Part shown: positions 1-64,000 of the stretch, piece by piece
How the letters are laid out: the number at the start of each line of letters is the position of its first letter
Numbering within the stretch: position 1 is the stretch's first letter
Source of the DNA: Zeus faber
Lineage: Eukaryota; Chordata; Actinopteri; Zeiformes; Zeidae
Length of the DNA stretch: 64,000 nt
NCBI GenBank assembly: GCA_960531495.1
Contig: OY482847.1
Span: 28,753,098 to 28,817,097, forward strand
Direction: 5' to 3'
Translations under genes and position numbers: made by a program
Notes under the pieces: generated by a model
What the model saw: only the letters and a program-made list of their open reading frames with translations
What the model was told of the DNA's origin: nothing
Database searches by the model: none

Positions 1-324
1 GTCAAAACCAACCCGGTGTGGGGATGGTGTGGTTTGAGCAGCCACACCTGACCTGGGTCTATCTAATTGGGGGCCCAGGATCAGTGTGGCTGCATACTTG
101 TTGCTCCTTGGTTGGTCTAACGAGCAAAAGGTAACACCCCCATCCCCACACACACTCAGGAGAGGAGCCCTTGTCATGACACATGTCCATCTGCTCCTGG
201 GCTTATTCCACCTAGCCCACTCTCTACAATAAACTATGTGTCTACAACCCCGTTGTCTGTGTCTCCGTGCTGGAGGTCCCTGAAAAAGGGACTTGGGTGG
301 TGTGTGGCAGGCGAAACTGCCACA
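1..324 (+). mobile_element. LTR fragment (3' part, with poly(A) signal)
   Basis: A poly(A) signal AATAAA lies at 228-233 and the block ends in a short self-complementary stretch and CA at 323-324, as an LTR would. Bases about 14-140 recur in reverse complement at about 29445-29571, so this is a dispersed element. The 5' end of the LTR is outside the window. The family is not recognised. Confidence 0.5.
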
Positions 325-341
325 TCTGGCAAAATTAATTT

Positions 342-636
342 TTGAGGCATGTGCAGAAATGTGGGTTAGCAGGTCCCTGTGGTTCCGCACCCTCCGGTGT
401 CTCTGCAGCCTCCATAGGCTCCGCAGCCTCCACAGTTTCTGCAGCCTCCATTAGCTCTGCAGTCTCTGGGGTCTCTGCAGCCTCCATTGTCTCTGCAGCG
501 TCCATCGGCTCCGCAGTCTCTTTAACCTCTGCAACCTCCACCAGCTCTGCAGACTCCATCGTATCCCCAGCCTCCATCGTCTCTGCAGCCTACAGTATCT
601 CTGCACCCTCCATCGGCTCTGCATGCTCCAGTGACT
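342..636. repeat. 18-bp minisatellite, open on both strands
   Basis: About sixteen degenerate 18-bp units of the type GCAGCCTCCATnGnCTCT. The plus strand reads as a six-residue repeat around A-S-I-x-S-A and the minus strand as acidic A-E-T-x-E-A repeats. A unit length divisible by three explains why both strands stay open. It lies between an LTR end and a gag-like segment, so it may be a repeat inside a retroelement leader. I do not call it a host gene. Confidence 0.6.
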
Positions 637-641
637 AGTGC

Positions 642-956
642 TTGACAGACCGCAGGATATCAACTTCCTTCCTCCTACAAGAGTCACCTCCTACAAGAGA
701 TACCCAGCCATCATTACCACATCAACGGGGGGACTCCGCTGATTCGCCTGCGGCCCAGTGGTGGCTCTGTCCAGAGGAGCACTCCCCGCACAAGATCGTC
801 GAGGCGGTGGCCACCGAACAGTTCGTGGACAATCTCCCGGCCCACGCCGCTAGTTGGGTAAGATACCACAGACCAGCCTCCTCCCCAATCTTCCTGGGTG
901 GCGCGGCCTCGGAACACCGAAAGCTAGGCAGAGGCCTGGGCAGGTATGCTTGGTGA
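642..956 (+). pseudogene. Retroelement gag fragment with SCAN-like capsid segment
   Basis: The translation contains W-L-x-P-E-x-H-S followed by a segment like E-A-V-A-T-E-Q-F-V-D-x-L-P-A-H-A-A-S-W-V-R, which has the spacing of a SCAN domain. Vertebrate SCAN domains derive from the capsid C-terminal domain of Gmr1-like Gypsy elements, so a Gypsy gag remnant is the simplest reading. There is no start in good context and no pol follows; 957-1143 holds no further recognisable coding sequence. A host SCAN zinc-finger gene is unlikely in a fish and no zinc fingers follow. Confidence 0.5.
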
Positions 957-1143
957 TGAGAGAGACCCGACCACGACTTCCAGGACTGCCCAATCATGGA
1001 GGTCGGTCAGGTCGTTCGGGTCGCCACTCGCAGACCATGATTCAGCAACACCTGGTTCAACCCGGGGCTTTGGCAGAGACATCTTGGGTGGATATTTGTT
1101 GTGCGGGATATTCACACATATAGTGCGGCCTGAAAGGGGAAAA

Positions 1144-1262
1144 AGCATATGGCATTACATTACATTTAGCAGACGCTTTTATCCAAAGCGACTTACAATT
1201 GCTAGCATGCTAGCAGGAGGAGCCTGGGATCAAACCAGCAACCTTTAGATCACTAGACCACC
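1144..1262. repeat. Dispersed teleost repeat fragment
   Basis: This contains the stretch ACATTTAGCAGACGCTTTTA followed by TCCAAAGCGACTTACAA, which I recognise as a very common interspersed fish repeat. No coding potential. Confidence 0.55.
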
Positions 1263-1269
1263 AGCTCTA

Positions 1270-3090
1270 CCGCCTATAATGTCCGCCAAAAAAGCATTGG
1301 CAGTTATCTCTTACGGCCGCGATGCACTTGTGGATATAAAAACTTCCGTAAATGAACAACTTTGGGACTTTTTATCCGTGGAAGTAGAGTGGCCGACTGA
1401 AATTCAACGCGCGAACACGCTCAACAACAACAAAACAAAAATGGAGACGCTGTTCCACGAGCGGGCCCACTGAGGAAGCACCGTAGTTAACGAGGCGGCA
1501 TTCGGGTCAGAATGAGGACGCAACCTTACCGTCCACCTCTGCCAAGCATCCTTCTTGCCAACGTTCAGTCTCTGGAGAACAAGATGGATGAACTTCGAGT
1601 GAGGATTCAATTCCAACGAGACGCAAGGAACTGTTGCGTCCTCTGCCTGACGGGGACATGGTTGAACCCACTGGTGCAGGATGAAGCCATCCGTCCAGCC
1701 GAGTCCTTCTCAATGTTCCGCGGAGACAGATCGGGGGAGTCGGGGAAATCCAAAGGTAGAGGTGTCTGCCTCACGGTAAACAACCGCTGGTGTAACCCTA
1801 ACAACACCTGACAATCTTATGCCGTCCATTTTATCTTCCCCGGGAATTCAGCACGGTCATCATTACAGCCATTTATATCGCACCACAAGCGGACACCGAC
1901 ACAGCACTGCCGGACTTGTATGATGTGTTGTGCGGATTTCAAAACAAACATCCCGACGTGGCTGTGGTGGTGACTGGGGACTTTAACAAAGCAAACCTTA
2001 AAAAAGTTCTGCCTAATTTCCACCAACACATCACGTGTGCCACCAGGGGAGATAAAACTTTGGACCATCGTTTACAGGCCTCTGATCGCGCGAGAACTGG
2101 TGGTGACGAGGGAAGTGAAGCGGTGGACGGACAAATCAGAGGCTGCGCTTCAAGACGCACTTTCTGACGTAGACTGGGACATGTTCCAATCAAGTTCAAG
2201 TGACATCAGCGAGTTTGCGAACGTAACGGTGAGCTTCGTGGCTCCGTTAGCGGGCAGCATCGTTCCCACGGTGAAAGTTTGGATATTTTCAAACCAGAAA
2301 CTGTGGGTTGACAAATCCATCTGCTGCGCTCTGAATGCTCGCACGGCCGCTTACAACAACGGTCTTGTATGCGGTAATATGGACAATTACAAAGCGGCGT
2401 CTTACAATCTGCGGATGGCAGTGAAGGACGCTAAACCGACTTAGAGAGAGACTGTGGAGCTACAGATGGAGCAGGGGGACACAAGACGCTTGTGGGAGGG
2501 GCTGCGGACGATAACAGACTACAAGAGCATCTTCTCCCCAGCCATGAGTGTGGACACCTCCCAGGCCAACGAACTGAACTCCTTTTATGCGGGGTTTGAG
2601 TCTGGCAACAGCACCGCTAGCTCGTCGGCTAATTGGAGTTACACCGCTGAGGATGAGCGCGCACTCTCAGTGTCCGTGCATGACGTCAGGGAGGCTCTGA
2701 TGTGGGTGAACACCAGGAAAGCTACGGGCCCAGATGGCATATCTGGGCGAGTCCTGAAGACCTGTGCTAACCAGCTAGCTCCGGTGTTCACTACAATATT
2801 CAACATCTCCCTGGCTAGATCAGTGGTCCCGTCCTGCTTCAAGAGGGCCACCGTCTTTCCTGTCCCGAAGATCGCCTCTCCTGCCTGCCTGAATGACTAC
2901 AATCCGGTGGCCCTCACCTCGGTGGTCATTAAGTGTTTCGAGGCTGATTAAGGATTATATCTGCGCCTCCCTTCCCTGTACCTTGTACCCATTGCAGTTT
3001 GCGTACCGGCAGAACAGATCCACGGATGACGCAGTGTCCCAGGTACTGCACACCACGCTCACGCACCTGGATAAACCTAACCTCCCTATC
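1270..3090 (+). pseudogene. Decayed APE-type LINE (endonuclease plus N-terminal RT)
   Basis: Three to five open segments in shifted frames read in order as one non-LTR retrotransposon ORF2. 1512-1811 begins an apurinic endonuclease domain (L-L-A-N-V-Q-S-L-E-N-K then T-W-L-N-P). About 1916-2060 gives its V-V-V-T-G-D-F-N core. 2454-2951 gives the pre-RT and RT fingers ([12 protein letters not shown]). 2950-3060 gives L-Q-F-A-Y-R-Q-N-R-S-T-D-D-A. Frameshifts and stops, for example at 1809-1811 and 2442-2444, make it dead. The palm motif with the catalytic aspartates is absent. A better preserved relative lies at 21370-23480. The clade looks like the Jockey/CR1/L2/Rex1 group. Confidence 0.8.
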
Positions 3091-3584
3091 CACACCACAG
3101 AAAAACCAGGGGTCCTCCACCCACACACACACACGAACGCCACACGGATATCCCCCCGTTCCTTCTGGAACATTGAGCGACGAGCCCCCACCATATGCTC
3201 CTTACCAGAATGGCTTCTTCTTTACATGTTAATTTACAATGGTAATGGTTCAAAGAATGTCAGACTGTATGGTCGGCCCCCATACATTTTCACCTCAGCA
3301 AATCTGGCCCTCTTTGCAAAAAGTTTGGACATCCCTGGCTTGATGCCACTCAAACTAGGAAGTTGCGCGTGGGAGTTCACGTAACGGGCGTGTGGAAAGG
3401 ATTTCCCACCCACCACGCGCACGCGAATAGTGACGGGCACCAAGCAAGCACGATGGAGGAAATATATACCTGGAATATAATCAAAAGGAACTATACTTAT
3501 TTTGAGGTTCAAAGAGTGAGAAATACAAGATGTGGCGTGTGAGCGTGTGTACTGGTTGATATATCTGTAGCTGTTGGCTGTATC

Positions 3585-3590
<6 letters not shown>
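3091..3590. repeat. Composite of repeat ends
   Basis: 3245-3336 ends in AAAAGTTTGGACATCCCTGG, the style of a hAT-Charlie terminus. 3338-3585 is a block found again at 58526-58770 and, more weakly, at about 15985-16140. No gene is seen. Confidence 0.45.
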
Positions 3591-3628
<38 letters not shown>

Positions 3629-3629
3629 C

Positions 3630-3682
<53 letters not shown>

Positions 3683-3692
3683 ATATGTATAT
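3591..3692. repeat. (TG)n(TA)n microsatellite
   Basis: A TG run passes into a TA run and back to TG. Open frames here of C-V, T-H or I-Y repeats are artefacts. Confidence 0.95.
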
Positions 3693-3696
3693 ACAG

Positions 3697-4230
3697 TCTT
3701 CTTCTTCTTTGGCTGCTCCAATTAGGGGTCGCCACAGCAGATCATCTGCCTCCAATACCTTCTGTTCTGCGCATCTTCCTCCCTTACACCAACCGCCTGC
3801 ATCTCCTCCCTCACCACATTCATAAACCTTGTCTTTGGCCTTCCTCTTTTCCTCTTGCCTGGCAGCTCCATCCTCAGCATCCTTCTCCCAATGTGACTCT
3901 CATCTCTCCTTCACACATGTCCAAACCATCTCAATCTGGCCTCTCTCACTTTTCCACCAAACTGTCCAACCTGAGCTGTCTCTTTCATGTACTCATTCTT
4001 AATCCTGTCCATCCTTGTCACTCCCACTGAAAACCTCAACATCCTCAACTCTGCCACCTCCAGTTCAGCCACCTGCCTTTTTGTCGGTGCCACCGCCTCT
4101 AAACTGTACAACATTGCTTGTCTCCCGACCGTCCTGTAGACCTTGCCCTTCACTCTGACTGGAACTCTTCTGTCACAGATCACTCCGGACACTCTTCTCC
4201 ACCCACTCCACCCTGCCTGTACTCTCTACC
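3697..4230 (-). pseudogene. RTE-clade LINE fragment (C-terminus of RT ORF)
   Basis: On the minus strand it reads G-K-V-Y-R-T-V-x-R-Q-A-M-L-Y, then K-R-Q-V-A-E-L-E-V-A-E-L-R-M-L-R-F, V-T-R-M-D-R-I-K-N-E and E-A-R-L-R-W-F-G-H-V, the conserved C-terminal region of fish RTE (Expander-like) retrotransposons. It is 5'-truncated, as RTE copies usually are. The same element with a longer coding part is at 58965-59860. Both are preceded by the same 3338-3585 type block and a TG/TA microsatellite. Confidence 0.85.
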
Positions 4231-4244
4231 TGTGACCAGCCAAA

Positions 4245-5004
4245 CTCAGGTCACAGGTACACCGACATCATGCCATCAAACAAACACACAATGCTCAGGC
4301 AAGTTCCTCCTATCTCCACACAAGGTTGAGTGAGGATGAAATGTGATCTTGTCTTTATACTACAATAGACATTGTTAGAAAGAGCAGTCTCTTCATATAA
4401 AACTCTGAGAGACTCATTTAAAAACCCAGAGGCAATGTGTTGCTCCGCTCTTCTCACATTTGGCTAGAGAAGAGTAAAAGACCAGTAAGGGTTATCTACT
4501 CTATACAATGACAACGCACAAGACAAAAACCCTTTAGTCATGCAGAGGAAAATCCTGTGTGAAGCCATCTTACAATTCCAACTAGAAAACAAAAATCCTG
4601 AATCACATAATGAAATAAACAACATAAACATAAAGAAATTCCACTAATACATAATGCTATGCAGAATAATCAGTGGTCGTCACTTAATAATGACAACAGC
4701 CAAATTCATTGTGCACGTAATGACTAACACATCCTATAAATAGGGATAAACATTATTAGACAAACATCTTCACATTTCAACATCTCAGTGTCTCAACATC
4801 TCCATGATCATCATAAGGTGGTATCCAATCATCTAGTGGCATGGAGACAAACTGTCCCATCGTCATATAATAAGTAGTCATCTTACGAAGGATAGGTGCT
4901 ATACACGCTCGACAGCAACATAGCATTAAACACATTTTCACTACAGGTATCAATATTTTTATGAACGTAGAAATCCATGGACCCAGTGCATTTTTTTAGC
5001 CAAG
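4245..5004 (-). pseudogene. ERV family 1, env C-terminus and LTR fragment (part 1)
   Basis: The sequence is collinear with the right-arm ERV at about 53050-54010. It runs from LTR sequence (about 4245-4460) through the env-LTR spacer to the env transmembrane subunit tail (about 4790-5000). The cytoplasmic tail with D-D-W-x-P-P and the final V-E-T-L-R-C is still readable, but upstream codons are broken. The insertion at 5005-7237 separates it from its continuation at 7238-7483. Confidence 0.75.
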
Positions 5005-5103
5005 TGTCACGACCAGAACTGGGAGAGACCCAAACGCACGACACAGGGAGACGGAAGGCAGGCAAAGGATGTTTATTAGCCGGGACTGTGGAGCTGGCCG
5101 TGG

Positions 5104-5765
5104 GGACCCGAGTTGAGCATGTCCCGGAGGAGATGGTTATTTAGGGCCTGGAAGACCACTGGGGCATTTGACAGACCAAAGGGCATAACAAGATACTCGA
5201 AGTGTCCGAGTGGGGTGTTGAACGCGGTCTTCCACTCGTCCCCTTCGCGGATGTGGACCAGGTGGTAAGCGTTGCGGAGGTCGAGCTTGGAAAAGTGGGT
5301 GCCACCCTGGATGGGGACAACTGAATCCATCAGGGGCAAGGGGTACTTGTCTTTGATAGTGATGTTGTTAAGTCCCCTGAAATCAATGCAAGGACGGAGG
5401 GTCTTGTCCTTCTTAGCCACAAAGAAGAACCCTGCGCCTAGCGGAGAAGACGAGGGGCGAATAAAATCAGCAGCGAGAGAGTCGCGGATGTAAGGGTCCA
5501 TGGCCTCCTGTTCGGTCCGGGAGACGTTATGCAGGCGACTGCAGGGGAGGGGGGCGCCTGGCAGGAGGTTGATTGCGCAGTCGTAGGGGCGATGAGGTGG
5601 TAAGAATAGCGCCCCCTGCTTGCTGAAGACCGGGGCCAGGTCCGGGTATTGCGACGGAACCGAGGGCAGGTTAGGGCTCTTGGGGAGCCCCGGCGGCACG
5701 CCCGGTGGCGGGGTTGAGGCCGAGCGGAGGCAGTGGCCATGACAGTGTGTGCTCCAGGAGCTCAA
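5104..5765 (-). pseudogene. Gypsy A reverse transcriptase, N-terminal half
   Basis: The minus-strand frame carries [21 protein letters not shown], then K-Y-P-L-P-L-M, then [11 protein letters not shown] with the first catalytic Asp of the RT, and [14 protein letters not shown]. It stops at R-D-M-L-N-S, before the Y-x-D-D box, where the internal deletion joins the LTR remnant. It therefore cannot encode an active enzyme. Confidence 0.85.
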
Positions 5766-5878
5766 GCTGCCCGAGCCAGGGGTACCCCAGAAACACGGGG
5801 TTCAGTGGGGAATCAATGAGGAAGAACCTTAAGGACCCACGGTGGTTGCCGGAGAGTAGCAAGAGGAGGAAGAGAGTG

Positions 5879-6673
5879 TTATATCTCCCCACGAAAGGGT
5901 AACAGTGGACTGGAGAGAGGGTTGGCGCTGGAGCGACCAGAACGTAACCCTACCGAGGAGTCGCCCTCTCGTGGCTGGACCGGACAGGTGGCTCGGAGGT
6001 GTCCCAGCCAGCCGCAATACAGACAGGCGCCGGTCTGTATGCGGCGTGCTCGCCCCTCGGGGGAAATCCGGGAGCGACCAAGTTGCATTGGCTCGTGGTC
6101 CGTGGGCTCGTCCCGCAACTCGTCGTTCAGGGCACGCTGAAACACCTCCTGCAGGGCTCCGTCATCCCACCGCTTTCTGCGGCTAGAGTCCGGAACTCGA
6201 CGACGAGGGAGGCTACGCTACGGGAACCCTGGCGGAGGGAGAGGAGTCTTCTGGCGGCCTCCTTGCTGCAAACTGGGTGATCGAAGACTCTCCTCATTTC
6301 GCGGGTGAACAGATCGTAGGAGAGACTCACGGGGCCCCCCTGACTCCAAACCGCAGGAGATGAGGAATGCGATGAGGGCACTATTGAAGGCGTACGACGA
6401 CGGCTGTTGAAAAACCACCGCGCACTGCACGAGGAAGGCGCGGCAGGTGCCAAAACCGCTCAGGGGGGACGAGAGATGCGCTGGGAGCCCTGGTGGGGGA
6501 AGAAGGGCGGGTCAGAGGAGCAGGAGGGGCCACGGGGGCCGGAGGACCCTGCAGGCTGCCGAGATGGTCCGGAGGTGTTCCGCGATGTCCCGGAGTGCCT
6601 GGTCATGTTGCCCAAGCAACACTCCTTGGTCCCGGAGTGCACGGCGGAGCCCTTCTGTGTCGGCTGGGTCCAT
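5879..6673 (-). pseudogene. Gypsy A gag with CCHC zinc knuckle
   Basis: The probable start is the ATG complementary to 6671-6673, giving M-D-P-A-D-T-E-G-L-R-R-A-L, 22 bp inside the LTR. Frames change at least twice. The capsid part (about 6453-6127) reads [11 protein letters not shown]. The C-terminal part (6145-5879) holds a zinc knuckle C-L-Y-C-G-W-L-G-H-L-R-A-T-C, a perfect CX2CX4HX4C. Gag of element B (63167-63855) is the same protein family. Confidence 0.75.
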
Positions 6674-6694
6674 GTTTTCCTGGCCAGACTGTAC

Positions 6695-7237
6695 TGTCAC
6701 GACCAGAACTGGGAGAGACCCAAACGCACGACACAGGGAGACAGAAGGCAGGCAAAGGATGTTTATTAGCCGGGACTGTGGAGCTGGCCGGGGGGACCCT
6801 GTCGGGTAGGGATGGAGCAGGTCAGGGCAGGGCAGGGATGATGATGACCAGGAGATGGGGTCCAGGATCCGGGTGGAGAGACGGGGAACCAGGCTGGATG
6901 GAGATGGACGGGCAGCCTTGGTCGACGAGCGGAGACAGGCAGGTAAACTGGGCTGGCTGGATTTGGAGAGACAGACTGGGTCGACGAGAGGAGACAAGCA
7001 GGTAAGGGGAAGAAGAGACAACGAGACATAAACTAGGAACTAGGAATATGCACTAGGAACTTGGAAGGGAGCCAACTCGGGAAAGCTAGTTGTTGGTCTG
7101 GCAAGAAATTACTAGGAAGCTGGGACTAAATACTGTGCAGATAATTGATCCCAGGTGTGTGCAATCGGGCTTGAGTAGGGAGCTGCAGATGGGGCAAGGG
7201 CGGCCTCTAGTGGCGCTGGGAGGCAGTGGGCCTAACA
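6695..7237 (-). repeat. Gypsy A LTR (543 bp)
   Basis: On the minus strand it begins TGTTAGG and ends CGTGACA, with AATAAA (complement of about 6761-6766) as poly(A) signal. It matches 60020-60540 over most of its length and the remnant 5005-5103. Confidence 0.8.
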
Positions 7238-7483
7238 CAAGTAAATGGGTCCCAAGTGTCAGCCTGATCTTTCATTTAATCGTCACGTAACTCTTTCATA
7301 GCTTGTATGGCTAAAAACGAATTTCCTGATTCTACATCATTGGCAGGAATGTATGTACAGCACGCCTTACCTATCATAGCACATACACCTCCTTGAGCCA
7401 CACTCATTATGTCTAGTACCATACGATTCTGGAGAACCATGAAACGGATCGAAGTTAATTCTTGTTTAACAGCTTCTTGCTGT
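7238..7483 (-). pseudogene. ERV family 1 env fragment (part 2)
   Basis: This continues the env transmembrane-subunit region cut by Gypsy A and is collinear with about 54020-54270. The region of the C-X6-CC motif is recognisable but altered. The match stops at about 7483, where LINE sequence begins. Confidence 0.75.
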
Positions 7484-8200
7484 TCATCGACTGTAGTTCA
7501 GCTTTAAATACCATAGTCCCCACCAGACTGGCTGTCAAGCTGCGGGAGCTAGGACTGAACACTCCGCTTTGTGCCTGGATCCTGGACTTCCTCACAGCCA
7601 GGCCCCAGATGGTTAGGGTGGGGAGGCACATGTCCAGCTGCCTCACCCTGAACACAGGATCCCCTCAGGGCTGCGTCCTTAGCCTCCTACTGTATTCCCT
7701 GTACACATATGACTGTGTGGCCAGGTCCAGTTCCAACACTATCATCAAGTTTGCTGACGACATCATCGTTGTGGGCCTGATCAAGGACGACAATGAGAAG
7801 GCCTACCACGAGGAGGTGGCTGACCTGTCACCCTGGTGCAGAGACAACAGCCTCCCCCTTAACATCAGAAAAACTAAGGAGCTAATTGTGGACTTTAGGA
7901 GAGGATTACACCTGAAGACACATGTGCCGTTGGTGATTACTTACTTACTGCATACTGTACTGCAGGTGATTTCCCAAAAGCAGGGAGTGAGACGGTCTTG
8001 TATCCGTTTTTGTACAGTGTGTAGCAGTGACCCAAAGTTCCTTCTCCCCTGGTTGCACACATGATGTGTTGATAGAAATTAGTCAGAAGTATTTTAAGGT
8101 TCGCCCTGTTAAAGTACCCAGCCACCACGACAGCCACGTCGGTATGTTTGTTCTGAAGGCCACACAACACATCATCTAGGTCCGATAGTGCTGTGTCAGT
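7484..8200 (+). pseudogene. Rearranged LINE fragments (RT forward, endonuclease inverted)
   Basis: 7484-7915 reads the RT palm: [12 protein letters not shown] (first catalytic Asp), G-S-P-Q-G-C-V-L-S, and F-A-D-D-I-I-V (the A-D-D box). From about 7965 to 8190 the minus strand reads the endonuclease of the same LINE family (V-V-V-A-G-Y-F-N, where the active-site G-D-F-N has Asp changed to Tyr). The order, RT first and inverted endonuclease after it, is not that of a simple 5' inversion, so at least two events are needed. Confidence 0.75.
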
Positions 8201-8210
8201 GTCGCTTTGA

Positions 8211-10744
8211 GTCCAAATATGACGAAGAATCAGTCCCTTTTAAGAATCAAACCTTCTCTGCAGTAATGATGAGAATGTTGTATATTAATTGAAATCGGTT
8301 ATTGCATCTTTTTAGAAGCAATACAGGGACCATGGGTTGCAATGTACATTTTGTAGGTACCTTGCCCTGAGGCACCTCATTTTTCCTGGCCTGCTGCTGC
8401 TTTCACCTGAAAGCCCTTTATCTGATGCATAAGTCATGCTTATATGCAGCAATGTTTTTCCACAAAAACCTGGAGCCATGGTGACATAAGTACTTGGGGC
8501 ACTGGATTATGTGCCTAGCATGTCAACCATTTTTGCCGCATAATCCTTGAGAAAAACATAGCTAAGGGCTACAGCCAAAGTTCCCCTTGTGGTTCCTAAA
8601 TTCTTCTCTTCTCTCATAGTGGGGAAAAAGCCTACAATCCATCGCATTGTCATGGACCTGTGTAACTTTGGAATACCCCTTCCATCAAGTACCTCCTTGG
8701 ACAATTTGCCCTGACCAGAAATAATTTCAAGCGGCACTGGGGGAAGAAGTATTCTGCCAAATCTACTGTTTCTGTCAATTTTATGAACTTACAAGTAGCC
8801 ACAGTGCCCAGTTGCAGCTTAATGGAATCAAGGAATCTCCTCAGGGGAGGGCTAAATCATAAAACAGTGTGTATGCATGCATGCACCTGACAATAAATAA
8901 CAATTAAATAACTCAATCAATCATTTAGGTTTTTCTTTATACAGCCCTTTATCACAATTTGATAAAAATATTTTCATGAAACCATTAAGTTACTCAATGC
9001 ATTAAATGAAGTAGTTAAATGTTATCAATCAATGTTTGATGTCATAAGTTATCACGATATAACATTGACAATTTTTAGTATATGTTAAGCAGTTCATCAT
9101 GTAATATATAGCCATCCCTTAATACCGTACATAGTTATTATGTTATCAGTTGATATACTGTACAGATGGATACAACTTTTATTGTTTTACTGTCCAACAG
9201 TTCAATTAAGTCAAGGTGTGGTTTTAAATACATTATCACTGTTCAAACTCACCACATTTCCACTGTATGCCTCTTGACCTGTATTTGAACAACATGTGAA
9301 TTCTAGGGTGTGGATGAGGTAATTTGTGATTACATATATTTATCAGTAAGGTCTAATCTAGTGATCTGACTAGAGGATTAGATCGCCCATAGTTAAAGGT
9401 ATGAGATATTTTGGATTTACCAAGAGTTTCTAGAAAGGGATCATTCACAGAAGAAAACATGTTACATGTAAGCCAGTAAGTTTTATATTTAAAGAGGTCA
9501 TTGAGGTCATTGTTCATCATCTGACCTTTCAGGTGATGAACATTTCACAGATTACATTTCACTGCATATATGTATGAAAGTATGTATATGTATGTGATGA
9601 ATAAACATCTTGAATCTTGAATCTTGACCTCTTTATCAAGAACCTTCTCTCAATTTCAGTACCCGTGCTATAAATAGCGCACAGTTTGTCCTCGAAAGAA
9701 ATGGCCTGAAGAAATGGAATTTTTGACGATTGAGCTTTTTAATTTCTTTTTGACATTCTAATTCCATTAGAAAGAGAACCACTCTTTACAAAAGCTTCCA
9801 AGTATTTGTTTATTGAACCCACTGGATGATGATCCTTTAGAGCTGAAGACGTCTTCGGTCCTTGGGCCAGCAGTTGCTTTCCCTGAGGTTCACTGAGGTC
9901 TTTATGGAATGGTTGCCTCGTTGTGAAATGCTGTGAGCACAGTCCAGTGGAGCAGGTGGTGAAACAGCTTGCACTATCGCTTTGATTATGAGAACTCTTT
10001 TGAGCATTCTCACTGTCATGCTATAGATAATGGTCACTCAAAAAAATAGGTATTGTCTCAAATGCTATGGAATTGCAACCTTCTATGAATTTGCTCACTC
10101 GCTCACTCATAGAAGTGGAAAGTAACTGTTACAGTACTTTCGACTTTAACTGCACTACATTTCACAGCAAATACCTATACCCTTTACTTACTTGACATTT
10201 CTAACACCATCACACACATTCAGTTGTTATTTTAAATCAAGGACTAATCAAGAATTATATTTTTTTGCATGAGCACTCATCTGCAGAAAAAAGGTAGGCA
10301 GAGTAGGCACCTTATGCTGTATTTTAGGCTCTGCTTTATCAGGCTACCGGATATGACAATTGCTTTTATTTTCAATACTTTAAGGACATTAAAAACAATA
10401 ATAATAGTGCATTCTATACTTTTGTACTTTTATTGAAGTATTTAAGTAAAAGGGAGGAGTACTTCTTCCTCAACTGCTCACTCACTCATATTGCATAGTT
10501 TACATGACATTCTGCAAACTTCCTATTCTTGAAATTAAAGCAGTAAAACATAATGAGAAAGAAAATCCATAGGCTCCTTAAAATTAGAAACGTTTCAGAT
10601 AGTATCCTTGAGAACCCGAGAACAGGCAGCCCAGTAGATAATAATGTGCTGGCCTCAAGGATTTGTGTGACCGGGTGTATTTTCTCAGGTCACGTTGCTT
10701 CACAAGTTTTTGAGCAACCCATGATCTGAGAGACACGTAGCCCC
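8211..10744. other. Non-repetitive stretch upstream of gatm copy A, no gene recognised
   Basis: This is AT-rich sequence without a splice-bounded coding signal I recognise. The longest notable frame is a 76-codon minus-strand ORF (8737-8507) with no family I know. Regulatory DNA for gatm may lie near its right end but cannot be delimited here. Confidence 0.5.
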
Positions 10745-10753
10745 TATAAAAAG
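10745..10753 (+). promoter_or_regulatory. TATA box of gatm copy A
   Basis: TATAAAAAG lies 103 bp before the exon 1 ATG. A start of transcription near 10775-10780 would give a 5' UTR of about 80 bases. The 5' UTR has short similarities (GAGAGGnGGA, CCTTTGGCT) to the leader of copy B. Confidence 0.6.
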
Positions 10754-10855
10754 TTGCATGTCAGCTGGGCTGCTTTCATTCGCTTTCAAGTTGAGAGGTG
10801 GATTCTGCACCTTTGGCTTCATTATATTTCCCATCCTTAATCATTGCGTTGGACA

Positions 10856-13050
10856 ATGCTGCGGGTCAGATGTCTGAGAGGAGGTAGCAGGGGCCCTGAG
10901 GCTGCCCATCTGATCGGAGGTACATTGGGGTTTGATGTTTTTAGGCCTACTCCAAATTTAAAATGATAATAATTAAAACACATTTCTGCAACAACAAAAA
11001 CAATAAAGGGGAATAAAGACATTGTGTTTTTGAAAAAAATGGCTATTTATTCTTTCTATATATTTTTTTTTATCATCTTTTTATTACTATACCTACACTT
11101 TATTACTTACAATTGGATCTTTTTTTTCTCTCATCTGAAAAACTACAAAACACCGTTTTGAAAAAAAAAAGTGTTTTTCTAAGTGTTTCATTACATTGAA
11201 AATACATTGTTCTGCTTGTTGAGTGACGATGGACAGCTGTTTGAAGCCATGTGTCTCCTTGGCTTCTCTATTTAGATAGAGACATTTCTTGACAAGTGTA
11301 CGTTGGTTCCAACCACATGTCTTAAGAGGTTTCTCTCAGGTCTTTGAGTTAAACAAATCCGATATTAAAAAAAATCTGTTTTATATGGATTAAGACATAA
11401 AAATATAAGTAGGTTTTGTCTAGGCCTATATCACACATAACATTTACATTCCAGATTTTTCATTTCATGTTTTATATATATTCCTCCCAATTTCAGTTAA
11501 TAAATTAAAGAAAATCCCCCTAGATGTCTGTTAAAAATTAGTGTATCTTTTTAATGGAATCATTCTGTTCTGTTCTAGAATCATTTCTGTTTCTGGGTTT
11601 CTGGGTTTTCTAAAGAAAGACATTTTGCATTTAATTCAAAATGTTATTGGATGCTTATTTCTTGGCAGTTGGGCCAGTCTGTGGCTGGATGGGTGCAGAG
11701 GGGGTTTCAGAGCTTCTGCACAGCACCTTGCAGAAGAAACTGTTACTGAGCCATCGCAGGAGGAATGCCCTGTCTGTGCCTACAATGAGTGGGACACGCT
11801 GGAGGAAGTTATTGTGGTCAAAGTCAAAGTAAGTCATAGTGGGGAAAAAAGTTATTAAAGGAGTGGAAATCGGGCTGGGCGACATATCGATCTAATCAGG
11901 TGTCATATTGTGGTATGAGAATTGATATCATGTGGGATTTTACGACCCGATGTCAAAGAAATTTTGAATAAATTAAAACGCTTTACTTTTCCACTGTTGA
12001 CCATCTCGACCTGCCATTTTGTGTCATCCTTGACAGGCTAACACATATGAAAAGTATTGGCCCTTCTACCAGAAGTACGGAGGTCACCCTTTTCCAGGGG
12101 ACCATTTAAAGAAAGCTGTTGCTGAGATTTAGAAAATGTGCAATATTCTGCGTCTCGAAGGCGTCACCGTTCAGAGGCCAGAGCCAATTGACTGGTCCTT
12201 CGAATACAAAACTCCAGACTTCACATCATCAGGTACACACCAGGGCACGTGGTTGAGATTATAAAAAAAAAAATGTATTTGCCAGTCATTTTGAAATGTG
12301 TTAGAAAAGCCATTGCCCTCTACATTATCATCAATATTATGTTACTGGTGTACTGGTGTTACTGTAATTCTCTCATAGAGACAGTACCCTGGTTTCACCA
12401 CTTGACTTGGTTTTGTTTCCTTCAGATTGACATATTTAAAAAGGCAGGCTGGACTGTAGTGAAACCTCCACTGCCCTTGATTCCTGATGGTAATTAAAGA
12501 CGAATAATCCCAAATAATAAAATACCATGAGATAAATAATTTAGACCTTGGTAAGAAACGTTCAACTTTTTCTTCGACTTCTTCGTAGACCACACTCTGT
12601 GGATGTCCTCAAAGTGGTTGTCTATGAATGTATTGATGCTGGACGAGAAGCGCGTGATGGTCGACGCCAACGAAACCACCATTCATAAAATGTTTGAGAG
12701 TCTTGGTGAGTCAACATGTTCGAGAGATTCCATTTGTTTTAATTAGCGTGAGCAGGGAGGATTCATTTCAACACACCATGGCAGTCAAAATGGATCTTAA
12801 GGAAACACAAATGCATCTTGTTTTCTTCCTCACAAGAAAATAATCTGCTAGTATAAACCTATGATGGGTGAGATAATAATCTGGTATCGACATAATAAAG
12901 AACAAGAATTAATCTGATTAATGTGATACTCCTGCAGGTATCAAGACCATCAAGGTGAGCATTCGCCATGCTAACTCCCTGGGTGGCGGCTTCCATTACT
13001 GGACAACAGACGTCCGTCGCCGTGGGACCCTGCAGTCCTACTTCCACTAG
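10856..13050 (+). pseudogene. gatm: gatm copy A, decayed glycine amidinotransferase gene
   Basis: Exons with GT-AG borders: 1 (10856-10919), 2 (11669-11828), 3 (12037-12232), 7 (12426-12489), 8 (12589-12705), 9 (12938-13050, stop TAG 13048-13050). Exons 4-6 are absent: only 193 bp separate exons 3 and 7. Exon 1 begins [13 protein letters not shown], the same as human GATM at these positions, so it is the family-typical leader. Lesions seen: exon 2 is in a different frame from exon 1 at its conserved [10 protein letters not shown] segment; about 12 codons around [11 protein letters not shown] are lost from exon 2; GAG to TAG at 12130-12132 in exon 3; and TGC to TAC at 12997-12999, replacing the nucleophilic cysteine (Cys407 of the human enzyme) by Tyr. 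The introns prove a DNA-level duplication, not a retrocopy. Confidence 0.93.
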
Positions 13051-13465
13051 CCTTGCCAGAATATGGCAGTTTATATTGAGCTTGTAAAGCTAAAGCTTCA
13101 ATCTTGGATTTATTATTTTTAATCAAATGAAAGGTGACGCATCTACTGCTTTTGGATTAAAAAAAAAATTCTGTGTTTTCCATCACAATTGCAGTTTATT
13201 CAATATAAACATTGCTAAAGTGAGTTTGATAAGATGCTATATTAGAATTGAGACTTTTGGTGTTCAAGATGTCTGTCAATGCTATTAAACTCAAATTATC
13301 CTTCAAAGCAATGAACTAGACAGTAGTGGGGAAATGTTGCTGACACTACATTCTAAATTGGGTTTCAGGACTTAAGCAAACAAACGTATGACTTGCCAAT
13401 GTTTCACATTTGAATATCTTTGCAAACGGCTTTGTTCAGAGATATATGCTCAATAGCAAAGAAAA

Positions 13466-13471
13466 AATAAA
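13466..13471 (+). terminator. Possible poly(A) signal of gatm copy A
   Basis: AATAAA lies 415 bp after the exon 9 stop, in an A-rich run with further overlapping AATAAA words. It is plausible as the old 3' end, but A-rich DNA makes chance occurrence likely. Confidence 0.3.
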
Positions 13472-14334
13472 AAATAAATAAAAAAAATGAAAAATAGCCC
13501 TATTTTCTTGCAAAAAGCTTTATCTCAGTATAACTGCATTTCTGGCCTGGCTATTGTAAAACAGAATTCTCAATGACTCGTACATCTAAAAGTCTTGAAG
13601 TTGAGGACAGGTCACAATTGGTACTGTATGCCATCAGTTTCGTGCACAAGAGAGGAGAAGCCTTTTCCTTTTGAAAACTCCAAAACAGCATTTGAATTCT
13701 CTGTATTTTCAATTAATACTGATTATTTTCAAGGATTGTTTGTTTTTTTAAATCAAAATAATGTGTCAAGGTTTTTGTGTAGGTCATTAAACAGGATTGA
13801 TTCCTTAGATATGTTATTTTTTATATAGGATTCAAATTAATTAAGCAAAACATTCTATTTATACTTTTTAATACATTTTATTGGACATATACATTTATGG
13901 GTAAAATTGTTTTCCAACATTAGTGTTTTTATGTATTTACTTAAAAGTACAGTATGATATCCATATGAGATATTACACCTTAGGCCTCTAGCTTTGTTCT
14001 ATTCTTGCAAATCTGGGCCAGTTTTATGCTTATCGTCATTCTCACTGCTGCTCTGCTGCTTGCGCTAGCACAAGGAATTTGAGAATAACAGGAATATGGT
14101 AGATGCTTTGTATTGTTTAATATTGTTAAACATTGTTTGAAATAAATCAATTTTGATTGTTTTCATTATTTTTTCCAAAAGCAGCCATAGCTCATAAAAC
14201 AGTATTAATACCTGCGATCTTAACATAGTCTTTGTCAAGCAACTCATTGGGTCAGTCTGGGAAGAGTGAAAATAACATAATATATAAAAATAAAATATTA
14301 CACCCTTAACTTTGATTCCCTTTATAGAATAGTA
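13472..14334. other. AT-rich intergenic sequence
   Basis: No coding segment, RNA gene or recognised repeat is visible. Confidence 0.5.
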
Positions 14335-14770
14335 CAGTGGTACCTCGACTTACCACTGCATCTACTTACAACTAATCCAAGATACCAGTAGCAATAGTCG
14401 CGAAAATTTGTATCGACTTGCGACCGACTGCTCCAAGATACGAGCGTGGGAATTTGCAGTTGGTGCGTCGGCAGCCGTTCAGCAGTCAGTCAGCAGTCAG
14501 TCAGCGGGCGACCTACATCGTGTGTGCACGTAGTTCCTGTCTTATCGATATTTTTTTCATATTTACTGTGTTTGTGCTTTGTATTTTGTTTATTTTCACC
14601 CTTCATTCATTTCAAAAAGAAAAAGGCAATAACTCCCATTGAAACTAAGAAGGAAATCATAGAAAAATATGTGCGTGGTGTATATGGGAAAAGTTGCTTC
14701 GACATACGACTGTTTTAACATACGACCGTTCTAATAGAATGAATTACAGTTGTAAGTCGAGGTACCACTG
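14335..14770 (+). mobile_element. Tigger-like (pogo) transposon remnant, 436 bp
   Basis: The terminal inverted repeats begin CAGTGGTACCTCGACTTAC at the left and end in its complement at the right, flanked by TA (14333-14334, 14771-14772). Inside, about 14620-14690 reads K-A-I-T-P-I-E-T-K-K-E-I-I-E-K-Y, the start of a pogo/Tigger helix-turn-helix domain. It is a deletion derivative without a catalytic domain. The relative at 25677-26468 is longer. Confidence 0.85.
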
Positions 14771-15054
14771 TACTAGTAAATCCAACATCATAACTTTGAT
14801 GAAAACACAAGAGGAATGCTGAGGAAATCTCCTGGTCAGGTGAGGAACTGCAAAAATACCCTATTGCTAAATATAAAAATATTACAAAAATATAAAACAA
14901 TGATCTTGACTGTTCAAAAAGTGATGACATTTCTATTAATAATATATGGGTTTCTGACTTTTTAGTGTAGTCTATAGTCTTGATACTCTGTGTCTTGGTG
15001 CCCATGTAGGCTCAAGCCTTCAATAGGAACAGATTTTGCGGTTCCTTAAGTTTG

Positions 15055-16559
<1,505 letters not shown>

Positions 16560-16690
16560 TTAGTAATGTATGTATTTCAGTATCGTGTATCACTTTATGC
16601 AGATGACCTCTTGCTAGATGTGAATGACCCAATGACGTCCTGCCCTATAATTTCATCATGTCAGTCATGTGGGAAGTTGAATCTTAACTG
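16560..16690 (+). pseudogene. L1-type LINE fragment (RT Y-A-D-D box)
   Basis: About 16575-16625 translates to Q-Y-R-V-S-L-Y-A-D-D-L-L-L, the reverse transcriptase catalytic box in the form used by L1 elements. Only this short piece is recognisable; flanking frames are broken. Confidence 0.6.
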
Positions 16691-17642
16691 AACTTTGCCT
16701 CTCAAAATGAAAAATAAAAATTTCTCAACACTGTTCAAGAAGTATTTCATATAATAGAATAGAATAGTTTGGGCTCCTTTGTCCCTGACTAACTCCTTCC
16801 GCATGTGCACTATAGTATGCTGGTGTGGTCGGAGGCAGCGGCATCTGCCGTGGGAAGCTACTCTCTAGCACTGTCTCTCCATGACGGGGTGGGATGGTCG
16901 CTTAGTTGTGTTTACCTTTTTTGTTTCTTGAAAGCAGGTAGCTAGCGGAAATAAAAACACACGGGAACCATAAGCATCACAACTGAGTATGTTAATAAGG
17001 TATTATAAGTATTTTATTATTGGTCAGGCTTACAATGCAACACAAAATTAAGATAAATCTGTTCTGTCTCCATTTAACAAGGGGTCATTGGGCTGAAAAA
17101 AGGTTCAAGAAGATTCAAAAAGGCAATTAATGGTCATTAGTTGTTCAGTTGACCAAAAAATGGTAAGGTTGTCCTCTGAACAAGGTGCACGGTGGCCACA
17201 AAATGTATATATATTTAAAAAAAAATTATTAAACATGTTCAAAGGGAAGTGGCATCATCTGAACTGCCATGGGTAGAGGTATATGTCCGTTCTCCCATTC
17301 CTTTTTCTGTATTTTCACTGATATTGAGATGTTGACTGAGATGTCACTCTCAAAGTACAACCCTGTTAGCTTAAAGTAATTTATTTATTTTCTTAAAATA
17401 CATTTGAGGTAAATTATTACAATGTCCTTATTGTCCTTATTATGGACATGGAAGCTACTTAGCCACATTTTGTATATTTGCTAATTCTAAGTTAAAAAAA
17501 AACTACCCCTGTTACATCCACCCTGTTACACTAACCATGTTACAATTTTAAGCCATCTTCAGAAACCTTATAAAAGTTAGGAAAAGGGCATATTATTACC
17601 TGAAATGCATGTTTTCTTATATTCAATGTTGCAAATGACACA
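16691..17642. other. Intergenic sequence, nothing recognised
   Basis: AT-rich sequence. A faint internal repetition of CACCCTGTTACA-like words occurs at about 17505-17550. No gene is seen. Confidence 0.5.
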
Positions 17643-17920
17643 CCCGGTGAGGGGGCAACCTCTAAGGCCTCTGACAGCATTGTTCAATGAGAAATAAAAG
17701 CACAGATACAGAAAGTCAGATTTGCAGCCAAAGGTTATTTTAGTGCTCCATCTCCTCTCACTGTGAGGACTGAGAACACCTCCCTATATTCCAAAACATT
17801 ATACCTGCCACAACTTGTCTTTTGTGTTCCAAGAACAGAAATCAAGTTACAAAAATCAGGTTTGCTCTCTGGCAGTAGAGAGAAAGGAATGTGTGAAGCA
17901 CAAAGTAGTAAAGGAAGAAT
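17643..17920 (-). pseudogene. Inverted copy of the gatm B promoter region and exon 1
   Basis: Read on the minus strand, this repeats about 18505-18777: the upstream region, the leader (GGGAGGTGTTCTCAGTCCTC, AACCTTTGGCTGCAAATCTGA), the context TTCTCATTGAACAATGCTG and most of exon 1. Its ATG is the complement of 17678-17680. Four bases (CACA) present in copy B after ATGCTG are missing, so the frame shifts after two codons, and similarity ends before the splice donor. It faces away from copy B with about 590 bp between the arms. It could still promote minus-strand transcription but cannot encode the gatm leader. Confidence 0.85.
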
Positions 17921-18599
17921 AGCGCTAGACATCAAACATGGCTGCACGCAAAGCTTGTTTGTGACGAGGAGGAATGGAGCAGTGCAGGGATGATGTATTT
18001 TTGTCGACAAAAAGCCAATGGGATTTTCCTATTGGATTTTGGATTATTGCAGAAGATTATCTCCATTACAAACAATAGTTGATGATACATTTTTTATTTG
18101 AATACACATCTTGTTCAGCGAGATTTATAAGAGCTGCAAGGATTGACTGACACCCTAACCATGGAATCACTCATACTGTACAGTATGTATGGTTCTCCGC
18201 GCAGCAACATTTTGGTATCAGTATATGCTTATTATTTTTATTAAAAGCTTGCAATCTCTTCTGTTGGAGAAAAAAAAACAGACATACCAGCTCTTTTCGG
18301 CGCTTTTGTCAGTTTATTAATCACCATAAACAGCAATAGAGTGTTTCAGAAATGCAATTTTTGCACTTTCAGTTCCCTCGTCTGAAAGTGAATTGGTTAT
18401 TTGAATGGTTTCTAGTTCAATAAGGGAAATAAGGCCTGTGGTTAACACAAGCTAAACTGATTTTCACCTTTTGGTCTACAACATAAAATATGACCAGAGC
18501 CTTTACTAGCCCTACTACTTCCTGCTTCACACATTCCTTTCTCTCTACTGCCACCGAGAGCAAACCTGATACTCAGGTTCTTGGAACACCAATTACAAG

Positions 18600-18729
18600 G
18601 AGTGGTTAAATATTATGTTTTGGGATGTAGGGAGGTGTTCTCGGTCCTCACAGTGAGAGGAGATGGAGCACTAAAATAACCTTTGGCTGCAAATCTGACT
18701 TTATACTTCATTTTATTTCTCATTGAACA
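18600..18729 (+). promoter_or_regulatory. Proximal promoter and 5' UTR of gatm copy B
   Basis: This segment is conserved in three places (here, inverted at 17681-17800, and at 58165-58265), including GGGAGGTGTTCTC, CAGTGAGAGGAGA and AACCTTTGGCTG. The last of these is also hinted at in copy A. Conservation outside the coding region is what suggests promoter or UTR function. No canonical TATA box is visible at a fixed distance; AAATATTATG near 18606 is the nearest candidate. Confidence 0.5.
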
Positions 18730-18777
18730 ATGCTGCACATCAGAGGCCTGAGAGGTTGCCCCATCACCGGGTTACAG
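18730..18777 (+). CDS. gatm: gatm B exon 1 (leader)
   Basis: Sixteen codons ending in phase 0 at CAG before GTGAGT. The ATG was chosen because it is the first in the conserved leader and the same ATGCTG occurs at the same place in copies A and C. Copy A exon 1 is longer (64 nt) and ends in phase 1. Confidence 0.85.
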
Positions 18778-20633
18778 GTGAGTAGAAGCTTGACATTAAT
18801 GCCTTATTTTACTGATATCCTTTATTCTGTTTCTTTAGTATGTAATTTCAGCAAATACAGAGAGAATACTCTAGTCAGGGATGAAGAAAGTTTTTCACCA
18901 ACCAGGTTTTCTTCTGAAGTTCAGCCCAGGCAATTCATACATTTAAAAGGGATTCCGACAGAAAATGGTAAAAAACAATAAGTTAAAATAAGAAGAACCT
19001 ATCTTTATACTGTATATCTGAAAACATTCAACCACTGGATGTTTCTACGGTTTGATTACCAATGGACAAAAGAACTCTGCATGCCTGCTCATGTAACAGT
19101 TGTTCCATGAGCAGGCATGCAAATGTTTTATTGTTACTGATTAACATTATTCTCTAATTGTCTAATCTAATCGAATCTCTCTAATTGTTTTAATTCTTCA
19201 TTTGTAAACACACTGAGCAGTTAACGTATTAGTTAGGTTGATGCAACTATGTAGTTGTGTGTATTCAGTCAGCAGGAAGATGTTCTAGAATGGAGGAACG
19301 GCAAATAACATGTACTTTATTTGGGTTTTTCTTTAAGGTTTTTTCTCATTGCATTTGTTTATTTCTTAGCAGTTGGGTCTGGCCAGATGGGTGCAGAGTG
19401 CATTTCAGAGCTCTTCCAGCACTGTGGCTGCAGGAGGAGCTGTCCCTGAGCCAGCAAAGGAGGAATGTCCGGTCTGTGCCTACAATGAGTGGGACCCACT
19501 GGAGGAAGTCATTGTGGGCCGTGCCGAAAACGCTTGTGTGCCTCCCTTCAGTGTTGAAGTCAAAGTAAGTCATAGTAGGGGGAAAGTACTGCCTTTAATT
19601 TTCTGTGCACATTGACAAAGTGCTTATTACAGAGGTTTTACTCACCGTTTCCTTATTAAACAGGTTTCTTCTGGCCACAAATGTATAAAAAAAAAATGTT
19701 TCCACTCGACATTCCACAGCTGACTGGAATGCTATAAATTTGAAATGTTACCTATGGCTCAAGCAGATAAGATAAAATAAGAAAAGATAAGATAAGATAA
19801 GATAATCCCCGGTGGTAAATTTGTAGTGAATACTGACAGAGTGCAGGAATGAGACTGAGACTGAGAATGGTGATGCGCAATGAGATGCTTGATGCTGAGA
19901 CGCATCGCGCACGCCGCAGTATTGAGCGCAGCGTGCAATACCGACTGCTGTGAGAGCTGTTCGTAAGTCTGAACGGTCATTAAACAGGTAGGTCATTAAG
20001 TGACAAGTACCTGAATGGGCATATTCCCTTTTCATGAACTTGGCCTGTTTCTTTGTTTCAACTGTATTAGGCTGGTATTCTGTTTAGGCCTGTTTTTGTA
20101 GAACACTGAAGTTCTTTCTGTTATTTTATTACTTCCCTTTTTTGGGGTTTATAGCATACATTTTTTTAAAGGTTTTTTAATACATATACATTGAATATTG
20201 GTAGTTCAGTATAACATACAATCAGTTTCTTGTCATGTGGGTGTTAATAATTATTTTATATACTGCTGCAATAACTCTGTCCTGTGGATGACCTGTAGAA
20301 TGACAAGAGCTTTTTGGTTATAGAGAACCACCACCAACCCCCCTCTTTGGAGAATTATTTATCATGTTTGGGTCTATAAACAACCGATCACTACTCCAAG
20401 AGGGGGAGATTCACCATTGGTGAGACAAATAAACATAGAAACAAACAACATTTACACAAAACATGAACATTAGATGAGAACATGGATTGAAAAACAGTGA
20501 ATTAGTGAACTGCTCACGTGGCCTCTTCCTGTCATTATTATGGCAGTAATTGAGAGAGGAAAGGAGAGGAATGCAACCAGGAGGGTGCTGGGGTGCACTT
20601 GAAGCAGGTGTGGCAGTGTGTGTGTGTGTGTGT

Positions 20634-20689
<56 letters not shown>

Positions 20690-23600
20690 ACCGGTGAGTG
20701 TACATGACTTATCCCCATTGGTTCTGGTGTAGAAGGTCAGTAATATGTCATGGCGCCTCTAAGCAGCGGAAGGGGCCCCGAAGCCCCCCCGAACTCCGCA
20801 GCCCCGTGGATACCCTAAAGCCCTGGGTACCCCACCCTGCGGCCACAGAAGACACCGGGCCCCCAGAGAAGCCAGAGCAACCCCCACGCCCAGCCCCGAG
20901 GAGCATGACCTAGGCCCAGGGAGCACGAGGAGACCCCGTACCCCAGGGGCGCACACATACAATCAACCCCCGGGTGCAGGCACAAGACTCAGCCGCCGAC
21001 ACAGAACCCGGGCCATGGGCACAAGGCACGGACTGCGGCCCCGGATCCTGGCCCCACGGCGACAGACTGACACCCTACTTGAGCCGCCCGCCCCATGGGA
21101 AAGCAGTCCCCCCAGGGGCCCCAGAAGGCACCTGGCGGCACTGTCCGCAACCCCGCCGGGTCGCAGCACATCCCAAACCACCAGGCGCAAGCCTTCAGGA
21201 CTCCAGCCAAGCAGGGAGGGGGGGCCCACACTCCGGCCAACCACGCCCCTACACCAATCCGCCAGTGACTGGCCAGCCCGGAAAAAAATAAAAATAAAAA
21301 AAATAAAAATAAAAAGTGAGGTGTTAAACCGCCAGGGAGGGTTCCATTTTGTTTCATTTATCAGGTTGAAACAACCACTGGTGTAACGCCAACAACACCA
21401 AATTCCTCTCCCACTCCTGCTCGCCCAACCTGGAACAGCTGACCATCCTATGCCGTCCATTTTATCTCCCCCGGGAATTTAGCACGGTCATCATTACAGC
21501 CGTTTATATCCCACCTCAAGCAGACACCGACGCAGCTCTGTTGGTCCTGTACAATGTGTTGTGCGGATTTCAGAACAGACATCCCGACGCGGCTGTAGTG
21601 GTGACTGGGGACTTTAACAGGGCCAACCTTAAAAAAGTTCTGCCTAATTTCCACCAACACATTACGTGTGCCACCAGGGGAGATAGAACTTTGGACCATT
21701 GTTACACACCTTACAAGAACGGATACAAGACTGTCTCGCTCCCTGCTTTCGGGAAATCAGATCACGCCACGATCTCACTGGTTCCTGTTTACAGGCCTCT
21801 GATCGCGCGAGAACTGGTGGTAACGAGGGATGTGAAGCGGTGGACGGATCAATCGGAGGCTGCGCTTCAGGACGCTCTGACTGACGTAGACTGGGACATG
21901 TTCCAATCAAGTTCAAGTGATGTCAGCAAGTTTACGGAGGTTGTAGTAAGTTTTGTAACTACGCTAGCAGACAACATCGTTCCCACGGGGAAAGTTCGGA
22001 GATTTCCAAACCAGAAACCGTGGGTTGATAAATCCATCCGCTGCGCTCTGAATGCTCGCACGGCCGCTTACAACGAAGGTCTTGTATCCGGAAAAATGGA
22101 CAATTACAAAGCGGCGTCGTACAATCTGCGGAGGGCGGTGAAGGACGCTAAACGGACCTACAGAGAGACTGTGGAACTACAGATGGAGCGGGGGGACACA
22201 CGACGCTTGTGGCAGGGGCTGCGGACTATTAAGAATTACAACAGCAGCTCCTCTTCAGCCAGGGGAGGGGCTGCGGATGATAACAGACTACAAGAGCATC
22301 TTCTCCCCAGCCATGAGTGTGGACACTTCCCAGGCCAACGAACTAAACTCCTTTTATGCAGGGTTTGAGTCTGGCAACAGAACCGCTAGCTGGCCGGCTA
22401 ATTGGAGTTACACCGCTCGGGATGAGCGCGCACGAGGTCAAGAGGGCTCTGATGCGTGTGAACACCAGGAATGCTGCGGGCCCAGATGGCATATCTGGGC
22501 GTGTACTGAAAACCTGTGCTAACCAGCTAGCTCCGGTGTTCACTACAATATTCAACATCTCCCTGGCTGAATCAGTGGTCCCATCCTGCTTCAAGAGGTC
22601 CACCGTCGTTCCTGTCCCGAAGATCACCTCTCCTGCCTGAATGACTACCGTCCGGTGGCCCTCACCTCGGTGGTCATGAAGTGTTTCGAGAGGCTGATTA
22701 AGGATTATATCTGCGCCTCCCTCCCCCGCACCTTGGACCCGTTGCAGTTTGCGTACCGGAAGAACAGATCCACAGATGACGCGGTCTCCCAGGTACTGCA
22801 CACCACGCTTAGCATCTGGATGGCCAGAAGGGGGCCTATGTGAAATTGCTGTTCATTGATTATAGTTCAGCTTTCAACACCATAGTCCCCACCAGACTGG
22901 CTGTCAAGCTGAAGGAGCTCGGACTGAATACTCCGCTGTGTGTCTGGATCCTGGACTTCCTCACAGCCCGCCCCCAGGTGGTCAGGGTGGGAAAGCACAT
23001 GTCAAGCTCCCTCACCCTGAATACAGGATCCCCCCAGGGTTGCGTCCTCAGCCCCCTACTGTACTCCCTGTGCACACATGACTGTGTGGACAGGTCCAGC
23101 TCCAACACCATCATCAAGTTTGCTGACGACACCGTTGTCGTGGGCCTGAGCACCGACTGCGGCGAGAAGGAGGTGGCTGACCTGTCACTCTGGTGCCAGA
23201 ACAACAGCCTCCACCTGAACGTCAGCAAAACTAAGGAGCTGATTGTGGGCTTTAGGCGAGGCCCTTGGTGATTAATGGGACTTCTGTTGACAGAGTGAGC
23301 AGCTTCAAATACCTGGGAGTCCACATCACAGAGGACTTAACATGGACTTTACATACAGACACTCTGGTGAGAAAGGCGAGGCAGCGTCTTTACCACCTCA
23401 GGCAGCTGAGGATCCTCAAGTCCTTCTACTGTGGAGCAGTGGAGAGCATCCTGACAGGCAACATTGCTGCCTGGTTTGGGAGCTGTACTGCTCAGGACAT
23501 TTTTAATGAATTCATTAAAAATCCTACAATGGGATTTCCTGGATTCTTTCCCCCCATTCAGTCTCTCAGAGTCCAAGTGAACCTATGATGAAAATTACAG

Positions 23601-26600
23601 GCTTCTCTCATCTTTTTAAATGGGAGAACTTGCACAATTGTTGGCTGACTAAATCCTTTTTTGCCCCACTGTATTTCCGCTTCCGTCTTCTCGCAAGATC
23701 ACAGCATGCTCCCCCCTCCCCTTAATAATAAACCACAACAGGATCCAACAACACCTCTGCACAAGCTGATGAGCTCTGGCTCGAGCTGCAAGCTTCGCGT
23801 TCCCTGTTTCTCCCATCAATACAAATAGAAATAGTGTGATTTTAGATTATTATTTTTTCCGGGCTGTAACCGACTCAGACTTTTGTCAGTCGAATCGCAT
23901 TCGCATCTGTCTCCGTCTTCGATGGTACAGACGATATGCGAGCCAGCGATGCAGTGTCAGCGATAAGTGGCAGAAGAGTGTGTTTAAATTTTACCTCTCC
24001 TTACGGAATGAAACATGTGGGTATGGAACGAAACCGTGCATCATTGTGACGCTTTCTCTGTGAATCTCTCCCGATCACCCCCTCGCAGAAAATACTCCTA
24101 ACGAGTCTACGAGTTGTGCCCCTTCCTCCTTGCTACATCCCCACACTGTTTTTAGTTGTTTTATTTGGAGGAACCAGGGCACGGCGATCGGGGTGCACGG
24201 AGAGCCGTGTTGGGGTCTGATCCTGACACGGTTGACACATCTAAAAATATATTTATGATTCCTCTTATTTATAATTTCCATTGAAATGTTATCCCGTGCA
24301 ATTTGAAAACTTCTGTCTGTTTTATCCTTGTTTAAAATGCACACTGACTAACAAAAAAAAACCCAACTGCTCGACTTGAAGAATCTCATTCGACTGACCG
24401 AATCTAGCAGTGAAATCGACCAAAAAATGAACGTCTACAATAATGTATCATGCGACACATCAGTCACACGTAACACATGACACGTTTGTTGAAGAATAGA
24501 TTTAGATATATCTATATTGAGAGACTATTATCAATCTATCTTACTTACTAGTACTAACTTACTAGTGCTAACAGGGAGAGAAAGGGGCTCAACAAATTAT
24601 TTAAGTAGTAAATAAAATAATTATTTCATAATAATTAATTAATTGTATTATTTTAAGTGATACTATTTGCAATGGATTTAGAAACTATAAATTAACTCAT
24701 GGAATGTAATTAAGAATGTAGATTTTTACTTATTTTATTTATATTTACTTTTCCCGCGCCCCTTTGCAATTCCTCCTCGCCCCACTAGAGGGGGCAGGGG
24801 GCGACTGGCAGTTTAAATACCACTGTACTACCAGTACAACACAAACGTTGCTCAGAACCTGAGTTCAACATCAATGACACAACTTTGTGTGTTTGTCATT
24901 TTCTTTATTTGTGTCACTATCCACAGGCTAACACATTTGAGAAATATTGGCCCTTCTACCAGGAAAATGGAGGGAAATCTTTCCCAGAGGAACACCTGAA
25001 GAAAGCTGTTGCTGAGGTTGAGGAATTGTGCAATGTTCTGCGTCTCGAGGGCGTCACTGTTCGGAGGCCGGAGCCCGTTGACTGGTCATTTGAATACAAA
25101 ACTCCAGATTTCACATCATCAGGTAAACACCAGGGCATGAAGCTGATACAGTTTTCCACATCAGGTATTGTGGTCACATAATACCTGAACAATTGAGGCA
25201 TTGTAAATATCCATATAGCACGTATACTTGTATAAGCATGTATACTACTATATATTCAATGATGTGTTGTCATTCTAAAATGATTCAAACTGATTGCAGG
25301 CATGTACGCTGCCATGCCCAGAGACATCCTCATGGTTGTGGGCAATGAAATCATTGAGGCTCCCATGGCCTGGAGGGCTCGTTTCTTTGAATATCGCGCC
25401 TACAGGCCCTTGATGAAGGAGTACTTCAGAAAAGGTGCCAAATGGACCACTGCTCCCAAACCCACCATGGCCGATGAGCTGTATGATCAGGTATGGCAGA
25501 ACACAAATAACCATCTACACACCAGAGAAGAGGGCTAAGAGGGTTTGTTTTGACCACCTTGCCAGATTAAAGAAAAGTGATAGAAGGCTATTTGTTTATG
25601 TTACATTCACCCGATATTATCTCAACCCATGTCGTAAAGCCGTTTAAGAATCCACATTTTTGAAAAGTACAATATACAGTGGTATCTTGATTTACTAACA
25701 TACGAGTTTTCCGAGTTAAAAGCCGTCGTTCCGTAGATTTTTTGTATTGATTGGCGAGCAAAAATGTGAGTTACGAGGAGTGAGCTTCAGCTGCGCCGCT
25801 CGTTGGCATGGCGAGCGAATGGGGCCAGCATCCCGCATCTTATTCCCCATGTCATGTGGTTACCTGACCATGGAAGCATCTCTTTTGTGGTTTGTGCTCG
25901 CGATTTGTGCTTTTTTGTGCAGTTATTTTGCCAAAAAAAAAAAATTCTAACCTTGGGTCCTGAGAAAGTGAGTGCTGAGAAGAAGAAGCGGATGATGTCG
26001 ATTGAAATAAAGCATGAAATCATAGAAAAACATCAGCGAGGTGTGCATGTGATGGAATTGGCGAGGCAGTACGAGCGTAGTTCTTCTGCGATATGTACCA
26101 TACTGAAGCATAAGGAGGCGATAAGGGTATAACACCAGCCAAGGGCGTTAAAATAATGTCTAAGCGGCGGACTGCTGTACATGAAAAGATGGAGAATCTG
26201 TTGTTGGTGTGGCTGACGGAGAAGCAGCTCGCAGGAGATAGCGTGATAGCATTTTATTATGTTTTTATACAATATTTGTTATTTATAAATACATTTTTCT
26301 TATTTAAAAACACGTAACAAAAGAAAATTGGGGTGGTTTTTTGGGGGCTGCAATGGATTAACGGCATTTCAATTAATTGCAATGGGTTGAATTGATTTGC
26401 TATACGAGCAGATTGAATTAGGAGCTCTGTCACTGAACGAATTAAACTCGTAAGTCAAAGTACCACTGTATCTCTCCATTCAGCCCCCTCTGACATTAGA
26501 GGATGACATATTCTTTAAAACGCCAACCTGGTCTGTGTCTGGCAGTACACCCAGCTTTTGCAGGTGTTCTGTAATCTACATATGAAAAAAGTTTCAAACA

Positions 26601-28938
26601 CATACTCCATGGCAGACTTCATTCTTTGCACCAAGACGTATTGGAAATACCTTCAAATTCCCTCAAGAGGCTTTTTTTTGTTGTTCAACTGCGATTACAG
26701 TAACCATATCTATTTCCACTGCTGGACCTAACTCGACTGCAAAGTAATCTTTTGGGTCTATAAGCCCTGCTGTGCAGGTTTTTGAAGATCAGGAGTATCT
26801 AGGGAAGGCTGATGATAAGGTTATTTCCAGCAGTTACCAGTCAAATTTATTTCGAGCTGATTTCATTCCTGCTTGTGCCCTCCAAGGAATATCCCATGCG
26901 CACGGCAGAGGACAGACGGAAGCTCGCTGTCCAAGGGAAGTTTGTGACCACAGAGTACGAGCCTTGTTTCGATGCCGCCGACTTCATCAGGGCTGGGAGG
27001 GATGTGTTTGCCCAGAGGAGTCAGGTATGTAGGCCACAGTGGGTGTGGGCTGGTAGCCTCTCTATTGCAAACATGACATATTTCTAAAAACCTCACTGTC
27101 TCATCTAGCTACCATTATAAGTCATTAATGTAGACAAATATTAAAGATTCAACATTTGATTTTGGGTCTGCTGTGTGCAGAGGTATTGCAAGGCAGCGTG
27201 ATGAAATGAAAGATTAAAAAATAAATAAAATAAATAAGAAAAGGTGCACTGGGTGTACTGTTAAATGGGAAAGGATGGTGTGAGAGAAAAATGATTACGA
27301 TCAACTATTTTCAATGAGGACAAAAGCCTCTACCTCCAAAAGGGGGTAGAGAAACCTCTAGGAACCTCCCCAGGAACCCCCCAGAGTTCATGTAAAGAGA
27401 AATGTTTTGCTCCTACAATCTCAATTCTAATATGAAAGAATCAGATCACACTTGGCCCTGTTTTGGAGTTGAGGGACACTCAACAGGAGAGCCTAGAAGT
27501 GCATTGTCATGCAACCCCCATTCTGCCAGGTCAACTTTGCAAGTACCGGTTACTTCCCTTGTCTAGGGGGGGCACCCAAGAAGACAGTTGGAGAAGGGGC
27601 GCAGACTTTCTTTCAGACCTCTGATCCAAACCACACCCTGTTTTTCCTATATAAAGCCTCCTGTCTTTTTCTGTGATATCAGATTGATCCGAGCACTGCT
27701 TTGTAGCAGTACTGAATCTTACTCTTTATTCTATAAATTCTATAATCTTGGATATTCTCAGTTTTGTTTTCTTGAAGCGGGCAGATAAACTCACCGATCA
27801 TTGCCGAAGAATTTCTTCCACAATGGGGAGAGGGAAAGGGGTTGCTATTTTCCTTAGTTTATTGAAAGTAACACAATTAACACAAAAAAAACACATAGAA
27901 AATTCATATTTTCTTTTACCTTCATAATTTGTTTTCATTATTATTATTATAATCATTTTTCTTTAGTTGTGCACCTTAATAGGCAATAAAAGCCACAAGT
28001 GAATGTGAAATCCAAGGGAGGGGGGCTCGAAAAGAAAAAGTTCAATACCACTGATAAGCAAGTCAAATAATTCCAATGCTCCTATAGGGAGTTTGGGTAG
28101 GGGGGCTTCCCCGAGTTCAGTGATTTGGATTGGTTTCTCCTTCATTTGCAAGGTGGATATTGGATAATAATGCACTTTTCTCTTTAAGAGTAGAAATAAA
28201 TAAAGGATGCTTGATGCTCATTGATGAGGCAAGGCCCTAAGCAGTTGTCTATATCCACAAATAGGTCACTGGGAAGTATTCCTGTTGTCATCTTTATAGT
28301 TTCTGTCTATACTCAGTAGGTCATGTTATTCAGTAATCATGGACCTACAATCATGGAAAATCTTCAATGCAGCGCTGTCAAGGATCAGTCTGACTGCATG
28401 TTGAGTGTTCCTTCCCCACACCAACTCCTTGGCTTTATCTCCAGGTCACAAACTACATGGGAATTGAATGGATGCGTCGCCATCTGGCCCCAACCTACAA
28501 GGTTCACACCCTCTCCTTTGATGACCCCAACCCCATGCACATTGATGGTACTTTTAACATCATTGGCCCAGGACTGGTGCTGTCGAACCCGATTCGGCCT
28601 TGTCACCAGGTGAGAACAGAAGAGAATAAGATACAAAGCTGTACTGCCCCCTGGTCGTGTGACACTGTAATAGGTTCGACTGACACCAGGCAGTGCACCA
28701 TCTTTTAATTATTTATGTGTTTGTTTGTTTGTTATTCCCTTTTATTTTTTTTCCTTCAGATCGAAATGTTTAAAAAGGCTGGTTGGACTATTGTGGAACC
28801 TCCCCTGCCCATGATGCCTGATGGTGGGTAATAGAAGACAAATATTCTTGTGATGTGTGTTTTTACAAGGTAACTGTTTGGAAAAAAAAGAACAAGTTGC
28901 AACTTTGTTTTGTTATTATTATTATTATTACTACAATG

Positions 28939-28969
<31 letters not shown>

Positions 28970-29015
28970 CTTCTTCTTCTTCTTCTTCTTGTTCTTCTTC
29001 TTCTTCTTCTTCTTC

Positions 29016-29053
<38 letters not shown>

Positions 29054-29378
29054 TTTGCAGATCACCCATTGTGGTTGGCCTCTAAATGGCTGTCTATGAA
29101 TGTACTGATGCTGGATGAGAAGCGTGTTATGGTTGAAACCAAAGAACCTACGATTCATAAAATGTTTGAAGACCTTGGTGAGTGCACATATTATAACATT
29201 TTAAATCTCTCTCTCTCTTTCTTAGATGTGTGTGTGGGATAATATACTCCAAAATTACATTTCCACAGGTATCAAACCCATCAAGGTGAGCATGCGCCAT
29301 GCCAACTCCCTGGGTGGAGGCTTCCATTGCTGGACAACAGATATCCGTCGCCGTGGGACCCTGCAGTCCTACCTCTAA
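18730..29378 (+). CDS. gatm: Glycine amidinotransferase, mitochondrial (gatm copy B, nine exons, appears intact)
   Basis: The enzyme (AGAT) moves the amidino group of arginine to glycine, giving guanidinoacetate and ornithine, the first step of creatine synthesis, in the mitochondrial intermembrane space. Exons: 18730-18777, 19373-19564, 24927-25122, 25300-25490, 26887-27024, 28445-28609, 28760-28823, 29061-29177, 29269-29378. All introns are GT-AG, phases match throughout, and the sum is 1221 nt or 406 residues, against 423 in human. The catalytic triad is present: Asp238 in F-D-A-A-D (codon 26971-26973), His287 in P-M-H-I-D (28538-28540), Cys391 in F-H-C-W (29328-29330), each exactly 16 below the human number. 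The oddity is exon 1: [16 protein letters not shown], shorter than and unlike copy A and human, though still Arg-containing and amphipathic enough for a targeting peptide. A full-length transcript would prove it; the coding evidence is strong. Confidence 0.95.
19078..19121. repeat. Perfect 16-bp inverted repeat (hairpin) in gatm B intron 1
   Basis: TGCATGCCTGCTCATG at 19078-19093 is followed after 12 bases by its exact reverse complement at 19106-19121. It lies 250 bp before exon 2 and is not part of any repeat family I recognise. Confidence 0.9.
19373..19564 (+). CDS. gatm: gatm B exon 2
   Basis: The acceptor TTCTTAGCAG precedes TTG and the donor is AAA before GTAAGT. It encodes the rest of the leader ([11 protein letters not shown], then a Ser/Ala/Gly-rich linker) and the start of the mature enzyme: [27 protein letters not shown]. 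64 codons. Confidence 0.95.
19768..19806. repeat. (GATAA)n microsatellite in intron 2
   Basis: Seven to eight GATAA-like units. The following 19807-20030 is not recognised; it may belong to a short interspersed repeat. Confidence 0.8.
20611..20689. repeat. (TG)n microsatellite in intron 2
   Basis: A nearly pure TG run with one interruption. Confidence 0.95.
20740..21310. repeat. GC-rich interspersed repeat with A-rich end
   Basis: A markedly GC-rich block (CCCC and GGGGCCCC words throughout) in an AT-rich intron, ending in AAAATAAAAATAAAAAAAAT-like sequence at 21283-21315 and directly followed by LINE sequence. The sharp base-composition change and A-rich tail suggest an inserted repeat, perhaps a LINE 5' region. 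Long open frames on both strands follow from the composition. Confidence 0.55.
21370..23480 (+). pseudogene. APE-type LINE in gatm B intron 2 (endonuclease and RT)
   Basis: The frame at 21541-22368 holds the endonuclease core [11 protein letters not shown] and S-D-H-A-T-I-S-L, then the linker [13 protein letters not shown]. 22356-22840 and 22840-23271 give the [49 protein letters not shown]. 23265-23480 continues with S-F-K-Y-L-G-V-H-I and the C-terminal half. The palm aspartates are kept, but at least three frame breaks exist (near 22260, 22640 and 22840) and there is a short internal duplication around 22215-22285. It is in the same orientation as gatm. Confidence 0.85.
23508..23671. mobile_element. 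Tc1-like transposon end fragment
   Basis: It matches the right end of the complete element (48955-49116), including TTTTGAnTGGGAGAACTTGC-like sequence and the inverted-repeat end GGCTGACTAAAT...TTTTTTGCCCCACTG, followed by TA. The left end and transposase are missing. Confidence 0.8.
23672..24926. other. Rest of gatm B intron 2
   Basis: No coding exon is seen. 24550-24760 is very AT-rich, and a branch-site/polypyrimidine region precedes the acceptor at 24926. Confidence 0.5.
24927..25122 (+). CDS. gatm: gatm B exon 3
   Basis: It follows CTATCCACAG, ends in phase 1 before GTAAAC, and carries [18 protein letters not shown] and [11 protein letters not shown]. Its length (196 nt) equals exon 3 of copy A, where one of these codons is a stop. 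Confidence 0.95.
25300..25490 (+). CDS. gatm: gatm B exon 4
   Basis: It follows TGATTGCAG and ends at CAG before GTATGG. It carries [18 protein letters not shown] and [17 protein letters not shown], core strands of the amidinotransferase fold. Copy A has lost this exon. Confidence 0.95.
25677..26468 (+). mobile_element. Tigger-like transposon with transposase N-terminus, intron 4 of gatm B
   Basis: The ends CAGTGG and CCACTG are flanked by TA (25675-25676, 26469-26470), with longer imperfect inverted repeats. About 25970-26130 translates to [17 protein letters not shown], then [18 protein letters not shown], a pogo-type helix-turn-helix. Then 26150-26240 reads [12 protein letters not shown] and L-L-V-W-L-T-E-K-Q, the start of the second DNA-binding domain. 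The DDE catalytic part is deleted. The 436-bp element at 14335-14770 is its shorter relative. Confidence 0.85.
26887..27024 (+). CDS. gatm: gatm B exon 5 (catalytic Asp)
   Basis: The acceptor is GCCCTCCAAG and the donor CAG before GTATGT. 46 codons, phase 0 at both ends. It holds [17 protein letters not shown] with the triad aspartate. Confidence 0.95.
27279..27822 (+). mobile_element. Solo LTR of ERV family 1 in gatm B intron 5
   Basis: It starts TGTGAGAG and ends CTTCCACA, with a perfect 4-bp duplication ATGG (27275-27278, 27823-27826). It carries TATATAAAG near 27649 and is collinear with the LTRs at 36871-37403 and 52685-53237, with a private internal difference at about 27326-27400. The clean TG...CA ends and target duplication show insertion followed by LTR-LTR recombination. 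It has the same orientation as gatm. Confidence 0.9.
28445..28609 (+). CDS. gatm: gatm B exon 6 (catalytic His)
   Basis: It follows TATCTCCAG, with the donor CAG before GTGAGA. 55 codons, phase 0. It holds [11 protein letters not shown] and [16 protein letters not shown] with the triad histidine. Confidence 0.95.
28760..28823 (+). CDS. gatm: gatm B exon 7
   Basis: It follows TTTCCTTCAG and ends in phase 1 before GTGGGT. It encodes [14 protein letters not shown]. Same length (64 nt) as in copy A. Confidence 0.95.
28913..29056. repeat. TTA/TTC trinucleotide microsatellite abutting the exon 8 acceptor
   Basis: (TTA)n, then about 22 TTC units with one GTT interruption, then (TTA)n. It runs to within 5 bp of the acceptor AG of exon 8, so the repeat itself supplies the polypyrimidine tract. 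Frames of poly-Ser, poly-Phe, poly-Lys and poly-Asn here are artefacts. Confidence 0.95.
29061..29177 (+). CDS. gatm: gatm B exon 8
   Basis: The acceptor TTTTTGCAG directly follows a long TTC/TTA microsatellite; the donor is CTTG before GTGAGT. It encodes [21 protein letters not shown]. Same length (117 nt) as in copy A. Confidence 0.95.
29269..29378 (+). CDS. gatm: gatm B exon 9 (catalytic Cys, stop)
   Basis: It follows TTTCCACAG. It encodes [20 protein letters not shown] then Q-S-Y-L and TAA. The nucleophilic cysteine is TGC at 29328-29330. It ends one residue earlier than the human protein (S-Y-L-D). Confidence 0.95.
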
Positions 29379-30040
29379 AATACATCTAAAGTAGGTTATA
29401 TTTAGCTTTTAAGGCGCAATCCTCAGTTAGGGTTCTTCATTCTTACCTGTTGCTCATTAGACCAATCAACGCGCAATAGGCGTACAGCCACATTGATCCT
29501 GGACTCAATTACCTAGACCCATGACACGTGTGGCTGCTCAAACCACACCATCCCCACACCACAAACTGCATCCAAGTCCAGCATTTTAGAGTAATGTGGG
29601 TCATATTACCCGAGCAAAATACTATGTCATCTCTTTCATGGAGCTGATGTATTGTTTAATACACAGTGCCACCATAAAAGACAACTTTATAGGCCTACCT
29701 GTCAAGCATATACAGGTATCATGTGTTTTAATTATTACATCAACACTATGAGTCATTGTCACTGCTGCTCGTATGAACATATCCAAGGAATATGGGAATA
29801 TTGGAGTAGGAATATGGGTAGAGGCTGTTATCGTAATTTTTTATTTCTATATATATTACTGTGCCGTTCACAAAAACTTTGGTATGTATATGTACTCTGC
29901 TCTCTTTCTGTAGGTAGAGCAGAGTTCACATTTTATTGCTGTTTTTCTCTTAGATTCTTGTACAGTATATGAGTACCATGTTCTTCTTCTCAAGGCTAGG
30001 TAAAAGTTCATATCTTAAAAAGGACATAAACTAATCACTT
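29379..30040. other. 3' UTR of gatm B, interrupted by repeat
   Basis: No AATAAA lies close after the stop codon. An inverted LTR fragment begins about 70 bp downstream and may have displaced the original 3' end. The first clear AATAAA is at 30711-30716. Confidence 0.45.
29445..29571 (-). mobile_element. LTR fragment, inverted relative of window start
   Basis: Its reverse complement matches about 14-140, including GGGGATGGTGTGGTTTGAGC and the following AGCCACAC. Confidence 0.75.
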
Positions 30041-30415
30041 TCTGTGCCCTAATGTAAAGAGGAGGACGGCAACATGTCTCGATCGTAAAGTACGGAAACA
30101 TCAAGATATGGTTAGTCTCAACGAAAACTGCCCCATCAATGAAACTGTCATGTCAGCATGATCTATGCAGGGGCGTCTTGACATCTGCTGACCTCCATCC
30201 CAGCGGCTCCCTGGCTTCTCTGCACAAAGACTGTATAAAAGCTCAGTTCTCCAGTGAGAAATGGAGCATTTCTGCTGTGATTTTCTGTTTCTGTATTGTT
30301 ACACTGAAATTGCTCCTCTTGTACAACCTTGGATCCTTTGTACAAGATTAAAGACTTTCTTAACCTAAAGTATTTGTCTCCGATTTCCTCTGTAACGATT
30401 AGTCCGTCAACAAAC
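30041..30415 (+). mobile_element. Probable solo LTR
   Basis: TATAAAAG at about 30233, ATTAAA at about 30346 and a short downstream region give the U3-R-U5 order of an LTR. The ends are not certain, and the right side is cut by a SINE-like fragment. Confidence 0.4.
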
Positions 30416-30520
30416 ATCGCAGCGCATTGCACTGCTGCCTCACAGCAAGAAGGTCCTGGCTTCGATTCTCGCCTGGGGCGCTGTTGGCACCGTGCTCCGG
30501 CGGGTAATCTCCATTATGGA
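30416..30520 (+). repeat. SINE-like fragment
   Basis: It shares CACTGCTGCCTCACAGCAAG and CCTGGGGCGCTGTTGGCACC with the longer copy at 34117-34565. Confidence 0.65.
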
Positions 30521-32315
30521 GATATGTAATTTGTAATCTATATGGAGATATAGATTACAGGGGTCCGATATAGATTACAGGGGTAGATTACTCTTCTGTT
30601 CGAACAACAGAAGAGTTCAGTGTCTTAGGCTCACTCTAAATTCTTATACGCACTGTAATACAATTCAGTATGACATACATTATCATCTTTATTATTTTGC
30701 ACGCACTTGAAATAAAGCAATAGTTACTTTTAATCATGCGATGCATTTAAAGTCCAAAGAGTATATTCGTCAATCTGATATCACCTTTAATTAGTTATTT
30801 TTATTCTATTTATTTCTATTTCTATCTCTTTAGTTTTATTTTATTTTTTTATTTTTATTCTATTTATTTGTTTAAATGTATTTTATATTATTATTTTTTC
30901 TTCTAACTACTGAGAGAAAAGAGTAGAGTAACACAGCCCCTCTTGTCAAGAGGAGTTATCGAAGTTACACTCTGTGTGAAGCACAACCCCTTGCTCCACC
31001 TCTTAAATTTAGCAAAGACTTCCAGTATGGACTGGTCGTCAGCGAGTGAACATCTTGTTTTGGCTCCCGTAGGGACAGCCCAGCTCAATGCAGTTACGCG
31101 CAATCGTAAATCAAAGCTGTTTTCTCTCAGCAGCCAAAACACAAAACCTCTTTTCTTGCATCAAGAACCAGCGTCTCCCTTCACCCCAACAAGACCATCC
31201 GCTCTTTTAACCAGACAGGACTCACAGAAATCACCGCCAAACACACCCCAAGGATAATAAGAAAAAGAAAAAACCCACACACTTATCAAACAATTCAACA
31301 AATCCTACTTCCAATTCAGAGCAGGAGATTTTCTTTTCTTTTCTGGATGTGTACATGTATGTGTAGGCAGACTGTGACTCTAGTCCTTCAGAAGGCTCAT
31401 TTTGTTATCAAATATACAAAGTCCTGTAAAGGCTCATATATATTTATCAAATGTCCTAAAAGAAAGGCTCATATATTTTTATCAACTTTACAAAGTCTGT
31501 AAACAGGCTCATATATGTATATCACTAAGGGGGCAAGAAATGTTTCTCTTTATGTATTATTCAACTGCTCACCACATATGTATACTTTATATTATTTATA
31601 TTTAATAATAATTTAATAACCCATATTTAATAACCCATATATTCTATATATCACTTAGACATACACAAAACAGACACAAAGCTCTTCACACATCTATAGC
31701 CACAGCACTTTCACACTCACACACACAAAAAGAAAAAAAGAAAAAGATATGTGTGTCCAGCTGCACATCTGATCCCCCAGAGACTTTAACAGCGCTTAGC
31801 TTTATGTTTTAACGTCGACTCATTTATACTTTTCTAATTTCATCCAAATTTTTCACTTTGGCCAGACTTTAAAATTTTTACTTTGGCCAAACTTGGCCAC
31901 ATGTCTTACAGTTAAAAAGATGCGGGCCCTGTCCTAATTTAATCTTGCATGGTTATTTAACTGTGTTTGAGTTACTAAATCTGCCATTCTAATATTACTT
32001 TTTACTTCAACTTCATTCTCTTTTACCTTATTTTTCGTCTTTTATTCTATATTTCTCTTTTTCTTCGCTTATTATTATCTCTTTTTCCCTTATTTACGTC
32101 TTTTACAACTTAATAAACCCTAATTCAGACGGAAACTCACTTCACACATCAACACATCATCTCCATCTCTGCATAATCTGCTCTTGTCAGTGCAGCCTCC
32201 CTGCACAAACACAGCTGCTTCAGACAACATAACAGCTAAATTTTGTGAGAGGTCACTCACCCTGAGAGCTGTAGTTCGCTGGAGCAGGCAGCATCGGCAG
32301 ATGAGGCCCAACAGA
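30521..32315. other. Repeat-rich stretch, partly ERV leader
   Basis: 30543-30582 contains a directly repeated ATATAGATTACAGGGGT. 30590-30616 is a perfect 11-bp hairpin. 31395-31525 holds about four degenerate copies of an AGGCTCATATAT...TTATCAA unit. Read on the minus strand, 32315 down to about 32100 would be the leader of the ERV whose LTR is at 32337-32797, with a donor-like CAGGGTGAGTGA. No gag or pol is recognised. Confidence 0.45.
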
Positions 32316-32333
32316 TCCTGATTCGTGACGCCA
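32316..32333 (-). other. Primer-binding site of ERV family 3
   Basis: On the minus strand TGGCGTCACGAATCAGGA follows the LTR end after three bases. It starts with TGG, complementary to the CCA end of a tRNA, and shares its first nine bases with the site at 40715-40732. Confidence 0.55.
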
Positions 32334-32336
32334 CTT

Positions 32337-32797
32337 TGTAGTTTCTGGATGAATTTGATGTGTTGATGAAGAAGGAGTGACCGCTGACGCCGACTTGATT
32401 AAAATAATAGTTTTATTACACAAATCAGCACCAAACCAGACTTGCCATGGACGGTCTGGGAGAGAACAGGAGCTGGATATATTCTCTGCCAAGCAGCGCT
32501 CGGCACTCGCTTTTAAAGCTGTACAGAGATAACATACCACATCTGGTTCCAACCCATAGGTGCCCGCTCAGCCTCTGTCTTGCCATAAATCTAAGCATTT
32601 CCTCCTCTGGGCAAGATGGAAGAATCGACACAATTCCTCTCCCATAGGGCCTCTGAATAGACCGTTGTTATTATCGTTCTCCGTATGACATGGAAGCAAT
32701 AAATCTACAGTACCATACGTTAATATTATTACCGCACTATATCTCAGCATTGGGAGCTCAGTGACCTATTCACCTCAAACCTTCCAGACACCTCACA
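32337..32797 (-). mobile_element. LTR of ERV family 3 (461 bp)
   Basis: On the minus strand it begins TGTGAGGTGTCTGG and ends AAACTACA. TTTTAAAAG is a TATA-like box and AATAAAAC near the 3' part a poly(A) signal. The last 90 bp match 39165-39254 closely. Confidence 0.7.
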
Positions 32798-33300
32798 AGT
32801 ACACTGCTTCTGTGAGAGAAAAAGCCCTATTGATGATGTTAGGGTTCTGTAAGATTGGTTACGAGTGACATCTCAGGCTTATTGTTTGCAGTTATCAAGT
32901 GTATCTTAAAGGGTATAAGTAAGAATTATACAAATAAATAAATAATGAATTAAAATAGGAATATAGTATTGAACGCTAAATATTAAAATGTTTTAGTATG
33001 TGAAAAACATTTTTCCTTACCCTCTCTAGTTGCTTAACTCATTGGTGAAGTTATGTGGAGCCTCCGGTAATCTTTTCTTCTGCCACATTACGGAAATTTA
33101 TTTTGACTGATTTTCAATTTATCAATGGCAGCACACTTGTTAGATGTTGTAATTTATTGATCTGCTTGTGTCGTAGATACACAGGAATTCCTAAAATACC
33201 TAGAACAAGATGTTTCCAGTTTCTTTTTTCCCTTATAACTCCAGCCGGCACAAAAGAACGTTCATTATTTGAGTCATGACATTTATTTTATTTTAATTTT

Positions 33301-33829
33301 GTCTCCTCAGGGTCGCACCCTGGCATGGCCTTTCTTGGTTGTTATGGTTATTGTTGTTTTTGGATCATGGAATGAGGCAATGCTTGCCAAGCCATTACAC
33401 GGTAGAATCTTTTGTTGCTTTTCGAGTTTCAATTTTTTTGCACCAGCTCCATGTTGGGTTTGCTGGATTACTTTAACTGTGGATGAATAAGATGGTTTAA
33501 TGTAAGCTGTGTTGTTGCAATCTTATGGAAATCAATTACGTCTTGTTGCATACTATGCTCGGAAACTCGGTGCCGGGGTCATTGAGTTGATAACTGCTGC
33601 TGGCTACTGCTGTAGCCTTTATCTTGCTACGAAGCAAACCGGCTCATTTCTCTCAGACATCACCTCTCCATCATCAACATGTGCAACTTTGCTTACTCCA
33701 ACTTCTCTTCTTCACTCTTATGGAGATTCACGTGATTGCTTGACAGCTATAGCCCTTGTGGCTTCGCCCCGCCCAAATCTTGCTACTGAAGTTCTTGAAA
33801 AGTTCAACTACAATGATTTAAACTCATGA
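33301..33829 (+). pseudogene. ERV1 pol fragment (RNase H region)
   Basis: The 33509-33829 frame reads L-V-A-Y-Y-A-R-K-L-G, an RNase H entry motif of retroviral pol, then a degenerate stretch ending in A-T-E-V-L-E-K-F-N. The right arm carries the same region (about 56070-56460, minus) with an internal deletion. No intact polymerase is present. Confidence 0.5.
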
Positions 33830-34116
33830 GTACAACAAAAGGAGTGTTTTTGCTTGGTTTGTTTGTCTGCCATCTGTTTTTGTATAAAACAGTGTGTGTC
33901 TATCTTTGTACAAACGGCTGTGTTTGTGTTTCTATCTGTGGTAAACTGTTTTTTGTTTTTATTTTTGATTGCATGAATATGTACAGACAAGTGTGATACG
34001 GTGTGGTGTAGCTGATTGATGAGACATACAGAACATCTGTTTAATGTTGTGATGTTATAACCCCCCCCATTTTGATCTTCCTATTTGTGTTACATTAATG
34101 TACTTGACCCCATCTC

Positions 34117-34565
34117 TATCTCACCGTGGTGGCACGGTGGTGCAGTGCAGTGCATTGCACTGCTGCCTCACAGCAAGAAGGTCCTGGGTTCGATTCCCAC
34201 CTGGGGCGCTGTTGGCACCGTGCTCCGGTGGGTTATCTCCCAAATAGAAGCCTTTCTGTGTGGAGTTTGCATGTTCTCCCCGTGCTCACATGGGGTTTCC
34301 TCCACCTCACGTCAGTAAGGACCCCCCCCAAAAACATGCACCCATCATCGTCTGACCAGCGATGGACACTTATCACCAGGTCCCCGGGCGCGTCCACGTA
34401 TGCTGCCCACTGCTCCTGGCTGTGCCCCCGGAGGAAGGACAAGCCAGGATGGGTCAAAAGCAGAAGATCCATTTCACCGGCCACCATCAAAGCGTGTGTG
34501 TGTGTGTGTGTGTGTGTGCAAGCATGTGTTGTGGTGTGTTGCGTGACAAATAAAGACTGTTTCTA
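34117..34565 (+). mobile_element. SINE-like insertion, left arm only
   Basis: It carries a Pol III B-box-like word GGTTCGATTCC (34187-34197), a TG microsatellite near its 3' end and AATAAAGACTG at the end. Comparison with the right arm at about 55755-55775 shows the empty site; the flanks share TCTAT. It is not a functional tRNA: no cloverleaf can be drawn. Confidence 0.7.
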
Positions 34566-34689
34566 TAGGAAATGTTGAGCCCAATGCAGCAAACAAAGCC
34601 GCCGTACCCAATTTTTGCTCTGTCTAATGATGGTTGCCTCCTACACAGATGAGGACACAGGCTCACTAACTTGGTTTTTTCCTCTCCTC

Positions 34690-35948
34690 AAACATATGCT
34701 GCACTAAATTATTGGAGTGGCAGAGCCACTTGATACAGTATGTACTGAGCCATCTCATCATGATTGCCATTGTCCTGTTAATCATCCGACCCTGGAACAC
34801 AGTTCCACAGTGAGACTTAAATAATAGCCGCTTCCTGGCCCCACTCTCTCTCACATCAGATCCAGAAGAAGAGCCCCAAGTGAGAAATGAACATTTTGTC
34901 CCTAACACAGTCCACCCATGGTTAAATCTGGACTCCACTGGACATTAATTTCAACAAGATCTCAGTGCAAGACAATTGAATTCCACTAATACATGGAGAA
35001 GATTGGTTACTACTGTAACTGTTGCTCTAGCCTCCTCAACGATAGTCAATTCATGTGCTGGGGTTATTTACCCCTTATTTTGTTCAATCCATTTGTTAAC
35101 TGCTACCCTGGGATTCCAGTGGGGATAACAACTGCATGTAAACAAACTCACATAATTGATATAATGGGATAAGCAACAATTCCTGATATCTATTGGTTAT
35201 GTGGACACATGGCGTATGCAAGTCTGCCCAAGAATTGGACTGGCATTTGCACACGAATTATGTTAGATATGCAAATTTACATGTATAATCTGACCAAGAC
35301 CCATCAAGATGTGCATGTAAGACGATCAGGAACATATATGTCCGTGACATCGGTTCCGGCTGAGTAAAGGATTGTAGGTGGAGCAGAAGATTTTTTTTAC
35401 GTCTATATTAGCGCCTGTAGGTACATCTACAGTTTTTAAGTGGCTAAATATCATACATTAAAAGTTGTTACTTTTCATTAATACAACTTTCCTAGCAGAA
35501 GAAGCTAGAAAAAAGAATAAACTTTGATCCGTTTCATGGTTCTCCAGAATCATATGGTACTAGACATAATGAGTGCAGCTCAAGGAGGTGTTTGGCTCTG
35601 ATAGGTGAGTTGTGCTGTAAATACATTCCTGCCAATGATGTAGAATCAGGAAATGTGTTTTTAGCCATGGAAGCTATGAAAGAGTTATGTGAAGATTTCA
35701 TGAAAGATCAAGCTAACACTTGGGACCCATTTACTTGACTAAGAAATGCACTGGGGCCATACATTTCTATGTTCATAAAGATATTGATTCCTGTAGTGAT
35801 AATGTGTTTAATGCTATGTTGCTGTCTAGCGTGTATAGTAGCTATCTTTCGTAAGATGATTACTAATATGGTGATGGGACAGTTTGTCTCCATACCACTA
35901 GATGATTGGAAACCACCTGATGACGGAGACGTTGAGACGCTGAAATAA
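34690..35948 (+). pseudogene. ERV1 env, left arm, degenerate
   Basis: Pieces of a retroviral envelope in order: the leader segment with a hydrophobic stretch (about 34755-34800), a surface-subunit piece with W-L-C-G and an N-W-T glycosylation site (about 35190-35260), and the transmembrane subunit (about 35540-35945) ending V-E-T-L. Several stop codons and frame changes are visible, for example TGA after T-W-D-P-F-T at about 35737. No function is expected. Confidence 0.75.
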
Positions 35949-36063
35949 GGAGATGTTTGTCTAATTATGTTTATCCTTACTTGTAATATGTGTTAGTCAT
36001 TACGTGCACAATGCATTTTTCTGTTCATTATTAAGTGATAACCATTGATTAATTCTGCATAGC

Positions 36064-36416
36064 TGTTAGGTGGTATGCTGAGTGAACCCAGGTGCAGAGA
36101 ACAAGGCAGAGGCGAGGTGGCAAAAATAGAGGTTTTACTCAAAACAAGTACAAAAAACTGGGCAAACACAAATAAGACGTCTCGGGAGCTTGGAACAAGA
36201 GCGTTGTCATGAGGTCGGACAAACTCAAGACTGAGCACCCGAGGACACAAGCGACAGGGTCTAAATAGGGACGACCAAACGAGACACAGGTGAAACATCT
36301 CACCTAATGAGGCAGGGTAATCAGGAACAGAAATAGGTGAAGCAGAGCAACCTTGAAAAGGCAGTACTGGCGGCATCTAGTGGCCGATGTCGGTAGGACC
36401 CAGGCGAACCCTGACA
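36064..36416 (-). mobile_element. Gypsy-type solo LTR in the left arm
   Basis: 353 bp with ends TGTTAGG and CTGACA and a perfect 5-bp duplication ATAGC (36059-36063, 36417-36421). The corresponding right-arm site (about 53680-53690) is empty, so the insertion postdates the duplication that made the two arms. The minus orientation is preferred because TATTTAG lies suitably on that strand. Confidence 0.85.
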
Positions 36417-36870
36417 ATAGCATTATGTATTTGTGGAATCTCTATGTTTATTTTGTTTATTTCATTATGTGATTCATGATTTTTTTTGTGTGTGTGTTTT
36501 CTAGTTAGAATTGTAAGATGGCCAACCAGGATTTTTCCTCTGTATAACCAGGGGGTTTTTGTCCTGTGCGTTGTCATAGTATAGTAGACAAACCCTTACT
36601 GGTCTTTTACTTTTCTCCAGCTAAATGTGAGAAGAGAGGTTTGGCCAATTTGAGGTGGAGATATGCTTGAATTATATCTGGAATTTGGTTATGAGTTCAT
36701 ATAGTTAAATTTAGTATTAGATGTGGATTTTCCCAGTAGATTCCAATAAGATAGAATTGAACGATATCTCTGAAGTATAATTGTCTTGTATCCAATTAAC
36801 ATTTCATGGAATTTTAGCATTATTGCATTTTTCCTTTAGGTGTTGTTCCAGTAGGAACAAAAGGAGGAAA

Positions 36871-37403
36871 TGTGAGAGAAAAATGCTTACGATCATTTAT
36901 TTTGAATGAGGACAAATGAGTTTTTTAAAACATTGTGTCTGTTTTCCCAGGAATCCCCCAACTTTATGTATAGAGAAATGTTGTTTCTCCCTACAATGTC
37001 AATTCTAACATGGAAGAACCAGATCACATTTGGCCCTGTTTACCTTGTAAGGAGATGAAGAATAACCACAGAGGACCATGTAAGGTGCATTGTAAGGGAT
37101 TGTAATCGTGTCTGCCAGGTCATTTACAAGTTCCTGTGAATTTGCTGTTTGAGGTTGGCATCCAGGGAGACAGTTGAGGGACACAGACTTGTAAATGACT
37201 TCTGACCCAAGCCACACTCTCTGTTGTTGTATAAAGCCCTCTTGATCAGAAATTAGATTAGACTGGTCAGAACACTGCTTTGGAGCAGTACTGAACCTTT
37301 CCCTCTATTCTGCAGAATAAATAATCTTGAATATTCTCAGTTTTTGTTTTCTTGTAGCGGACAGATTAAACTCACCTATCATTGCCGAAGAATTTCTTCC
37401 ACA
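36871..37403 (+). mobile_element. ERV1 LTR, left arm (533 bp)
   Basis: It starts TGTGAGAG, just after the polypurine tract AAAAGGAGGAAA, and ends CTTCCACA. TATAAAG occurs at about 37231 and AATAAATAAT at about 37316. Confidence 0.85.
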
Positions 37404-37980
37404 GCTCTTATCTCTGTTCAAAGTTCTCCATATATCTATGAATTTATTATTATTGATAAAATCCCCAATAAATAGATTATTATATTCTTGTGAGAATCTG
37501 GATGGCCATCTATCCATCCACTCATCAGGAGTCACATTGAAATCACCTCCAACCAGTATATGATCACTAAGAAACATTGCATTTGGTTCCTTCATAACTG
37601 TTGTCACATGATGCAACAAATTTCTATTTTTATGATCATTATGATATCCATGAACATTAACCAAAATAATAAGAACGCTTTCAATATCAAGACCACAAAT
37701 TACCCAATGTTTGTCATTGTCTGCCTCCATTATGATTTTACCAGGACATCCGTTGAAACATACGGCCACTCCAGAGCAATTTCTACCATCACTAAAAATA
37801 ATTTTGTCACCCCATTGTTGGGTCCAAAACTTAACTTCTGATTTATCAGAGTGTGTTTCTTGAAGAAATATGCAATTAGCCTTTTGCCCTTTACAAAATA
37901 GGGAAACAGCTTTGCATTTAATAAACTATTTAAGTCACCTTGTGTGAGAAGAAGAGAAGGACATATCAGTTTTCAGCTGG
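37404..37980 (-). pseudogene. L1-type LINE endonuclease fragment
   Basis: The minus strand reads I-L-V-G-G-D-F-N-V-T-P-D-E-W-M-D-R-W-P and a preceding segment with N-V-H-G-Y, typical of the L1 apurinic endonuclease. It joins the ERV1 LTR end abruptly. Confidence 0.8.
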
Positions 37981-38589
37981 AACACTGAACACATAAAGAA
38001 CACTGAAAACAGAAAAAATCATCAAGTAGGTGGCGTAGAAAGTACCATAATCCGAACTTTTCCACTGTGAATGTTCAGTTCAAGTTTAATGTTCAGTCCA
38101 AACCTGCAGACACTTCCATGATGCGCTTGCCATCGATGAAGCCATATGGTCTCCTGAAGCCCACTTCCTGTATGGTCCCCTGAAGACTGCTGCCTGTATG
38201 GTCCCTTGAAGCCTTCTGCATGGCTTTCTTTCCTTACCTGCATCCATCCATAAAATTCTGAGGTCAGTTACATCTGCACGTGCCTCCATTTCGGTGCGGT
38301 CCCGATTGTTAACCAATGACTAGATTGCAATGCTATCGTGTAACCTGTGTGAGCCGCCATTTGCACATCCGCATGCGCTGCGCCGATGACAAAAAAAGTC
38401 CAGTTTTTTTACTAAATTATTCCACATAATAGACCGATCTGGATCAAACTTGGAGGACGGCAATGTCTGAAGTGCCCCAAATATATACACACACACACAT
38501 ATATATATATATGAATATATACTGTATAAATATATACTGTATATATAGTTCTATAGCTTCTCTGTCATGTGACTTAAAACACCCAAACT

Positions 38590-38620
<31 letters not shown>

Positions 38621-38884
38621 CTCATCAGGAGTCATGACCATCTCTGATGTGAAGTCACTCTTCTTCACTTTACCTGATCATCACGTATGCATCACCTATA
38701 ACAAAATGAGTGGACAATAAAAGCGAGTGTGGGAGTTCAGAAGAGTTAATGGGGAAAGCCAATGATTTTCTCATGCTGGTTTTGTGATTTGGCGTCTGCT
38801 ATGCACATACTGGCACACATGAATGAGCTGAACGTGAAGCTATAAAGGAAAGATCAGTTTGTATGTATTCAAACGTGAAAGCCT
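37981..38884. other. Non-coding stretch with TA-rich microsatellites
   Basis: 38125-38225 has three near repeats of TGAAG-flanked TGTATGGTCCCnTGAAG units. 38482-38545 and 38597-38622 are (AT/AC)n runs. Nothing coding is recognised. Confidence 0.5.
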
Positions 38885-39254
38885 TTGAGGTGTCTTGGAA
38901 TGTGAGGCGTCCCAAGACAGCCCCATCGTATAAGATAATTACTAAGAGACGGTGCCAGGTGTCCCGAGAGAGAGAGCACATCACCAGGGGTCCTGTTGAT
39001 AAGGGAAGTGAAATGTGACCTGTGACCTACTGTATGTAGAGGAACCAAATGGTAACTGTTGTCTGTGGGCAAGCATAAAAGAAGACGCCCGAGGTGCATT
39101 CGATAGAGAATCCTTCCGGCTTGGTTCTCTCCTGGACGTCCGAGGAAAGTCTGGTCTGATGCTGTTCTTTTGTAATAAATCTATTATTTTACTCAAGTCA
39201 GCGTCAGCGGTCACTCCTTCTTCATCAACACATCAAATTAATCAAAAAACTACA
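38885..39254 (+). mobile_element. Solo LTR of ERV family 3
   Basis: It starts with GAGGTGTCTTGGAA (compare GAGGTGTCTGGAAG of 32797) and ends AAACTACA. GCATAAAAG at about 39073 serves as TATA and AATAAATC at about 39174 as poly(A) signal. No target duplication was identified. Confidence 0.6.
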
Positions 39255-39299
39255 CCTTCAAGGAAAAATTTACTTTGTTGTCTAAACGAATGACAAATA

Positions 39300-39545
39300 A
39301 ATCATTTGTGCATTTCCCCAGGCCAGTGCCATTGTAAGGAGACTCCCAACATGCAAGCAAATACAGAAAAATCGCTGGACAACCTGCACAGAGAATTCTG
39401 CTGTCGAAATTGAGATTTCACATTTATTTTACACTTTATGCTTGCTCATTTTTCACCTTATCTACTAATGATCTGGCCCGCCAGTCAGTTTTAAAAACAA
39501 AATGTGGCCCTTGAGTCAAAAAGTTTGCCCACCCCTGGTCTATGT
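39300..39545. mobile_element. hAT-type transposon end
   Basis: It ends with AAAAGTTTGCCCACCCCTGG, a terminus characteristic of hAT-Charlie elements, preceded by text like AAAATGTGGCCCTTGAGTC. No transposase catalytic region is present. Confidence 0.5.
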
Positions 39546-39978
39546 CCCAGTAATACTAGGACGCATTTCTAAAATTGCCAGGAGCAGCCAAAAAACTTGA
39601 AGAAACCTTTCTAGAAGGAAATGGAGATTTTTTTGATTTATAAGTTGTAGAAAAATGTTAAACCGTGGAGTTAAATATTCCCATTAGGTTACATGGGGAA
39701 ACACAGTTCACTTACCGAAACACTGACCAGTGCTGAACAACGCTGATTGATCGTTTCCTTTAAAGCGACCGTCCAGGTGAAGATCATTCCTCCATATTCC
39801 ATGTGATGTGAAGTCACAATGTGAAACCGTGTTGAGAGAGTTCAACCTTTAAATCATACTACTTTGACACACACACAGAGACATCATTGTGTAGGGCGCG
39901 TGTACCAACGTATACCAATGAAGAAGTCATGCTCACGTCACTTCCGTAAACAAGCCGAGGATCTGGTTACATTCGTCT

Positions 39979-40268
39979 GTGAAAATTTTCATCTCCATGT
40001 TATGGATTACGTACTGGACTTCATTTTCCGCAATGATACTCAGCAGCGACACAGAGAACAACAGCGATGCTGAATTTGATACCGGCGTTTCCCTCGACTT
40101 GGAGAACATTTCAAACAGCAGATTTCAACCTGAATGTGACGATGAAACTGAATATTTTCAAGAACCACTGGAAGAGACCGACAACACACCCGTTGTTGTT
40201 ACAACCGAAAAAGTTGATGACGTCATGAAGTCGGTTGAGGTTGGTGATGCAGATTATGAACAAGTAGT
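39979..40268 (+). pseudogene. Unrecognised acidic ORF cut by an ERV
   Basis: The frame reads S-S-D-T-E-N-N-S-D-A-E-F, then D-L-E-N-I-S-N and E-C-D-D-E-T-E-Y-F-Q-E-P-L-E-E-T-D-N, about 70 acidic residues, up to the ERV2 target site at 40264-40268. Acidic N-termini like this occur in piggyBac and other transposases, but no catalytic domain is visible. The flank resumes at 51624, where the frame would run on for only about 18 codons. Function unknown. Confidence 0.3.
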
Positions 40269-40711
40269 TTAACAATATATCTAAATCCATGTCATCACAT
40301 AAACATATATGCTCACACACAATAAAGAACACAACTTCATGTAGCTTCCAGTCACACACATTTATTTTAGCACACAGGGTTAATTATTTTACAAACCTTT
40401 CAGATTCTGTCCTCCCTTGAGTTCCTGCCAAAAAGCTTGCCCCATCCTCAAAGCTTGCCTTATCTTGGCCTGACAAATTATTTTCTGCACCTGTGAGTTC
40501 AAGGTGACTGTATATTCTCCATATCTGTGACGCCAAACTGACCATATATTCTCTGACTCCCTGAAAATAAACTGTTGGACTCAGAGAGCTGCTCCGTGGC
40601 ACATCTCTGATCTGACCCTTGTACAAGTAAAACCAACATCCGTCTGCCACTTTATTTATGAACACCGATTGACAAACTGCAGATTAAAGCGACCCTTAAA
40701 TTTCTGTAACA
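40269..40711 (+). repeat. ERV2 5' LTR (443 bp)
   Basis: It matches 51167-51623 end to end. The first bases are TTAACAAT instead of TGTTACAAT, a decayed terminus. AATAAA occurs in its second half at about 40564. Confidence 0.88.
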
Positions 40712-40714
40712 ATT

Positions 40715-40732
40715 TGGCGTCACGGGACAGGA
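40715..40732 (+). other. ERV2 primer-binding site
   Basis: TGGCGTCACGGGACAGGA begins three bases after the LTR. It should pair with the 3' end of a host tRNA ending ACGCCA; the tRNA is not identified here. Confidence 0.65.
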
Positions 40733-41270
40733 TCAAGCTGCGCCCAGGGGGACCATCGACGACGGAGCCGGCATAGACTAAAATCCTTGTTTGGAGGACT
40801 GCTCTTCGGTGGGACTCACCTCGATTTACGCTCCTAATTGCAGGGTAAGACAGATGTTGTACAGTGGGAAAGAAGGTTTTGTAATAAATAAATACATTTA
40901 AAATCTGATCTAAAATAGAGATTTATTTTATGATCCAAATACCAACGGATTTTCCTAAAGTGAAGGGTTTTATTCTCATCAAGGTTTAGAAGAAACCTGG
41001 AAATATAGTGATGACTATGTCTTCTTCTATTAAGATTGTAAAGTATGTGAAATTAAATATGGTTTCCACAGTTTTATTGAGATCGTAAAGCAGGTTAAAT
41101 AGAACGAGATTTATCTATTGAGACTGTAAATAGGTACATGAAATAGATATAAAGGGAGAATAAACACAAATTGACACAAAGGAAATCCCGAGGTTCGAAG
41201 ACAATCTTTAAATGAATAAATAAAATAATATAAAATAAAATAAAATAACTTCAAGTAGCCTAATAACACC

Positions 41271-42197
41271 ATGGGTACCAGTAATAGTAAAACGCTACAG
41301 ATGGATCAACAAGTAAGGGAATTGAATGGGTGTTACAAATGTATGAATGGAAAAGATGAAAGAACAGTGATAAGTTTGGTGGAATGGGAAAGCTTAGGTT
41401 TTCCCACAGGGGGAAGCTTTAGTCTAAATCAGCTACAGCATCTAAAAGTTAGATTACAAGACAGAGAAAATAAAAAGAGGAAGTACAAGGCCGATTGGTG
41501 GGCTTTTGGAGAGTGGGTAGAGGAAGCTAATAACAGAGAAAAGAAAAAGAATAAGAAGCAGGGAGAGGAAAAGGGTCAGAGAGACGGGAATCAGGGAGAG
41601 AGACAGGGCCAAGAAAAGGGACAAAGAAAGCAGCCACTGTATTCTGCTAATCAATGTACTTCATTGTATCCTTTGTTCCTGGTGAAAATACTGGTTCTGG
41701 ACCTGGACTCCCATCCTCCCGTACGGCGTCAACCTCCAAATTTACCCAACCACGTCATTAATGACGAGTCTAACATCATTAACGCAGACATACCAGTGGT
41801 CGACCTCGACAGCGATGACAACGAGACACCACAAGCCTACGTCCGATGCCTCAAAGTTGTTTTCCACAACCACGGTGGACTGGTGAAACCTGAAACACCA
41901 TATGAGACTCATCTACGGTCTGCATTCATCAACGGACTGATGTTCCCACTCTGTGACATGTTGGAACGCTCGTTTGTCACCTCGAAGACGGCAACCCTTG
42001 CTGACACCATCCTCCGCACTGAACACACCTATGAGACACACCAAAGGGACAAAGACCACAAACAAGATCAAAATAAACAACGTGAGTCACAAACCCAGAC
42101 GACCATGCTCGCTCAGGCCATCACCCAAGGTCAGCGAGGTCCGTCACGGCCTCAGCAAAACACCTCTCGCCGGTTTCAACGAGGCGGAAGATTTTAA
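41271..42197 (+). CDS. ERV2 gag-like ORF (308 codons)
   Basis: It begins M-G-T-S-N-S, a consensus N-myristoylation signal as in retroviral matrix proteins. Residues about 75-125 are a long Lys/Glu/Gln-rich helix-like linker. Residues 170-270 resemble the C-terminal half of a capsid (P-x-T-P-Y-E-T-H-L-R-S-A-F-I-N-G-L). The end is Arg/Gly-rich (S-R-R-F-Q-R-G-G-R-F), suitable for RNA binding, but there is no CCHC knuckle. It is open over its length, although the section between about 130 and 170 looks unlike gag and may hide compensating indels. It starts 560 bp after the LTR. Confidence 0.7.
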   Translation: MGTSNSKTLQMDQQVRELNGCYKCMNGKDERTVISLVEWESLGFPTGGSFSLNQLQHLKVRLQDRENKKRKYKADWWAFGEWVEEANNREKKKNKKQGEEKGQRDGNQGERQGQEKGQRKQPLYSANQCTSLYPLFLVKILVLDLDSHPPVRRQPPNLPNHVINDESNIINADIPVVDLDSDDNETPQAYVRCLKVVFHNHGGLVKPETPYETHLRSAFINGLMFPLCDMLERSFVTSKTATLADTILRTEHTYETHQRDKDHKQDQNKQRESQTQTTMLAQAITQGQRGPSRPQQNTSRRFQRGGRF

Positions 42198-42310
42198 AAT
42201 TCTGCTACTTGTAAATAAAGCTATAAATGGCCATGCACCTCAATATATAAAATAAATGCTAATCATATACGAACCAGAAAGAACTCTCAGGTTGTGCCAA
42301 AAGAGTAAAC
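42188..42310 (+). pseudogene. L2-type LINE C-terminal fragment
   Basis: It translates to D-F-K-I-L-L-L-V-N-K-A-I-N-G-H-A-P-Q-Y-I-K, then Y-E-P-E-R-T-L-R, a hallmark of the C-terminus of L2/CR1 reverse transcriptase proteins. It joins directly to the end of ERV2 gag. Confidence 0.75.
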
Positions 42311-42549
42311 ACAATTTGTGAGAATTTGTGGCATGTGTCTAGGTCAGAGAAACACAAGATGGTATCATAGCTCTCTAGATATAGTGATACAATTCTTAGA
42401 ATATATTTTCTCCATTTTATTTAGCGCTAAATAATTCTGTATTCTGTATTGTCTAATCTATATTTCTCCTTACAACCAAGAGTGCAGAGCCAACTGTTAT
42501 CTGCTCAATGGCATCATCATCTCCCAGCAGCAGAACTGTCACGGAACCA

Positions 42550-43260
42550 AAAGTCAAGTCAAGTCAAGTCACACTTTATTTATAGAGCGCATTTCATAAC
42601 AGGGCAACACAATGCGCTTTACAAAGTAATGCAATAAAGAAGGAGAGAACGTAGTTGTCAGCTGGTCATTACAAAAGAATGCCCCTGAAATAACAGCAAC
42701 AACAAAAGCAACAACAAAGACAACAAAAACAACAATAAAAGAGACTCCAACCACAGTGGCAGCAACATCAACAGAAAACACCAGCAGCAACAACAACAGC
42801 AGCAAAGTACAAGCAAAGACGTTACCAGAACCGGAAGTGGTAGCTCTCACCGGAACTGGAAAGGTTACTCAGGTTAGAGATAGTAGAGAGAAGTAGAGAG
42901 AAGAGAAGAGAAGTAGAGAAGTCTAAGGCTACGTTAAGTTGAGGTATAAGGTAAGTGAGAGCAACGGCACCAGTTAAGGTACAAGGTTAGTGGCACAAAC
43001 AACAGCACCAGCAGCAGCAACGACAACACCAGCAGTGTCAATACCAGAAGCAGACAACAGCAGCAACAAGAACAGCAACAGAAGCAGCGCACAAGCGAAG
43101 ACGTCACCAGGACTGGAAGTGGTAGCTCTCACCGGAACCAGAAATCTCCTCATCTGTATTGAGTCAACAGTGTGTACCATTTTATCTCAACGAAGTAAAG
43201 CACAGCAAAGACGTCACTGGAACCGGAAGTGGTAGCCCTCACCGGAATCGGAAATTTCAA
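42550..43260. repeat. Low-complexity and triplicated motif region
   Basis: 42553-42625 contains AAGTCAAGTCAAGTCA and the common fish repeat ACTTTATTTATAGAGCGC...ATGCGCTTTACAAAGT. CAGCAACAACA-type stretches follow. A unit with CAAAGACGTnAC...GGAAGTGGTAGCTCTCACCG occurs three times (about 42815, 43098 and 43206). Confidence 0.7.
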
Positions 43261-43556
43261 CTGTGTGCACCATCTCATCTTAATCCAGTCACGGTCCTTT
43301 AATTGGCATCCCTAAGTTACGGGTCAAATTTCCAAACAGACCTTGGGAGGGAGGTCCTTTTGACTATCTCTCCGAAGACACCCTCACACACTCTCCAAAG
43401 ACGCAATTTTCGGTCTTTGAGCCTTTGCACCAAAGATGAGTATTTTTGTTTTGTCTTTGTTCAGTTGTAAAAAGTTATTTGACATCCATGCATTAATATC
43501 ATTAATACACTGAGTGAGGAATGTAGGTGGGGTAGGTCATCAGGAGATAGGGATAT

Positions 43557-44570
43557 CTACAGTTGTGAATCATCTGCATAATTATGGTAATTTATTTTGT
43601 GTTTCTTTACAATATGTGCCAGTGGAAGCATATAGAGGTTAAACAATAATGGTCCCAGAATAGAACCTTGGGGCACTCCACATACAATATCCACTTTGTT
43701 TGACACAAAATCTCCAATGGGCCCGAAGAACTGCCTGTCTTGTAGGTAGGTTTTGAACCAAATTAGAACCGGGCCAGATAGGCCAATCCATTTTTGTAAT
43801 CTCGCTAATAAAATCTGATGGTCAACAGTGTCGAAGACAGCACTGAGATCCAGGAGCAGAAGAACAGATAGTTTTTTTGCATCATTGTCTATGTGTAGAT
43901 CATTCAGAACTTTAATAAGGGCTGTTTCTGTGCTATGATGAGGTCGAAAGTCAGATTGATAGGTGTCTAAAAGGCTGTTTGAGGTTGGATAGTTGTTACG
44001 CTGAAGGTAAACTGTTTTTTCAAGTATTTTGCTGACTAATGGCAGGTTGAAAATGGGCCTATAGTTGGCAATAACTGTTGCATCGAGATTGCTCTTCTTC
44101 AGGACTGGTTTAAAGACAGCTGTTTTAAATGCTGCTGGGAATATACCTGATTGAAGAGAGCCATTTAAAATGTCTAATACCTCATGTGCTAGGCAGTTAA
44201 AAACTGTTTTGAATTTGGTAGGGAGGGGGTCCAGGCAGCAGGTGGAGGACCTGAGCTGACCAACAATATCGTCCAGTCTTTTTATGTCTAAGGCGACAAA
44301 ATGAGACATGGCAGCAGTCATATTACTGAGGAACTGAAGGATAAGTTCATTTCTGGATGTTGAGGCACTAATATTCTGTCTGATAGATATATTTTTGTTA
44401 CTGAAGAATGTAGCAAACTCCTCACATTTTTCAGTGGAGAGCATCTCTGAGGGGGTTGTAGATGGTGGATTAACAAGTCGATCAACAGTGAAGAAGAGCA
44501 CTTTACTATCGTTGAGGTATTCATTAATGATTTTAGAGAAGAAAGACTGTCTGGCCTGTTTAATTTCCAT
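43557..44570 (-). pseudogene. L2 reverse transcriptase segment (337 codons)
   Basis: Motifs in order: L-D-P-L-P-T, I-A-N-Y-R-P-I-F-N-L-P, Y-Q-S-D-F-R-P-H-H-S-T-E-T-A-L, V-L-L-L-L-D-L-S-A-V-F-D-T-V-D-H with the first catalytic Asp, C-G-V-P-Q-G-S-I-L-G-P-L-L-F, and Y-A-D-D-S-Q-L, the catalytic box in the form typical of L2. The frame is open but lacks the C-terminal part of a full ORF2. Confidence 0.85.
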
Positions 44571-44639
44571 ATTGTATCGATTGAGTCTATCCTTGTAAAT
44601 TTCATGATGAACCTGAAGATTAGTCTTTCTCCATTTTCA

Positions 44640-45500
44640 TTCTGCCTAGCGACACTCTCTCTTAAGCTGCCTAATAACTGCGTCATTTCTCCAGGGGGCT
44701 TTTTGTTTTTCTATGTTTTTAGTTTTAACAGGTGCAATCTTATCAAGGATATTTTGTATTTTGGAGTTGAAGTTGTTCACAGGATCCTCAATCGATGATT
44801 CCTTGAACAGTGGTAACTCATTTACAATTCTATTAAGGGTTTCAATGGTATTATTGTTAATGATACGTTTATGAGCAGACACATCAAAGAAAATGCAACA
44901 GTGATCTGAAATAGCAAAATCCATGACATAGGGTACAGTGATATTTAGTCTTTTTGGTATGACTAAGTCCAGAGTATGCCTCTTATTGTGGGTGGGTCCA
45001 GAAACGTGCTGAGTGAGGTCAAATGCCTCTAATAGGCTCATGAAGTGTTGAGCATCTGGGTCTGCTTGATTGTTAACATGAATATTTAAATCACCTGAGA
45101 TAATTACACTATCATAACTAGTGGAAACCTTGGACAGTAGCTCAGAGAATTCATCAAGAAAGCCACATTTAGATTTTGGTGGCCGATAGACAGCGATGAT
45201 TAAAATCGGGGCACTGCAGTTTATAGATATAGCAAGGTGTTCAAAAGACGTGAATTCTCTGAGGAGGATTTCCTTGCAAGTATAGATATCAGAGAAGACA
45301 GCAGCTATTCCATCGCCTCTCTGGTCAGCTCTAGTGGTTTAGATGAACTTGAAATTAGGAAGTGCTGTCTCAATGAGTGCGACTGAGCCATTTCTATCCA
45401 GCCAGGTCTCAGATAATAGAGCAAAATCCAGGTAATGAGTACTTATAAGCTCATTAACTAAAAATGACTTGTTAGTTAGTGACCTTACGTTTAATAGAGA
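44640..45500 (-). pseudogene. L2 endonuclease segment
   Basis: The minus strand gives A-V-Y-R-P-P-K, V-I-I-S-G-D-L-N-I-H-V and A-I-S-D-H-C-C-I-F-F-D, the metal-binding and catalytic motifs of an apurinic endonuclease. A stop (TAA complement near 45341) interrupts the N-terminal part; 45041-44646 is open. Confidence 0.8.
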
Positions 45501-45682
45501 CATTTTTATTGTTCTGGGTGCATGGCTTTGCGGGGTACTGAGAGTTTGAGTTCGGTGGTAAATTGTTTAGATTCCTGTATGTTACAGGGAAGTTAGGTAA
45601 TTTTGGTCTATGGTTTAAGTACAGGAATTTGTAGAGCAGAGTGACAGTCATTAATGTCAGAGTGGATAGGATTCAGCAAACA

Positions 45683-46618
45683 TCAGCAGTGAACAGAAGA
45701 TTTCAGCGTAAGTTTCATGTTTAAGGCGAGGAGGCGTGATCCGTGAAAGTTTGGATGAACTCCACCATGTCTGAAGACGTTTGGACGGTCCAAGAAGGTG
45801 CCAAAGTTGTCCACAAACGGTACGTTGAGGAAGCAGCAGTATCCCTTGAGCCATGTGTGTAGCTGAAGGACACGCATGAATTTTACGTCTCCAAAGCTGG
45901 GACACGGCAGGCCGGAGATGATGAACCGGAGGTCCAACTGGAGAAAACTGTCAATAAGCTTCGTAAAGTCTTTTTTAAGTGTCTCTGATTGTTTGTTCCT
46001 GAGATCGTTGGTTCCTACGTGCATAAGAATAGTGGAGGCAGACGGGTTTTGATCAAGCAGCTGTAGGATTCTGGAGTCTATATCCCGGACAAGAGCACCC
46101 GGGTAGCATATGGTTTTAGCCGCAAGCAGGGTGGTGCCTCGAACCATGGAGGAGCCGACAATGAGCATGGATGAAGGTCCGGCAGCAGAAGAGTTCCAAG
46201 GGACCGCAGCAGCCGAGCCAGGAGAGCACCGACCTCCCAGAGGCGGCGCAGGCAGGCGGTCCAAGTCAGTGACTGTGAGTGGCCCCGACAGGCGGAGTTC
46301 GCGCTGCGGGAGCCAAGGCGGTGCTTTGTGGTGTTGAAAACAGCAGGGCCCACGGCAGCGGAGCAGCCACCAACTGTCTCGGGAGCGGAGGCCCGGGCAG
46401 GCGATGGATAGTCTGGCGGCAGTGGGAACGAGGCCGGCGGCGGTAGAGACCGTCTTGGTGCCCTCGATGCCACGGTGGACTGTGAGCCCCCCCCCCAAAG
46501 AAGGGGAATTTCCGCATATCTCTGGCATCGACTGTGGGCTCCAGGGCTTGGAATCTGTTCTCCAGCCAGAGAGTCTCCGGCATAGAACGGCGCAAGGAGA
46601 GCACTTAACACCGGCCAC
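45683..46618 (-). pseudogene. L2 ORF1 with SGNH esterase-like domain
   Basis: It contains M-L-I-V-G-S-S-M-V-R-G (block I serine), I-L-M-H-V-G-T-N-D-L-R (block III asparagine) and G-G-V-H-P-N-F-H-G (block V, histidine), the order of an SGNH hydrolase. Esterase domains in ORF1 are known from CR1/L2 LINEs. The first quarter of the frame, rich in Pro, Arg and Ser, is weakly conserved sequence. The protein's N-terminus lies in another frame at 46987-46685. Confidence 0.75.
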
Positions 46619-46990
46619 GGCGCGCCGCCAGGGTCCAGGGCTCTGGGGTGAAACAGGTCCTGGACTTGGGCCATGGCTCCTCTATCACAGCTGTCGGAGC
46701 ATCACATGGATCCGACTTACCCGCATTGAGAATGGATGGTGCCATGGGAGAGTGGAGACTAAATCCGGTCCGATCACAGCGGAGGACATGGAGCAGGAGA
46801 TGTGCTTAGCCTGAGCGCTAGCGATGGAGGTCAGACCCACAAACAGTTCATCCTTCTTCTTCACATCCTCATGCAGGCTGTGGACGTCTTTGAAGACCGA
46901 CTTCTCTAGAGCGCTGAGTCTGTCGACCAGGCGCAAACAGTTCCCACAATCCGTGGAGGTAGGCATCGATGACGGCATAGGTAGCAATAT

Positions 46991-47513
46991 GCTAGGCTAA
47001 CAGGCTAGCTAGCGTTAGCCTAACGCTAGCCAAGCGCTAGTCAAGCCAGAGTCCACGTTCCAAAATTCGAAATGACAGTTTAGGCGAGGGTCAAAGCCAG
47101 GAAAGAGTAGGGATATCACAGTGCAAATTATCCGAAATCCGTAATCCAAAAGCCCCCACCTTTTCAGTACCAGCCAGACATTCAGTAAAAATGCAGATAC
47201 AGTGGCAACATTCCTGTGCAGAGAATAGAATCTGTGTGTTAAGTGTTGTATGAATTATTGTTATGTTTTGTGTGTAAACGGAATCTGTGAGAGTGTGAAG
47301 GTTTGTTGTATGGTCTGAACCGCAGACCATGGTATGACCCACGACTCGACCAGTCAACAGGGCCATGGGAACTAAGGTGCGCAGTGCCATTTTGAAAATC
47401 TGTGTTAGCATTGACTGTCTGGGACGTGGTAAGACTTTGGTAGTTGTAGAATGTCTGTTTCCTCCTCATGTGCACTGTATTTTGTGTTGCAGCATTATAT
47501 ATATATATATATA
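46991..47513. other. Short non-coding stretch
   Basis: 46990-47045 repeats GCTAGC/GCGCTAG/CTAACGCTAGC words in both orientations. 47495-47513 is a TA run used as target by the Tc1-like element. No gene is recognised. Confidence 0.5.
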
Positions 47514-49116
<1,603 letters not shown>

Positions 49117-49439
49117 TATATAGTTCTATATATATAGTTCTATATATTATATAGAACGACATGGAAAAGTGGATGAGAAATGGACTCTTAAAGTCACGAA
49201 CAGTGATAGGAGGAAGTGAGCGGCTCGAGGGTTGAAGTGTACTGAGAGAAGTTTCTGGAAGAGATTCCAACTGCATGGGCTTTGCTGAAGACATGTGAAT
49301 GTGTGTGTGTGTGTGTGACGAACCTCACCCAGGATCCACAGCTTAGCCACCACACAGCAAAGATTATAACACTGAGTTTCACCCACTCCAAGCTACACAC
49401 ATTTAGTATAGACAATAGTGCTGATTATTAACTAAAACC

Positions 49440-51154
49440 CATATATAACCATGACTGAAACCAACTGACCCCAGAGGAACCAACGGAACCAACTGGACCA
49501 CCAGAACTGTCTCCCCCGCTTAGGACATCCCTGCCAACCTGTGGACAAAACAACGCCAGCGCCATCAACGCTGCATCCACCAAGGAAGCCAACAGTGATT
49601 ACAACCAGCAGAAACCATGAGCCGGCAAAGTACGACAGCCATTTAACCCATTAAAATGACTCCGCAGGGTGAGAGGGACCCTAGTATTCATACTAATCAC
49701 AACATTATTAACAGTACTCCCGATACTGTGGCATTATGCTCAACCGCTAAAAGATAATGGGGTCTTCAAACCTAAAAACCCCACAACCAATGGAGTACAC
49801 ATGGCCACATCGCCATACATCTTGGACTGCATGATACACTGCACCCATGTCAACTGAAAAATAACACAATTTGTAAACGCTCTCTGTGTCGACATAGATG
49901 CCTTCAGAGTTCCAAGGGAGGTCCCCTCACAAATTTAAGGCACAAAACCAAATTTCAAGTGGATTTGCATCTATACAATACTTTGTCCCTGGTTATTGAC
50001 AAAAATGTCGATTGGGTGAACTACATCTATTATAATCAACAAGGCTTTGTCAATTACATGTTTCAATTGTTCAAGGACCTCGGTGAGCAGCTAGACGCAA
50101 CTTCAGTGGAATACTGTCTGACTGGACAAAATATTAGGCAAATAGGGAGTCCCACTATCCAAAGCCGGTGTTTTAATACTCGTTATTTGTTTTATTCTGA
50201 TGTTTATAGGATACTGTGGGGTTTTGGGATGTGTTTTTCATTTTGTAATGCATTTATGCATTTCGTTGTTATTCTGCCTTTCTTTGATGCCTCTTTTATT
50301 CAGTACGTGGGGATGTGGAGATGTGGGGAGTGATGGTGAGTCTCAGAATGATTGAACAAAGATCTCCTTCACAGAGCTTGTTTGGAGCTTCAAACATAAA
50401 AAAGATAAAGATAAGGTCTTATCATAAGGCGCCCTGCGCGCGATGCACATGTACCTGCCCTGCAGAATATATGAGCAGCTTGCTCCGATCATCCGTGCTA
50501 TGATTTTGAAGGCTGTGTGGGTGCAGCAAATGGCATTTTTGGCGCAACCTGAATTTTCCTCTTTGCTTCCCTCCTTAGATACGCCCTCACCCCTGGCCAA
50601 GCTGGAAATGGAGATCTGGCTGTGGGCTGAGGTCCATGGTCCCTCTATGAGACAGGTCCACTAAAGCATGGAGCTCCTCAGAGTTCGACGTAGAGGTGGT
50701 AAAGAACTAAATATTCCACCAGATGACCCTTGGACCTCCGGTCCGATCCCTCTCTAGCCTGGTCACTCCCCATCTTGTTATATGGTCATCTTTTTCCTTC
50801 GCCCCTCCATCAAAAGGACTTCCTGGGTTTCCCACTGGGTATTACCGGATGTCAAGGGATTCGTTTTTTCTGTTAACTATAAACAAACAGGGTTATTTGT
50901 TGACATACCAATTATTTCTTCTTGGTATTTCTTATTTTATTGAATTTGTTCCCGCTTTATTCTTAGTATACATTTATGTGTACCTATTGAGGTTGGCTGT
51001 TGATTTGTTTTCTGTTGTAATGTGCTTTACGTATATATTTTGTTCCCCGCGTGGGTTTCATTTTTAATATTCTATTTTGAGGTTTATACATTTCATATTT
51101 TAGTATTAACATTTTCCATATTTCTTTTATTATTATCCTTACGTTTATATGATT
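49440..51154 (+). pseudogene. ERV2 env-region remnants
   Basis: 49669-49857 reads a short basic start, then a hydrophobic stretch (L-V-F-I-L-I-T-T-L-L-T-V-L-P-I-L) like an envelope leader. 49959-50333 is an open frame with an N-terminal part of unknown kind and a hydrophobic C-terminus. 50880-51065 again encodes hydrophobic residues that could have been a membrane anchor. Position between pol and the polypurine tract supports env; no C-X6-CC motif was found. Many stops. Confidence 0.45.
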
Positions 51155-51166
51155 AAAAGGGTGGAA
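51155..51166 (+). other. ERV2 polypurine tract
   Basis: AAAAGGGTGGAA directly precedes the 3' LTR start TGTTACAA; it primes plus-strand synthesis in retroviruses. Confidence 0.7.
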
Positions 51167-51623
51167 TGTTACAATATATCTAAATCCATGTAATCACATA
51201 AACAGTATATGTATATAACAGTATATGCACACACAAAATGAAGAACACAACTTCATGTAGCTGTCAGTCACACACATTTATTTACACAGGGTTAATTCTT
51301 TCACAAACCTTTTAGATTGTGTCCTCCCTTGGGTTCCTGCCAAAAAAATGGACCCATCCTCAAATCTTGCCTTATCTTGGGCTGAAAAATTATTTTCTGC
51401 ACCTGTGAGTTCAAGCTGACTGTATATTCTCTGTATCTGTGACGTCAAACTGACCATATATTCTCTGACTCCCTGAAAATAAACTGTTGGACTCAGAGAG
51501 CTGCTCCTTAGCACATCTCTGATCCAACCCTTGTACAAGTAAAACCAACGTCCGTCTGCTACTTTATTTATGACCACCGATTGACAAACTGCAGATTAAA
51601 GCGATCCTTTAATTTCTGCAACA
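51167..51623 (+). repeat. ERV2 3' LTR (457 bp)
   Basis: It begins TGTTACAATATATC and ends CTGCAACA, followed by the target duplication GTAGT. AATAAA occurs at about 51478. Confidence 0.9.
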
Positions 51624-51628
51624 GTAGT

Positions 51629-52684
51629 AATGCACAAGATTCTCAAGTTTTACTGCAAATGCAGCCAGGGGCAAAAAGAAAAATGAAAAAATGCCACAAA
51701 CAGGCTCTCAGAGTGCAGCTTGGGTTATCGTTGGTGTGAAACTGTTTAAACAGGTTTTAGCTGTTGTATGTTTACCCACACCCCATTTTTGCATTGTTTT
51801 AGTAATTGCCTGGAGTACAACTCATTTTTTGTTTGTTTTGTTGCAGTTTCATGTTTACTTTATTTATGTCTCTCACACACACTGGTCGGACTTTGAGGTT
51901 TATTTCAATAAGTTATTTTACTATTATTATTTATGTCTGAAAAATATTCTTTATACCTGTTCTGCACAAAAAGAACTAACTAGAGTACTTGATGTATTGT
52001 TTTGTTTTTATTGTGAAACATTTCTGAAATATTATATAAAACATTGATAAAAATAAATAACATAATTATGGAGAGTATTGTGTGTGTTATCTATGTAATG
52101 TCATAATAATTAGCATAATTAATGCTAGCTTTGTGACTTGGCGCAAGAGCGTTCCCTGCAAATGCATAGGAAGCGATGGAAGATCAGTGTTTTGCTGTTT
52201 TATTTCTAATATTTTGGACAACATTTATCTGCAGCACAACTCGACTTGAAATTCAGAGTTTACCAATAACTTTTTGACACAGAGAGAAATTAGTACACGC
52301 AAACAGCTCACTCAGATTTGATGATTTTACTTTAATTTAACAGGGTCATTGAAAAGTTGTGTTTACAAATAAATGATAACGTTTTATTTGTATTTACTTT
52401 TGTCTGTTCGTTAGCCACCATGAATAGCAATTCCTCCTTGGCAAAAATCAGCTCCAATGCCATGCGTGCAGCCACGTTTGCGTGCTGTCTAGTGTCTACT
52501 AGCGCTTTTCCTTATTTACTACTTCATCCTACACAGGGTGCTGTCTCTCTACTGCCACCTGGGGTTTCCGAGAATGCTGCAATGGACAATGAGCCACCTA
52601 TAAACACCCAGTGCCTTTGTGACATCGAACGTGACACCAGAAATAAAAGAACGGCATACTCGTCTACTGACAATAGTAAAGGAG
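51629..52684. other. Stretch between ERV2 and the right arm
   Basis: AT-rich sequence. An open frame at 52357-52716 (M-N-S-N-S-S-L-A-K near 52421, with a Kozak-like GCCACC before it) runs into the ERV1 LTR and has no family I recognise. CTCTACTGCCACC at 52550 is a frequent repeat word. No supported gene. Confidence 0.4.
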
Positions 52685-53237
52685 TGTGGAAGAAATTCTT
52701 TTGCAATGATCGGTGAGGTTGATCTGCCCGCGACAAGAAAACAAAAACTGAGAATATTCAAGATTATTTATTCTGCAGAATAAAGAGAAAGGTTCAGTAC
52801 TGCTCCAAAGCAGTGTTCTGACTAGTCTGATCTAATTTCTGATCAAGAGGGCTTTATACAACAACAGAGAGTGTGGCTTGGGTCAGAGGTCATTCACAAG
52901 TCTGTGTCCCTCAACTGTCTCCCTGGATGCCAACCTCAAACAGTAAATTCACAGGAATTTGTACATGACCTAGCAGACGTGTATTACAATCCCTTACAAT
53001 AAACCTCCAGGCTCCCCTGTGTTTATTCCTCATCTCCATACAAGGTAAACAGGGCCAAATGTGATCTGGTTCTTCCATGTTAGAATTGACATTGTAGAGA
53101 GAAAGAACATTTCTCTTTACATAAATTTGGGGGGGTTCCTGAAAAAACAAAGACAATGTTTTAAAAAAAACTCCCCCTCTGGAGGTAGAGGTTTGTCCTC
53201 ATTCAAAATAATTGATTGTAAGCATTTTTCTCTCACA
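52685..53237 (-). mobile_element. ERV1 LTR, right arm (553 bp)
   Basis: Minus strand: the polypurine tract AAAAGGAGGAAA, then TGTGAGAG, ending TTCTTCCACA. Collinear with 36871-37403 and 27279-27822. Confidence 0.85.
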
Positions 53238-53802
53238 TTTCCTCCTTTTGTCCCTACTGGAACAACACCTAAAGGAAAAATGCAATAATGCTAAAATTCC
53301 ATAATGTAAATTGGATACAAGACAATTATACTTCAGAGATATCGTTCAATTCTATCTTATAGGAATCTACTGAGAAAAATCACATCTAATACTAAATTTA
53401 ACTATTTGAACTCATAACCAAATTCCAGATATAATTCAAAGATATCTCCACCTCAAATTGGTCAAACCTCTCTTCTCACATTTGGCTGGAGAAAAGTAAA
53501 AGACCAGTAAGGGTTTGTCTACTATACTATGACAACACACAGGATAAAAACCCCCAGTCATACAGAGGAAAAATCCTGTGTGGCCATCTTACAATTCTAA
53601 CTAGAAAACACACAAAAAAATAATCATGAACCACATAATGAAATAAACAAAATAAACATAGAGATTCCACTAATACATAACACTATGCAGATAAATCAAT
53701 AGTTATCACTTAATAATGACAACAGAAAAATGCATTGTGCACGTAATGACTAACACATCCTATAAGTAAGGATAAACATTATAAGACAAACATCTCCTTA
53801 TT

Positions 53803-54225
53803 TCAGCATCTCAGCGTCTCAACATCTCCGTCATCATCAGGTGGTTTCCAATCATCTAGTGGTATAGAGACAAACTGTCCCATCACCATATTAGTAATCA
53901 TCTTACGAAAGATAGCTACTATACACGTTAGACAGCAACATAGCATTAAACACATTATCGCTACAGGTATCAATATCTTTATGAACATAGAAATGTATGG
54001 CCCCAGTGCAATCCTTAGCCAAGCAAATGGGTCGCAAGTGTTAGCTTGATCTTTCATTAAATCATCTCTTAACTCTTTCATAGCTTGTATGGCTAAAAAC
54101 AAGTTTCCTGATTCTACATCATTGGCAGGAATGTATGTACAGCACGACTCACCTATCATAGCACATACACCTCCTTGAGCCACACTCATTATGTCCATAT
54201 GTACCATACGATTCTGGAGAACCAT
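53803..54225 (-). pseudogene. ERV1 env transmembrane subunit, open for 140 codons
   Basis: It begins in the region before the C-X6-CC motif (cysteines at residues 21, 28 and 29), which forms the disulphide link to the surface subunit in gammaretrovirus-like envelopes. There is a helical middle (residues 40-65), a hydrophobic membrane span at about residues 76-107 and a short acidic cytoplasmic tail. The methionine at the start is internal to the ancestral gene. Since the surface subunit is deleted upstream, no fusion-competent envelope can be made from this locus. Of the three ERV1 env copies in the window this is the only one without a stop in this part. Confidence 0.75.
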
Positions 54226-54239
54226 TCAACGGATCGAAG

Positions 54240-54494
54240 TTAATTCTTGTTTAACAGCTTCTTAGTTACAGAACGTTCATTTCTCACTTGGGGCTCTTCT
54301 TCTGGATCTGATGTGAGAGAGAGTGGGGCCGGGGAGCGGCTATTATTTGAGTCTCGTTGCAGAACTGTGTTCCAGGGTTGGATGATTAACAGGACGATGG
54401 CAATCATGATGAGAAAGATGATCACACAGCCGTGTCCAATCTTCTCCTGTTGATGGGGCGTCGTCCTTTTCAAGTAGAAATACTGGAGTGGCAT
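54240..54494 (-). pseudogene. ERV1 env leader segment
   Basis: A basic N-terminal stretch followed by about 20 hydrophobic residues (residues 22-42), then a Ser/Pro/Glu-rich part, ending at a stop just before the transmembrane-subunit frame. It looks like a long envelope leader joined by deletion to sequence near the transmembrane subunit. Confidence 0.55.
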
Positions 54495-54589
54495 ATCCTC
54501 TTCGAGGGACCGAGGTTACTAGCACATATCCCGCAAGGATCGTGATCTCAGTCCACGTCCAATGATTCTCCGTTTTGTCGTTTATCTGG

Positions 54590-54780
54590 TCCTCTGGAAG
54601 GTGGCAGACTTCTTGCAATGGGATGCGTGTACCCACGTTAGTCGTTCTCCCACCTTCACTGCCACTGTGGTGGTGAGGAGGATCTGGAACGGTCCCATGA
54701 ATCTGGCGGAGTTCCAGCTTTCCCAGAAGTCCACACCTAGTCACCTGGTTGGAGGTGGTGTAGTGGTCCTTCAAGTGGGA
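54590..54780 (-). pseudogene. ERV1 integrase C-terminal fragment
   Basis: The minus strand reads M-G-P-F-Q-I-L-L-T-T-T-V-A-V-K-V-G-E-R, then T-W-V-H-A-S-H-C-K-K, the SH3-like C-terminal domain of retroviral integrases. It sits immediately upstream of env, as in an intact provirus. Confidence 0.7.
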
Positions 54781-56973
54781 TGGGTAGGGCTGGTTTGACC
54801 TGGGCACATTGACTTAAACACTTGGGTGAGAGACACACATTTTGACAACATTGTTTAGTCTAGGTCCATGAATGTAAAATAGTGTATGTGGAATAATTAT
54901 TTAATATCCCAAACAGTTATGTTGAATAACCAACTACAGACTCAGCACAAAAATGTATGAATGCATCCTAGTGTAACAGCAATAATATTATCACAATGTC
55001 TAATATGTAGGAGACAATGTCCATACAATCTCGCTTAGGCTACAAAATAACTGACAGTGTGTAAATTATGCAACGGTTTTCAAATTTTCCTAGAAGGCAT
55101 TTCTCGAATGTTGCCTGAACATAATCCCATCAACACAATCCATTAATAAAGTAAATCCAACAATGATAAAGCTAAACTGGACAATCTGATCACTACTGGT
55201 TTACGTGATGTAATTCATATGTGGCTTTTGTCGACAGAAGACAGACTTAATTGCATTGGTCTCCTGGTCAGCAATTCATGCTGGGACAGTCCTGTCGCAC
55301 CATGTGATTGTCCTCGCATTCCCATCATCACTAATGACAGGAATGAAAACTCAGTAGAGCTTACTTTTACTGGGATTCCATTCTGAAAAACATGTCAATT
55401 ATCACCAAACAATATTTTAATCATGACAAAGCGTCAGCTTGATAAGTCCATCATGAGGTTCCTGCATTGTTCTAAGCACAATATTATGTTTCCTTAATTC
55501 TCTAACTATATCCCTCCTTTTTGACAAATGGTACCTACCATATGTCAAACAATGAAAAAACCTTGTGGGAAAGATACAGCTCCATGTACCAAGCGTCTCT
55601 GCCACTCCAATAATTTAGTGCAGAATACGTTTGAGTAGAGGAAAAAAACTGGTTAGTGAGCCTGTGTCCTCATCTGTGGAGGAGGCAACCACCATTAGAC
55701 AGAGCAAAAATTGGGTACGGCGGCTTGGTTGGCTACATTGGCTCCAACATTTCCTCTAGAGATGGGGTCAAGTACATTCATGTAAACAACACAAATTGAA
55801 AGATCAAAATGGGGGGGGTTATAACATCACAACATTAAACAGATGTTCTGTATGTCTCATCAATCAGCTACACCACACCGTATCACACTTGCCTGTACAT
55901 ATTCATGCAATCAAAAATAAAAACAAAAAACAGTTTGCCATAGATAGAAACACAAACACAGTCAGTTGTACAAAGATAGACACACACTGTTTTATGCAAA
56001 AACAGATGGCAGACAAACAAACCAAGCAAAAACACTCCTTTTGTTGTACTCATGCTTTTAAATCATTGTAGTTGAACTTTTCAAGAACTTCAGTAGTAAG
56101 ATCTGGGCGGGGCGATGCCACGAGGGCTATTGCTGTCAAGCAATCATGTGAATCTCCATAAAAGTTAAGCGGGTTTCCGAGCATAGTATGCAACAAGACG
56201 TAATTGATTTCCATAAGATTGCAACAACACAGCTTACATTAAACCATCTTATTCATCCACAGTTAAAGTAATCCAGCAAACCCAACATGGAGCTGGTGCA
56301 AAAAACTTGTTTGAAAAGCAACAAAAGGTTCTACCGTGTAATGGCTTGGCAAGCATTGCCTCATTCCATGATCCAAAAACAACAATAACAACAACAACCA
56401 AGAAAGGCCATGCCAGGGTACGACCCTGAGGAGACAAAATTAAAATAAAATAAATGTCATGACTCAAATAACGAATGTTCTTTTGTGCCAGCTGGAGTTA
56501 TAAGGGAAAGAAGAAACTGTAAACATCTTGTTCTAAGTATTTTAGGAATTCCTGTGTATCTACGACAAAAGCAGATCAATAAACTACAATATTCTAACAA
56601 GTGTGCTGCCATTGATAAATTGAAAATCAGTCTAAATAAATTTCCGTAATGTGGCAGAAGAAAACATTACCAGAGGCTCCACATAACTTCAACAATGAGT
56701 TAAGCAACCTGAGAGGGTAAGAAAAAATGTGATTCACATACTAAAACATTTTAATATTTAGCGTTCAGTACTATATTCCTATTTTAATTTATTATGTATT
56801 TATTTGTATAATTTTTACTTATACCCTTAAAGGTACAATTAATAACTGCAAACAATAAGCCTGAGATGTCAGCAGTCACCAATCTAATAGAACCCTAACA
56901 TCATCAATATATTAGGAGCCTAACTGGCGTTGATAAATAACAGATAAAGTTGCAGATAAAGAGAGAATACATG

Positions 56974-56974
56974 T

Positions 56975-57024
<50 letters not shown>

Positions 57025-57033
57025 TAATAATAA

Positions 57034-57067
<34 letters not shown>
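56974..57067. repeat. (TAA)n microsatellite
   Basis: About 30 TAA units with a few substitutions. Confidence 0.95.
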
Positions 57068-57068
<1 letters not shown>

Positions 57069-57115
57069 TTACAGAAAGGTTTGAGCACAAGAATGTGAAT
57101 ATTTCAAATATATTG

Positions 57116-57889
57116 AAGCAACACTATGTAACTTTTTTTGTTTTACCTTAAAATAAAAGCTTCAAAATCATTTTAATGCTACACCGACTTGCAATATGAT
57201 GAATGGCGCCTCTTTCATTCCCACCCACCCCCGAACTCCTGTTCTTGCGCTGGATTACTTGTGTTCGATCCGAAATGGTAGGGAAAGTGTTTTACGTGTT
57301 ACGGCACTATGTCACTTCCTTGATGTTTGGCTCCGGTAATAACTGTTTTGTTGCCCTGTAAAAATGATAAATGATCAATTAAAATGGTCAAAATGTTTGG
57401 TAATAATGCTCATACAAAACGTAGCCGCTCCACCTCCCTGACTGCGCGGGTGAGACGGGCCTGTGGTGTGCCCGGCACCCGCACATAAGCCGGCGCACTC
57501 CGGCCCTCACTTTCATTGGCCACGGGGTTTGTTTCATCCTCTGACTCGTGTATGCGAGCCGATCTGCCAGACCGAGTACATCCTGTACCTACACCGGAAG
57601 CTGGGGGCTGTTCCCCGCGCCCTCTCTTCCGACGGCTCCCTGGAGAGAGAGGCTCTGGAGGAGTGCTCGCTGACATGGCGAGGTCCGTGCAAGGGGCACT
57701 GTAACCTAGGGGAACATTTTATTTGCGTTTGTAACATAGACTGTGACCAGTAACGTTTAAATTTGTCAAGTAAAATTAATTATTTTCGGACACCAGATGG
57801 AGTTTTACGACAGTGGTGTAAAAAAGCAATTGCACTCAGAAACGGTAGGGGCAACAAATCCCAAATACCAGAGTCACATAGTGCTGCTT
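57116..57889. mobile_element. Non-autonomous DNA transposon with 18-bp inverted ends
   Basis: AAGCAACACTATGTAACT at 57116-57133 pairs with the complement of 57872-57889 (AAGCAGCACTATGTGACT), 16 of 18 matching. The interior is GC-richer than its surroundings and carries a minus-strand frame (57676-57410) with R-K-R-G-R-G and acidic patches that I do not recognise. No target duplication is clear, so the superfamily is left open. Confidence 0.65.
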
Positions 57890-58128
57890 TAAGAAAGAAT
57901 ATTAGTTAAATATTTTAATAAATGCCCAGTGTTTATTATTTAATTTGCTGTTGCAATGAAAGGTCTGAAGGTCTAAGGTCTGATGAGACAGGCAGTCTAC
58001 CCTTTCTTCTCCGGACAGGGGAGATGTAGTATTAGGGTAATGTGTAGGATTATGTTAGCCAATGAAAGGGCAAGTTGTTTTAAGGGCTGGGAGTTACGGT
58101 AGTTCAAATAAAAGGTGACCTGTACGTG

Positions 58129-58265
58129 CATAAATAGCGCTACTCGCGGCTCATTCTTAAAGGACAGGGAGGTGTTCTCAGTCCCCGCAGTGAGAGGAGA
58201 AGGATCATTAAAATAACCTTTGGCTGTAAATCTGACTTTTTTCTTATTTTATTTCTCATTGAACA
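58129..58265 (+). promoter_or_regulatory. gatm copy C promoter and 5' UTR
   Basis: CATAAATAG at 58129-58137 is a TATA-like box about 130 bp before the ATG. From about 58165 the sequence follows the leader of copy B: GGGAGGTGTTCTCAGTCC, CAGTGAGAGGAGA, AACCTTTGGCTG, TTATTTCTCATTGAACAATG. Confidence 0.65.
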
Positions 58266-58316
58266 ATGCTGGGTCTGAGAGGTCTTAGAGGAGGTTGCCG
58301 GGTCGCTGGGTTACAA
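58266..58316 (+). CDS. gatm copy C exon 1 (leader only)
   Basis: Seventeen codons, M-L-G-L-R-G-L-R-G-G-C-R-V-A-G-L-Q, in phase 0 with an intact donor (CAA before GTGAGT), homologous to exon 1 of copy B. About 90 bp of intron 1 are also conserved (ACATTAATGCCTTA, AATTTCAGCAAATACAGAGA). From about 58406 similarity ends and retroelements follow. No exon 2 is found to the end of the window. Either exons 2-9 lie beyond 64000 behind inserted elements, or this is an orphan promoter-exon duplicate. Confidence 0.7.
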
Positions 58317-58525
58317 GTGAGTACTTTACATTAATGCCTTACTTTATTTATATATTGGTATGGAATTTCAGCAAATACAGAGAGCATACTCTAGTCAAGG
58401 GGGGCTTGCGCATGGTGCTTTTTAGGTTTTATTCAATTACAATAGTTACACCAACTTTAAAAACACCCTGTATTTGCTATCTTTGGAGGTACAGTGAACT
58501 AACGGCGGATCGTGGAGGATCGATT

Positions 58526-58765
58526 AATGCCACTCAAACTAGGAAGTTGCACTGGGAGTTCACGTAACGTGTGTGGAAAGGATTTCCCACTCACCACACG
58601 CACGCGAACAGTGACGGGCACCAAGCAAGCACGAGTGAGGAAATAAATACGTAGAATAAAAACAAAAGGAACTATACTTATTTTGAGGTTCAAAGAGTGA
58701 GAAATATACAATGTGGCATGTGAGCATGTGTACTGGTTGATATATCTGTAGCTGTTGGCTGTATC

Positions 58766-58770
<5 letters not shown>
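58526..58770. repeat. Repeat block shared with 3338-3585
   Basis: It starts CCACTCAAACTAGGAAGTTG and continues collinearly to the TG microsatellite. 58317-58525 holds the intron 1 remnant of copy C and unrecognised sequence. Confidence 0.75.
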
Positions 58771-58771
<1 letters not shown>

Positions 58772-58831
<60 letters not shown>

Positions 58832-58834
58832 CAC

Positions 58835-58881
<47 letters not shown>

Positions 58882-58906
58882 GATATGATATAATATGATA
58901 TGATAT
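58772..58906. repeat. (TG)n(AT)n microsatellite
   Basis: A TG run, an AT run, then ATATGAT units. Confidence 0.95.
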
Positions 58907-58964
58907 AATATGTATAGATATGTGTATACTGTATATATGTGTGTATATATATACAGTATAGTCT

Positions 58965-59860
58965 TCTTTCAGCTGCTCCCGTTAGGGGTGGCCACAGCGG
59001 ATCATCTACCTCCAATACCTTCTGTTCTGTGCATCTTCCTCCCTTACACCAACCGCCTGCATGTCCTCCCTCACCACATCCATAAACCTTCTCTTTGGCC
59101 TTCCTCTTTCCTTGCAGCACCATCCTCAGCATCATTCTTCCAATGTACTGTAACTGTCATCACTCCTACACATGTGTCCAAACCATCTCAATCTGGCCTC
59201 TCTCACTTTTCCACTAAACTGTCCAACCTGAGCTGTCCCTCTAATGTACTCATTCTTAATCCTGTCCATCCTTGTCACTCCCAGTGAAAACCTCAACATC
59301 CTCAACTCTGCCACCTCCAGTTCAGCCACCTGCCTTTTTGTCGGTGCCACCGCCTCTAAACCGTACAACATAGCTGGTCTCACTACCGTCCTGTAGACCT
59401 TGCCCTTCACTCTTGCTGGAACCCTTCTGTCACAGTTCACTCTGGACAACCTTCTCCACCCACTCCAGCCTGCCTGTACGCTTTTCACCTCTCTCCCGTA
59501 CTCTCCACTGCTTTGGATGGTCGCCCCCAAGTACTTGAACTCATCCGCCTTCTCTACCTCCACTCCTTGCATTCTCAGCTTTTGCCGCCCTCCCTCCCAT
59601 TCAGGCATATGTATTCTGTCTTACTCCTGCTGACTTTCATTCCTCTTCTATCTAATGCATTCCTCCACTTCTCCAGGCTCTCCTCAACCTGCTCCCTATT
59701 CTCGCTACAGATCACAATGTCATCCGCAAACATCATAGTCCACGGAGACTCCTGCCTGTTAACTGTTATCTGTTAACCTGTCCATCACCATTGCAAACAA
59801 GACAGGGCTCAGAGCTGATCCTTGATGCAATCTCACCTCCACTTTGAATGCCTTTGTCAC
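58965..59860 (-). pseudogene. RTE-clade LINE fragment
   Basis: The 59608-59132 frame reads F-K-Y-L-G-A-T-I-Q-S-S-G-E-Y, A-G-W-S-G-W-R, G-K-V-Y-R-T-V-V-R-P-A-M-L-Y-G-L-E and E-A-R-L-R-W-F-G-H-M. Further upstream, about 59850-59690 retains the complement of the RT palm region (M-M-F-A-D-D type). 5'-truncated, with frameshifts. Same element as 3697-4230 but longer. Confidence 0.85.
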
Positions 59861-60019
59861 GCCTAGATGCAGTGCTCCCTCTGGCCTTCCCTGTACTTTT
59901 CCATCAGCATTCTTAAAGCAAACATTGCAGTAATTGATTCAAAAACCAACTGTGTTTTGTAAAATATGTGTGTTTTGTGTAGAAAAAAATTCTGCTGCAT
60001 GCTCGGTGAGGTTAATCTG

Positions 60020-60540
60020 TGTCACGACCAGAGCAAGGAGGGACCCAAACGCACGACACAGAGAGAGGGGAGGCAGACGAAGGATGTTTATTAGCCCACA
60101 CGGTGGAGATGGCCGGGGGGACCCAGTCAGGTAGGAATGGAGCAGGGCTGTGCAGGGATGATGATGACAACTGGGAGGAGGGGTCCAGGATCCGGGTGGA
60201 GAGACGGGGAACCGGGCTGGATGGAGAGGGACGGCCAGCCTAGGTCAACGAGCGGAGACAAGCAGGTTAACCGGGCTGGCTGGAGAGGGACGGACAGACT
60301 GGGTCAAAGAGAGGAGACAAGCAGGTAAGGGGAAGACGAAACAAGGAGACATAAGCTAGGGACTTCAAAAAAGCACTAGGAGCTAGGAACTAGGAACTAG
60401 GAACTAGGCCAGTAGCAGTACAACTCGGGTAAGCTAGTTGACGGTCTGGCAATGAGTGACTGGGGAGCTGTCGAATAAATACTGTGTGAGTGATGAAGGT
60501 AATTGAAATCTAGTGGCGCTGGGAGGCCGTGGGCCTAACA
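60020..60540 (-). repeat. Gypsy element B LTR (521 bp)
   Basis: The minus strand begins TGTTAGGCCC, directly after a G-rich polypurine tract (complement of 60541-60555), and ends GTGACA, with AATAAA (complement of about 60087-60092). It matches 6695-7237. Confidence 0.85.
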
Positions 60541-60589
60541 GTACCCCCCCCCTCTATGGAGGCCCCTTGGCAGACATCTGGAACCGGAA

Positions 60590-62158
60590 GGGCGAGTGCC
60601 CTTCCGGATGAGGGAGGCATCCAGGATCTGTCTCCGAGGGACCCAGGAGCATTCCTCCGGACCGTACCCCTCCCAGTCCATGAGGTACTGAAGGCCCCTC
60701 CCCCGGCGCGGCACGTCCAGCAGGCACCGCACTGTGTAGGCTAGGTGATCGTCGATGGTGTGGGGGGGTGGTGGGGCCTTGGCGGGGAAGGAGAGAGGGC
60801 TGGAAACCACCGGCTTAAGCAGGGACACATGAAAGGTGGGGTGGACACGGAGGGAGGGAGGGAGACGGAGGCATACAGCACAGGGGTTGATGATGGACAA
60901 AATAGGGAAGGGACCAGCATACCGGGGAGCGAGTTTTACCAGAGAGCCATACCATCTGTCCGGGGACGTATGTGGGTGCAGCCGCACGGTGCCCGTTCGC
61001 CCACCGCTGGGACCTGGCGGAGGCCTGGAGTAGGGCAGAGCGGGCCCTCCTCCACGTCTTCCGGCAGCGACGGGTGTGGGCCTGGACGGAGGGTACAGCA
61101 ATCTCAGCCTCCTGGGCAGGGAACAGCGGGGGTTGGTAGCCCAGAGAGCATTGGAAGGGCGACAGGCTGGAGGAGGCGTTGACCAGGGTGTTGTGGGCGT
61201 ATTCGGCCCATGGCAGCTGGTCGCTCCAGGAGGTGGGGCTGGTGGTTGTCAGGCAGTGGAGCATGGCCTCCACCTCCTGGTTTGCCCGCTCCGTCTGGCT
61301 GTTAGTCTGGGGGTGGAAACCGGAGGAGAGACTGACCTGTGCCCCCAGGGCCGAGCAGAAGGTGCGCCAGACCTGGGAGGTGAACTGGGGACCTCTGTCC
61401 GACACCACGTCTGCCGGGATGCCATGGGGGCGGAACACTTCGGCCACCAGCAGGTCCGCGGTCTCCCTTGCCGATGTTAGTTTGGGCAGGGCGAGGAAGT
61501 GTGCCGCTTTAGAAAAGGGGTCCACCACTGTGAGGATGGAAGTGTTGCCCCGGGATGGTGGGAGACCGGTGACAAAGTCCAGGGTGATGTGGGACCAAGG
61601 ATGAGTCAGGATGGGTAACGGGCAGAAGAGGCTGGAGCGGGGTTGGGTTGAGGTCTTGGACCAGGCGCAGGTGGGACAGGCAGAGACGAAGGACCAGGTG
61701 TCAGGGAGCAGGGTCGGCCACCAGAAGCGCTGGCGGACGACAGCCAGGGTGCGGGTTATCCCGGGATGGCAGCTGAGGCGGGTGGCATGGGCCCACTGCA
61801 GAACCTGGGAGCGTGCGGAGTCAGGAACGAACAGGCGGTTAGGGGGTCCGGTACCTGGGTCGGGCTGGTGTTCCTGTGCTCGGGTGACAAGGGACTGAAT
61901 TTCCCAGGTGAGCCTGGCGGCAAGGCAAGGGGGTGGAAGGATGGGTTCTGGATCCCCTGCATTCTCCTCTGGCGTGAACATGTGGGACAGGGTGTCAGGC
62001 TTGGTATTCTTGGTGCCTGGGCGGTAGGAGAGAGAGAAGTAAAACCGGCCGAAGGACAAGGCCCACCTGGCCTGCCAGGAGTTGAGCCGCCTCACCGTCC
62101 GGATACAGGCCAGGTTCTTATGATCAGTCCAGACAAAGGGGTGGTTTTGCTCCCTCAA
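60590..62158 (-). pseudogene. Gypsy B RNase H end, integrase and chromodomain
   Basis: The 447-codon frame 62158-60815 starts in RNase H (V-W-T-D-H-K-N-L), continues through the H-H-C-C zinc site (T-R-L-S-C-H-P-G and S-A-C-P-T-C-A) to the integrase core with D (T-L-D-F-V-T-G-L-P), D (V-S-D-R-G-P-Q-F) and E ([10 protein letters not shown]). In another frame 61101-60535 adds the C-terminal [12 protein letters not shown] and a chromodomain ([17 protein letters not shown]). A frameshift near 60990 separates them. The integrase core looks intact. Confidence 0.88.
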
Positions 62159-62606
62159 CCCAGTAGCGCCACTCCTCCAGGGCTAGGTTGACGGCCAGGA
62201 GTTCCTGGTTGCCCACGTCATAATTGCGTTCGGGTGGGGTGAGCCTGCGGGAGAGAAAGGCACAGGGGTGGAGCTTACCGTCTGTTGAAAAGTGCTGAGA
62301 CAGTACGGCTTCTACCCCCGTGTCCGAAGCGTCCACCTGTACCACGAAGTGGAGGTTGGCGTCAGGCTGGGCCAAGACTGGGGCCGACGAAAAGCGACTT
62401 CTGGGGTCCAGGAACGCGGCCTCTGCCGCGGGGGTCCATTTGAAGCCCACTGTGGTGGAGGTAAGGGCTGAGAGGGGAGCGGCGATACAGCTGAAGTTTC
62501 GGATGAAGCGCCAGTAGAAGTTTGCAAAACCGAGGAAGCATTGGAGTTGCTTCCTATTGGCTGGGGTTGGCCACTCCATCACGTCAGCTACTTTCTTGGG
62601 GTCCAT
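62124..62606 (-). pseudogene. Gypsy B RT thumb and RNase H
   Basis: It reads [30 protein letters not shown], then V-Q-V-D-A-S-D-T-G (the RNase H first Asp) and [24 protein letters not shown]. The frame ends just before the adjacent RNase H frame 62158. Confidence 0.85.
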
Positions 62607-62619
62607 CCCCAGCCTCCCT

Positions 62620-63130
<511 letters not shown>

Positions 63131-63139
63131 CAGCCCCGG

Positions 63140-63855
63140 AATCTATGGGAGCGGAGAAAGAGAGTATTATACCCCCCCACGAGAGGGTAGCTGGGAGCAG
63201 AGGATGGGAGAGTGGGTTGGAGCTGGAGCGGACAGGAACGTAACCCTACCAAGAAGTCGCCCTCTCCCGGCCGGACCGGGCAGGTGGCTCGGAGGTGTCA
63301 CAGACGGCCGCAATACAGACCGGCGCTGGTCTGTATGCGGCGGGCTCGCTCCTCGGGGGAGATCTGGGAGCGACCAAGTTGCATGGGCTCGGCATCGGAG
63401 TGAGTTGGGAGACTTCGGAGGCGCCCGAGAGTAGTGGGTGCTGGAGACCGGGGAGTGGCCACCCAGGCGGGAGGCACGGGCTTTAGTCTCGCCCCCTCCC
63501 TCTCGCGCCGGCGCTCCCGTAGCCGGTTGTCCAGGCGGATGGCGGTATCTACCAGTTGGTCCAGGTCCGTGGGCTCGTCCCACCGCGGCAACTCGTCCCG
63601 CAACTCGTCGTTCAGGGTGTGCTGAAACACGTCCTGCAGGGCTCCATCATTCCAGCCGCTTTCTGTGGCTAGTGTCCGGAACTCGACGACGAGGGAGGCG
63701 ATGCTATGGGGAGCCTGGCGGAGGGAGAGGAGTCTTCTGGCGGCCTCCTTGCCGCGAACTGGGTGACCGAAAACTCTCCTTGAGTTGATTAGGCTCCTCA
63801 ACTGTGCACAACATATTTTCCAATTGTGCGTCTGCTGTACTTGGAGGCCAAACAC
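63140..63855 (-). pseudogene. Gypsy B gag fragment
   Basis: 63855-63298 includes [13 protein letters not shown] and [10 protein letters not shown] of a Gypsy capsid, then a basic linker and the first half of the zinc knuckle (L-Y-C-G). The second half is in another frame. Codons before about 63785 are foreign to the element. Confidence 0.75.
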
Positions 63856-64000
63856 TTCATGTTCGTTGGTGGAGGGAAGGATCAGCAGGAGTCAACGCAT
63901 GAATTTGATTTTCCATAACAGAAGTTTTTTCGTTGTTCAGAAAATGTTCCAAGTCTTTTCTTTTCTATTCAGAAAAGACGTTGGCCAAACTGGATCTCTG
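63786..64000. other. Window end, nothing recognised
   Basis: No similarity to gatm exons or to the elements above is visible. Confidence 0.5.

Follow-up and report, generated by a model that had tools for sequence, protein, structure and literature searches.

An additional gatm gene with a shortened first exon amid intact and broken gatm copies in Zeus faber

Zeus faber carries, beside the canonical gatm gene encoding AGAT, the first enzyme of creatine synthesis, a further intact gene (gatm2) that is quite likely to be a functional tandem paralogue with a worn-down, homologous exon 1, its product most likely being an ordinary mitochondrial AGAT. Taken overall, the locus is mostly a case of ordinary gene duplication, with an intact additional gatm residing among clustered copies, some whole and some broken. 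The gene lies in the window, a stretch of 64,000 nucleotides (C3:28753098-28817097 of an 803-Mb assembly), from whose first base all coordinates given without the prefix C3 are counted. A first-pass annotation of this DNA had proposed that the gene acquired a new first exon; the evidence presented here corrects that exon-swap claim.

Structure of the Live gatm2 Gene

The live gatm2 copy occupies positions 18730-29378 (+) and consists of nine exons with an uninterrupted frame of 406 codons, separated by introns that are all GT-AG (Table 1). Its exons have the phases of the canonical gatm of this genome, and the phase 0 end read earlier for exon 1 is seen at the donor; the nine-exon, live-looking paralogue with matching phases put forward in the first-pass annotation is thus borne out. 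The canonical gene, identical in exon number and phases, differs in length: exon 1 of the live copy is 7 codons shorter (16 codons, compared with 17 in copy C, the second intact gatm2, and 23 in the canonical gene), and exon 2 lacks 6 codons (64, 67, and 70 codons, respectively), 2 of them near its start and 4 in the linker. The tandem acceptor of exon 2 makes one additional Gln possible. A coding extension of this exon into the 150 upstream bases was ruled out by in-frame stops. Intron 2 holds an insert (20770-23500) that appears LINE-like by eye, and a Pfam scan of the frame 21541-22365 within it returned no match.

Table 1. Positions of gatm-related and other features in the window and in the surrounding C3 cluster.
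Feature	Position	Strand	Remarks
Canonical gatm	C3:28657484-28661353		intact
Copy A, broken gatm2	C3:28666661-28679552		promoter/5′ flank fused to middle of exon 2
Minus-strand gatm exons	C3:28687461-28702341	-	
Minus-strand exon 2	C3:28716302	-	
Mixed gatm fragments	C3:28843283-28846965		
Dead tandem copy of canonical gatm	10856..13050	+	stop, frameshifts, damaged exon 1 donor
Inverted relic, gatm2 exon 1 + 5′ flank	17642..17910	-	4-nt exon deletion, donor lost
Proximal 5′ flank of live gatm2	18629..18729	+	common to copy C; not clearly canonical
gatm2 live exon 1	18730..18777	+	leader-coding, phase 0 end at CAG|gtgagt
gatm2 live exon 2	19373..19564	+	phase 0 start, TAGCAG|TTG
gatm2 live exon 3	24927..25122	+	gene model
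gatm2 live exon 4	25300..25490	+	gene model
gatm2 live exon 5	26887..27024	+	gene model
gatm2 live exon 6	28445..28609	+	His303, Asp305, Arg322 kept; residue 321 = Ile
gatm2 live exon 7	28760..28823	+	gene model
gatm2 live exon 8	29061..29177	+	gene model
gatm2 live exon 9	29269..29378	+	Cys407 and stop TAA
Copy C, second intact gatm2: exon 1	58266..58316	+	exons 2-9 beyond window, C3:28825598-28837606
Reverse transcriptase/RNase H/integrase frames	43560-44570, 5079-5765, 60818-62158, 62127-62606	-	Pfam
Frame with weak GDSL-lipase match	45686-46618	-	35.7 bits vs cut-off 32.9
UnaL2 LINE 3′ element	1156-1209	-	Rfam

The gatm Cluster

It had been predicted that a canonical gatm should exist elsewhere in the same genome, and the genome search did find it, intact, about 110 kb upstream. 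A genome-wide DNA search with the exon 2 stretch returned nine matches, all of them within 28.658-28.846 Mb of C3, and a search with exon 1 plus the promoter gave matches on C3 only; genome-wide coverage consists of these two queries, and diverged gatm copies could exist elsewhere in the genome. Reading of 257 kb of C3 around the matches yielded a map that documents, in one fish, a gatm cluster of nine places with a span of ~190 kb including the canonical gene, three of them intact as gene models and six broken or partial; any number of separate duplications read from this count would represent our own grouping. None of the literature titles listed concerns tandem gatm copies in fish. Copy A shows, as further lesions, a frameshift in exon 5 and the loss of the start of exon 7. 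The canonical protein is 89% identical to its nearest relatives in Salmo, Esox, and Boleophthalmus and 91% identical over 369 columns to that of Coregonus. Beside its gene, the frames C3:28641202-28641495 and 28647670-28648212 (-) resemble, by eye, slc27a2 exons.

In the dead neighbour, six of the nine exons were found and exons 4-6 were not; exon 2, with 160 nt versus 210 nt in the canonical gene, is frame-shifted, and exon 3 contains a stop. From the 5′ flank through exon 1 into the beginning of intron 1, this copy is 97% identical to the canonical gene (347/358), and its exon 1 donor has been lost (GGAGCTATGGTTGGTATTGG vs GGAGGTACATTGG), so that its apparent phase 1 donor GT is attributable to damage at the true donor. 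The first-pass annotation was right about the deadness of the copy and its leader sequence and mistaken in regarding the phase 1 end as family-typical: the intact canonical exon 1 also ends in phase 0, which makes phase 0 of the live exon 1 the family phase. Splicing of the dead exon 1 to the live exon 2 was discarded, as the joined frame is shifted and terminates after 46 residues.

Origin of gatm2

The linkage of gatm2 to canonical gatm favours local duplication as its origin, although an older one is possible. According to the sequence of events that can be proposed, a local duplication of canonical gatm would have given rise to an ancestral gatm2, the homologous exon 1 of which would have been shortened by in-frame losses of internal codons and have drifted, and subsequent re-duplication of gatm2 would have generated the live copy and copy C as well as several broken copies lying in either orientation.

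In the gatm tree the live copy and copy C are sisters (support 100/100) on a long stem (0.25) at the unresolved base of the teleosts, and gatm2 was not joined to the canonical gene of this genome in free trees. This placement would also be expected if gatm2 were an old teleost paralogue that survives here alongside gatm and has disappeared from most fish, a history that is conceivable and rather unlikely. It is disfavoured by the tight linkage to canonical gatm, by the observation that gatm2 and the canonical gene constrained as one clade were not rejected (AU p 0.364), and by the fact that, among the best 120 of 5486 matches, no relative exceeded 84% identity to the live protein, the best full-length one being that of Chanos (78% identical). 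A constraint uniting gatm2 with the "-like" proteins of Antennarius and Brachionichthys was not rejected either (AU p 0.13). These paralogues resemble gatm2 in being divergent gatm copies in fish, labelled "-like"; unlike gatm2, they have a near-canonical 23-residue leader, and in the free tree they fell with other spiny-rayed fish. A second gatm of Brachionichthys is also among the matches listed.

Selection and Active Site of the Enzyme Body

Purifying selection on gatm2 was evidenced by Nei-Gojobori estimates, which gave dS 0.522, dN 0.096, and dN/dS 0.183 for the live copy vs the canonical gene and dS 0.161, dN 0.045, and dN/dS 0.276 (Fisher p 7e-8) for the live copy vs copy C; all length changes between the exons of the two gatm2 genes are in-frame. 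Counted from human residue 60 onward, 171 positions are invariant in 30 vertebrate-type proteins hand-picked from 38 rows (the eight omitted include several incomplete models and one newt, Lissotriton), and the live copy keeps every one of them; copy C alters four, including the substrate-site Arg322, which is replaced by Leu. Ten active-site positions were checked and all are retained in the live copy, in agreement with the earlier statement that it keeps all catalytic residues. In human AGAT numbering, the catalytic residues Cys407, His303, and Asp254 and the substrate-site residues 170, 305, 322, and 355 are all present. The ten active-site residues and the full set of invariant positions are thus common to the live protein and vertebrate GATM/AGAT, including human 1JDW (736 bits), and its kinship to characterised AGAT is close over the whole mature protein; identity to the canonical AGAT of this genome amounts to 82% (333/406). 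Neither intact gatm2 protein matched a Pfam-A family at E 0.001 or better.

With no invariant position changed vs four in copy C, the live copy is very probably a working AGAT, presumably transcribed, and copy C may lack activity, or be losing or changing it, as judged from their sequences. The product of the live gene would most likely act as ordinary AGAT, transferring the amidino group of arginine to glycine and yielding guanidinoacetate for creatine synthesis. High gatm and gamt expression in fish muscle is described in PMC13264567, so that an additional AGAT could bear on the creatine supply of muscle. Given the broken state of six out of nine gatm places, the live copy might be imagined as an unexpressed, very young pseudogene with its lesions still to appear. 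Such a state is improbable: the dS of 0.16 to copy C goes along with a dN/dS of 0.28, exon lengths changed only in frame, and within that time some of the 171 invariant sites would be expected to have been struck by neutral drift. Between the live copy and copy C, dS is 0.79 in the leader and 0.115 in the body, a contrast hinting that gatm2 bodies may have undergone gene conversion with one another.

Exon 1 and Its 5′ Flank

The canonical exon 1 of this genome comprises 69 nt and ends in phase 0 (...GGA GCT ATG|gttggt), exon 2 then beginning in phase 0 with TTGGGC. Live exon 1 is homologous to it, as their alignment scored 18 vs a shuffle maximum of 9.5 (p 0.001, 1000 shuffles, ATG omitted), and copy C exon 1 scored 27 vs a shuffle maximum of 14.5 under the same procedure. 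The leader of copy C, MLGLRGLRGGCRVAGLQ, is closer to the canonical one (LRGGCR) than that of the live copy. Given this homology, the equal phase and position, and the like leader of the sister copy, the acquisition of a new first exon is not supported, and live exon 1 is, on sequence grounds, the ordinary first exon shortened. Since copy C belongs to the same derived class, the short leader can be regarded as a trait of the duplicated gatm2 class and not as a one-gene exon swap.

Over ~100 bp 5′ of the ATG, the live copy and copy C are about 88% identical. The gatm2 5′ flanks aligned only marginally to the canonical flank (p 0.02 and 0.05), an outcome that would fit a new promoter and that ordinary decay at dS ~0.5 would equally yield. 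The inverted relic at 17642-17910 pairs with 18513-18772, head to head with live exon 1, the inner ends being ~600 bp apart. The inverted repeat 17642-18772 was considered as an exon-supplying transposon and rejected, because its left arm and part of the spacer match the 5′ flank of copy A; it looks like a relic of another gatm2 copy, which fits better than a transposon.

That an unrelated first exon and promoter were added to the live copy, shifting its location or tissue, is very improbable: its leader is 7 codons shorter than the canonical one and only partly alike, its 5′ flank aligns poorly to the canonical flank, and exon 1 sits at the edge of the inverted repeat, but the exon 1 score lies above all 1000 shuffles with phase and boundary equal, the sister leader is nearer the canonical one, and the repeat resembles relic gatm2 exon 1, not a foreign exon source.

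Leader and Probable Mitochondrial Import

Up to FQ, the live leader has 28 residues, 3 of them basic and none acidic (helical moment 0.34), the canonical leader 37 residues, 5 basic and 1 acidic (0.48), and the leader of copy C 32 residues, 5 basic and none acidic (0.40). The live leader would thus be weaker yet leader-like and, since it is basic and acid-free, mitochondria stay the default location; the change of cellular location suggested in the first-pass annotation found no positive support. In RxFQ|S, the cleavage motif of the AGAT leader, Arg is replaced by Ser in the live copy, and Esox and Salmo likewise are without this Arg. The shorter basic leader would most likely direct AGAT from the live gene into mitochondria, with cleavage close to the conserved FQ|S. 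For the leader only, dN/dS is about 0.9 between the live copy and the canonical gene (few sites), 0.29 between the live copy and copy C, and 0.39 between copy C and the canonical gene.

Leader Conservation and a Possible Second Role

Gatm2 is unusual in that a strongly conserved leader was let go. In vertebrate AGAT, mean conservation is 0.949 for residues 1-18 vs 0.899 for residues 64-423 in 27 proteins chosen for a full leader, with Lissotriton excluded, and the 18-residue stretch ranks 79 of 406; 35 of the 38 rows fit a pattern in which parts of the first six residues are set in advance, and the three rows left out have no such start. As conservation of the leader equals or exceeds that of the enzyme body, which is more than an import signal should need, it can be proposed that the leader, or its DNA/RNA, carries a second job, such as creatine feedback or a fixed import route, and that gatm2 is an escape mutant, a quite improbable idea. 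In its favour, exon 1 diverges more than its own non-coding flanks between the gatm2 copies: 35 of 48 positions are identical in exon 1, vs 99/113 and 88/101 in the aligned parts of the 120-bp flanks, and the corresponding differences (13/48 vs 27/214) gave a Fisher p of 0.024 in a comparison picked post hoc. Against it, the leader of the newt Lissotriton agrees at only 13 of 23 residues, and the differences between the gatm2 leaders up to FQ are synonymous too (10.5 synonymous, 12.5 non-synonymous); with the leader dN/dS of 0.29, the excess divergence of exon 1 is not by itself a sign of selection for new leaders. In passages of PMC10725494, creatine is described as lowering AGAT in a way said to be incompletely understood, and mouse data are cited there that place the repression by creatine at the pre-translational level (PMC10725494), an argument against a sensor in the leader peptide; that the leader takes part in creatine feedback on AGAT is speculation. 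Two intact genes without the conserved leader, one of them with all invariant residues in place, constitute a natural experiment on AGAT leader function.

Other Features of the Window

Ten frames of the window were scanned against Pfam; five were without a family and four correspond to reverse transcriptase, RNase H, and integrase (Table 1). The GDSL-lipase-like frame is perhaps part of a retroelement.
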